Assembly (NCBI GenBank): GCA_023260435.1
Contig: JALQVG010000073.1
Span: 1 to 39,563, forward strand
Direction: 5' to 3'
From: Flavobacteriaceae bacterium
GTDB lineage: Bacteria > Bacteroidota > Bacteroidia > Flavobacteriales > Flavobacteriaceae
DNA length: 39,563 bases
Shown: positions 1 through 39,563 of the stretch, piece by piece
How the letters are laid out: every line of letters begins with the position of its first letter
How positions within the stretch are numbered: position 1 is the stretch's first letter
Made by a program: the position numbers and the translations under genes
Notes under the pieces: model-generated
Databases searched by the model: none
Told to the model about the DNA's origin: nothing
What the model saw: only the letters and a program-made list of their open reading frames with translations

Positions 1-184
1 AAGCATGACAAAAGAAGAAAAAAGTAAGAGAGTTACTTTTTCATTGGCTACATATGATATATTAATTGATGGATTGAAGGTGGAAATTAAAAATTCAATG
101 AGATAAAAAAAACATTTGACAAAATTAATACATCTCGTTTGGATATGCAATAATTTATCCATGAATCATTGAATGACTCTTTAG

Positions 185-266
<82 letters not shown>

Positions 267-316
267 TAAGCCTAATTACACCATTTAAAGAACGTCACAA
301 CATCACTGTTGTTTTG

Positions 317-390
317 AGCCGATAGAGGGGCTCGAACCCACGACCTGCTGATTACAAATCAGCTGCTCTAGCCAACTGAGCTACATCGGC
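317..390 (-). tRNA. tRNA-Thr (anticodon TGT)
   Basis: Reverse complement GCCGATGTAGCTCAGTTGGCTAGAGCAGCTGATTTGTAATCAGCAGGTCGTGGGTTCGAGCCCCTCTATCGGC folds as a cloverleaf with TGT anticodon. Confidence 0.95.
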
Positions 391-408
391 ATTTACTTTT
401 CTTTTTAG

Positions 409-438
409 CAAAAAAAAGTCCGCTTTTTCAAACGGACT
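409..438 (-). terminator. Intrinsic terminator downstream of hpf (minus strand)
   Basis: Minus strand AGTCCG-loop-CGGACT followed by a run of eight or more T (plus strand aaaaaaaagtccgctttttcaaacggact). Confidence 0.7.
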
Positions 439-485
439 GCAAATGTAGGGAAATATTTGAGCATTCAAAATATTTTAAAAAAAAA

Positions 486-788
486 TTACGCCATTTTCCT
501 TCGCTTTTCTTTGAGCTCCTTTAAGATTCGTTCAGCTGAGCTGCAAGCTGTGTCAGCCGCCTCCTCAAATGTTTTACATTGTTTCGTCACCACGATGCTT
601 TCCTTGGGTACATGCACCTTTAATTCCATGATCTTATTCTCTTTATCTGAGGTGTTTTCAACTTTCAAAAACACATCTACATCGATCACATGATCGAAAA
701 AATGTTCCATTTTATGGATACGATTTTGGACAAATTCAATCAGACTCTGATCGGCATTAAAATTGACATCTTGAATGGTTACTTTCAT
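486..788 (-). CDS. hpf: Ribosome hibernation-promoting factor (HPF/RaiA, YfiA family); start likely at internal Met (MKVTIQDVNF)
   Basis: ORF 486..812; KVTIQDVNFNADQSLIEFVQNRIHKMEHFF resembles the HPF short form; next to xerC and rpsU. Confidence 0.88.
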   Translation of the reverse strand: MKVTIQDVNFNADQSLIEFVQNRIHKMEHFFDHVIDVDVFLKVENTSDKENKIMELKVHVPKESIVVTKQCKTFEEAADTACSSAERILKELKEKRRKMA

Positions 789-831
789 CACAGAACTATT
801 TAAATGAAACATATACAGCCCTCTGTGGGGG

Positions 832-1731
832 CTACTTTTTGGTAGATCTCGGATGTGCTCCTCTATATGATTTTTTCAAATCCTCAATACTGTTGTGCGT
901 ATACACTTGCGTAGAAGCTAAACTGCTATGCCCCAATAGTTCTTTTACAGAATTTAGGTCTGCACCTGACTGCAAAACATGCGTAGCAAATGTATGGCGC
1001 AACATGTGTGGACTTCTTTTCTCCTTAGAGGTCACTTCACTAAGATAGCGATTTACCAATCGATAAACAAATGAATCGGAGAGTTTTCGCCCGTCAGACT
1101 GGACAAAAAATGAGTGTGTTTCACTAGGGAGCGCCAAAGCAGATCGATGATTCAAGTAGTGCTTCAACAACGGCAATAACGACTCAATCAGAGGGACCAA
1201 ACGTTCTTTATTGCGCTTACCGAGCACTTTAATTTGGGAGCGACCGAGATCTACATCAGTCAAATGAAGTCCGATAAGCTCCGCGCGACGAATACCCGTT
1301 GCGTACAACAAGGCCAACACTAATCGGTCTCTAGATTCATCAAAATCGAGCTGAGCCACTTGACTACCCCATTGATCAAAAAGCGCATTCATTTCATTGA
1401 TCGAAAACGGCAAGGATAATTTAGGTCTTGACTTAAGCGACTGGTGCACCTCTAGCGGACTCAACATCAAACATCCTGTTTTCAATAAAAACTGAAAATA
1501 CGCCTTAAGCGAGGATATTTTGCGATTGATGGTTTGGTGTTTGTTTCCGTGATCCATCAAAAAGACCATCCAGGCCCTGATGTGCGTATATTGCGCTGAA
1601 TCGATAGAGACTTGAAAGTGTTCCTGTAAAAACGCTTCAAACGAGACCAAATCCCTTACATAAGCCTTAAGGGTGTGCGCAGAAGCCATTCGCTCCATCA
1701 AAAGATAATCTTTGAATGCGTTTAGGGACAT
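832..1731 (-). CDS. xerC: Tyrosine recombinase, XerC/XerD-like
   Basis: ORF with catalytic motifs ATGIRRAE, HMLRHTFATHVL, LLGHSSLASTQVYTH. Confidence 0.9.
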   Translation of the reverse strand: MSLNAFKDYLLMERMASAHTLKAYVRDLVSFEAFLQEHFQVSIDSAQYTHIRAWMVFLMDHGNKHQTINRKISSLKAYFQFLLKTGCLMLSPLEVHQSLKSRPKLSLPFSINEMNALFDQWGSQVAQLDFDESRDRLVLALLYATGIRRAELIGLHLTDVDLGRSQIKVLGKRNKERLVPLIESLLPLLKHYLNHRSALALPSETHSFFVQSDGRKLSDSFVYRLVNRYLSEVTSKEKRSPHMLRHTFATHVLQSGADLNSVKELLGHSSLASTQVYTHNSIEDLKKSYRGAHPRSTKK

Positions 1732-1764
1732 GATGTCAAGTTAGTGAAAACCAATAAAAACAAA

Positions 1765-1786
1765 AAAGTCCCGAGGCCGGGACTTT
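1765..1786 (-). terminator. Intrinsic terminator after rpsU
   Basis: AAAGTCCCG-AGGC-CGGGACTTT perfect 9-bp stem; minus strand reads into a T run. Confidence 0.8.
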
Positions 1787-1817
1787 ATGTCAATCACATC
1801 AAATGTGGTTAAGGAGT

Positions 1818-2012
1818 CTATAGATCTGCTTGATCTCTTAAGTTCTGGATGTAAGCAGCCTTCTGAACTTGCTTTCTTTTAGTTACTGAAGGTTTTGTAA
1901 ACTGCTGACGATCTCTCAATTGGCGCATTGTGCCAGTCTTGTCAAACTTTCTCTTAAAACGCTTAAGCGCTCTATCGATATTCTCTCCTTCTTTGATTGG
2001 TATAATTAACAT
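1818..2012 (-). CDS. rpsU: 30S ribosomal protein bS21
   Basis: 64 aa, MLIIPIKEGENIDRALKRFKRKFDKTGTMRQLRDRQQFTKPSVTKRKQ. Confidence 0.95.
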   Translation of the reverse strand: MLIIPIKEGENIDRALKRFKRKFDKTGTMRQLRDRQQFTKPSVTKRKQVQKAAYIQNLRDQADL

Positions 2013-2019
2013 AAGACGA

Positions 2020-2028
2020 ACCTCCTTT
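2020..2028 (-). promoter_or_regulatory. Strong Shine-Dalgarno of rpsU (minus strand AAAGGAGGT)
   Basis: AAAGGAGGT, 7 nt before the rpsU ATG. Confidence 0.8.
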
Positions 2029-2047
2029 CTTTATAGTTTTAGGACTG

Positions 2048-2075
2048 CAAATATAAACGTTTCTTGGATAATCAA
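2048..2075 (-). promoter_or_regulatory. Candidate Bacteroidota-type promoter of rpsU (TTG-N17-TATATTTG on minus)
   Basis: Plus strand CAAATATA 2048-2055 and CAA 2073-2075. Confidence 0.6.
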
Positions 2076-2080
2076 TCCTA

Positions 2081-3238
2081 CTATTTCAAAATATTTCTGG
2101 AAATCACCAACTTCTGGATTTCAGAGGTTCCCTCGCCTATGGTACAGAGTTTGGCATCTCTATAGAATTTCTCTACGGGAAAATCCTTGGTGTATCCATA
2201 ACCTCCAAAGATCTGAATCGCCTCAGTAGCTACACGCACGCACATCTCTGAGGCGTATAACTTGCACATAGCACCTATTTGCGTCATGGGTTGTTTGGCA
2301 TTTTTTAGGGCAGCTGCCTTATGTGTCATCAAACTAGCGGCCTCAATTTCTGTGGCCATATCAGCTAACTTAAATGAAATACCTTGAAAAGAACTGATGG
2401 GTTGACCAAATTGGTGACGCTCACCAGCATATTTTAATGCTGCCTCAAAAGCACCCAAACCGATTCCTAAAGAAAGTGCGGCAATAGAAATTCTTCCACC
2501 ATCTAAAATAGCTAAGCTCTGTTTAAATCCTTCCCCAACAGCACCCAGTCGGTGACTGTCGGGAATAACACATTGGTCAAAAACCATTTCCGCTGTCTCA
2601 GAAGCCCTCATGCCTAGCTTATCTTCCTTCTTACCGGCACTAAAACCTGGTGTGCCTCTTTCAACCACAAATGCTGTGGCGTTATTTTTTGCACCTTTTT
2701 CCCCAGTTCGAGCAATAACAACGGCTACTTGTCCCGTAGCTCCATGGGTGATGAAATTTTTTGTCCCGTTGAGCACCCACTGGTCTCCTTGTTTAATAGC
2801 GGTGGTACTCATGGAGCCAGCGTCAGATCCGGTATTGTGTTCTGTAAGCCCCCAAGCCCCGATCCATTGACCAGATGCTAGTTTCGGGATCCACTTTTGC
2901 TTTTGTGCTTCATCGCCAAAAGTCAATATATGGTTGGTACACAATGAATTGTGCGCCGCGATAGACAATCCGATTGAAGGATCAACCTTGGATATTTCTT
3001 CAACAATGGCGATGTATTCATGGTACCCCAATCCAGATCCACCGTATTGCTCTGGAACAAGAATCCCCATAAAACCAAGCTCTCCTGCCTTTTGAAGTAC
3101 ATCTAATGGCAAATGTTGTTTTTCGTCCCAAATCCGAACATGAGGCGCGATAAATTGCTGGGCAAAATCTTTGGCTGCTTCAGCGACCATTGTTTGTGTA
3201 TCTGAGTAGTGAAATCCAATGGGTTGTGGTAGGCTCAT
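2081..3238 (-). CDS. Acyl-CoA dehydrogenase
   Basis: ORF 2081..3286; motifs WGLTEHNTGSDAGSMSTTA, GGRISIAALSLGIG, QIFGGYGYTKDFPVEKFYRDAKLCTIGEGTSEIQ; start likely MSLPQPIGF. Confidence 0.93.
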   Translation of the reverse strand: MSLPQPIGFHYSDTQTMVAEAAKDFAQQFIAPHVRIWDEKQHLPLDVLQKAGELGFMGILVPEQYGGSGLGYHEYIAIVEEISKVDPSIGLSIAAHNSLCTNHILTFGDEAQKQKWIPKLASGQWIGAWGLTEHNTGSDAGSMSTTAIKQGDQWVLNGTKNFITHGATGQVAVVIARTGEKGAKNNATAFVVERGTPGFSAGKKEDKLGMRASETAEMVFDQCVIPDSHRLGAVGEGFKQSLAILDGGRISIAALSLGIGLGAFEAALKYAGERHQFGQPISSFQGISFKLADMATEIEAASLMTHKAAALKNAKQPMTQIGAMCKLYASEMCVRVATEAIQIFGGYGYTKDFPVEKFYRDAKLCTIGEGTSEIQKLVISRNILK

Positions 3239-3297
3239 AAATGCAATCTGTATTTTGTTTATCCTTAAGCAAAAAAGATGAAACAAAAATACATCCT

Positions 3298-3735
3298 TTA
3301 TTGGTTAGTCAGGTAAAAATAATCAAAAAGTCTGAGTACAACGACACTGTCCAACCCATACACTTTATATAGCTGGCTTTCCTTCTTGTACCCTCCGAGT
3401 GCCTCTCTGTAATTAATGATGCGCTGAGACAATACCGGGCCAATACCGCGTACCGGCAGTAAATCTTCTGCCTTGGCCAAATTCAAGTCCTTTTTAACGA
3501 TGACTTTATTGGCTTTTATGGGTACATGGACCTCTCTTTCCACACGAAATTCTCGAACTTCACGTTCAACGGATAAGTTGATGGGCGCCACAACCGTCCA
3601 TGGAGGTATCGTGAGTGTCATGGGGTCCTCAGGCATGAAATCCAGCAAACAAAAAAACTCAGCCGTTAAACCGAAAAACAAACATAGAAAAACCCCTTTT
3701 TGCTGATGTAAAGACCAAGCCAAAAGGGGTTTCAT
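3298..3735 (-). CDS. Membrane-anchored helix-hairpin-helix (ComEA-like) protein
   Basis: N-terminal hydrophobic segment; DLNLAKAEDLLPVRGIGPVLSQRIINYREALGGYKKESQLYKVYGL is a HhH motif. Confidence 0.75.
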   Translation of the reverse strand: MKPLLAWSLHQQKGVFLCLFFGLTAEFFCLLDFMPEDPMTLTIPPWTVVAPINLSVEREVREFRVEREVHVPIKANKVIVKKDLNLAKAEDLLPVRGIGPVLSQRIINYREALGGYKKESQLYKVYGLDSVVVLRLFDYFYLTNQ

Positions 3736-3754
3736 GGGTATGTATTTTTGTAGA

Positions 3755-5335
3755 TTAACTCAATTGCGCCTCTTTAATAGCACTTACATATCTTTTTAAT
3801 TCTTTTTGAACTTTAGGGAAAAGCAAGAGCAGGCCAATCATATTGGGGAATACTAAAGCCAGTATCATGGCGTCAGAAAACTTGATCACTGCATCGAGTG
3901 TAGCACCAGCTCCAATGACGATAAAAGTCAGAAATAACACTTTATAAACCACGTCGGCAACTCTTCCTCTGCCAAACAAATACTTCCAGGCTTGAAGTCC
4001 ATAGTAAGACCAGGATATCATGGTTGAAAAGGCAAACAAAACAATGGCAAAGGTAAGTACATACCTAAATCCAGGAATAACAGAGTCATAGGCCATAGAT
4101 GTCAGATCTACACCACCTATATAGTTTCCGGAAGCATTTAACTGAACAGTGCTGCCTACAGCATTACCGTAATCAAAGGCATTGACATCCATGTTGAAGA
4201 AAATAATGACCAAAGCAGTCATCGTACATATGACCACTGTGTCAATAAAGGGCTCTAAAAGCGCCACTACTCCCTCACTGGCTGCGTACTTGGTTTTCAC
4301 GGCAGAATGCGCAATCGCTGCTGAACCTGCACCTGCTTCGTTCGAAAATGCGGCGCGTTGAAATCCCACAATAATCACTCCTATTATTCCGCCCAGACCA
4401 GCCTGTGGTGTAAAGGCTCCTTCAAAAATCATAGTAAATGCTGGACCCACATATTGGATGTTGGCAAATATGATGACCAGTGAAGCCAAAACATATAAAC
4501 CCGCCATAAACGGAACAATTTTCTCTGTAACCTTAGCGATTTGCTTGATACCGCCTATGATCACAATACCTACCAATACAGCCAATATCAACCCAATGAT
4601 CACCCCAATGGAACCACCTTCTAGGTTGAACATAGAAATTATTTGAACAGTTGCTTGGTTTGACTGAAAAGCATTTCCACCACCAAAAGAGGCGCCAACA
4701 CAAAGCACAGCAAATAAAACCCCAAGGAACTTACCTATCTGTTTCCAGCCCAGTTCATTCAAACCTCGAGATAAATAGTACATAGGTCCTCCGTACACCA
4801 CTCCATTTTGGTCTACATCTCTGTATTTAACACCCAGTGTGCACTCAACAAATTTTGAAGACATACCGATTAAACCGCAAACAATCATCCAAAAAGTAGC
4901 TCCTGGACCACCCATGGCAATGGCTACGGCAACGCCAGCGATATTCCCTAAGCCCACCGTACCTGATACTGCGGTCGCCAAGGCCTGAAAATGACTTACT
5001 TCTCCATCTTTATCCTCAGGTGAAGAGTTTTTGGGATCGTGATCCACAGCATCGTATTTGCCTCTCACTGTGCGCAAGGCGAGTCCAAACTGAGAAACAC
5101 TGGGAAACTTAAAGTAAATCGTAAAAAATGTGGCACCCCCGATTAGGAGCAACAGAACAAAAGGAACGTTCATTGGGCCGACAGGAACAGTAGTCAACAC
5201 TAATGATTCCCACCAAGTGGCTATAGGCATAAATGCATCATTCACGCGTTCATCTAGGCCTTTTTCAACTTCTTGCGCCCAAGTGGTTAATGGAAGTGCA
5301 AAAAGCAAAAAAGCCAGCAATCTAAATTTGTTCAT
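3755..5335 (-). CDS. Sodium:alanine/glycine symporter (AGCS family)
   Basis: ORF 3755..5392; ATAVSGTVGLGNIAGVAVAIAMGGPGATFWM, GGPMYYLSRGL, FSNEAGAGSAAIAHSA; start likely MNKFRLLAFL (signal peptide). Confidence 0.9.
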   Translation of the reverse strand: MNKFRLLAFLLFALPLTTWAQEVEKGLDERVNDAFMPIATWWESLVLTTVPVGPMNVPFVLLLLIGGATFFTIYFKFPSVSQFGLALRTVRGKYDAVDHDPKNSSPEDKDGEVSHFQALATAVSGTVGLGNIAGVAVAIAMGGPGATFWMIVCGLIGMSSKFVECTLGVKYRDVDQNGVVYGGPMYYLSRGLNELGWKQIGKFLGVLFAVLCVGASFGGGNAFQSNQATVQIISMFNLEGGSIGVIIGLILAVLVGIVIIGGIKQIAKVTEKIVPFMAGLYVLASLVIIFANIQYVGPAFTMIFEGAFTPQAGLGGIIGVIIVGFQRAAFSNEAGAGSAAIAHSAVKTKYAASEGVVALLEPFIDTVVICTMTALVIIFFNMDVNAFDYGNAVGSTVQLNASGNYIGGVDLTSMAYDSVIPGFRYVLTFAIVLFAFSTMISWSYYGLQAWKYLFGRGRVADVVYKVLFLTFIVIGAGATLDAVIKFSDAMILALVFPNMIGLLLLFPKVQKELKRYVSAIKEAQLS

Positions 5336-5430
5336 GGAGTTTTGGATTAGTTTCGTTTTGAACGAGCAATATCCAAAAAAAAATCCGAGCAATCAAATTA
5401 TCGCGCAGAAAGGCAGAAAAAGCCCGACGA

Positions 5431-6435
5431 CTAAAAACTGAACACTTGATGCAAGGCATCTATCTGTTCCGAACGCCCTAAAACAATGATCTTTCCCTTG
5501 GGATCCAATAACTGATCCGCTTCTGGGTTGATGATGTATTGGCCCGATTCAGAGACATACCCAATTACGGTACAACCGGTTTTGTGACGCAGATTTAAGT
5601 CCCTTAGGGTGGCTGCTCCCCGTTCATCGATCATCGTATCCAGGGAAATTTCCACCAAGTTAGTTTTCTCTTTACCCCCCATTCCCAAGCGATCCATAAA
5701 CGTAATCAGATCAGGATCAGCCACCAGTGAAGCCATGTGGTCCCCCCCTATGCGCTCAGGAAGTACTACTTGATCCGCTCCGGCCAAGGTTAGTTTTTTA
5801 CAAGCCGAGGGATCAGACGCTCGGCTGATGATATCCAATTTAGGGTTTAATTGACGTGCAGAAAGCACTAGATACAAGTTGGATGCATCATCGGGCAATG
5901 CGGCGATTAAGTAACCTGCACGCTCTATTCCAGCCGTGAGTAATACGTCATCATCATTGGCATCCCCCTGGATAAAAACAATGTCTTTGCCTATGCGTTG
6001 AGCCACTGACTCATTCTTGTCAATCACCACAAACGGCATATGAAATGACTGAAGTTTGGCCGCTACTTGCGCCCCATTTCTTCCATATCCGCAAATAATT
6101 ACCTGTTTTTCCATCCGCCGAATTATTTTGGTTAGTTTCTTTTTTCTGAGTTGCAAGAGCGTATTGTTGGCCAAAAGTTCTTCCGTGATAGCGCGAAGCG
6201 AAAAACCGATGATGAACAAACTGGCCAGCAGCAGGAACATGGTGAAAATTCTCCCAGCGGGTCCCAGAGGGGTAATTTCCCCATACCCTACAGTGGTCAC
6301 CGTAATCACGGACATGTATAAAGCATCCAGCCAATGGAAATCTGAAATGTATCTGTAGCCCAACATACCCATGAATATCAATGTGTTGAGCAAGACTACT
6401 GAAAGCCAAATTTTAGATTTAAAAAAATCTTTCAT
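5431..6435 (-). CDS. Two-TM potassium channel with RCK (TrkA-N/TrkA-C) domains
   Basis: Selectivity filter VTTVGYGE; Rossmann motif VIICGYGRNGAQVAAKL; C-terminal TrkA-C-like region. Confidence 0.9.
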   Translation of the reverse strand: MKDFFKSKIWLSVVLLNTLIFMGMLGYRYISDFHWLDALYMSVITVTTVGYGEITPLGPAGRIFTMFLLLASLFIIGFSLRAITEELLANNTLLQLRKKKLTKIIRRMEKQVIICGYGRNGAQVAAKLQSFHMPFVVIDKNESVAQRIGKDIVFIQGDANDDDVLLTAGIERAGYLIAALPDDASNLYLVLSARQLNPKLDIISRASDPSACKKLTLAGADQVVLPERIGGDHMASLVADPDLITFMDRLGMGGKEKTNLVEISLDTMIDERGAATLRDLNLRHKTGCTVIGYVSESGQYIINPEADQLLDPKGKIIVLGRSEQIDALHQVFSF

Positions 6436-6438
6436 GGG

Positions 6439-6660
6439 CTACAGATCAAATACTGAGGTTCTTTTCGCGTGAAATAGATCTTTGATTTTCATCACCACAC
6501 CTATAAATAGGTAAAGTGCAAATCCTGCACCCAAGGTCATAAAACTGAAATAGATAAACATCACACGCATCAGCCGGGTACGAATACCTAACCGTTCTCC
6601 TAATCGCTGAGCAATGCGAAAACCAAACTTCTGAAAAAAATGAATTAGATTGACCAGCAT
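6439..6660 (-). CDS. PspC-domain protein
   Basis: GERLGIRTRLMRVMFIYFSFMTLGAGFALYLFIGVVMKI; start at MLVNLIHFF shares TAATG with the rhodanese stop. Confidence 0.75.
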   Translation of the reverse strand: MLVNLIHFFQKFGFRIAQRLGERLGIRTRLMRVMFIYFSFMTLGAGFALYLFIGVVMKIKDLFHAKRTSVFDL

Positions 6661-6968
6661 TATACTAAAGGCCCCTCCCAACTCATCACACCACCGAGCA
6701 GGTTATAAGCACGAGCAATACCCTTGGCATTCATGAGCGCACAAGCTTGCCCACTGCGGTTTCCTGATCTGCAATAGACATAATATGATTTGTCAGGATC
6801 TAGTTGCTCAACTGCTTGTATAAATGCAGGACCTCCAAAGATATCTATATGCTGTGCACCCTCGATCATACCTTCTGCCACCTCATCGGCTGTTCTTACA
6901 TCAATAATAACTGCTCGATCATCGTTTTCGAGTTGTTCTTTCCAATTTTGCTGAGATAAATCTGCCAT
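6660..6968 (-). CDS. Rhodanese-like domain protein
   Basis: VIIDVRTADEVAEGMIEGAQHI and active-site loop CRSGNRSG. Confidence 0.9.
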   Translation of the reverse strand: MADLSQQNWKEQLENDDRAVIIDVRTADEVAEGMIEGAQHIDIFGGPAFIQAVEQLDPDKSYYVYCRSGNRSGQACALMNAKGIARAYNLLGGVMSWEGPLV

Positions 6969-7040
6969 AATTTTACTTTTTTATGCAAACCTAACGTATT
7001 AGTTCACATGGGTTGGTGACCAAAATTACAAAGTTATTCA

Positions 7041-7069
7041 TTGTCATGTCAAAAATAGTAGTACATTTG
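7041..7069 (+). promoter_or_regulatory. Candidate promoter of marR-yceI (TTG-N18-TACATTTG)
   Basis: TTG 7041-7043, TACATTTG 7062-7069. Confidence 0.7.
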
Positions 7070-7087
7070 TACCTACAAATTTTGTAG
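7065..7087 (+). promoter_or_regulatory. Two overlapping perfect palindromes; candidate MarR operator
   Basis: ATTTGTA-CC-TACAAAT (7065-7080) and CTACAAA-T-TTTGTAG (7073-7087), overlapping the -7 box and start-site region. Confidence 0.7.
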
Positions 7088-7091
7088 ATAC

Positions 7092-7550
7092 ATGAATGTT
7101 GAAGAAATCATAAAAGCATCAAAGCCCATAGCTCCAAGAGCACGCATAGGTCTTTTGATTCATATGGTGCACACCCACATTCAGGAAAATCTATTAGAAT
7201 CTCTAAAGCCCTTCGATATTAGTTTAGCACAATTTAATGTGCTCCGAATATTAAAAGGATATAGAGATACTGCGTACATGGAGACACTTAATGAGCGCAT
7301 GATTCACAAAAGCAGTAACACCACAAGAGTCGTGGACAAATTGATTGCCAAAGGACTGGTGGAACGAAAGGTATGCCCCGAAAACAGAAGAAAAATTGAA
7401 GTGAGTATCACCCAGGATGGAATTTCGTTACTCACCCAACTTTCAACATCTATTGCTGAAGCAGAAGAACTACTCACCCAGTCACTAAGTCTGGATGAGC
7501 TAGCACAATTAACCCAATTATTAAACAAATTTAAACCCAAAACAACATGA
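7092..7550 (+). CDS. MarR-family transcriptional regulator
   Basis: ISLAQFNVLRILKG ... SSNTTRVVDKLIAKGLVERKVCPENRRKIEVSIT wHTH. Confidence 0.9.
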   Translation: MNVEEIIKASKPIAPRARIGLLIHMVHTHIQENLLESLKPFDISLAQFNVLRILKGYRDTAYMETLNERMIHKSSNTTRVVDKLIAKGLVERKVCPENRRKIEVSITQDGISLLTQLSTSIAEAEELLTQSLSLDELAQLTQLLNKFKPKTT

Positions 7551-8155
7551 AAAAAGGATTATTATTGGCAGGAATTGCTGTGATGTTTGTCGCTTGTGGC
7601 GCCAAAAAAGAAAACCAAGAAGATACTGCAGTTGCTGTTGAAGCAACAACCAACAACACTGTTGCTGTGAAAGCTGCCGAAAGCCAAGTATTTTGGAAAG
7701 GCTACAAAGTTACTGGTCAACACGAGGGTACTATAGCGCTTACTGAAGGTAATTTGACTTTTGCAGATCAAGTACTCACAGGAGGTTCTTTCACTGTAGA
7801 CATGACTAGTCTTGTAGCTACCGACTTAGATGGTGAAATGAAAGGAAAGCTGGAAGGACATTTGAAATCAGATGATTTCTTTGGAACTGAAGCTCATCCT
7901 ACTGCTCAATTGGTCATCACTCAAGTAGGTGTAGACGCTGCAGGTGGATACCAAGTAACCGGAGACTTAACCATCAAAGGAATTACTCAGCCTGTAAGCT
8001 TCCCCATGACTATTGCTGAAAACACAGCCAAAGCATCATTGAAAATTGACCGTACACTATACGATATTCGTTACGGATCTAACAATTTCTTTGAAAACTT
8101 GGGTGACAAAGCCATCAACAATGAATTCGATCTAGAAGTAACCCTTCAATTTTAA
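7547..8155 (+). CDS. YceI-family lipoprotein
   Basis: Signal and lipobox MKKGLLLAGIAVMFVACG; YceI-like SQVFWKGYKVTGQHEGTIAL, DLTIKGITQPVSFP; overlaps marR by 4 nt. Confidence 0.88.
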   Translation: MKKGLLLAGIAVMFVACGAKKENQEDTAVAVEATTNNTVAVKAAESQVFWKGYKVTGQHEGTIALTEGNLTFADQVLTGGSFTVDMTSLVATDLDGEMKGKLEGHLKSDDFFGTEAHPTAQLVITQVGVDAAGGYQVTGDLTIKGITQPVSFPMTIAENTAKASLKIDRTLYDIRYGSNNFFENLGDKAINNEFDLEVTLQF

Positions 8156-8162
8156 ATAACAC

Positions 8163-8192
8163 TTGTTTTTTTGTACAGGTTACTTATCTTTG
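8163..8192 (+). promoter_or_regulatory. Candidate trp operon promoter (TTG-N19-TATCTTTG)
   Basis: TTG 8163-8165 and TATCTTTG 8185-8192, matching the Bacteroidota -33/-7 consensus. Confidence 0.7.
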
Positions 8193-8197
8193 GGGCC

Positions 8198-8254
8198 ATG
8201 AACAACAAAAACAAATTTTCTTGGTGGTGGAACAACTTACAGCAAAACCTGTGA
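8198..8254 (+). CDS. trpL: trp operon leader peptide MNNKNKFSWWWNNLQQNL (18 aa)
   Basis: Short ORF upstream of trpE with three consecutive TGG codons (8222-8230), followed by an intrinsic terminator; absent from the ORF track. Confidence 0.88.
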   Translation: MNNKNKFSWWWNNLQQNL

Positions 8255-8279
8255 GCAAACCCTACTGTATAACCATACT

Positions 8280-8308
8280 AAGGCTTGTCTTCACGACAAG
8301 CCTTTTTT
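8280..8308 (+). terminator. trp attenuator terminator hairpin
   Basis: AAGGCTTGTC (8280-8289) TTCAC GACAAGCCTT (8295-8304), perfect 10-bp stem followed by TTTT, 17 nt before the trpE ATG. Confidence 0.9.
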
Positions 8309-8324
8309 CATTAACAACCTTGCT

Positions 8325-9728
8325 ATGAGAATTCATCGTCTTAAAACTGACTACCAGAAATTACTGGCCGACACGCTTACTCCGGTGAGCGTTTACCTGA
8401 AGATCAGAGATCGATTTGCCCAAAGTATTTTGTTGGAGAGCAGTGATTATCACGCTAATGACAATAGTTTTTCCTACATCTGTTGTCAGCCAATAGCCTG
8501 GATCAAAATTGAAGGTGATCATGTAGAAGAGCGATTTCCAGATGGAAGTTCCGAAAACTATGTCTTAGAAAGCAAGAAAAGTGTACCCGATATTATTGCC
8601 CGTTTCAGCACCTCATTTGCCGTAGATGGTCCAGCTTTTAAATTTATCAACCACGGTCTGTTTGGCTATATGTCGTATGACAGCGTTCGCTATTTTGAGG
8701 ACATCTCCATTGAAAAAAAAGAGGCCAAAACTTCTATTCCAGATGTGTACTATGCTGTTTACCAAAACATCATAGCCATTAATCATTTCAATAATGAAGC
8801 GTATTTGTTTTGTCACCACACAGAAGATCAGACAAGTAATTTAGCTGAACTAGCTGGCTGGATTCAGGTACCCTCATTTCCCAGTTATCCGTTTAAACTA
8901 GTGGGCGATCAAAAAACCAATGTGGCTGATCAGGATTTTAAGTCTATGGTATCACTGGCAAAAACACATTGCCAACGAGGAGACGTATTTCAATTGGTAC
9001 TTTCCAGAAGGTTTGAGCAACCCTTTCAGGGCGATGAATTTAATGTATATCGGGCATTAAGAACGATCAATCCTTCTCCTTACTTATTTTATTTCGACTA
9101 CGGGAATTTTAAATTATTGGGCAGCTCTCCTGAAGCTCAATTAGTCGTAAAAAACGATTTATGCGAAATTCATCCTATAGCGGGTACTTTCCGCAGAACA
9201 GGAAACGATGAACAAGACGCGGAGCTTGCCAAAAAACTCAGCGAGGACGCTAAAGAAAATGCAGAGCATGTGATGTTGGTCGATCTCGCGCGCAATGATT
9301 TGAGCAGACACGGCCGAATTGTTCAAGTGGAAACCTATAAAGAGGTTCAATTTTTCTCTCATGTGATTCATTTAGTCTCCAAAGTAACCGGAAGAAAAAA
9401 ACCCGAAGTACCCACTATGAATGTAGTGGCCGATACGTTCCCTGCAGGAACTTTAAGCGGTGCTCCCAAGCACAAAGCCATGGAGCTAATCGAGCGCTAT
9501 GAACCTACGCCAAGAGGATATTATGGGGGGGCTATTGGATTTATGGATTTTTCAGGAAATTTTAACCACGCGATCATGATACGCACCTTTTTAAGCAAGA
9601 ACCAAACACTCTACTTTCAAGCAGGTGCTGGTATTGTAGCTGCATCAAGCGCGGAAGCTGAGAATCAAGAAACCTATAACAAACTAGGCGCTTTACAAAA
9701 AGCATTAACCATGGCAGAAGGCCTTTAA
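8325..9728 (+). CDS. trpE: Anthranilate synthase component I
   Basis: LLESSD near N-terminus (Trp feedback site); chorismate-binding motifs HPIAGTFRRTG, FPAGTLSGAPKHKAMELI, YYGGAIGFM. Confidence 0.96.
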   Translation: MRIHRLKTDYQKLLADTLTPVSVYLKIRDRFAQSILLESSDYHANDNSFSYICCQPIAWIKIEGDHVEERFPDGSSENYVLESKKSVPDIIARFSTSFAVDGPAFKFINHGLFGYMSYDSVRYFEDISIEKKEAKTSIPDVYYAVYQNIIAINHFNNEAYLFCHHTEDQTSNLAELAGWIQVPSFPSYPFKLVGDQKTNVADQDFKSMVSLAKTHCQRGDVFQLVLSRRFEQPFQGDEFNVYRALRTINPSPYLFYFDYGNFKLLGSSPEAQLVVKNDLCEIHPIAGTFRRTGNDEQDAELAKKLSEDAKENAEHVMLVDLARNDLSRHGRIVQVETYKEVQFFSHVIHLVSKVTGRKKPEVPTMNVVADTFPAGTLSGAPKHKAMELIERYEPTPRGYYGGAIGFMDFSGNFNHAIMIRTFLSKNQTLYFQAGAGIVAASSAEAENQETYNKLGALQKALTMAEGL

Positions 9729-9732
9729 GGAG

Positions 9733-10311
9733 ATGAAAGAAATACTTGTTATCGACAACTACGACAGTTTTACCTACAACTTGGTCCACCACCTCGAAGC
9801 GTTGGGCGCATCTGTACACGTGGTGCGCAACGACCAAATTACGCTGGAGGAAATAGCCCCCTACAACCACATCGTTTTGTCCCCCGGACCTGGAATACCC
9901 GATGAAGCTGGTCTGCTCAAAGCGATTATCCGACAATACGCGCCAACCAAAGCAATATTGGGTGTATGCTTGGGGCAACAAGCCATAGCTGAAGTGTTTG
10001 GAGGAAGCTTGACCAACTTGAGCCAAGTGTATCACGGAATAAGCACACCCATCGACGTAGATTCCTCTGAACCGATTTTCCAAGGCCTACCCACTCAAAT
10101 ACAGGTGGGAAGATATCATTCTTGGGTGGTGAACCAGACTGATTTGCCCGCTGTACTTCGCGTTACTGCTCGGGACTTAAATGGGCAAATTATGGCCATT
10201 CGACACAGGGAATATGAAGTTTGTGCGGTACAGTTTCACCCCGAGTCGATCCTTACCCCAGATGGCGCACATATGCTGTCTCAATGGCTGAAACACACCA
10301 AATACTTTTAG
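9733..10311 (+). CDS. trpG: Anthranilate synthase component II (glutamine amidotransferase)
   Basis: LVIDNYDSFTYNLVHHL, LSPGPGIPDEAG, GVCLGQQAIAEVFGG, VQFHPESILTPDG. Confidence 0.96.
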   Translation: MKEILVIDNYDSFTYNLVHHLEALGASVHVVRNDQITLEEIAPYNHIVLSPGPGIPDEAGLLKAIIRQYAPTKAILGVCLGQQAIAEVFGGSLTNLSQVYHGISTPIDVDSSEPIFQGLPTQIQVGRYHSWVVNQTDLPAVLRVTARDLNGQIMAIRHREYEVCAVQFHPESILTPDGAHMLSQWLKHTKYF

Positions 10312-10314
10312 CGG

Positions 10315-11319
10315 ATGAAGACCCTACTCAACCAATTGACCCAACACCAGCAACTGACCAAAGAGTCAGCCAAGGAAGTATTGACCCAAATCGCTCACGG
10401 TCAGTACTCAGAATCTGAGATCGCAGCATTCTTGACGGTATACATGATGCGCAGTATCAGTATTGAGGAATTAGCTGGGTTTCGGGATGCACTGCTTGAG
10501 CTTTGTATTCCTATAGACTTATCGGCATACACTCCGATTGACCTATGTGGCACTGGGGGTGACGGCAAAGACACTTTTAATATTTCAACTCTAGCCTCGT
10601 TTGTGACTGCTGGAGCAGGGATACACGTAGCCAAACACGGTAATTATGGAGTTTCGTCGGCCTGTGGGTCAAGTAATGTACTCGAAGCTTTGGGCATTAA
10701 ATTTAGCGCTGATGAGGCGTTTTTGCGCAGTTGTATCGAAAAGGCAGGTATCTGTGTACTGCACGCTCCTCTTTTTCACCCGGCCATGAAACAGGTGGCA
10801 CCCGTGCGCAGAAGTCTTGGAGTTAAAACTTTTTTCAATATGTTGGGGCCTATGGTGAACCCTTCAAGACCCAACTATCAGCTGGTGGGTGTTTTTCAAC
10901 TAGAACTGGCCAGGATGTATCAATACCTTTATCAAAAGGACCAAATTAAATACACCATTGTACATGCACTGGATGGGTACGATGAAATCTCCTTAACCGG
11001 AAGTGCCAAAATCATCACGCCACAAGGTGAGTCTTTATTAAGTCCTCAAGATTTTAAAGCCCAACTTTGGAGAATGGGTGATATTACTGGGGGAAATGGC
11101 GTGGAAGATGCTGCGAAAATTTTTCTAGAGGTACTCAAAGGCCAAGGCACCCAAGCGCAAAACGAGGTGGTTTGTGCCAATGCAGCATTGGCCATATCCA
11201 CTGTCAAAGGATGCAGTATAGCTCATGCTGTAGATCTCGCAGGAGAAAGCCTAAAGTCTGGGCGTGCTTATGAGTCATTTATTGAATTGCAAAACATATC
11301 TAAGTCATGGATATCCTAA
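10315..11319 (+). CDS. trpD: Anthranilate phosphoribosyltransferase
   Basis: DLCGTGGDGKDTFNIST, KHGNYGVSSACGSSNVLEALG, NMLGPMVNPSRP. Confidence 0.96.
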   Translation: MKTLLNQLTQHQQLTKESAKEVLTQIAHGQYSESEIAAFLTVYMMRSISIEELAGFRDALLELCIPIDLSAYTPIDLCGTGGDGKDTFNISTLASFVTAGAGIHVAKHGNYGVSSACGSSNVLEALGIKFSADEAFLRSCIEKAGICVLHAPLFHPAMKQVAPVRRSLGVKTFFNMLGPMVNPSRPNYQLVGVFQLELARMYQYLYQKDQIKYTIVHALDGYDEISLTGSAKIITPQGESLLSPQDFKAQLWRMGDITGGNGVEDAAKIFLEVLKGQGTQAQNEVVCANAALAISTVKGCSIAHAVDLAGESLKSGRAYESFIELQNISKSWIS

Positions 11320-12095
11320 CCCGCATATGCCGCAACAAACAAGTGCAAGTAGACCTGGTGAAAAATCAGGTGCCCCTATCTGTGCTGCAGTCCATGCCTT
11401 TGTATGCGAGAAATACCGTTTCACTAAGGGAGGCATTAAGCCACAGCGCCAGTGGATTGATCACAGAACACAAAAGAAGATCTCCCTCGAAAAACCATAT
11501 TAGAACAGATCACCATATTCAAGAGGTGGCCCAAGGCTACCAATCTGGAGGTGCCTGCGGTATGTCCGTATTGACCGAAGTAGGTTATTTTGGCGGAGCA
11601 CCAGAGGACTTGATTATTGCGCGTGCCAGTTGTACCTTACCCCTATTGCGCAAAGACTTTATGGTGGATCCCTATCAGGTCCACGAAGCAAAAGCATGGG
11701 GTGCCGACGTGATCTTGTTAATCGCGGCCGCATTAGATCCCAAGTCGATTGATGTACTGAGCGGTTTAGCGCATGAGTTAGGCTTGGAAGTGCTTCTGGA
11801 GGTTCATGACTTGTCTGAACTCAATCGCTCACTGACACCTAACATTGATATGGTCGGAGTCAATAACCGAAATTTAAAGACCTTTGAGGTATCGACACAG
11901 GTAAGTATCGAACTTGCCCGGCACATTCCGGATCACCTGGTTAAGATTTCAGAAAGTGGATTGACTGACGCACAAGAAATTAGGGCATTACGATCCGTGG
12001 GATACCGTGGCTTTCTCGTTGGTGAACATTTGATGAAATCGGATAACCCCGGTGAGGCTACGCGATTAATGATTGAAGAAATTACCCGATTATGA
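11307..12095 (+). CDS. trpC: Indole-3-glycerol-phosphate synthase
   Basis: ITEHKRRSPSK, CGMSVLTEVGYFGG, LLRKDFMVDPYQV, VGVNNRNLKTFEV, ISESGL; overlaps trpD by 13 nt. Confidence 0.95.
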   Translation: MDILTRICRNKQVQVDLVKNQVPLSVLQSMPLYARNTVSLREALSHSASGLITEHKRRSPSKNHIRTDHHIQEVAQGYQSGGACGMSVLTEVGYFGGAPEDLIIARASCTLPLLRKDFMVDPYQVHEAKAWGADVILLIAAALDPKSIDVLSGLAHELGLEVLLEVHDLSELNRSLTPNIDMVGVNNRNLKTFEVSTQVSIELARHIPDHLVKISESGLTDAQEIRALRSVGYRGFLVGEHLMKSDNPGEATRLMIEEITRL

Positions 12096-12748
12096 GCTTA
12101 AATCGTCTGGAACTAAAAGTTTGCGGCATGACCCAAAGGGAGAATATCCAAGCTGTATTGGAGGTAAAACCTGATTGGATCGGGCTCATTTTCTGGCCTA
12201 AGTCCAAACGATATTGTTCCTTGGACCCTGAGCAATGGCAAACTATTGATTTGGGCCAAACAAAGTCGGTGGGCGTATTTGTCGATCAACCCATGGATGA
12301 AGTAATACAAATCGCACACACCTATGACCTTGACGGCCTTCAGCTGCATGGGAACGAATCAACTGAGTACCTGAAAACACTTAGAAGCCAACTACCCGAA
12401 GTAGCGATAATAAAAGCGTTTTCCATAGATCACCACTTTGATTGGAGCCTACTATCGCCCTATCAAGAGCACAGTGACCTATTTTTATTCGATACTAAAG
12501 GACCGCTACCTGGCGGAAATGGAACAGCATTTGATTGGACCATTTTGACACAATATCCAGGATCAACTCCCTTTTTATTGAGTGGTGGAATACATCTAGG
12601 ATTGACAAAAAATCTTTTGGAATGGATCCATACTCCGGCTTCTAAGTGGTGTGTAGGGATCGATGTGAATTCTGGTTTTGAAGTCAGTCCAGGAATAAAG
12701 AATCCAGAACTAATTAAGGAATTGAGCCAACAGTGCAAACAATTATAA
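12092..12748 (+). CDS. trpF: Phosphoribosylanthranilate isomerase
   Basis: [48 protein letters not shown]. Confidence 0.93.
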
Positions 12749-12758
12749 ATCAGAGCAG

Positions 12759-13946
12759 ATGAAAAAAAGTTATCAAGTGGACGAGTGGGGTTATTACGGA
12801 ACATTTGGTGGGGCATATATCCCTGAAATGCTCTACCCAAACACGGAAGAATTGCGCAGTCAATACCTGAAGATTATGGCCGAGCCAGAATTTCAAAAGG
12901 AATTTAACCAACTGCTAAAAGACTATGTGGGCCGACCTACCCCTTTGTATTTGGCCCAGCGTTTATCCGCCCAAGTAGGTTGTAAAATCTACTTAAAACG
13001 GGAAGATTTATGTCATACGGGGGCACATAAAATCAATAATACCATCGGACAGATTCTCATGGCCAAGAAATTGGGCAAATCAAGAATTATTGCCGAAACA
13101 GGGGCTGGTCAGCACGGTGTGGCCACCGCGACTGTATGTGCCTTAATGGGCATGGAGTGTATCGTCTACATGGGCGAGGTGGATATCAAACGTCAAGCAC
13201 CTAACGTCGCGCGTATGAAAATGCTGGGGGCGCAAGTACGTCCAGCTACTTCAGGATCTAAAACCCTAAAAGACGCTACTAACGAAGCGATTAGAGATTG
13301 GATCAATAACCCGGTGAATACCCATTACATCATCGGATCCGTAGTTGGACCTCATCCTTATCCCGATATGGTAGCCAGGTTTCAGTCCGTAATAGCTCAA
13401 GAGACCATGGAGCAATTATTGGAGTTAGAGGGCCGGGACTATCCAGATGCGGTTGTGGCTTGTGTGGGGGGAGGAAGCAACGCTGCTGGTGCTTACTATC
13501 ATTACCTAGACCGCGAAGAAGTGCGGATAATCGCCGTGGAAGCTGCAGGTAAAGGAATTGACACCCATGAAAGTGCTGCCACCTCAGTCTTGGGAAGAGA
13601 AGGCATTATCCACGGCTCGAAAACATTACTCATGCAGTCTCCAGATGGACAAATCACAGAACCCTACTCTATTTCAGCAGGACTTGATTATCCGGGTATT
13701 GGGCCGATGCACGCTCATCTATTCCGTTCTAAAAGAGGAGAGTTTATCTCGGCTACAGACCAACAAGCTATGGAGGCTGGATTGATGTTGAGTCAATTAG
13801 AAGGAATTATTCCCGCTATTGAAACTTCGCATGCCTTGGCGGTATTGGATCAATTAAACTTTAAATCAACGGATGTGGTTGTGGTTAACCTCTCAGGAAG
13901 AGGAGATAAAGACCTGAATACCTACATCGATTACTTTAAATTATAG
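12759..13946 (+). CDS. trpB: Tryptophan synthase beta subunit
   Basis: [53 protein letters not shown]. Confidence 0.97.
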
Positions 13947-13949
13947 GAC

Positions 13950-14717
13950 ATGAGTACACGAATTGAACAGCTGTTTCAAAAAAAGAAAAAAGTACTTTCC
14001 ATATACTTCACCGCAGGTTATCCAAAGCATTCAGACACCCTCCCTATTTTGGAATCCTTACAAGAACAAGGGGTGGATATGGTGGAAATCGGTTTGCCGT
14101 TCTCAGATCCATTAGCTGACGGCCCAGTTATCCAACAAAGTTCAACTCAGGCTTTGGCTATGGGCATGACTACTGAAGTACTCTTCGATCAATTGAAGGA
14201 TGTCCGGTCGAAAATTGAAATACCCCTAGTCATCATGGGCTATTTCAATCCGGTTTTACAGTTTGGGGTAGACGCATTCTGTCGCAAATGCGCAGAAATA
14301 GGAATTGATGCCGTAATCCTACCTGACCTGCCCTTAACGGTATACGAACGAGAATATCAAGAGATTTTTGAACGCCATGGTATTCAATTAATCTTTTTGA
14401 TCACCCCACAAACCTCAGATGAACGAATCATTGCTTTGGACCAAGCCAGTAAAGGATTTATCTATTTAGTCAGCACGGCCAGCGTAACTGGAAGTGGATC
14501 AGGTTTTGGTCAAGCTCAAGTTGACTATTTCAAACGCATTTCAGACATGAAGCTTAAAAACCCCATCGTGGTTGGTTTTGGCATTAAAGACCGGGAGACC
14601 TTCAGTCAAGCCACTGCTCACACCGATGGTGCGATTATTGGTTCTGCGTTTATCAACGCATTGACTGAAAAAGGAACAGCTGTGATTCCCGAATTCATCA
14701 AAGGGATACGCGGTTAA
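13950..14717 (+). CDS. trpA: Tryptophan synthase alpha subunit
   Basis: YFTAGYPKHSDT, VEIGLPFSDPLADGPVIQQSSTQAL, VILPDLPL, YLVSTASVTGSGSGF, VGFGIK. Confidence 0.96.
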   Translation: MSTRIEQLFQKKKKVLSIYFTAGYPKHSDTLPILESLQEQGVDMVEIGLPFSDPLADGPVIQQSSTQALAMGMTTEVLFDQLKDVRSKIEIPLVIMGYFNPVLQFGVDAFCRKCAEIGIDAVILPDLPLTVYEREYQEIFERHGIQLIFLITPQTSDERIIALDQASKGFIYLVSTASVTGSGSGFGQAQVDYFKRISDMKLKNPIVVGFGIKDRETFSQATAHTDGAIIGSAFINALTEKGTAVIPEFIKGIRG

Positions 14718-16216
14718 GGGACCAGATTAGGCGTGGTTAGTAGGCGTTCAAAAAACTTAATCCCGTAAGCTACCTGACCTAAGGTGATGTTTTCATTGGG
14801 ACTGTGTTGGTTGTTGTCTGCATTGACTAAGGGGACAATGTATGCGGGAATTTTAAGCGCGTTCACAAAGGGAGCAATAGGGACAGTACCTCCCATAGTT
14901 CTGATTTGAACGACTGGCTCACCATACCAAGATTCCATCTGCGATTTAAGTGTTTGACCAAATGGCAAGCTCAAATCAGTGCGGAATGCATCGGTGACAC
15001 CCCCTTCTGTAATGGAGACAATTTTGGCAAATCGCTCGCGTTCTTGCGCGCTGGGGACGTGATCTAGCAAGGTGTATCCCTGTTTTTTGATGTGCTCCTT
15101 AACCAACTGCTTCAGCCGATTACCGTCGCTTTCAACCACAAGTCTTAAATCCAAAGCAGCAGTAGCTGTTGCAGGAACCACTGTACGGGCTTGATCACCC
15201 ACCCAAGCTGACGACATGCCACGGATATTCAGTGAGGGGTATTGGAGGGATTGCTGATAAAAATCACCCACGGCATCTGGCTGGGCAAATCCCAAACTTT
15301 GGGCTATCGCCTCCGTACGGTCAGGTACGGCAGATAAGACTTGATTTACCTGATCACTGATCTCGATTCCTTGGTAATAACCCGGTATCAATACCCTACC
15401 CTGCTGGTCTTTCATAGAAGCCAATAGCTGGGCCAAAGAAAGTGCTGGATTTGGTGCAAAATTTCCGTAATGCCCAGAATGTTGTGGTACTGATGGACCG
15501 TATGTGGTCAACTCTAGGGTAGTGATGCCCCGACAACCATAAATCAAAGTAGGTGCTCCTGAGGGATGTAATGGACCGTCGTTGATCACCAAAATATCCG
15601 CTGCAAGTAATTCTTTGTAGTTGACTACGGCCTGAGCTAGAGGTGCTGAGCTTTTTTCTTCTTCAGAGTCCAGAATAACCTTGATGTTATAGGCCAGCGG
15701 AACTCCTCGTTTTGTGGTTAAATCAATCGCGTTTAAGAGCGCTACTATAGGGCCTTTATCGTCTGAGGTCGAACGACCAAACAAACGCCAATTTTCTGGA
15801 ATACTGTCGTTTAAATCAGAAAAAGGACGTTCTTTCCAGCCTGTTTGGTCGGGTGACTTCAAGACAACTTGGTACGGATTTGCCTGATTCCATTTAGCTG
15901 GATCTACGGCTTGACCGTCAAAATGCATATAGATCAAAAAAGTTTTTAATCCAGGTTTTTGAGGCAGTGCGGCAAAAAACAACGGTGCCCCTGAAGTAGG
16001 TAATACCGAGGTGTTAAAACCCCGCTCGGCAAATTCTTTCTCCAACCAAAACAAGTTGCGATTGATATCGGCTAGGTCATTGGCGTCATTGGGTAAGGCG
16101 ACAAAATCGACTATTTGATCAATGGTGTGCCTCCATTGTGATTGGAACAATGCATCGTTTTGGCTGTAGCCAATGGTAGACAGGAGTAGAAGCCCCAAAA
16201 AAAAGCCTTTTTTCAT
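14714..16216 (-). CDS. Secreted M20-family peptidase (dipeptidase-like)
   Basis: ORF 14714..16252; signal peptide MKKGFFLGLLLLSTIGYSQ; YMHFDGQAVDP, GRSTSDDKGPIVALL, LDSEEEKSS, AYIVPLVNADNNQHSPNENI. Confidence 0.88.
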   Translation of the reverse strand: MKKGFFLGLLLLSTIGYSQNDALFQSQWRHTIDQIVDFVALPNDANDLADINRNLFWLEKEFAERGFNTSVLPTSGAPLFFAALPQKPGLKTFLIYMHFDGQAVDPAKWNQANPYQVVLKSPDQTGWKERPFSDLNDSIPENWRLFGRSTSDDKGPIVALLNAIDLTTKRGVPLAYNIKVILDSEEEKSSAPLAQAVVNYKELLAADILVINDGPLHPSGAPTLIYGCRGITTLELTTYGPSVPQHSGHYGNFAPNPALSLAQLLASMKDQQGRVLIPGYYQGIEISDQVNQVLSAVPDRTEAIAQSLGFAQPDAVGDFYQQSLQYPSLNIRGMSSAWVGDQARTVVPATATAALDLRLVVESDGNRLKQLVKEHIKKQGYTLLDHVPSAQERERFAKIVSITEGGVTDAFRTDLSLPFGQTLKSQMESWYGEPVVQIRTMGGTVPIAPFVNALKIPAYIVPLVNADNNQHSPNENITLGQVAYGIKFFERLLTTPNLVP

Positions 16217-16255
16217 CGAGTGGAATTTACTCACCAAATTAGGTATTAGCAACGG

Positions 16256-19200
16256 CTATTCCAAACGCAAAACCAAGTCGTCTGTCTGGACTAGTTCTCC
16301 AGCTGAAAGCACTACCTCAGCGACAGATCCAGCCTCTTGAGCAGTTACCGTAGTTTCCATTTTCATCGCCTCAATCACAAAAAGGGGTTGATTGCGTTTG
16401 ACGTTTTCTCCTTGCTTCACGAGTACTTGAGACAGCAAACCTTGTAGTGGCGCCCCAACTTCTAAAAGTTGATCGGTCTGAGCCTTTCTGTTTTCCTTTT
16501 TATCTACTTTGACTCTTTTGTCTTTGACGATTAGGGTACGCAATTGTCCGTTTACTTTGAAGTATACAGGTACATTTCCATTGGCATCTGCCACACCTTT
16601 AAGCATCAATGAAACCAAAATATTTTTTCCTCGATCTAAAGGAATCATGATTTCCTCACCCGGTTCCATCCCAAAAAAGAAGTTTTTGGTGGGTAGGTTC
16701 ATCACTTTGCCAAATCGAACATAATTGGCCAGTGCATCCTCAAAAACCTTGGGATACAAACTGTAGGATAAGAAATCTGTAAACTGAAGATCTCGATCTA
16801 AACCAGGCTGAAATTTATCGAGAAACTCTGCGTAAGCTTTGTCGAAATCAATGGGTTCCATGTGCGCATTGGGCCGCTCAGTATAGGGAACTTTGTCCTT
16901 CAAGATGATTTTTTGTAAATCCTTGGGGAAGCCTCCAACAGGTTGACCCAAATCACCTTGGAATAGGGAAATCACTGAATCGGGGAAATTCATGGTGTGT
17001 CCTTTTTCCCAGACATCTTGAATGCTGTACTTGTTGCTGATCAAGTATTGAGCCATATCACCCACTACCTTGGAGCTTGGAGTTACTTTGATGATATCGC
17101 CAAACAATTGGTTCACATCGCCATACATCTGAGTGACCTCAGCAAATTTATCTTCAAGACCCAAAGCGATGGCCTGGCCTTTCAAGTTAGAGTATTGGCC
17201 GCCGGGAATTTCATGGGTATACACGGCTCCAGTTCCCGCTTTCAATCCTGACTCAAAAGGATAGTAATACTGCCTAACCGTTTCCCAATAATCGGAGTGG
17301 GCAGCCAAACTAGCTCGATTCATTTCTCGCTCTCTTGGATGAAAGCGCATCAGTTCAACCATCGAATTAAAATTCGGTTGAGAGGTCAATCCAGAAAGTC
17401 CTCCCAAGGCCACATCGATCACATCTACACCCGCCTCTATCGCCTTGAGGTACATGGCCGCTTGAGTAGATGAAGTGTCGTGGGTATGCAGGTGAATCGG
17501 AATGTTGATGGTGGACTTTAACGCGCTGATCAATTCATAAGCAGCGTACGGTTTAAGCAACCCTGCCATGTCTTTTACCCCCAATATGTGGGCCCCAGCA
17601 TTTTCGATATCCTTGGCGAGTTGCAGGTAATAGTTCAGGTCATACTTCGTTTTTGTCGGATCGAGAATATCTCCTGTGTAACACAAAGAGCCTTCAGCCA
17701 AACCTCCAGTGTGTTTGCGCACATAAGTGATGGCAGGTGCTATGGACTCCATCCAGTTTAGCGAATCGAAAATTCGATAAACATCCATACCAGTCTCCCA
17801 AGACTGTGCGACAAATTTTTCGATCAGATTGTCTGGATAGGCCTTGTAGCCTACCCCATTAGATCCTCGAAGCAACATTTGGGTTAATGTATGGGGCATA
17901 GCTTTGCGCAACAAGGCCAATCGCTCCCAGGGATCTTCCTGTAGAAATCTCATGCACACATCAAATGTTGCTCCACCCCACACTTCCATGGAGAATATTT
18001 CTGGATTGTCCAATGCATAACGCTCAGCTACTTGGAGCATATCGACCGTGCGCATACGCGTGGCCAATAAACTTTGGTGCGCATCGCGCATGGTAGTATC
18101 GGTGTAATGCACTTTAGGATCGTTGAGCAGCCACTGCGCAAATCCGTCTGGACCCAACTCAGTGAGCTTGTCTTTAGTGCCAAAAACATTTTTATGAGCT
18201 GGCATCGGAGGAATCGGCGGCTTGGAAAACACCTTACCTACTTCCACTTTCTTCACATCGGGATGACCATTGACAATGACCTCACCCAGGTAAGCAATTA
18301 GTTTATTAGCTCGATTTTTTGGGGGTTTAATGTCAAATAAAGAAGGGGTATCCTTGATGAAATTGACCGTAACTTTTCCTTGTCTAAAGGTATCGTGACT
18401 TAAAATATTGTCCAAAAAAGCCATATTGGTCTCCACACCGCGAATGCGGAACTCGGAAAGCGCCCGGCGCATTTTTCTGCAAGATCCATCTAAAGTTCTG
18501 CTGATCGCTGAAACCTTGACCAACATGGAATCAAAAAATGGAGAAATTTTAACCCCTTGATAGATACTTCCCGCATCTAATCTGATTCCCAATCCAGAGG
18601 CTGATCGATACGTAGTCACTACACCGTAGTCAGGCTTGAAATCGTTGAGCGGGTTTTCCGTAGTGATCCGGCATTGCAATGCATAACCCGTGATGACAAC
18701 AGACTCTTGACTTGGAATTTTGATCTGTTGATCACTGAGTCGATAACCACCTGCGATAAAGAGTTGGGCTTTGACCAAATCAATGTTGGTGATCATTTCT
18801 GTAACCGTATGCTCGACTTGAATCCTAGGATTTACCTCGATAAAATAGATACTTCCGTCGTCATCTACCAAGAATTCAACCGTACCTATATTGTTGTAAT
18901 CAACTGCTTTACAAATAGTCAATGCGTAGTGATACAGGGCGTCTTTAGTTTCTTGATCCAAGCCTAACGAAGGGGCAAACTCAATCACTTTCTGGTATCG
19001 CCGCTGTACGGAACAATCGCGTTCATAGAGGTGAACCATATTGCCGTGGTGGTCGGCGACTATTTGAATTTCGATGTGTTTGGGGTTTTCTACAAACTTC
19101 TCCAAGAATACTGTGTCATCGCCAAAAGCATTGGCTGATTCCCTTCTAGCTTCTGGAAACCCTTTGATCAACTCTTGTTCTGTACGGATGACGCGCATTC

Positions 19201-19705
19201 CTCTTCCACCTCCACCTGAAGCAGCTTTAAGCATCAGTGGGTAACCTATTTTTTGGGCTTCTTCAAGCGCAATTTCAATAGAATCCAGAGCAGCCTCACT
19301 ACTGCGTATGATGGGAATATTGTTTTGAACAGCTACTGTTTTGGCTGTTATTTTATCTCCTAAGGCTTTGAGCACAGACACCTTGGGTCCGACAAAAATC
19401 AATCCATTATCCGCACACTTTTGAGCAAAAGTGGCGTTTTCAGACAAAAATCCATACCCTGGGTGTATCGCATCAACACCGTTATCCAAAGCTACTTGGA
19501 TAATTAAGTCGATATCCAAATAGGGCTTTAACGGTTCGTTGTTTTCGCCGATTTGATAGCTTTCATCCGCCTTATACCTGTGAAGAGAATACCTGTCCTC
19601 GTAGGTATAGATACCGACAGTTTTTATTCCGATTTCAACGCATGCACGAAAAATTCTGATGGCGATTTCACCTCTATTGGCGATAAGTACTTTCTTGATT
19701 TCCAC
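16256..19705 (-). CDS. pyc: Pyruvate carboxylase
   Basis: 1149 aa; biotin carboxylase domain (IANRGEIAIRIFRACVEIG, AASGGGGRGMRV, EVNPRIQVEHTVTE), carboxyltransferase domain (DTTMRDAHQSLLATRMRT), BCCP (VIEAMKMETTV). Confidence 0.96.
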   Translation of the reverse strand: MEIKKVLIANRGEIAIRIFRACVEIGIKTVGIYTYEDRYSLHRYKADESYQIGENNEPLKPYLDIDLIIQVALDNGVDAIHPGYGFLSENATFAQKCADNGLIFVGPKVSVLKALGDKITAKTVAVQNNIPIIRSSEAALDSIEIALEEAQKIGYPLMLKAASGGGGRGMRVIRTEQELIKGFPEARRESANAFGDDTVFLEKFVENPKHIEIQIVADHHGNMVHLYERDCSVQRRYQKVIEFAPSLGLDQETKDALYHYALTICKAVDYNNIGTVEFLVDDDGSIYFIEVNPRIQVEHTVTEMITNIDLVKAQLFIAGGYRLSDQQIKIPSQESVVITGYALQCRITTENPLNDFKPDYGVVTTYRSASGLGIRLDAGSIYQGVKISPFFDSMLVKVSAISRTLDGSCRKMRRALSEFRIRGVETNMAFLDNILSHDTFRQGKVTVNFIKDTPSLFDIKPPKNRANKLIAYLGEVIVNGHPDVKKVEVGKVFSKPPIPPMPAHKNVFGTKDKLTELGPDGFAQWLLNDPKVHYTDTTMRDAHQSLLATRMRTVDMLQVAERYALDNPEIFSMEVWGGATFDVCMRFLQEDPWERLALLRKAMPHTLTQMLLRGSNGVGYKAYPDNLIEKFVAQSWETGMDVYRIFDSLNWMESIAPAITYVRKHTGGLAEGSLCYTGDILDPTKTKYDLNYYLQLAKDIENAGAHILGVKDMAGLLKPYAAYELISALKSTINIPIHLHTHDTSSTQAAMYLKAIEAGVDVIDVALGGLSGLTSQPNFNSMVELMRFHPREREMNRASLAAHSDYWETVRQYYYPFESGLKAGTGAVYTHEIPGGQYSNLKGQAIALGLEDKFAEVTQMYGDVNQLFGDIIKVTPSSKVVGDMAQYLISNKYSIQDVWEKGHTMNFPDSVISLFQGDLGQPVGGFPKDLQKIILKDKVPYTERPNAHMEPIDFDKAYAEFLDKFQPGLDRDLQFTDFLSYSLYPKVFEDALANYVRFGKVMNLPTKNFFFGMEPGEEIMIPLDRGKNILVSLMLKGVADANGNVPVYFKVNGQLRTLIVKDKRVKVDKKENRKAQTDQLLEVGAPLQGLLSQVLVKQGENVKRNQPLFVIEAMKMETTVTAQEAGSVAEVVLSAGELVQTDDLVLRLE

Positions 19706-19750
19706 AGACAGGAGATTTTACAGGGTGTTTTATCAGCAAAACCCCCTGGG

Positions 19751-19782
19751 CAAAAATAAAGGACAATGTAACCTTGACCAAA
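19751..19782 (-). promoter_or_regulatory. Candidate pyc promoter (minus: TTTG-N20-TATTTTTG)
   Basis: Plus strand CAAAAATA 19751-19758 and CAAA 19779-19782. Confidence 0.55.
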
Positions 19783-19892
19783 TAAGATCCTTTAAAAAAC
19801 AAAGAGATTTCTCGTGAATTTGTGATAAATCAAAAGTATTATCTCCAGAAAACACAAAAAGTAATTAATTGTGTTGCAGAAATATCAATGAC

Positions 19893-20654
19893 TCAACGTA
19901 CAAATACTGGATGCATTGGATCCTGGGACATCGACTCACTCCATCGATAACCCTCGGACTGAAAACCACAGACATCGGTCAAACTTTGGGCATTTGACTC
20001 TACTAAGTACCGAACCATTAACCCCCGTGCTTTTTTAGCAAAAAATGAAATCACTTTCAACTGCCCTTTGCTGTCATCAAGAAAAATAGGGTGAACCACA
20101 GGTCCGGTAAACACAGAGAAATCAACAGCAGCGCTGTATTCTTGGCTAGCTAAATTAACCAACAACTCGTCGGGCTTGATTTGATGGCGCAAAAAATCAG
20201 TGACTGGTTTTTTCCAGAACTGCACCAAGTTAGGTTTAGTGCCTACAGGTAATTTGGTCCCCATCTCCAAACGATATGGTTGAATGCCATCAAACGGTTT
20301 TAAAACACCATACAATCCCGAAAGGATAAACCCTTGGTCGTTTAAATCGCTTAAAAGATTTTCTGAAAGCGTACCCGCATCTAGACCTTGGTATACATCG
20401 CCCGTAAAAGCCAAAACTGCAGGACGTAGAACCTCTGAATCGGGATCCGCACTAAAAGCCTGATTTCTCTGATAATTTAATTCGGATAACGATGTAGATA
20501 TCCCCATCAACGCACCCAAACCTGCGGGTTTCTTTTTCTTTAAAACCGACATTACCCGTGCTGCCTTATCTGAAAAAACAGGGGTACTTAGGGGAATATT
20601 TGGGTGGTTAGTTGTAAAATCCAACGACTTGGCAGGAGAAATCAAAAACTTCAT
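19893..20654 (-). CDS. yaaA: YaaA family (peroxide stress protein)
   Basis: MKFLISPAKSLDF, LAFTGDVYQGLDA, ILSGLYGVLKPFDGIQPYRLEMGTKL. Confidence 0.93.
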   Translation of the reverse strand: MKFLISPAKSLDFTTNHPNIPLSTPVFSDKAARVMSVLKKKKPAGLGALMGISTSLSELNYQRNQAFSADPDSEVLRPAVLAFTGDVYQGLDAGTLSENLLSDLNDQGFILSGLYGVLKPFDGIQPYRLEMGTKLPVGTKPNLVQFWKKPVTDFLRHQIKPDELLVNLASQEYSAAVDFSVFTGPVVHPIFLDDSKGQLKVISFFAKKARGLMVRYLVESNAQSLTDVCGFQSEGYRWSESMSQDPMHPVFVR

Positions 20655-20663
20655 GGCGTATGG

Positions 20664-20678
20664 TTTTACGCAAAATTA
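20664..20678 (-). promoter_or_regulatory. Candidate yaaA promoter/5'UTR block TAATTTTGCGTAAAA (minus)
   Basis: TAATTTTG -7-like element in the 39-bp gap between rluD and yaaA; identical 15-mer at lipA. Confidence 0.55.
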
Positions 20679-20693
20679 AGTGATTTTATCGAC

Positions 20694-21728
20694 TTAGTCT
20701 ATCCTTTGGTTGTGGGTATAATTGCGCCACTTATGGATGCAATCACTCATATCTTGAGGTATCGGGGATTCAAAAAAACATCGTTCACCTGTTCTGGGAT
20801 GAATAAACCCAAGAGTTTGAGCGTGTAATGCTTGTCTGGGCAACACCTTAAAGGCATTTTCTACAAATTGCTTGTACTTGGTAAATGTGGTCCCTTTAAG
20901 GATCTGATGTCCACCGTACCGCTCATCGTTAAACAGTGGATGACCTATGTGTTTGAAGTGCGCCCTGATTTGGTGCGTTCTTCCGGTTTCTAGCCGGCAA
21001 GAAACCAGGGTAATATACCCCAATCGTTCAACAACCTGATAATGAGTCACCGCCTCTTTGCCATAGGCTCCATCTGGAAAAACATCCATTTGCAACCTGT
21101 TTTTGAGCGATCTACCGATATGTCCCGTGATGGTGCCTTGTTCTTGATCCAGGGTGCCCCAAACTAAGGCGATGTATTGGCGCTCAGAGGTTTTGTCAGC
21201 AAACTGTTTGGAGAGATGCACCATGGCATGGTCATTTTTGGCTACCACCAACAAACCAGATGTGTCCTTGTCGATGCGGTGCACCAGACCAGGACGATCG
21301 TCGGAATTCACAGGCCACTGTGCGCTGTGGTGCAGTAGCGCGTTGATCAAAGTACCTGAATAATTGCCGTGCCCTGGATGCACGACCATACCTGCAGGTT
21401 TGTTCACCACCATAAGGTCTGCATCTTCGTAGACAATGTCTAAGGGAATATCTTCCGCAACGAGTAAATTTTCATGGGGAGGATGGGTGAACATGACTTG
21501 TATTTCATCATGTGGCTTTACCTTGTAATTGGATTTCACAGGTACCCCATTGGCCCAAATCATGTCTTCTTTGGCTGCTTGCTGAATTTTATTTCTCGTA
21601 GCTTTTTCGATTAAGTTCATCAAAAACTTATCGATTCTCAAGGGATTTTGACCTGCTGACACCAAAAAATGATGGTGTTGATGCAAAACATCATCCTCTT
21701 CTGGCTCTTCCCAGTGTGGATCTATCAT
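20694..21728 (-). CDS. rluD: RluA/RluD-family 23S rRNA pseudouridine synthase
   Basis: S4-like N-terminus; GLVHRIDKDTSGLLVVAKND, VSCRLETGRTHQIRAHFKHIGHPLFND. Confidence 0.93.
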   Translation of the reverse strand: MIDPHWEEPEEDDVLHQHHHFLVSAGQNPLRIDKFLMNLIEKATRNKIQQAAKEDMIWANGVPVKSNYKVKPHDEIQVMFTHPPHENLLVAEDIPLDIVYEDADLMVVNKPAGMVVHPGHGNYSGTLINALLHHSAQWPVNSDDRPGLVHRIDKDTSGLLVVAKNDHAMVHLSKQFADKTSERQYIALVWGTLDQEQGTITGHIGRSLKNRLQMDVFPDGAYGKEAVTHYQVVERLGYITLVSCRLETGRTHQIRAHFKHIGHPLFNDERYGGHQILKGTTFTKYKQFVENAFKVLPRQALHAQTLGFIHPRTGERCFFESPIPQDMSDCIHKWRNYTHNQRID

Positions 21729-22291
21729 TACTCTTCTAGGGGTTTGTTTCCATTGCCAACCACCAGGGTGAGTGAGGACATTTGGGGTATTTTTTGACCA
21801 GATTTAAGCGTTCTTCCTTGGTAACGCACTTCGTATACCATATCTGTTCCCAAGGCATCGATGTATTCGATCTGACCTACTTTAAATCCCGCAGCCGTTA
21901 ATCGTGATGTCGCGTTGCGCAAGGTGACTTGTACCACCAGGGGAACAGCTACTTCAGAATAGCCCGCAGCATTCATATTTAAATAGATTTTTCGCTTTTC
22001 CTTTACCGAGGCACCAGCCACAGGAAATTGTTCGATGACACTATAGGGAGGAAGGTTTGGATTGTATTTGGTAGAATCGACCACTGCATAGCGCAGATCC
22101 AACTCAGTCAATGCCTCAATGGCGGGCTCCAAAGCCATACCCGAAAGATCTGGGACGGTGATCTTTTGATCGTGATGGGTATCGTATTTGAGCCATTGCA
22201 TCAAAATAAATGTCAGAACCACCAATAAACCGGCCGCGCGAACAGCCCATTTAAAAAATCCAAGATCGGTAAGCCAACGAATGATCTTCAT
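21728..22291 (-). CDS. PASTA-domain membrane protein (no kinase domain)
   Basis: ORF 21728..22312; one N-terminal TM, then PDLSGMALEPAIEALTELDLRY...VIEQFPVAGASVK and VPLVVQVTLRNATSRLTAAGFKVGQ repeats. Confidence 0.85.
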   Translation of the reverse strand: MKIIRWLTDLGFFKWAVRAAGLLVVLTFILMQWLKYDTHHDQKITVPDLSGMALEPAIEALTELDLRYAVVDSTKYNPNLPPYSVIEQFPVAGASVKEKRKIYLNMNAAGYSEVAVPLVVQVTLRNATSRLTAAGFKVGQIEYIDALGTDMVYEVRYQGRTLKSGQKIPQMSSLTLVVGNGNKPLEE

Positions 22292-22380
22292 CCTACATAC
22301 AATTTGCGGCAAAGATATAAAACCTTTGCCTTGTGCCTTTTATTATTCCATTTCAGTTATTTTTATGGCAAATTTCTGTT

Positions 22381-23355
22381 ATGAAGAAAAATATCGCCGT
22401 GGTAATGGGTGGATACACCAGCGAATACTCCATTTCGTTGATCAGCGGTTCTGTGGTGGTCAAGCACCTCGACAAAAACAAATACGATGTATATCCGGTG
22501 ATTGTGGAACAAGACAGCTGGAAGGTTGTTTTGGGACAAGCTGAATTTCCCATAGACAAAACAGACTTTTCAGCCGTGATTCACGGCAAAAAAACAACAT
22601 TTGACTGCGTGTTTAACGCCATACATGGAAGTCCTGGCGAAGATGGATTATTGCAAGGATATTTGCAGATGATCGGAGTTCCCCAAACAGCCTGTGATCC
22701 TTATCAAGCAGCTTTAACCTACAACAAGCGGGATCTATTGGCCATCACTAAAACCATGGGGATTCCTTGCGCTGCGTCGTATATGCTCAATCAAGGAGAT
22801 CCGATCGATGTGGCAGCCATTGAACAAGCGGTAGGTTTTCCTTGTTTTGTCAAGGCCAACAAATCGGGTTCTAGCTTTGGAATCACCAAAGTATACCAAA
22901 AGGAGGATTTACCCAAAGCTATAGAAATCGCCTATCAAGAGGACAATGAGGTGCTCATTGAGGCTGCGTTGGTCGGCACTGAGGTATCTGTTGGCGTCAT
23001 TAAATACCAAGGCGAAACAAAGGTGCTACCCATCACGGAGATCATATCGGAAAATGATTTTTTCGACTATGAAGCGAAATACTTAGGCAAATCCCAAGAG
23101 ATCACTCCTGCACGTATTTCTGATGTGCAACAAAAAAATGTAACCTCCATTGCGGCTAAACTATACGATCGACTGAAATTGAAGGGATTTACCCGTTCAG
23201 AGTTTATTTTTGTGGGAGATATTCCTCATTTATTAGAAGTGAACACCACCCCGGGGATGACCGAGCAATCCCTCTTGCCCATGCAAGCCGAAGCGGCCGG
23301 AATTTCTTTGGAAGCGTTGTTTGACAGCGCGATAGAAAATGCCCTTAATCCATAA
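22381..23355 (+). CDS. ddl: D-alanine--D-alanine ligase
   Basis: ORF 22333..23355; AVVMGGYTSEYSISLISG, NAIHGSPGEDGLLQGYLQMIGVPQTACD, FVKANKSGSSFGITKV, LLEVNTTPGMTEQSLLP. Confidence 0.95.
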   Translation: MKKNIAVVMGGYTSEYSISLISGSVVVKHLDKNKYDVYPVIVEQDSWKVVLGQAEFPIDKTDFSAVIHGKKTTFDCVFNAIHGSPGEDGLLQGYLQMIGVPQTACDPYQAALTYNKRDLLAITKTMGIPCAASYMLNQGDPIDVAAIEQAVGFPCFVKANKSGSSFGITKVYQKEDLPKAIEIAYQEDNEVLIEAALVGTEVSVGVIKYQGETKVLPITEIISENDFFDYEAKYLGKSQEITPARISDVQQKNVTSIAAKLYDRLKLKGFTRSEFIFVGDIPHLLEVNTTPGMTEQSLLPMQAEAAGISLEALFDSAIENALNP

Positions 23356-23363
23356 ACCCACTC

Positions 23364-23831
23364 ATGAAAAAACGCACCGCTATTTTTCCAGGATCATTTG
23401 ATCCACTCACCCTGGGGCATGTAGACGTTATTCAGCGAGCGCTCCCGCTTTTTGACCACTTGGTCATTGCTATTGGGGTAAATTCCGACAAACACTATAT
23501 GTACTCGCTGGAAGAGCGAAAAAAAATCATCCAAGATACTTTTAGGGGAGTAGAGCACATTGAAGTGGTTCATTACGAGGGCCTAACCGTAGACTTTTGC
23601 CACAAAATAGGGGCTCAATTTATTTTGAGAGGTTTGCGCAACCCGGCAGACTTTGAGTTTGAAAAAGCTATAGCCCACACAAACAGAGCGCTTTCAGATA
23701 TAGAAACGGTATTTTTGTTGACCGCTTCAGCTACTTCGTTTATCAGCTCATCGATTGTGCGCGATGTGATCAGAAACCAAGGAGATTACAGCAAATTGGT
23801 TCCTTCGACAGTGATGCAATTCACCAAATAA
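23364..23831 (+). CDS. coaD: Phosphopantetheine adenylyltransferase
   Basis: AIFPGSFDPLTLGHVDVIQRA, FILRGLRNPADFEFE, ATSFISSSIVRDV. Confidence 0.96.
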   Translation: MKKRTAIFPGSFDPLTLGHVDVIQRALPLFDHLVIAIGVNSDKHYMYSLEERKKIIQDTFRGVEHIEVVHYEGLTVDFCHKIGAQFILRGLRNPADFEFEKAIAHTNRALSDIETVFLLTASATSFISSSIVRDVIRNQGDYSKLVPSTVMQFTK

Positions 23832-24419
23832 TCAGTCTCCGAAAAGTATGCGGATGTTCGTGTAGGATTTGGTTAGTGCTTTGGTGATTTGCTCTGGATT
23901 TTTCCACTTTACTTTTTCAATCCCCTCATCGGCTTGAGGCGATAAAGGCCCTGAATAGCTGGTGCGCATGGCATACCAAAACACCTCTTTCAAACGATAT
24001 TTATCTTTACGCTTAAAAACGTGGTAAGTGGTCAATAACTGGTTTTCAATTTTTAACTCCTTAACGCCAGTCTCCTCAGCGACCTCCCTTAGAGCGCACA
24101 CTTCAAGAGATTCGCCCTTTTCTAGCCTGCCTTTGGGCAAATCCCATTTATTGTTTCTGTAAATAAAAAGCACTTCGCCTTGCTTGTTGGTCACTACCCC
24201 ACCAGCAGCCACTTCTCTTTTAATGCTTTTGCAGAATTTATTCAGTATTTCTGAATGATTGGGGTGATAGATATAAGCCTTCTTGATTTTACCTTCCATA
24301 AGTAAATCAATCGCCTCGTTAATCGCCTCTGGATTCAACAAAAAGTACTTGTTGTTGTTGATTTCAGACAGTTTATTTGTCAGAATGAGCGGAGCTTCAT
24401 TCACAAAAACTTTATACAT
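23832..24419 (-). CDS. NUDIX hydrolase
   Basis: NUDIX box GRLEKGESLEVCALREVAEETGV. Confidence 0.92.
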   Translation of the reverse strand: MYKVFVNEAPLILTNKLSEINNNKYFLLNPEAINEAIDLLMEGKIKKAYIYHPNHSEILNKFCKSIKREVAAGGVVTNKQGEVLFIYRNNKWDLPKGRLEKGESLEVCALREVAEETGVKELKIENQLLTTYHVFKRKDKYRLKEVFWYAMRTSYSGPLSPQADEGIEKVKWKNPEQITKALTKSYTNIRILFGD

Positions 24420-24422
24420 TTG
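24415..24422 (+). promoter_or_regulatory. Candidate pyrE -7 promoter element TACATTTG
   Basis: Matches TAnnTTTG; ends 5 nt before the pyrE ATG (24428); no canonical -33 TTG found at usual spacing. Confidence 0.5.
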
Positions 24423-24427
24423 TGCCT

Positions 24428-25069
24428 ATGATTTTACATCCAGAAACAGCGCGTAAAACAGCTGACCTCCTACTGCAAATAAATGCAATTAAATTGAATC
24501 CCGGAAATCCTTTTTTATGGGCTTCCGGATGGAAATCCCCGATCTATTGCGACAATAGAATCATGCTTTCCCACGTAGAAGTGCGCACGTATGTGGCCGA
24601 GCAGATGGCTCAACAGATCAAAAACACCTACCCCAAAGCTCAAGTAATCGCTGGAGTAGCTACCGGGGCTATAGGTGTAGGTATGCTCGTCGCACAGATA
24701 CTCTCGCTTCCCTTTGTGTATGTTCGTCCTGAACCGAAATCACATGGCAGAAAAAACCAAATCGAAGGATCCTTAGAACCAGGTTCGTCTGTAGTGGTTA
24801 TCGAAGATTTAATCAGCACGGGTAAAAGCAGTTTATTGGCCGTTGAGGCACTGAAGGCATCAGGAGCTGAAGTGTTGGGTATGATCGCCATTTTCACCTA
24901 TGGTTTTGAACACGCCCAGCAGGCCTTTGACGCACAAAAAGTAACACTGAACACATTAAGTGACTATGCACACCTTATTGAAAGTGCTTTGGCACAGGGT
25001 GTAGTAGACCATAACGCACATCAAACCCTCCTTGATTGGAGAAAAAATCCAGCCCAGTGGGGTCAATAG
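24428..25069 (+). CDS. pyrE: Orotate phosphoribosyltransferase
   Basis: NPGNPFLWASGWKSPIYCDNR, GVATGAIGVGMLVA, VVVIEDLISTGKSSLLAVEAL. Confidence 0.95.
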   Translation: MILHPETARKTADLLLQINAIKLNPGNPFLWASGWKSPIYCDNRIMLSHVEVRTYVAEQMAQQIKNTYPKAQVIAGVATGAIGVGMLVAQILSLPFVYVRPEPKSHGRKNQIEGSLEPGSSVVVIEDLISTGKSSLLAVEALKASGAEVLGMIAIFTYGFEHAQQAFDAQKVTLNTLSDYAHLIESALAQGVVDHNAHQTLLDWRKNPAQWGQ

Positions 25070-25070
25070 T

Positions 25071-25469
25071 ATGCATTTAGAAAGTCCAGAAATTCAGTTG
25101 CCCAAAAGCGCAGAAACCGTTTATACTTTTTTGTCTCAGCCGGACAATTTTGGGCCTTTGATGCCGAGTAACACGTCTAAATTTGAGGTGCTCGACGAAA
25201 AAACATTTGTTTTTGCCTTGAGTGGCATGCCGGAAATCAAACTCCGTTTTAAAGAGGGCACTCCTTTTCAAGAAGTGGTTTTAGGTGCCGCTTCCGACAA
25301 ACTTCCCTTTGAGCTTAAAGCCCATATCCAACAAACTGCCGCAGAACAAAGCCAGGTCAAGCTCACTTTTGACGGAGACCTCAATCCGATGATGGCCATG
25401 ATGATTCAAGGCCCTTTAAACAGCTTTTTAAAGGCCTTGGTGGAAAACCTATCTAAGGTGTTGGGGTAA
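25071..25469 (+). CDS. SRPBCC-like protein
   Basis: MHLESPEIQLPKSAETVYTFLSQPDNFGPLMPSN, START/SRPBCC-like opening; downstream of pyrE. Confidence 0.65.
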   Translation: MHLESPEIQLPKSAETVYTFLSQPDNFGPLMPSNTSKFEVLDEKTFVFALSGMPEIKLRFKEGTPFQEVVLGAASDKLPFELKAHIQQTAAEQSQVKLTFDGDLNPMMAMMIQGPLNSFLKALVENLSKVLG

Positions 25470-26208
25470 AAACCCAAGAAACTTCTTGAAGACCAAAAGA
25501 CATCGGCTCCTGATTTACCTCAAGCACCAATTGTCCTTGTTGATCCGTACCAACCACGACCGCTTGAAACAAACCGAGTCGTTGGTGTTCAAACCAGTGG
25601 TGTGAGCCACGTGCATACATGTATCGATGAAAAGCCTCGGTAATACGATCTTCCTGCAGTACGTCAAAATCATTCACCGCCTGGGTGACTCTATCTACCA
25701 AACTCGTCGTGATGGTCTCTAGGCTGTCCATGTGCAAACCCTCTAACGCCAACGAGGTTGCTTGAGTTACTGATCCAAATTCCTGTTGAAGAACATTGAT
25801 GCCAATTCCGATGACTGAATAAGTGATGTTCTTTCCATGGACACCGTTTTCAATCAAAACACCTCCTACTTTTTTGGTCCCGACAAATAAATCATTGGGC
25901 CATTTAAGTTGTGTATCGGTAAGTCCTAAATCCCCCAACCACTGCACCAATACTGTCGCTATGTACTGCGAAATCAAAAAGCTTTTCTCGACAGGAAATG
26001 CGGGCCAAGTCTTGTAAAAACTCGCTGAAATATTGCTATTGGGCGACGAAATCCAAGTGTTTCCTCGTTGTCCCCGGCCCGAGGTTTGGTTCGGCGTGGT
26101 CACCCAGGTATCCTCCATTAATTCCCCTTGAGCGATCAATGCTTTTAAGTGATCACTGGTAGAGGTACATTGGGGCAAATCAATCCGATTCATCAACCTT
26201 GAGGGCAA
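25453..26208 (-). CDS. birA: Biotin--[acetyl-CoA-carboxylase] ligase
   Basis: TTPNQTSGRGQRGNTWISSPNSNISASF, LKWPNDLFVGTKKVGGVLIE, VIGIGINV. Confidence 0.92.
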   Translation of the reverse strand: MPSRLMNRIDLPQCTSTSDHLKALIAQGELMEDTWVTTPNQTSGRGQRGNTWISSPNSNISASFYKTWPAFPVEKSFLISQYIATVLVQWLGDLGLTDTQLKWPNDLFVGTKKVGGVLIENGVHGKNITYSVIGIGINVLQQEFGSVTQATSLALEGLHMDSLETITTSLVDRVTQAVNDFDVLQEDRITEAFHRYMYARGSHHWFEHQRLGLFQAVVVGTDQQGQLVLEVNQEPMSFGLQEVSWVFTPTP

Positions 26209-26252
26209 ATAATGTTCTGTTAAATTCAGGGGCTAAGAACGTAAAAAAATGG

Positions 26253-26260
26253 TAACTTTG
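26253..26260 (+). promoter_or_regulatory. Candidate -7 element TAACTTTG for the rsfS-ftsH operon
   Basis: TAACTTTG 20 nt upstream of rsfS ATG, between divergent birA and rsfS. Confidence 0.55.
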
Positions 26261-26279
26261 CGAAAATTAAAACTCCTGG

Positions 26280-26660
26280 ATGCAAAAGAATAAACCCAGT
26301 GTTGATGCACTATTGTCGCACATCATTGAAGGCATAGAAGCCCTAAAAGGACAAGACATCAGCATACTTGATCTCAGAGAGATCGACAATACTGTTTGCG
26401 ACTACTTCGTAGTGTGCAATGGAACGTCTAATACCCATGTGAATGCGATTGTAAACTCCATTCAAAAATTGGTCAGCAAATCCCTGAAAGACAAGCCCTG
26501 GCACGTCGAAGGGGCTCAAAATGCAGAATGGGTACTCATGGATTATGTACATGTGGTTGTCCACGTTTTCCAAAAACACATCAGAACACATTACGACCTA
26601 GAGAGCTTATGGGGAGATGCCAAAATCACTCTGTTGCAAAGCGCTCAAAATCCTTCTTAA
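26280..26660 (+). CDS. rsfS: Ribosome silencing factor RsfS
   Basis: DNTVCDYFVVCNGTSNTHVNAI, PWHVEGAQNAEWVLMDYVHVVVHVF. Confidence 0.95.
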   Translation: MQKNKPSVDALLSHIIEGIEALKGQDISILDLREIDNTVCDYFVVCNGTSNTHVNAIVNSIQKLVSKSLKDKPWHVEGAQNAEWVLMDYVHVVVHVFQKHIRTHYDLESLWGDAKITLLQSAQNPS

Positions 26661-26663
26661 ATT

Positions 26664-28652
26664 ATGGCTAAAGAAAAACCTACGCCCAAGAAACCTAAAT
26701 TTAGTATTTGGTGGATCTACACCATTGTAGCCATCGGCTTACTCGGTCTTCAGTGGCTGGGTAGTGCAGGATTTTCTAGCACACAAAAAACCTCCACCTA
26801 TGAGCTACAATCCTTCCTAGAAAAAGGAGATGTGGCCAAAATTATTGTGGTGACCAACACCAAACAAGCCAAGATTTACCTCACCCCTGAAGCGCTTAAG
26901 CAAGAGCGACACAGCAAGGTAAATTCCCCATCTTTTGGTTTGGGGGCTGGAATAGGGCATCAATACGTCATCAATTACGGCGACTTACAAAACTTCGAAA
27001 ATGAAGTTAAAAAGACCATTTCAGAAAATCAGCTGACAACTGGATTGGACTATGAAACAGAATCCAACGTATTAGGTGACTTACTGCTTAGCATTCTCCC
27101 TTTTGTGTTGATCATCGGAGTGTGGATCTTTATTATGCGCAGAATGTCTGGTGGTGGTGCCGGTGGTGCTGGTGGTCAAATTTTCAATATCGGAAAATCG
27201 AAAGCCAAACTGTTTGATGAAAAATCAGACACCAGAACTTCATTTAAAGACGTAGCTGGACTTGAAGGGGCTAAAGAAGAAGTGGAAGAGATTGTGGAAT
27301 TTTTGAGAAACCCTGAAAAATACACTTCTTTAGGGGGTAAAATCCCTAAAGGTGCCCTACTAGTTGGCCCTCCAGGTACCGGAAAAACATTACTAGCCAA
27401 AGCAGTTGCTGGCGAAGCTAAAGTTCCCTTCTTTTCTTTATCTGGTTCTGATTTTGTGGAAATGTTTGTCGGCGTTGGAGCCTCTAGGGTTCGCGACTTG
27501 TTCAAACAAGCCAAAGACAAATCTCCTGCCATCATTTTTATCGATGAAATCGACGCTATTGGTCGTGCACGAGGAAAAAACAACATTACCGGATCCAACG
27601 ACGAACGAGAAAATACGCTTAATCAACTACTCACCGAGATGGATGGTTTTGGCACCAACACCAATGTAATTGTCTTGGCGGCGACAAACCGGGCAGATGT
27701 ACTCGATAAAGCATTGATGCGCGCAGGTCGTTTTGACAGACAGATCTACGTAGATCTTCCTGATCTCAACGAACGAAAAGAGATTTTTGAAGTGCATCTA
27801 CGTCCCATTAAAACGGCAGAAACCTTGGATTTGGACTTCTTGGCCAAGCAAACTCCTGGCTTTTCTGGCGCTGATATTGCTAATGTCTGCAACGAAGCTG
27901 CACTAATTGCTGCCAGAAAAGAAAAGAAAGCTGTTACTAAAGAGGACTTTTTGGATGCCGTAGATCGCATTGTAGGAGGTTTAGAAAAGAAAAATAAAAT
28001 CATCACTCCTGGAGAGAAAGAAACCATTGCCTACCACGAGTCCGGTCATGCTACGGTCAGCTGGTTGTTAGAACATGCGGCTCCTTTGGTCAAAGTAACT
28101 ATTGTACCCAGAGGGCAGTCTTTGGGCGCAGCTTGGTATTTGCCGGAAGAACGACAAATCGTGCGCACGGAACAAATGCTGGATGAGATGTGCGCTACCC
28201 TTGGAGGAAGAGCTGCTGAACAAGTGGTGTTTGGAAAAATTTCCACCGGAGCTTTAAGCGACTTGGAAAAAGTGACCAAACAAGCTAGAGCGATGATCAC
28301 CGTATATGGGTTAAACGAAACACTAGGAAACATCACTTATTACGATTCTTCAGGGCAGAGCGAATACGGGTTTACCAAACCGTACAGCGAAGAAACGGCA
28401 CAAGTGATTGATAAAGAAATATCTTTACTTATTGAATCTCAATACCAAAGAGCGATTGAACTTCTGACTAAGCACAGAAGTAAATTAGATGAGTTAGCTC
28501 AGCGATTATTGGAAAAAGAAGTTATATTTAAGGACGATTTGGAAAAGATTTTTGGACAACGCCCGTTTGAAAAAAATACCGAACAAATTGAATCAGTGGA
28601 AGTTATTCATGAAAAACCAATAGAAGAGCCGTTAACGGAAGGAGATCATTGA
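26664..28652 (+). CDS. ftsH: ATP-dependent zinc metalloprotease FtsH
   Basis: [33 protein letters not shown], zinc motif YHESGHATV. Confidence 0.97.
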
Positions 28653-29251
28653 ACTTATTTGACAAAATATTTGGTGCTAAAAAACAGGTGAGTCCCTCGG
28701 AACAGGAAGAGCGGAGCACCTACATGCCAGATATTCCGTTGCCGACAGACGAAAAATTTGCTGTCGAGTTCAACAAGAATGGGGGTAAATTTCTCTACTG
28801 CACGGAACTCAATGAGGTTTATGACATGCTCGATAAAATTATCATCGAGCAAGGTTGGCAGAGTGAACCTTTTTTTACCACCGATAAAAACTTGATTTCC
28901 ATCTGTCAGTCGAGAGAAATTCCCTACAACAGCGACGTCACCTCCCTGGTGTTTTTTACTGGATGTGAATTTCTGATTGCTCATAACGGTTCCATATTGA
29001 TGAGTGAACAACAGTTGGGAGATAAAAAAATTGTGGATTTGCCAGATCATATTGTGGTTTTTGCCAAAACCAGTCAACTAACTCCTCAGATCAACGATGG
29101 ACTTTATCAAATAAAACGAAAATACGATCGGATACCCTCCAACATCACTGCATTAAAAAACTTCAAACTACAAGGGGCTGACAAACCAGAATTTTTAAGC
29201 TACGGAAGCCCGATCAAAAACGTTTATCTTCTGCTTTTAGAAGACCTATAA
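28649..29251 (+). CDS. LUD-domain-like (LutC/YkgG-like) protein, TTG start
   Basis: CGREIPYNSDVTSLVFFTGCEFLIAHNGSILMSEQQ-type region resembles LUD family; conserved-type position between ftsH and cdsA; TTG overlaps ftsH TGA. Confidence 0.6.
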   Translation: MNLFDKIFGAKKQVSPSEQEERSTYMPDIPLPTDEKFAVEFNKNGGKFLYCTELNEVYDMLDKIIIEQGWQSEPFFTTDKNLISICQSREIPYNSDVTSLVFFTGCEFLIAHNGSILMSEQQLGDKKIVDLPDHIVVFAKTSQLTPQINDGLYQIKRKYDRIPSNITALKNFKLQGADKPEFLSYGSPIKNVYLLLLEDL

Positions 29252-30055
29252 ATGAGAAATGCCCTTAGAAGATCATTGACCGGCTTGGTCTACGTGTGTT
29301 TGTTGCTTGCTGCGGTATTTTTAAACTCGGACGCTTTCGACTTCCTGTTTATGTCCTTTGGACTGGCCTGTATTTTTGAGTACAAAAAACTGAGTAAAAT
29401 CAGGGGTTATCTAATTTTTGCCCTGTACCTTTTGTTGTGGTGGGCCTACATCTATCTACTCCACGACCCCATCTCGCCTTGGATTTTATTGATCGCTACA
29501 TTAGCGATGAATATCAGGCTGATCGTCTATCTGTTTAATACCACCAAAGATAAAATGCCTGAAAGTCATCGTTTGATCACTGGGCTGCTTTATGTAGGTG
29601 GCGGTAGCATTTTTTTGACGATGATTCCCTACAGAGCTCAGGGTTTTGACTCCATACTTATCGCAGGTATTTTCTGTGTGATCTGGGCCAATGATACCAT
29701 GGCCTATGTCACGGGAAGTTTGTGGGGGAAAAACAAATTATTTCCCAGTGTGTCGCCCAACAAAACGGTTGAGGGAGCCATTGGAGGGTTGATTTTTGGG
29801 ATGTCCGCAGCCTATCTTTGTGGTCATTTTGGGGGTCCGCTCACCCCTTTTCAATGGGGAATACTCTCATTTGTCCTGATTGTATCAGGTAACTTGGGTG
29901 ATCTTTTGGAATCTAAATTGAAACGCGCTGCAGGAGTAAAAGACAGCGGCGCTATATTACCTGGCCACGGAGGCATGTTAGATCGTCTGGACAGTTTACT
30001 TTTTTCTGCCCCATGGGCTTATTTGACGTTGTTTATATTTGATTATGTTTCATAA
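29252..30055 (+). CDS. cdsA: Phosphatidate cytidylyltransferase
   Basis: SPNKTVEGAIGGLIFGM, GNLGDLLESKLKRAAGVKDSGAILPGHGGMLDRLDSLLFSAP. Confidence 0.95.
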   Translation: MRNALRRSLTGLVYVCLLLAAVFLNSDAFDFLFMSFGLACIFEYKKLSKIRGYLIFALYLLLWWAYIYLLHDPISPWILLIATLAMNIRLIVYLFNTTKDKMPESHRLITGLLYVGGGSIFLTMIPYRAQGFDSILIAGIFCVIWANDTMAYVTGSLWGKNKLFPSVSPNKTVEGAIGGLIFGMSAAYLCGHFGGPLTPFQWGILSFVLIVSGNLGDLLESKLKRAAGVKDSGAILPGHGGMLDRLDSLLFSAPWAYLTLFIFDYVS

Positions 30056-30722
30056 AGAAGGACACTTGATCATCGGCATCAGTTTGGTGATCGCTATTGC
30101 ATCTGTTTTAGGAATTGACTATTTAGCCTTGGAACCTATTTGGTTGTCCATGAGCCTTAAAGTAGTGGTGTTGATCCTATTGATCATGATCCTGCAATTT
30201 TTTCGCAACCCCAAGAGAAGGGCTGCTCTAAACCACAACCACATCTTATCCCCTGTGGATGGCAAAGTTGTGGTGATTGAAGAAGTTATGGAAACAGAAG
30301 TCTTGGGCGATCAAAGAAAGCAAGTATCCATATTCATGTCACCTATAAATGTACATGTCACTAGGTACCCTGCCAGCGGCGTAGTCAGCTACTCAAAATA
30401 TCACCCAGGCAAATATCTGGTGGCTTGGCATCCAAAGTCTTCTACAGAAAACGAGCGCACCACCGTGGTGGTTAAAACCCCAAAATTCGGACCTGTATTA
30501 TACCGGCAAATCGCTGGCGCATTGGCCCGAAGAATAGTCAATTACGCCCAAGTTGGTCAGAAAGCCATTCAAGGAGAAGATGCCGGATTTATCAAGTTTG
30601 GATCTAGAGTAGATGTATTTCTTCCCCTGGATGCTGTGGTCACGGTCAAGCTGGGTCAAAAAGTAAAGGGGGCGGAAACAGTTATCGCCATCTATCCAGA
30701 CAAAGATCCGCTTGATGATTAA
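30045..30722 (+). CDS. psd: Phosphatidylserine decarboxylase family protein
   Basis: FFRNPKRRA, LSPVDGKVVVIEE, FMSPINVHVTRYPASGVV, FIKFGSRVDVFLP. Confidence 0.93.
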   Translation: MFHKEGHLIIGISLVIAIASVLGIDYLALEPIWLSMSLKVVVLILLIMILQFFRNPKRRAALNHNHILSPVDGKVVVIEEVMETEVLGDQRKQVSIFMSPINVHVTRYPASGVVSYSKYHPGKYLVAWHPKSSTENERTTVVVKTPKFGPVLYRQIAGALARRIVNYAQVGQKAIQGEDAGFIKFGSRVDVFLPLDAVVTVKLGQKVKGAETVIAIYPDKDPLDD

Positions 30723-30993
30723 CCATGAGTTTGAAAAAGCAGTAGCTTCAATGTCAGAGCTGCCCGTAAAGCTACCTCCGGATACGATGCTCAAGCTTTA
30801 TGCCTACTACAAAATTGCTACTGGTTTAAAGGTGAGTTTAAACACCTTAGACCAAGGTGCCCAAAGTATGATCGACGCTTTTAAATCCAATGCGCTGTTC
30901 CAAGCCAGACACACCGACCGAGCACAAGCCATGCAACAATACATCGACCTGGCTCATCAGATTCAACAAGAAATCCTCAAAAATAAAGACTAA
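30715..30993 (+). CDS. Acyl-CoA-binding protein (ACBP)
   Basis: [37 protein letters not shown] signature; overlaps psd by 8 nt. Confidence 0.88.
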
Positions 30994-33620
30994 CTCAACT
31001 GAGCGATACGCTGGCTGAGCATCTCAATTTTTTCCAAAGCATCTGACTGCTTTTTTCGCTCAAGAGCAAGGACTGATTCTGGGGCGTTTTGCACAAAGCG
31101 CTCGTTGGACAGTTTCTTTTCTACAGATACCAAGAATCCTTGTGTATAGGCCAACTCATCGTTTAATTTTTTGAGTTCTTCCACAGGATCTATTTGCCCC
31201 AACAAAGGAACAAAACACTCTGAGGACATCACCCTAAATGAGGCTGAACCCTCTGGGGCAGCCTCTACCCAAGTCACTTCTTCAACGTGAGCCAATTTAG
31301 TGATCACTGGCACCCAAGACTTGGGGAATTGATCATCAGCCAAAACACAAAGGGATAACAACTCTTTTTGCGGAATCCCGTGCTCTTGCCGGATATTTCT
31401 CACCCCGGCAATTACCTCGGCAGCCAGGCCAAATGTGTTGGTGAGTTCCATATCTGTCGCGTACGGCTTAGGCCATTGACCCACAATTAAAGCCTGGTCT
31501 TTGCTCCTTGGTTGGATGTATTGCCAGATCTCTTCAGTGAGGAACGGCATAAATGGATGTAATAATACCAAGTTTTGCTCCAACAAACCGATCACAGATT
31601 CATAGGTGGTTTTATCGATTGGGGCTCCGTAAGCGGGCTTGATGATTTCCAGCAACCATGCACTGTAATCATCCCAAACCAACTTATACAAGGCCATTAA
31701 TGCATCGGAAATGCGGTACTTCTCAAAATGGTCCTCAATAACCGCCAACGTTTGATTAAACGCACCTCGATACCATTCAATACCCAGTTGAGCTGTTTCA
31801 GGTTGTGGGATTTCGGCTACTTCCCAGGACTGAACCAATCTAAATCCGTTCCAGATTTTGTTAGCAAAATGCTGGCCTTGAGCACAAAGTGCTTCGTCGA
31901 ACAGCAAGTCATTACCTGCTGATGCGCTCAAAAGCAATCCGACGCGTACCCCGTCAGCCCCGTAATCTTCTATGAGTTTTAGGGCATCTGGAGAATTACC
32001 CAAGGATTTAGACATTTTTCTACGCTGTGCATCGCGTACCAATCCGGTGAGGTATACATTGGTGAAGGGCTTCTCCCCCATGTATTCATAACCCGCAAAA
32101 ATCATGCGCGCCACCCAGAAAAACAGGATGTCTGGACCGGTAACTAAATCATTGGTAGGGTAATAATACTTTATTTCTGGATTTTCAGGATCCAATATCC
32201 CGTTAAACACACTGATGGGCCATAGCCAAGATGAAAACCAAGTATCCAAAGCATCTTCATCCCTTCTGAGATCACTGGCATCGAGCTGAGCATTGCCTGA
32301 TTTTTCTCGTGCAAGCGCTAACGCTGTTTCCAAAGATTCTGCAACTACATAATCCGTTTTGGCATCCCCGTAGTAATAGGCAGGGATTTGTTGTCCCCAC
32401 CAAAGTTGTCGGCTAATGTTCCAATCGCGGATCCCTTCCAGCCAGTGCTTGTAGGTGTTCTCAAACTTTTTGGGAAATAACTTGATCTCTTGGGTGTCCA
32501 TAACCGCTTCAAGGGCGGGCTTGACCAAGGTGTCCATGCGCAAGAACCATTGATCCGATAATCTGGGTTCGATTACGGCCTTGGTGCGTTCAGACGTACC
32601 TACTTTGTTTTGATGATTTTCCTTTTTTACCAAAAATCCGTGTTCCTCCAACCATTTGGCCACCGCTTTTCTAGCTTCAAAACGGTCCATCCCCTCGAAG
32701 GGTCCACCATAGCTGTTGAGCGTTGCATTGGGGTGAAAAATATCGATCAATTCTAGACCGTGCTTTTGACCGATCAGGTAATCATTGGGATCGTGGGCTG
32801 GGGTTATCTTTAGGCAACCTGTACCAAATTCTGGATCGACATATTCATCAGCGATCACAGGCACTTTTCGGTTGGTGATGGGTACCAAAACCTCTTGACC
32901 GATTAAGTGGGCATATCGCGGGTCTTCTGGATGTACGCACAAAGCTGTGTCACCCAAGATCGTCTCAGGACGCGTGGTGGCTACCGTAATTCGATCCGAT
33001 CCATCGGCCAATGGATAAGAGACAAAGTACAACAGGCCGGATCTTTCTTCGTAAATAACCTCCTCATCAGAAAGGGTAGTCAAGGCCTCTGGATCCCAGT
33101 GAACCATGCGGTATCCCCGGTAGATAAGACCTTTGTTGTACAGATCGACAAATACTTTAATGACCGAATCAGACAGCAGAGGATCCATGGTAAATGCCGT
33201 GCGATCCCAGTCACAAGAGCACCCCAATTTTTTGAGTTGCTCTAAAATGACTCCACCGTATTTCTCCTTCCAAGCCCAGGCATGGGACAAAAATTCTTCG
33301 CGCGATAAATCGCTTTTTTCAATCCCTTGTTCCTTGAGTTGTGCCACCACCTTGGCCTCCGTGGCTATAGAAGCGTGGTCAGTACCTGGCACCCAACAAG
33401 CGTTGAACCCTTGTAGTCTGGCTTTTCTGATCAACACATCTTGGATGGTGTTATTGAGCATGTGACCCATGTGCAGCACACCCGTAACATTGGGTGGCGG
33501 TATCACAATCGTATAGGGTGTTCTATGGTCAGGCGTGGATCGAAAATATCCGTTTTCCATCCAGTATTGATACCATTTGCTTTCGGCTTGTTGAGGGGCG
33601 TATTTTGAAGGTAATTCCAT
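30990..33620 (-). CDS. valS: Valyl-tRNA synthetase
   Basis: [21 protein letters not shown] (HIGH), [13 protein letters not shown] (KMSKS), class I editing domain. Confidence 0.97.
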
Positions 33621-33657
33621 AAATAAAAAGCGCCAAGGGGGAAGCCCATGGCCACCA

Positions 33658-33691
33658 CAAAAATATAAAAATCAACCCAGTCAATGGCAAA
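33658..33691 (-). promoter_or_regulatory. Candidate valS promoter (minus: TTTG-N22-TATTTTTG)
   Basis: Plus strand CAAAAATA 33658-33665 and CAAA 33688-33691. Confidence 0.5.
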
Positions 33692-33699
33692 TATTCCCG

Positions 33700-33731
33700 T
33701 TTGTACAATCAAGTCCACTTTGCTACCTTTG
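33700..33731 (+). promoter_or_regulatory. Candidate promoter of DUF1573 gene (TTTG-N20-TACCTTTG)
   Basis: TTTG 33700-33703, TACCTTTG 33724-33731, ATG at 33750. Confidence 0.65.
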
Positions 33732-33749
33732 GGTAACAAAAAAAATCCC

Positions 33750-34127
33750 ATGAAAAAACTATGGCTTACCGTTGTGCTAGCACTTTTTGCTGCACCGATT
33801 TGGGCGCAAACCCCTGTGATGAAATTTGCTCAAGACACCTTGGATTATGGCACCATTACCCAAGGGAGCAACGGGCTGAAAATTTTCAAACTAACCAACC
33901 AGGGCAAGGCCCCATTAGTCATCTCCGATGTGCGTTCCAGCTGCGGATGTACGGTGCCCAAAAAACCTACCGCTCCAATTATGCCCGGGAAACAAGGAGA
34001 AATTGAAGTCGTCTACGACACCCAACGCGTAGGCCCTATCAGAAAGACCATCTATGTCTACTCCAACGCAGGAGCAGAGCCCAAACAACTATACATTGTG
34101 GGTCAAGTCGACGCACCCAAGCAATAA
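33750..34127 (+). CDS. Secreted DUF1573-family protein
   Basis: ORF 33684..34127; signal peptide MKKLWLTVVLALFAAPIWAQ; FKLTNQGKAPLVISDVRSSCGCTVPKKP. Confidence 0.88.
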   Translation: MKKLWLTVVLALFAAPIWAQTPVMKFAQDTLDYGTITQGSNGLKIFKLTNQGKAPLVISDVRSSCGCTVPKKPTAPIMPGKQGEIEVVYDTQRVGPIRKTIYVYSNAGAEPKQLYIVGQVDAPKQ

Positions 34128-34128
34128 A

Positions 34129-35319
34129 ATGCCAAAAATTTCATTTAAAGGGCAGCTTATGCCCGAGTCTCCGATCAGAAAGCTGGCACCGTTTGCGGAA
34201 CAAGCCAAAAAAAGAGGTATTGAGGTCATACACCTCAACATAGGACAACCCGACATTCCAACCCCTGAATCCGCTTTAAAAGCGGTGAGAGAAGCCCAGG
34301 TGGAGGTGTTGAGTTACAGCCCATCGGAGGGCACTTCGGCCTACCGAAAAAAACTAGCCCGCTACTACCAGGGAGTAAACATTCCGGTGGACGAGACTGA
34401 AATTATAGTCACTACAGGTGGCTCAGAGGCCCTATCGATTGCTATTGGTGTGGTTTGCGACGCCCAGGACGAGTTGATTGTGCCAGAGCCGTTTTATGCC
34501 AATTACAATGGATTTGCCACCGCCAACAATGTAACCGTCGCTCCCCTTCCGACCCGAATTGAGGATAATTTTGCATTGGGCAGCATTGAGCAATTCGAAT
34601 CGCTCATCACCCCAAAAACAAAAGCCATTTTGCTTTGTAACCCTGGAAATCCCACGGGTTATGTGTACCGCGAAACAGAGCTAAGCCAGGTATTGACCTT
34701 GGCCAAAAAACACGATATTTTTGTGATTGTGGATGAGGTATACCGAGAATTTGTCTACGGCGTACCTTTCACTTCAATGCTCTCCTTGGCGGGGAGTGAA
34801 CAGCATGTGATTCTGATCGATTCTGTCTCTAAACGCTACAGCATGTGTGGCGCCCGCATTGGCTGTTTGGTATCCAAAAACAAAGGAGTGCTCGCCGCTG
34901 CGCTTAAATTTTGTCAAGCGCGCCTCTCACCACCCACCTATGCTCAAATCGCCAGTGAAGCAGCTTTAGAAACACCACAAAGCTATTTTGAATCGGTCAA
35001 CCGCGAATACACCCAACGAAGAGATGTATTGATGGAGGCCCTGGCCAAAATCCCAGGAGTTCGCGTAGGTGCTCCCTCTGGTGCCTTCTATTGCATGGTT
35101 GAACTTCCAGTAGCTGATGCAGACCACTTTGCTCAATGGATGTTGTCTGATTTTCAAGATCAAGGGCAAACGGTTATGGTGGCTCCTGGGTCTGGATTTT
35201 ACGCTTCACCTGGAAAAGGAAAAAACCAAGTGCGCATCGCCTATGTATTGGAACAAGCGAGAATTAAGAGAGCCGTTGAGCTTTTGGCTATCGCTTTGAC
35301 TCAATACCCACAACAATGA
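34129..35319 (+). CDS. PLP-dependent aminotransferase, class I/II (aspartate aminotransferase-like)
   Basis: ORF 34054..35319; LNIGQPDIPTPESAL, TTGGSEALSIAIG, LLCNPGNPTGYV, SVSKRYSMCGARIGCLVS; start likely MPKISFKGQ. Confidence 0.93.
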   Translation: MPKISFKGQLMPESPIRKLAPFAEQAKKRGIEVIHLNIGQPDIPTPESALKAVREAQVEVLSYSPSEGTSAYRKKLARYYQGVNIPVDETEIIVTTGGSEALSIAIGVVCDAQDELIVPEPFYANYNGFATANNVTVAPLPTRIEDNFALGSIEQFESLITPKTKAILLCNPGNPTGYVYRETELSQVLTLAKKHDIFVIVDEVYREFVYGVPFTSMLSLAGSEQHVILIDSVSKRYSMCGARIGCLVSKNKGVLAAALKFCQARLSPPTYAQIASEAALETPQSYFESVNREYTQRRDVLMEALAKIPGVRVGAPSGAFYCMVELPVADADHFAQWMLSDFQDQGQTVMVAPGSGFYASPGKGKNQVRIAYVLEQARIKRAVELLAIALTQYPQQ

Positions 35320-36329
35320 AACCTCAGCCCCACTTCTCTTTAGCTTCACTCAACACTATGGGAATGCCCGCCTATGCTGCTTGGTATGTCCCAGTGGATA
35401 GTCAAAAAACCTTAAAGGAAGTATTGGATTTAAAGCTTCATCCCAAGGTTTTTGTACTCAGCGGTGGCAGCAATATGTTGCTGACCCAGGATATAGACGC
35501 ACTGGTACTTCACGTGGCCATTAGAGGTATAGAAATCATCCATGAATCAGAGGATGAAGTGGTCCTCAAAGTAGGTGCTGGTGAAACATGGCACGATCTG
35601 GTCATGCATTGTGTGCACAATAATTGGGGCGGTCTGGAAAACTTAGCCCTCATTCCCGGATATGTAGGCGCAGCACCCATCCAGAATATTGGCGCTTATG
35701 GCGTTGAGCAAAAAGACTGTTTTGTTCGGTGTGGAGCTTACGCTTTAACCGATGGACGCGAACGGATTTTTGATCGTGAGGGGTGTCAATTCGGTTATCG
35801 AGATTCGATATTTAAAGGGGAGGTTCGAGATCAATACATGATTGGGTGGGTAGAATACCGCTTAACCAAAAAGAATCACGCCCTTCATCTTTCCTACGGA
35901 GCGATTAGTCAAGTGTTGGAGCAAAACCAGATACACGCTCCGAGTATTGCAGATGTAGCTGATGCCGTACAGTCCATCCGCAGATCAAAACTTCCGGATC
36001 CAAAGATATTGGGCAATGCGGGTAGCTTTTTTAAAAACCCCGTCATTCCTGCACAACAAGCTGCTGAACTAAACGCCCAGTACCCAGACCTACCCATATA
36101 TGAGGCGTCAACTGGATGGAAGAAAATACCCGCAGGTTGGTTGATTGAACAAGCCGGATACAAAGGTTTTCGTCGAAATAATTGCGGCGTTTACGACAAA
36201 CAAGCTTTGGTCTTGGTGAATCACGGTGGAGCAACGGGCGCTGAAATGTGGGCTTTAGCTCAAGAAATTCAAGCAGCCGTATGGGAAAAATTCGGGGTGG
36301 AGATTACACCCGAGGTGCCTATTTTTTAG
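35316..36329 (+). CDS. murB: UDP-N-acetylmuramate dehydrogenase
   Basis: FVLSGGSNMLLTQD, LENLALIPGYVGAAPIQNIGAYGVE, FGYRDSIFKG, GNAGSFFKNPVI. Confidence 0.95.
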   Translation: MKPQPHFSLASLNTMGMPAYAAWYVPVDSQKTLKEVLDLKLHPKVFVLSGGSNMLLTQDIDALVLHVAIRGIEIIHESEDEVVLKVGAGETWHDLVMHCVHNNWGGLENLALIPGYVGAAPIQNIGAYGVEQKDCFVRCGAYALTDGRERIFDREGCQFGYRDSIFKGEVRDQYMIGWVEYRLTKKNHALHLSYGAISQVLEQNQIHAPSIADVADAVQSIRRSKLPDPKILGNAGSFFKNPVIPAQQAAELNAQYPDLPIYEASTGWKKIPAGWLIEQAGYKGFRRNNCGVYDKQALVLVNHGGATGAEMWALAQEIQAAVWEKFGVEITPEVPIF

Positions 36330-36347
36330 AGGGGCGCGATTAATTTG

Positions 36348-36355
36348 TATCTTTG
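36348..36355 (+). promoter_or_regulatory. Candidate -7 element TATCTTTG for small membrane protein/sigma factor genes
   Basis: TATCTTTG 15 nt upstream of ATG 36371. Confidence 0.5.
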
Positions 36356-36370
36356 CACAAAGTATTTTTT

Positions 36371-36574
36371 ATGAAGTTAGCTTTGGTAACTATTGGGCTT
36401 CTGGCCTTGGCATTTGCTGGTATCGCCGTAAAAATATGGGCCAAAAAAGAGGGTAAATTTGCCGGCACTTGTGCAAGTCAAAGCCCCTTTCTAAACAAGG
36501 AGGGTGCTGCTTGCGGTTTTTGCGGGAAACTTCCCGAGGAGCAAGAATGTAAAAAAGATCAGGTATCCGCTTAA
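36371..36574 (+). CDS. Small Cys-containing membrane protein of unknown function
   Basis: ORF 36353..36574; MKLALVTIGLLALAFAGIAVKIWAKK TM segment, then CASQSPFLNKEGAACGFCGKLPEEQEC. Confidence 0.7.
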   Translation: MKLALVTIGLLALAFAGIAVKIWAKKEGKFAGTCASQSPFLNKEGAACGFCGKLPEEQECKKDQVSA

Positions 36575-37147
36575 ATGTCTGCCAAACAAACTCCTTTTGT
36601 CTTGAGCACAGCCATTGAGCAAGCCTGTCAAGGATCTCAAAAAGCATTTAGCGCATTGCTCCACCATTACTGGGGAGAAGTGTATTATTTCCAACTCAAA
36701 CAAACCCAAAACGAATACGATGCTGAGGACATTTGCATGCAGACATTTGCCCAAGCCTTTGACAAAATCCATACTTATAAACCGGAGTATGCTTTTAATA
36801 CTTGGCTGTTAACCATTGCCAAAAATCTGCACATTGACTGGTTGCGCAAACGAAAGAATTCAGCATTTGATCCGGCAGTTACTGACCGCGAACAATCCGC
36901 TAGGCAGTTAGCGGATGAAAGTCCTACGGCAGAGGACGAATTGATCACTCAGCAAAATTTAGCCGCATTGCTCGCTGAACTAAAAAAACTAAAGCCCCAT
37001 TACCAAGAGGCCATACAGTACCGTTTTTTCCAGGAGATGAGCTATCAAGATATGGCTGAATCCTTGGGAATTGAAGTCAACCTGGCCAAAGTACGGGTAC
37101 TTCGGGCCAAACAATTATTGGCAGATTTACTAAAGACAAAACCATAG
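36575..37147 (+). CDS. Sigma-70 family (ECF-like) RNA polymerase sigma factor
   Basis: AEDICMQTFAQAFDKIHTYKPEYAFNTWLLTIAKNLHIDWLRKRKN (region 2), FFQEMSYQDMAESLGIEVNLAKVRVLRAKQLL (region 4). Confidence 0.9.
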   Translation: MSAKQTPFVLSTAIEQACQGSQKAFSALLHHYWGEVYYFQLKQTQNEYDAEDICMQTFAQAFDKIHTYKPEYAFNTWLLTIAKNLHIDWLRKRKNSAFDPAVTDREQSARQLADESPTAEDELITQQNLAALLAELKKLKPHYQEAIQYRFFQEMSYQDMAESLGIEVNLAKVRVLRAKQLLADLLKTKP

Positions 37148-37167
37148 TGACTAAATATCCCTGAATA

Positions 37168-37199
37168 TTTGGACAGGGGTTTTGGGTGGTGTAATTTTG
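37168..37199 (+). promoter_or_regulatory. Candidate lipA promoter (TTTG-N20-TAATTTTG)
   Basis: TTTG 37168-37171, TAATTTTG 37192-37199, ATG at 37216. Confidence 0.65.
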
Positions 37200-37215
37200 C
37201 GTAAAAATATCAGCC

Positions 37216-38100
37216 ATGTCTACAGCCTCAACTACTGCTGCAACACCTGTACAAACCCATGTGGGTAAACCCAAATGGATAAGAGTTAAGCTGCCCACGG
37301 GTAAGAATTATACCCAACTCCGGGGATTGGTCGATCAGTATAAACTAAACACCATTTGTACCTCTGGCTCCTGTCCCAATATGGGCGAATGCTGGGGTGA
37401 AGGCACAGCTACCTTTATGATTTTGGGCAACACCTGTACTAGATCTTGTGGTTTTTGTGGGGTAAAAACAGGTCGCCCAGATCAAGTGGATTGGGAAGAG
37501 CCTGAAAAAGTGGCTCAATCGATAAAAATCATGGGCATTAAACACGCTGTGATCACCTCTGTAGACAGGGATGATTTAAAGGATATGGGATCTATTCTTT
37601 GGGCAGAAACCGTACAAGCCATCAGAAGGTTAAATCCAAACACCACCTTAGAAACCTTAATCCCTGACTTTCAAGGGATCCACAAACATTTAGACCGTAT
37701 TGTAGCGGTTGCTCCAGAGGTCATTTCCCACAACATGGAGACCGTGAAACGTTTAACCCGTGCGGTGCGTATTCAAGCGCGGTACGAGCGCAGTTTAGAG
37801 GTGCTTGGCTACCTAAAAGAAGCTGGGGCCAACAGAACCAAAACTGGACTCATGTTGGGGCTTGGTGAAACCCGTGAAGAAGTGATCGAGACCTTACACG
37901 ACCTAAGAGCGCATGAGGTAGATGTGGTTACTTTGGGCCAATACCTTCAACCTTCCAAAAAACACTTGCCCGTGGTGGAATACATTACTCCGGAGCAATT
38001 CAAAGAGTACGAGACCATCGGACTTGAATTAGGTTTTAGACATGTGGAAAGTGGGGCGTTAGTTCGCTCGTCCTACAAGGCTCAAAAGCATATTCTTTAA
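37216..38100 (+). CDS. lipA: Lipoyl synthase
   Basis: [13 protein letters not shown] and [10 protein letters not shown] cluster motifs; [13 protein letters not shown]-terminus. Confidence 0.97.
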
Positions 38101-39063
38101 TAGGGTACTGCTTGGTTCATCCATAAGGTGTGTGACACCAACAGCATACCAATTTTCGTACAACCCAAGCCACTTCACCGAATCCTTTTCGGTAGTCAAC
38201 ACACAACGTCCTCCCAGAGTCTGAAAATCAAACGCACTATAGCTGTGGTGGTCGTTGAAGGACCTGTGCTCCCCCTTCCATCCTAGGGACTTTAGGTGCT
38301 CAACTAGGGGGGATGGGTCAGCAATACCAGTGACCAGCACCGGATTTTGCAGCAGCAAATCCGCCAATGTGCGTGTACCCAATGGACCCGAAACAGTAGA
38401 GCTATAGCTCAATTGAGCAAACAGCAAGGCCTGACCTTTCTGTACCTTCATCGCAGAACGCCATTGTTTTTGAACAGACTGATCGGGAAAATCAGGAGAT
38501 TTAGTTACGATGATCACTTCGGCTCTTTGGGCTGCGGATCGGATATCCCTCAGTGAACCCCGAGGAAAAAGATGATCTCTGTGATAGGGCTTGCTCCAGG
38601 TCGTGAGCAGTATGTGAGCATGAGGCACCAATGACCTGTGTTGAAAGGCATCATCCAGCAACACCAAGTCAGGCTTAATACGGTGTTCTAAAAACCTCAT
38701 TCCGGCTACCCGTGAAGCGGAGCATACCAAGCTAACATCGGGAAACTTATCGAGCAAATCAGCGGCCTCATCCCCCAACTCATAAGGACCATCTCCTGGT
38801 TTGGCGTGCCATAAGCCTTTGGTTTTCCTCCCATATCCTCGAGTGAGCACTGCTATTTTAAGATCTTTAGGTGCCGTATGAATCAAGTATTGAACCATGG
38901 GGGATTTGCCGGTGCCACCCAGACTCAGGTTGCCAATGACCATACTAGGGGTGTTAAATCTATAGGTAGCAAACACACCCCAATCGTAGGCTGCATGCCT
39001 GAGGCGCAACACAAAGCCGAGCAATGCCGCCCAAGGGGCTGTCCAAATCGTGCGGAGGTTCAT
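38059..39063 (-). CDS. lpxK: Tetraacyldisaccharide 4'-kinase
   Basis: [19 protein letters not shown] Walker [29 protein letters not shown]. Confidence 0.94.
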
Positions 39064-39107
39064 GCGACAAATCTAGAATAATTATCTTTGACAGACTAAA
39101 TCAATCC

Positions 39108-39563
39108 ATGAAGGTTCAAGACATTGCCCAACTACTCGATCAACTAGCCCCACTGGAGATCGCCGCTGATTTTGACAACACAGGTTTACTGGTCGGAGAT
39201 CCCGACGCATCGGTGGAAAAAATATTGGTCTCGCACGATGCATTACCCGAAGTGGTGTTAGAGGCCCAACGACTGGGATGCTCCTTAATCGTCGCCTTTC
39301 ACCCCATTATTTTTTCAGGACTCACCCACATCAACCCCTATGATTATGTAGGTAAAGCGGTTACTCTGGCTATAGCGCATAAAATAGCGATCTACAGCAT
39401 GCATACAGCTTTGGACCAAGTAATTCACGGAGTAAATGCTCCATTGGGTGAAGCACTGGGGTTGACTGAGACGGAGGTATTGGCCCCCAGCGGCGTACAC
39501 CCCATCCACGGCTCCATTGGATTTGGGCAAATAGGCACCTTACCTCAAGCGCTTTCCGAAATT
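39108..39563 (+). CDS. Nif3-like dinuclear metal center protein, N-terminal part (truncated by window end)
   Basis: Open frame to window end: MKVQDIAQLLDQLAPLEIAADFDNTGLLVGDP...VAFHPIIFSGL...IYSMHTALDQVIHGVN; not in ORF track because it has no stop in window. Confidence 0.85.
   Translation, partial: MKVQDIAQLLDQLAPLEIAADFDNTGLLVGDPDASVEKILVSHDALPEVVLEAQRLGCSLIVAFHPIIFSGLTHINPYDYVGKAVTLAIAHKIAIYSMHTALDQVIHGVNAPLGEALGLTETEVLAPSGVHPIHGSIGFGQIGTLPQALSEI

Follow-up and report, generated by a model that had tools for sequence, protein, structure and literature searches.

A trp operon leader peptide predicted to be translated from a near-leaderless mRNA in a member of the Flavobacteriaceae

How does a ribosome gain access to the leader peptide of a trp attenuator when the promoter ends almost at its start codon? 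This question is raised by a trp operon located in the window, by which we mean the whole 39,563-nt stretch of Flavobacteriaceae DNA analyzed here. On the plus strand, to which all window features described below belong, trpE-trpG-trpD-trpC-trpF-trpB-trpA (8325–14717, from ORFs and Pfam) is predicted to be controlled by an 18-aa leader peptide, MNNKNKFSWWWNNLQQNL, encoded at 8198–8254 with a UGA stop codon. Three consecutive and conserved Trp codons (WWW, 8222–8230) represent the predicted stall site at low Trp-tRNA, and leaders with Trp runs are found upstream of trpE throughout the family. The leader is preceded by marR (7092–7550) and yceI (7547–8155), both identified from ORFs and Pfam, with the yceI stop only 42 nt before the leader ATG. 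yceI apparently also immediately precedes the trp leader in many genera (L007–L012, L016, L017, L019, L022, L025, and L027).

The 42-nt gap between yceI and the leader is occupied by the leader promoter. A −33 element, TTG (8163–8165), and a 19-nt spacer (8166–8184) precede the −7 box TATCTTTG (8185–8192), which fits the TAHHTTTG consensus of the primary Bacteroidota sigma factor. The sequence GGGCC (8193–8197) separates this box from the leader ATG (8198–8200), leaving a gap of 5 nt. The preliminary description had placed each of these elements exactly. The box is the sole plus-strand TAHHTTTG between matches at 7062 and 23205, and a sigma-70 scan revealed no plausible site. In Flavobacterium johnsoniae, the −7 element extends from T-12 to G-5, with a distance of 4 or 5 nt between the element and the start site (PMC6847099), and in Flavobacterium psychrophilum the sigma-A box is located at −12 to −5 (PMC9723704). 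Based on these published distances, transcription is predicted to start at 8197 (4 nt past the box) or at 8198 (5 nt past it, the A of the AUG), giving a 5′ UTR of 1 or 0 nt. Two other candidates in this region were rejected: GGGG (8192–8195) as a Shine-Dalgarno (SD) sequence, as it is replaced by GAGG in the nearest relatives and by unrelated letters in others, and the in-frame TTG at 8171 as an alternative start, as it sits within the promoter and would not be transcribed from it.

We searched for TrpE in 60 relatives and 160 family genomes and read the upstream DNA of 166 loci, mostly one per genus, with 12 from the genus of the window. Of the 166 regions, 155 combine a Trp-run leader with a consensus box, which lies at most 46 nt from the leader start. 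In 118 of the 155, a spacer of 19 or 20 nt separates TTG from the box, with any other spacing accounting for nine at most. Judging from these sequences, the presence of the promoter beside the leader is far beyond chance, and the earlier proposal of a Bacteroidota sigma-A promoter is borne out. The gap between box and start codon is 0 nt in one leader, 4 nt in 22, 5 nt in 31, 6 nt in two, 7–12 nt in 34, and more than 22 nt in four, with no gaps of 1–3 nt; a second mode of 61 leaders lies at 14–22 nt. A gap of exactly 4 or 5 nt is thereby found in 53 of the 155 leaders. Where several in-frame starts were available, start-codon choice favored this class, which still has 46 members if ATG alone is allowed. 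Genome-wide, only a minority of Flavobacterium mRNAs are leaderless (5.5%; PMC9723704); against this F. psychrophilum rate, a naive binomial calculation for the 4- to 5-nt class gives P = 7e-28, a value that is too small owing to the relatedness of the sequences.

According to a TrpE tree of 55 loci, the 4- to 5-nt class requires five changes, and in the clade of the window this gap is kept in 27 of 30 scoreable members. Its length is held while its letters vary, the 53 leaders showing 41 distinct sequences. The fraction of A is 0.38 in the 4- to 5-nt gap versus 0.69 in the 10 nt immediately preceding the start codon of the 14- to 22-nt class, whose pre-start region resembles the ordinary A-rich initiation regions of Bacteroidota. 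A transcript starting at, or within a few nucleotides of, the AUG, as initially suggested, is thus supported as a prediction. The same suggestion attributed the lack of an SD to the short 5′ end. This explanation does not hold, since SDs are generally absent from Bacteroidota (PMC6847099) and an SD-like motif was found in none of the 155 leaders of either class, longer UTRs included; in a phylum without SD, this absence is a weak discriminator for leaderlessness. As a 14- to 22-nt gap is present in about 40% of the relatives, the attenuator does not require leaderlessness. The 4- to 5-nt gap occurs in members of Cellulophaga, Maribacter, Flagellimonas/Allomuricauda, Eudoraea, Euzebyella, and Kaistella and in Flavobacterium kayseriense; trp leaders of Bacteroides and Parabacteroides have gaps of 23–25 nt. 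Six predicted leaderless trp leaders start with GTG 4–5 nt past the box (L005, L006, L073, L138, L140, and L154).

As a background for this spacing, we examined a 0.5-Mb sample of the window's genome. A box is present within 100 nt of the first ATG in 93 of 424 genes, and in 17 of these 93 it is 4–5 nt away, versus 0–1 for permuted boxes. The N-termini encoded by some of these genes read as those of shikimate kinase and UvrB. Genome-wide, TAHHTTTG-N4-5-ATG occurs 79 times versus 29 for the reversed pattern, and leaderless genes are predicted to be routine in this organism. Two other amino-acid leaders of the same genome have a 4-nt gap past a consensus −7 box: the his leader MIMKKHHHHTSLLLQTR, in the arrangement TACTTTTG-CATC-ATG (G000:C55:2638-2652, in L297 and L454), and the thr leader MAFSGVFTFTTNTLTTGTTAPMTTPWG, in the arrangement TACTTTTG-TGTT-ATG (G000:C80:65872-65886, minus strand, in L457). 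The trp, his, and thr leaders of this genome are thus all predicted to be leaderless. We dropped the idea of a trp-specific spacing, as a 4-nt gap also precedes the his leader in this genome and in its two nearest relatives. Among 29 sampled genera, none of the his leaders has a gap of 4–5 nt and 22 have one of 14–21 nt; few thr leaders were readable in other genera, with gaps of 7–23 nt. Upstream regions of ilvD provided few clear leaders. The box at G000:C56:2611 was rejected as that of an ilv leader because it opens a long ORF. In another genus (L258), a possible branched-chain leader (MKRKIHIVISIVGY) begins 4 nt past TACATTTG upstream of ilvD. Elsewhere in the window, TACATTTG-TGCCT-ATG (24415–24430) opens a 214-aa ORF (MILHPETARKTADLLLQINA...) that is predicted to be leaderless and looks like an orotate phosphoribosyltransferase, and a 226-aa ORF begins 3 nt past TATATTTG (30034–30047, box at 30034).

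Folded from the AUG, the leader RNA (z = −4.0) forms two structures. In the minimum-energy fold, segment 1, CUUACAG (8236–8242), pairs with segment 2, CUGUGAG (8249–8255), which lies over the stop codon, to give the 1:2 hairpin. The intrinsic terminator (8280–8308) follows, with a 10-bp stem (8280–8304) and a T run (8303–8308). Fold, simulation, and comparison identify segment 2 as the antiterminator strand, and complementarity and covariation define its target as UUCACG (8290–8295), the terminator loop and the first base of the 3′ arm. Comparison of the relatives reveals a UCGUGA element close to the stop codon that is complementary to UCACGA in the terminator loop and the beginning of the 3′ arm, and that persists even where the stop codon has moved. 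The exact 6-mer complement is found in 106 of 133 homologues versus 0.6 expected. Each of the six pairs is kept in 119–125 of 125 sequences, and three of them show two-sided changes (UA to CG, CG to UA, and UA to CG). We simulated the 2:3 pairing by constrained folding of the RNA cut just past the terminator loop. A ribosome placed at the third Trp codon allows about 7 pairs to form, averaged over the 133 homologues, and moving it to the stop codon reduces this mean to about 0.2. The window's own helix joins UGUGAG (8250–8255) to UUCACG (8290–8295) and is weaker than in most relatives, with a C-A mismatch, two G-U pairs, and five pairs in the simulation. The full-length leader RNA still favors the terminator in the folding calculation; antitermination would therefore have to be kinetic, taking place during transcription. 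The sequence combines the features of a ribosome-mediated trp attenuator: consecutive Trp codons, an intrinsic terminator before trpE, and a mutually exclusive antiterminator that, according to comparative pairing and simulation, is freed by stalling at the Trp codons, less strongly so in the window.

Could this terminator instead be controlled by another factor, protein or RNA, independently of translation? The Trp response of this organism is a prediction, which leaves room for such a factor. We nevertheless regard it as highly improbable in view of the conserved consecutive Trp codons, of the antiterminator kept in the stop region despite moved stop codons, and of the terminator itself. It is also very unlikely that the spacing of 4–5 nt is incidental and that transcription starts a few nucleotides upstream or downstream of the predicted site, so that the mRNA would either carry a short, conventional 5′ leader or begin within the ORF. 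The sharp peak at 4–5 nt equals the measured box-to-start distance exactly and is held across a deep clade, and an mRNA beginning within the ORF would lose the conserved leader. These points outweigh the observations that start-site choice shifts by a few nucleotides and that 34 of the 155 relatives have gaps of 7–12 nt.

The main uncertainty at the locus of the window is read-through from yceI, because the interval between yceI and the leader (8155–8198) yielded no terminator. Read-through may therefore generate transcripts with a long 5′ end. They would originate from TACATTTG (7062–7069), the likely promoter of the marR-yceI unit, and, were they the principal template, the leader would be translated mostly from leadered mRNA, the near-leaderless promoter being minor. 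The congener L007 carries a strong 15-bp terminator between yceI and the leader, which the window and its nearest relatives lack. However, the near-perfect promoter is conserved in the 155 regions, some of them insulated from yceI by a terminator, and we consider it unlikely that read-through is the main source of the leader mRNA.

The reading that we favor, with a probability of about 85%, is that trpEGDCFBA is attenuated via a leader peptide translated from a leaderless or near-leaderless mRNA initiated at the TTG-N19-TATCTTTG promoter. Promoter, spacing, ORF, terminator, and covarying antiterminator are all evident from the sequence and its comparison with relatives. For the start at 8197/8198, the initiation by 70S ribosomes, and the response to Trp, we infer the following scheme. 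The trp mRNA would begin with the AUG itself or 1 nt earlier. A ribosome, most simply a 70S particle on the 5′-terminal AUG, would load once the 5′ end clears the RNA polymerase. When Trp-tRNA is low, it would stall on the three Trp codons and mask segment 1 (8236–8242), leaving segment 2 (8249–8255) free to pair with 8290–8295 in the loop and the beginning of the 3′ arm. This pairing would block nucleation of the terminator and allow transcription of trpEGDCFBA. With ample Trp, the ribosome would proceed to the stop codon and cover segment 2, and the terminator (8280–8308) would form. It may also be, although we propose this only tentatively, that selection has made initiation at the first base the default for amino-acid leaders in this lineage, as the 4- to 5-nt gaps of the trp, his, and thr leaders would suggest. 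Such a start would provide the earliest 70S loading on an attenuator of about 110 nt and would thereby couple the first ribosome to RNA polymerase in bacteria whose phylum lacks an SD that could accelerate this step.

A near-leaderless trp leader thus appears to be present in this flavobacterium and in dozens of related genera, as predicted from their DNA. The survey represents a natural experiment: in a phylum without SD, the same attenuator is predicted to be leaderless in about 40 genera and to carry a short A-rich 5′ UTR in about 60. The dependence of attenuation on the loading of the first ribosome can therefore be addressed directly, as can the question of whether leaderless initiation has the speed and reliability needed for its timing.

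The E. coli trpL leader resembles that of the window in its consecutive Trp codons, its alternative hairpins, and its terminator before trpE. Unlike the latter, it is SD-led and has a longer 5′ UTR. The two also differ in the part of the terminator that enters the 2:3 hairpin, which is the 5′ arm in E. coli and, here, the loop together with the beginning of the 3′ arm. Closer to the window is the Bacteroid-trp leader RNA (Rfam RF01692; Weinberg et al. 2010, PMC2864571), which likewise precedes trp genes in Bacteroidota and contains Trp codons, and whose model extends as far as the AAGGCUUGUC terminator arm that is also present here. The window gave no match at the RF01692 gathering threshold; a relaxed search gave 29.0 bits (E about 0.1) versus a threshold of 49. 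This threshold is passed by the congeners L010 (52.3 bits) and L005 (51.2 bits) and by 24 other regions. By position, anatomy, and close relatives, the leader of the window is related to RF01692 despite falling below the formal threshold. In members with a 4- to 5-nt gap, the approximately 20 nt that the model places before the AUG correspond to promoter DNA; Bacteroides members have a gap of 23–24 nt. This suggests that the 5′ edge of the model includes promoter DNA in the former. In the window, promoter DNA at 8178–8197 aligns to model positions 1–20, which may lower the scores of such members.

Leader-peptide attenuation before amino-acid operons was already noted in F. psychrophilum (PMC9723704), and a search of the open-access literature for leaderless leader peptides in Bacteroidota yielded no report. 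The mechanism had been anticipated to be unusual. It appears to be new for Bacteroidota and for this RNA family, but not for biology, as two precedents exist. For trpL (rnTrpL) of Sinorhizobium meliloti, leaderless translation is established, Ribo-seq included; the AUG is likewise the 5′ end of the mRNA, and the attenuator is ribosome-mediated (PMC7298713; PMC10117765). This system differs in phylum, promoter, and RNA sequence, and both its leader RNA and the encoded peptide have additional functions in trans. Similarly, TrpL1 of Streptomyces lividans (MFAHSTRNWWWTAHPAAH) is an 18-aa WWW leader reported to be transcribed leaderless before trpE (PMC8079986), but it is actinobacterial and precedes a monocistronic trpE, in contrast to the full operon found here.

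What the first reader, a model, noticed from the sequence alone, without database searches (positions are those of the whole stretch)
8198..8308. Unannotated trp attenuator: 18-aa leader peptide with Trp-Trp-Trp plus intrinsic terminator upstream of trpEGDCFBA
Seen directly: ATG at 8198 opens MNNKNKFSWWWNNLQQNL*, with TGG TGG TGG at 8222-8230 and stop at 8252-8254. A perfect 10-bp hairpin AAGGCTTGTC-TTCAC-GACAAGCCTT plus T tract (8280-8308) lies 17 nt before the trpE ATG. Established: tandem Trp codons in a short leader followed by a terminator are the hallmark of ribosome-mediated attenuation, best characterised in proteobacteria. Inference: this trp operon uses translation-coupled attenuation rather than TRAP or TrpR. 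The peptide is too short for the ORF track and would be missed by routine annotation.
Basis: partly seen in the sequence, partly recalled or inferred. Interest (0 to 1): 0.9.

Follow-up and report, generated by a model that had tools for sequence, protein, structure and literature searches.

The report
Tryptophan leader-peptide attenuator before trpE
A tiny gene with three tryptophan codons and an RNA stop-hairpin sit before the tryptophan-making genes of this bacterium and most likely switch them on only when tryptophan runs short; it is an overlooked, diverged copy of a switch already known across this bacterial group, and comparing about 100 relatives shows how it probably works.

Summary
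The attenuation reading is well supported, but the kind is known. It matches Rfam RF01692 (Bacteroid-trp) over the model's full length at 29 bits, below the 49-bit cut-off, so annotation misses it. Two congeners reach the cut-off at the same place. A Trp-rich mini-ORF precedes trpE in 97 of 100 family genomes examined.

Two things were added. (1) A short RNA element, usually UCGUGA, lies 17-20 nt after the last Trp codon, at or near the leader stop. It is complementary to the terminator loop plus the top of the 3' arm (UCACGA), with compensatory changes in several lineages. It also pairs with codons just after the Trp run. This gives three competing structures: 1:2 hairpin, antiterminator, terminator. 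The window's antiterminator is among the weakest (-9.3 kcal/mol). (2) The Bacteroidota -7 box TATCTTTG (8185-8192) ends 5 nt before the leader ATG, which predicts a leaderless leader mRNA. The gap is 4-5 nt in all 11 genus genomes with the locus, in 28 of 97 leaders overall, and never 0-3 nt.

No TRAP or TrpR was found. Nothing was tested at the bench.

The parts
8185..8192 (+). Predicted sigma-ABfr -7 promoter box TATCTTTG (TAHHTTTG consensus); ends 5 nt before the leader ATG
   Evidence: Sequence; consensus and spacing from PMC6847099 and PMC9723704; same geometry in all 11 genus genomes with the locus
8197..8198 (+). Predicted transcription start: leader AUG at or one base from the 5' end (leaderless)
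   Evidence: Inferred from -7 box spacing; start not mapped
8198..8254 (+). Leader peptide ORF trpL, MNNKNKFSWWWNNLQQNL*
   Evidence: equivalent ORF in 97 of 100 relatives
8222..8230 (+). Three tandem Trp (UGG) control codons
8236..8242 (+). Segment 1: CUUACAG, pairs with segment 2; would be masked by a ribosome stalled at the last Trp codon
   Evidence: family-wide own versus swapped pairing -6.88 against -4.95 kcal/mol
8249..8263 (+). Segment 2: antiterminator strand CUGUGAGCAAACCCU, overlaps the leader stop codon
   Evidence: Conserved UCGUGA-type element 17-20 nt after the last Trp codon, covaries with the terminator loop; pairs 8250-8263 with 8281-8295 in folds of the stalled state
8280..8308 (+). 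Intrinsic terminator: stem AAGGCUUGUC/GACAAGCCUU, loop UUCAC, U tract
   Evidence: stem kept in 99.8% of cells with both-sided changes at 9 of 10 pairs
8325..14717 (+). Controlled operon trpE, trpG, trpD, trpC, trpF, trpB, trpA

Best explanation
This is a ribosome-mediated transcription attenuator. RNA polymerase starts at or next to the leader AUG, and a ribosome translates the leader right behind it. With enough Trp-tRNA the ribosome runs through the three Trp codons to the stop, where it covers segment 2 (8249-8263); if it has left, segment 2 is tied up by segment 1. The terminator 8280-8304 then forms and transcription stops before trpE. When Trp-tRNA is scarce, the ribosome stalls on the Trp codons and masks segment 1. 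Segment 2 is then free to capture the loop and apex of the terminator (8281-8295) before the 3' arm is complete, so polymerase reads on into trpEGDCFBA. Shown from sequence: the parts, their conservation, and the mutually exclusive pairings. Inferred: the stall, the transcription start, and the regulation itself.
For: Exact anatomy. Full-length RF01692 match, with congeners over the cut-off at the same place. WW/WWW leader before trpE in 97 of 100 relatives. Terminator covariation. Antiterminator complementarity 15.9 against 9.4 (sd 0.2) for shuffles and 15.83 against 14.31 (sd 0.14), 0 of 5000, for swapped partners; 6 of 8 pairs with both-sided changes. 1:2 pairing beats swapped partners. Folds with a ribosome placed by hand switch as required. 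No TRAP or TrpR.
Against: No expression data for this organism. The window's own antiterminator is weak (-9.3 kcal/mol against a terminator of -14.6; third to fifth weakest of 97, tied with its two closest relatives), and its fold is only modestly better than shuffles (z -1.45). Once the 3' arm is complete the terminator always wins on energy, so the mechanism depends on timing. A few relatives (G061, G068, G053) lack a clear antiterminator match. Folding of the no-ribosome state varies with transcript length.
Confidence: 0.85

Rival explanations
1. Attenuation occurs, but the segment 2 to terminator complementarity is not an antiterminator. It would be a loop pseudoknot or a by-product, and control would come from the Trp-codon hairpin of the RF01692 model alone.
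For: The terminator loop (UCAC) alone could pair with GUGA while most of the stem stays intact; in the window the helix is weak.
Against: In most relatives the helix extends 2-3 nt into the terminator 3' arm and so excludes the stem top; these arm positions also change together, e.g. CUGUGA with UCACAG in six congeners. Position relative to the last Trp codon is nearly fixed.
Confidence: 0.15
2. The trp operon is controlled by a protein or tRNA sensor (TRAP, TrpR or T-box) and the Trp codons are incidental.
For: About 8% of the genome is missing, so absence is not final.
Against: PF02081 and PF01371 give no match while positive controls ring; no T-box in the Rfam scans; Trp codons conserved in 97 of 100 genomes.
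Confidence: 0.03
3. The leader is not leaderless: the operon is transcribed from an upstream promoter, for example as read-through of the MarR-YceI genes, so the 5' UTR is longer.
For: The YceI gene ends at 8155 and no + strand terminator was found between it and 8185. The start site was not mapped.
Against: A perfect -7 box sits 4-22 nt before the leader start in 91 of 97 relatives. The gap is never 0-3 nt and piles up at 4-5 nt (28 genomes), as expected if the start codon must be transcribed from this promoter (spacing from PMC6847099).
Confidence: 0.2

Closest known systems
Bacteroid-trp RNA (Rfam RF01692; Weinberg et al. 2010, PMC2864571)
   Same: Same place before trp genes in Bacteroidota, full-length match, Trp-codon leader, hairpin over the Trp codons, identical terminator 5' arm AAGGCUUGUC.
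   Different: 29 bits against a cut-off of 49. The model ends at the terminator 5' arm and does not contain the segment 2 to terminator pairing; its first 20 positions before the AUG overlap the promoter box in the window, where no 5' UTR is predicted.
F. psychrophilum trp leader (PMC6414381; leader-peptide attenuation clues in PMC9723704)
   Same: Bacteroid-trp element noted upstream of the trp operon of a flavobacterium and discussed there as an E. coli-like leader; PMC9723704 reports clues of leader-peptide attenuation before amino-acid operons.
   Different: The main texts searched here give no antiterminator for trp; supplements could not be read.
E. coli trpL attenuator (Rfam RF00513 Trp_leader)
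   Same: Same logic: Trp codons, 1:2 hairpin, antiterminator, terminator.
   Different: Not homologous by sequence (13.4 bits against a cut-off of 41). Three Trp codons, not two. Segment 2 takes the terminator loop and apex as well as part of the 5' arm. E. coli details are from general knowledge.
Sinorhizobium meliloti trpL / rnTrpL (PMC7298713)
   Same: Trp attenuator whose RNA starts with the AUG of the leader ORF.
   Different: Alphaproteobacterial; there the start is mapped, here it is predicted from the promoter box.

Membership tests
Ribosome-mediated (leader-peptide) transcription attenuator, trp type | Short leader ORF with tandem Trp codons before a trp operon | tested here: met
Ribosome-mediated (leader-peptide) transcription attenuator, trp type | Intrinsic terminator between leader ORF and first structural gene | tested here: met
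Ribosome-mediated (leader-peptide) transcription attenuator, trp type | Alternative antiterminator that excludes the terminator and is freed by a ribosome stalled on the Trp codons | tested here: met
   By comparative sequence analysis and folding only; weak in the window itself
Ribosome-mediated (leader-peptide) transcription attenuator, trp type | Read-through rises when charged tRNA-Trp falls | not testable with these tools
   Needs RNA measurements
Rfam RF01692 Bacteroid-trp | Score at or above the curated cut-off (49 bits) | tested here: not met
   29 bits
Rfam RF01692 Bacteroid-trp | Homology to members of the family | tested here: met
   Full-length alignment; same-genus orthologues G106 and G110 at the same place score 52.3 and 51.2 bits; continuous alignment of 95 leaders. 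I therefore call it a diverged homologue, below Rfam's inclusion line.
Leaderless mRNA | Transcription start at or within a base or two of the start codon | tested here: inconclusive
   Predicted from the -7 box; no start-site data
TRAP-regulated trp leader | TRAP (mtrB) gene in the genome | tested here: not met
TrpR-repressed operon | trpR gene in the genome | tested here: not met

The most novel reading that the evidence does not exclude
Flavobacterial trp attenuators use an antiterminator strand that overlaps the leader stop codon and blocks the nucleating apex of the terminator hairpin (loop plus top of the 3' arm); and in about a quarter of the genera sampled, including this one, the leader peptide is translated from a leaderless mRNA, in a phylum that does not rely on Shine-Dalgarno sites.
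Probability: 0.6. Interest if true: 0.5.

Novelty: new member of a known kind. Interest (0 to 1): 0.36.

Why it matters
It turns a bare Rfam motif, listed in 2010 as a likely cis-regulatory RNA, into a mechanism with named strands and predicted base changes, testable in Flavobacterium. It raises the question of how a ribosome loads fast enough for attenuation without a Shine-Dalgarno site or, here, any 5' UTR. It also shows that the current model misses diverged members.

Tried and rejected
Chance: rejected by conservation in 97 of 100 genomes. TRAP, TrpR, T-box: no support. Sigma-70 promoter: no + strand consensus site near the leader, and Bacteroidota use another consensus. An early candidate for the antiterminator, GAGCAAACC pairing only with the 5' arm GGCUUGUC, was replaced by the element conserved in relatives, of which it is an extension. 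Other Rfam hits in the region (snoR126, cyano_het_sRNA, Phe_leader) are sub-threshold and taken as chance. A first census missed minus-strand loci and was redone (corrected). In the MAFFT alignment six congeners sit one column out of register in the terminator, which lowers the formal covariation count.

Full report
OBSERVATION. The 18-codon ORF 8198-8254 reads MNNKNKFSWWWNNLQQNL*. The hairpin 8280-8304 is a perfect 10-bp stem with a 5-nt loop, followed by T's. trpE starts at 8325 and the order trpE-G-D-C-F-B-A holds. The hairpin region folds far better than shuffles (z -6.1), as does the whole leader (z -3.4).

KNOWN FAMILY. cmscan gives Rfam RF01692, 'Bacteroidete tryptophan peptide leader RNA', over the full model (1-131) at 29 bits, under the 49-bit cut-off. 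The family comes from Weinberg et al. 2010 (PMC2864571, listed as likely RNA and likely cis-regulatory) and is mentioned before the F. psychrophilum trp operon (PMC6414381). In the same family of genomes 72 of 101 carry an RF01692 match at E <= 0.001, nearly always right beside the trpE match. In the genus, 11 of 12 genomes have a match at E <= 10, two over the cut-off; the window and its two closest relatives score lowest at the trpE locus, 29-35 bits. In a phylum sample of 249 genomes 26 of the 27 matches are in this family and one is in another family of the same class.

CONSERVATION. I took the region upstream of trpE from 100 genomes (90 from a one-per-genus sample of the family, the window's own genome included, plus 10 congeners). 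A start codon followed by a WW or WWW run and a nearby stop is present in 97. Of the other three, G083 is cut by a contig end but still shows TGGTGGTGG, G044 has its RF01692 match about 0.4 kb from trpE, and G035 has none. Four leaders start with GTG or TTG (G103, G110, G014, G072). The terminator helix is kept in 99.8% of cells, with both-sided changes at 9 of 10 pairs.

PROMOTER AND LEADERLESS START. The Bacteroidota -7 box TAHHTTTG lies 4-5 nt before the transcription start in F. johnsoniae (PMC6847099), and F. psychrophilum places it at -12 to -5 (PMC9723704). In the window TATCTTTG occupies 8185-8192, so the predicted start is 8197 or 8198, the first base of the ORF or one base before it. 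Among the 97 leaders, 91 have a perfect box within 30 nt before the start codon. The gap is 4-5 nt in 28, 6-22 nt in 63 and never 0-3 nt. That hard lower edge is what one expects if the box is the promoter and the start codon has to be transcribed. All 11 genus genomes with the locus have a gap of 4 or 5, including the two that start with GTG. Genome-wide, leaderless mRNAs are only 5.5% in F. psychrophilum (PMC9723704), so the share at this locus looks high, though definitions differ. Precedent: S. meliloti rnTrpL starts with the AUG of trpL (PMC7298713).

ANTITERMINATOR. The alignment showed a conserved (G)UCGUGA(A) that begins 17-20 nt after the last Trp codon in most genomes, whether or not it coincides with the UGA stop or lies in frame. 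It is the reverse complement of the terminator loop plus the top of the 3' arm (UUCACGA(C)). Mean pairing score is 15.9 against 9.4 (sd 0.2) for shuffled upstream segments. Own partners score 15.83 against 14.31 (sd 0.14) for partners swapped between genomes, 0 of 5000 as good. Lineages with another loop have a matching change upstream: CUGUGA with UCACAG in five congeners and CUGUG with CACAG in a sixth, GCGA with UCGC in G003 and G048, UCGCGA with UCGCGA in G004, UUGUCGCAAU with AUUGCGACAA in G043, GCGAU with AUCGC in G065. The formal count gives 6 of 8 pairs with both-sided changes and a covariation score of 0.118 against 0.095 (sd 0.005; 0 of 500), also above slid registers, despite six rows one column out of register. 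Shuffle controls do not account for relatedness; the independence of the changes rests on their occurring in separate genera.

SEGMENT 1. The codons just after the Trp run pair with the same element (CUUACAG 8236-8242 with CUGUGAG 8249-8255 in the window). Family-wide the own pairing is -6.88 kcal/mol against -4.95 (sd 0.18) for swapped partners. This part falls within the hairpin of the RF01692 model. The antiterminator reaches beyond the model, which ends at the terminator 5' arm.

MECHANISM. Placing a ribosome by hand gives the expected switch. Stalled at the last Trp codon, with the transcript at 8297-8300, the best fold is the antiterminator: 8250-8254 with 8291-8295, 8255-8258 with 8285-8288, 8261-8263 with 8281-8283 (-9.0 kcal/mol). 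With the ribosome at the stop codon only the terminator and a small upstream hairpin remain. Once the 3' arm is complete the terminator wins on energy in all cases, so antitermination must be kinetic. The footprint edge used (about 12 nt past the A-site codon) is my assumption from general knowledge. The window's antiterminator is one of the weakest of 97 (-9.3 against a median of -12.6 kcal/mol), because segment 2 reads CUGUGA, as in most of its congeners, while the terminator keeps the family's CACGAC. This clade may therefore respond less strongly; that is speculation.

ALTERNATIVES. No TRAP (PF02081) or TrpR (PF01371) was found in the 92%-complete genome, while the positive controls rang. 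No T-box was seen.

VERDICT. The finding is real and its interpretation is supported, but the kind has been known since 2010. The additions are the covarying antiterminator strand, the leaderless promoter geometry, and the fact that this copy lies under Rfam's threshold. In the papers I could search I found no description of the antiterminator, but supplementary files and Rfam's own notes could not be read, so I do not claim priority.

Noticed in passing
7092-8155: A MarR-type regulator gene and a gene of no NCBIfam hit (YceI-like by my reading) lie just upstream of the trp operon on the same strand. Relatives keep them there: the YceI-like gene in 33 and the MarR gene in 24 of 40 loci with up to 1.5 kb upstream. 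No terminator was found between 8155 and the trp promoter, so read-through is possible.
   Followed up: partly
G103, G110, G014, G072 (upstream of trpE): Leader ORFs of some relatives start with GTG or TTG; the two GTG ones are also predicted leaderless.
   Followed up: partly
L105 (G061), L099 (G068), L071 (G053): Relatives with Trp leader and terminator but little or no segment 2 to loop complementarity: natural tests of whether the antiterminator is needed.
   Followed up: no
L110 (G035); G044 C7:148437-148564; L052 (G089): G035 has no Trp leader before trpE; in G044 and G089 the leader lies several hundred bases from trpE, suggesting insertions between attenuator and operon.
   Followed up: no
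window-wide: TAHHTTTG is enriched (41 sites against 23 expected), fitting its role as the -7 promoter box.
   Followed up: no
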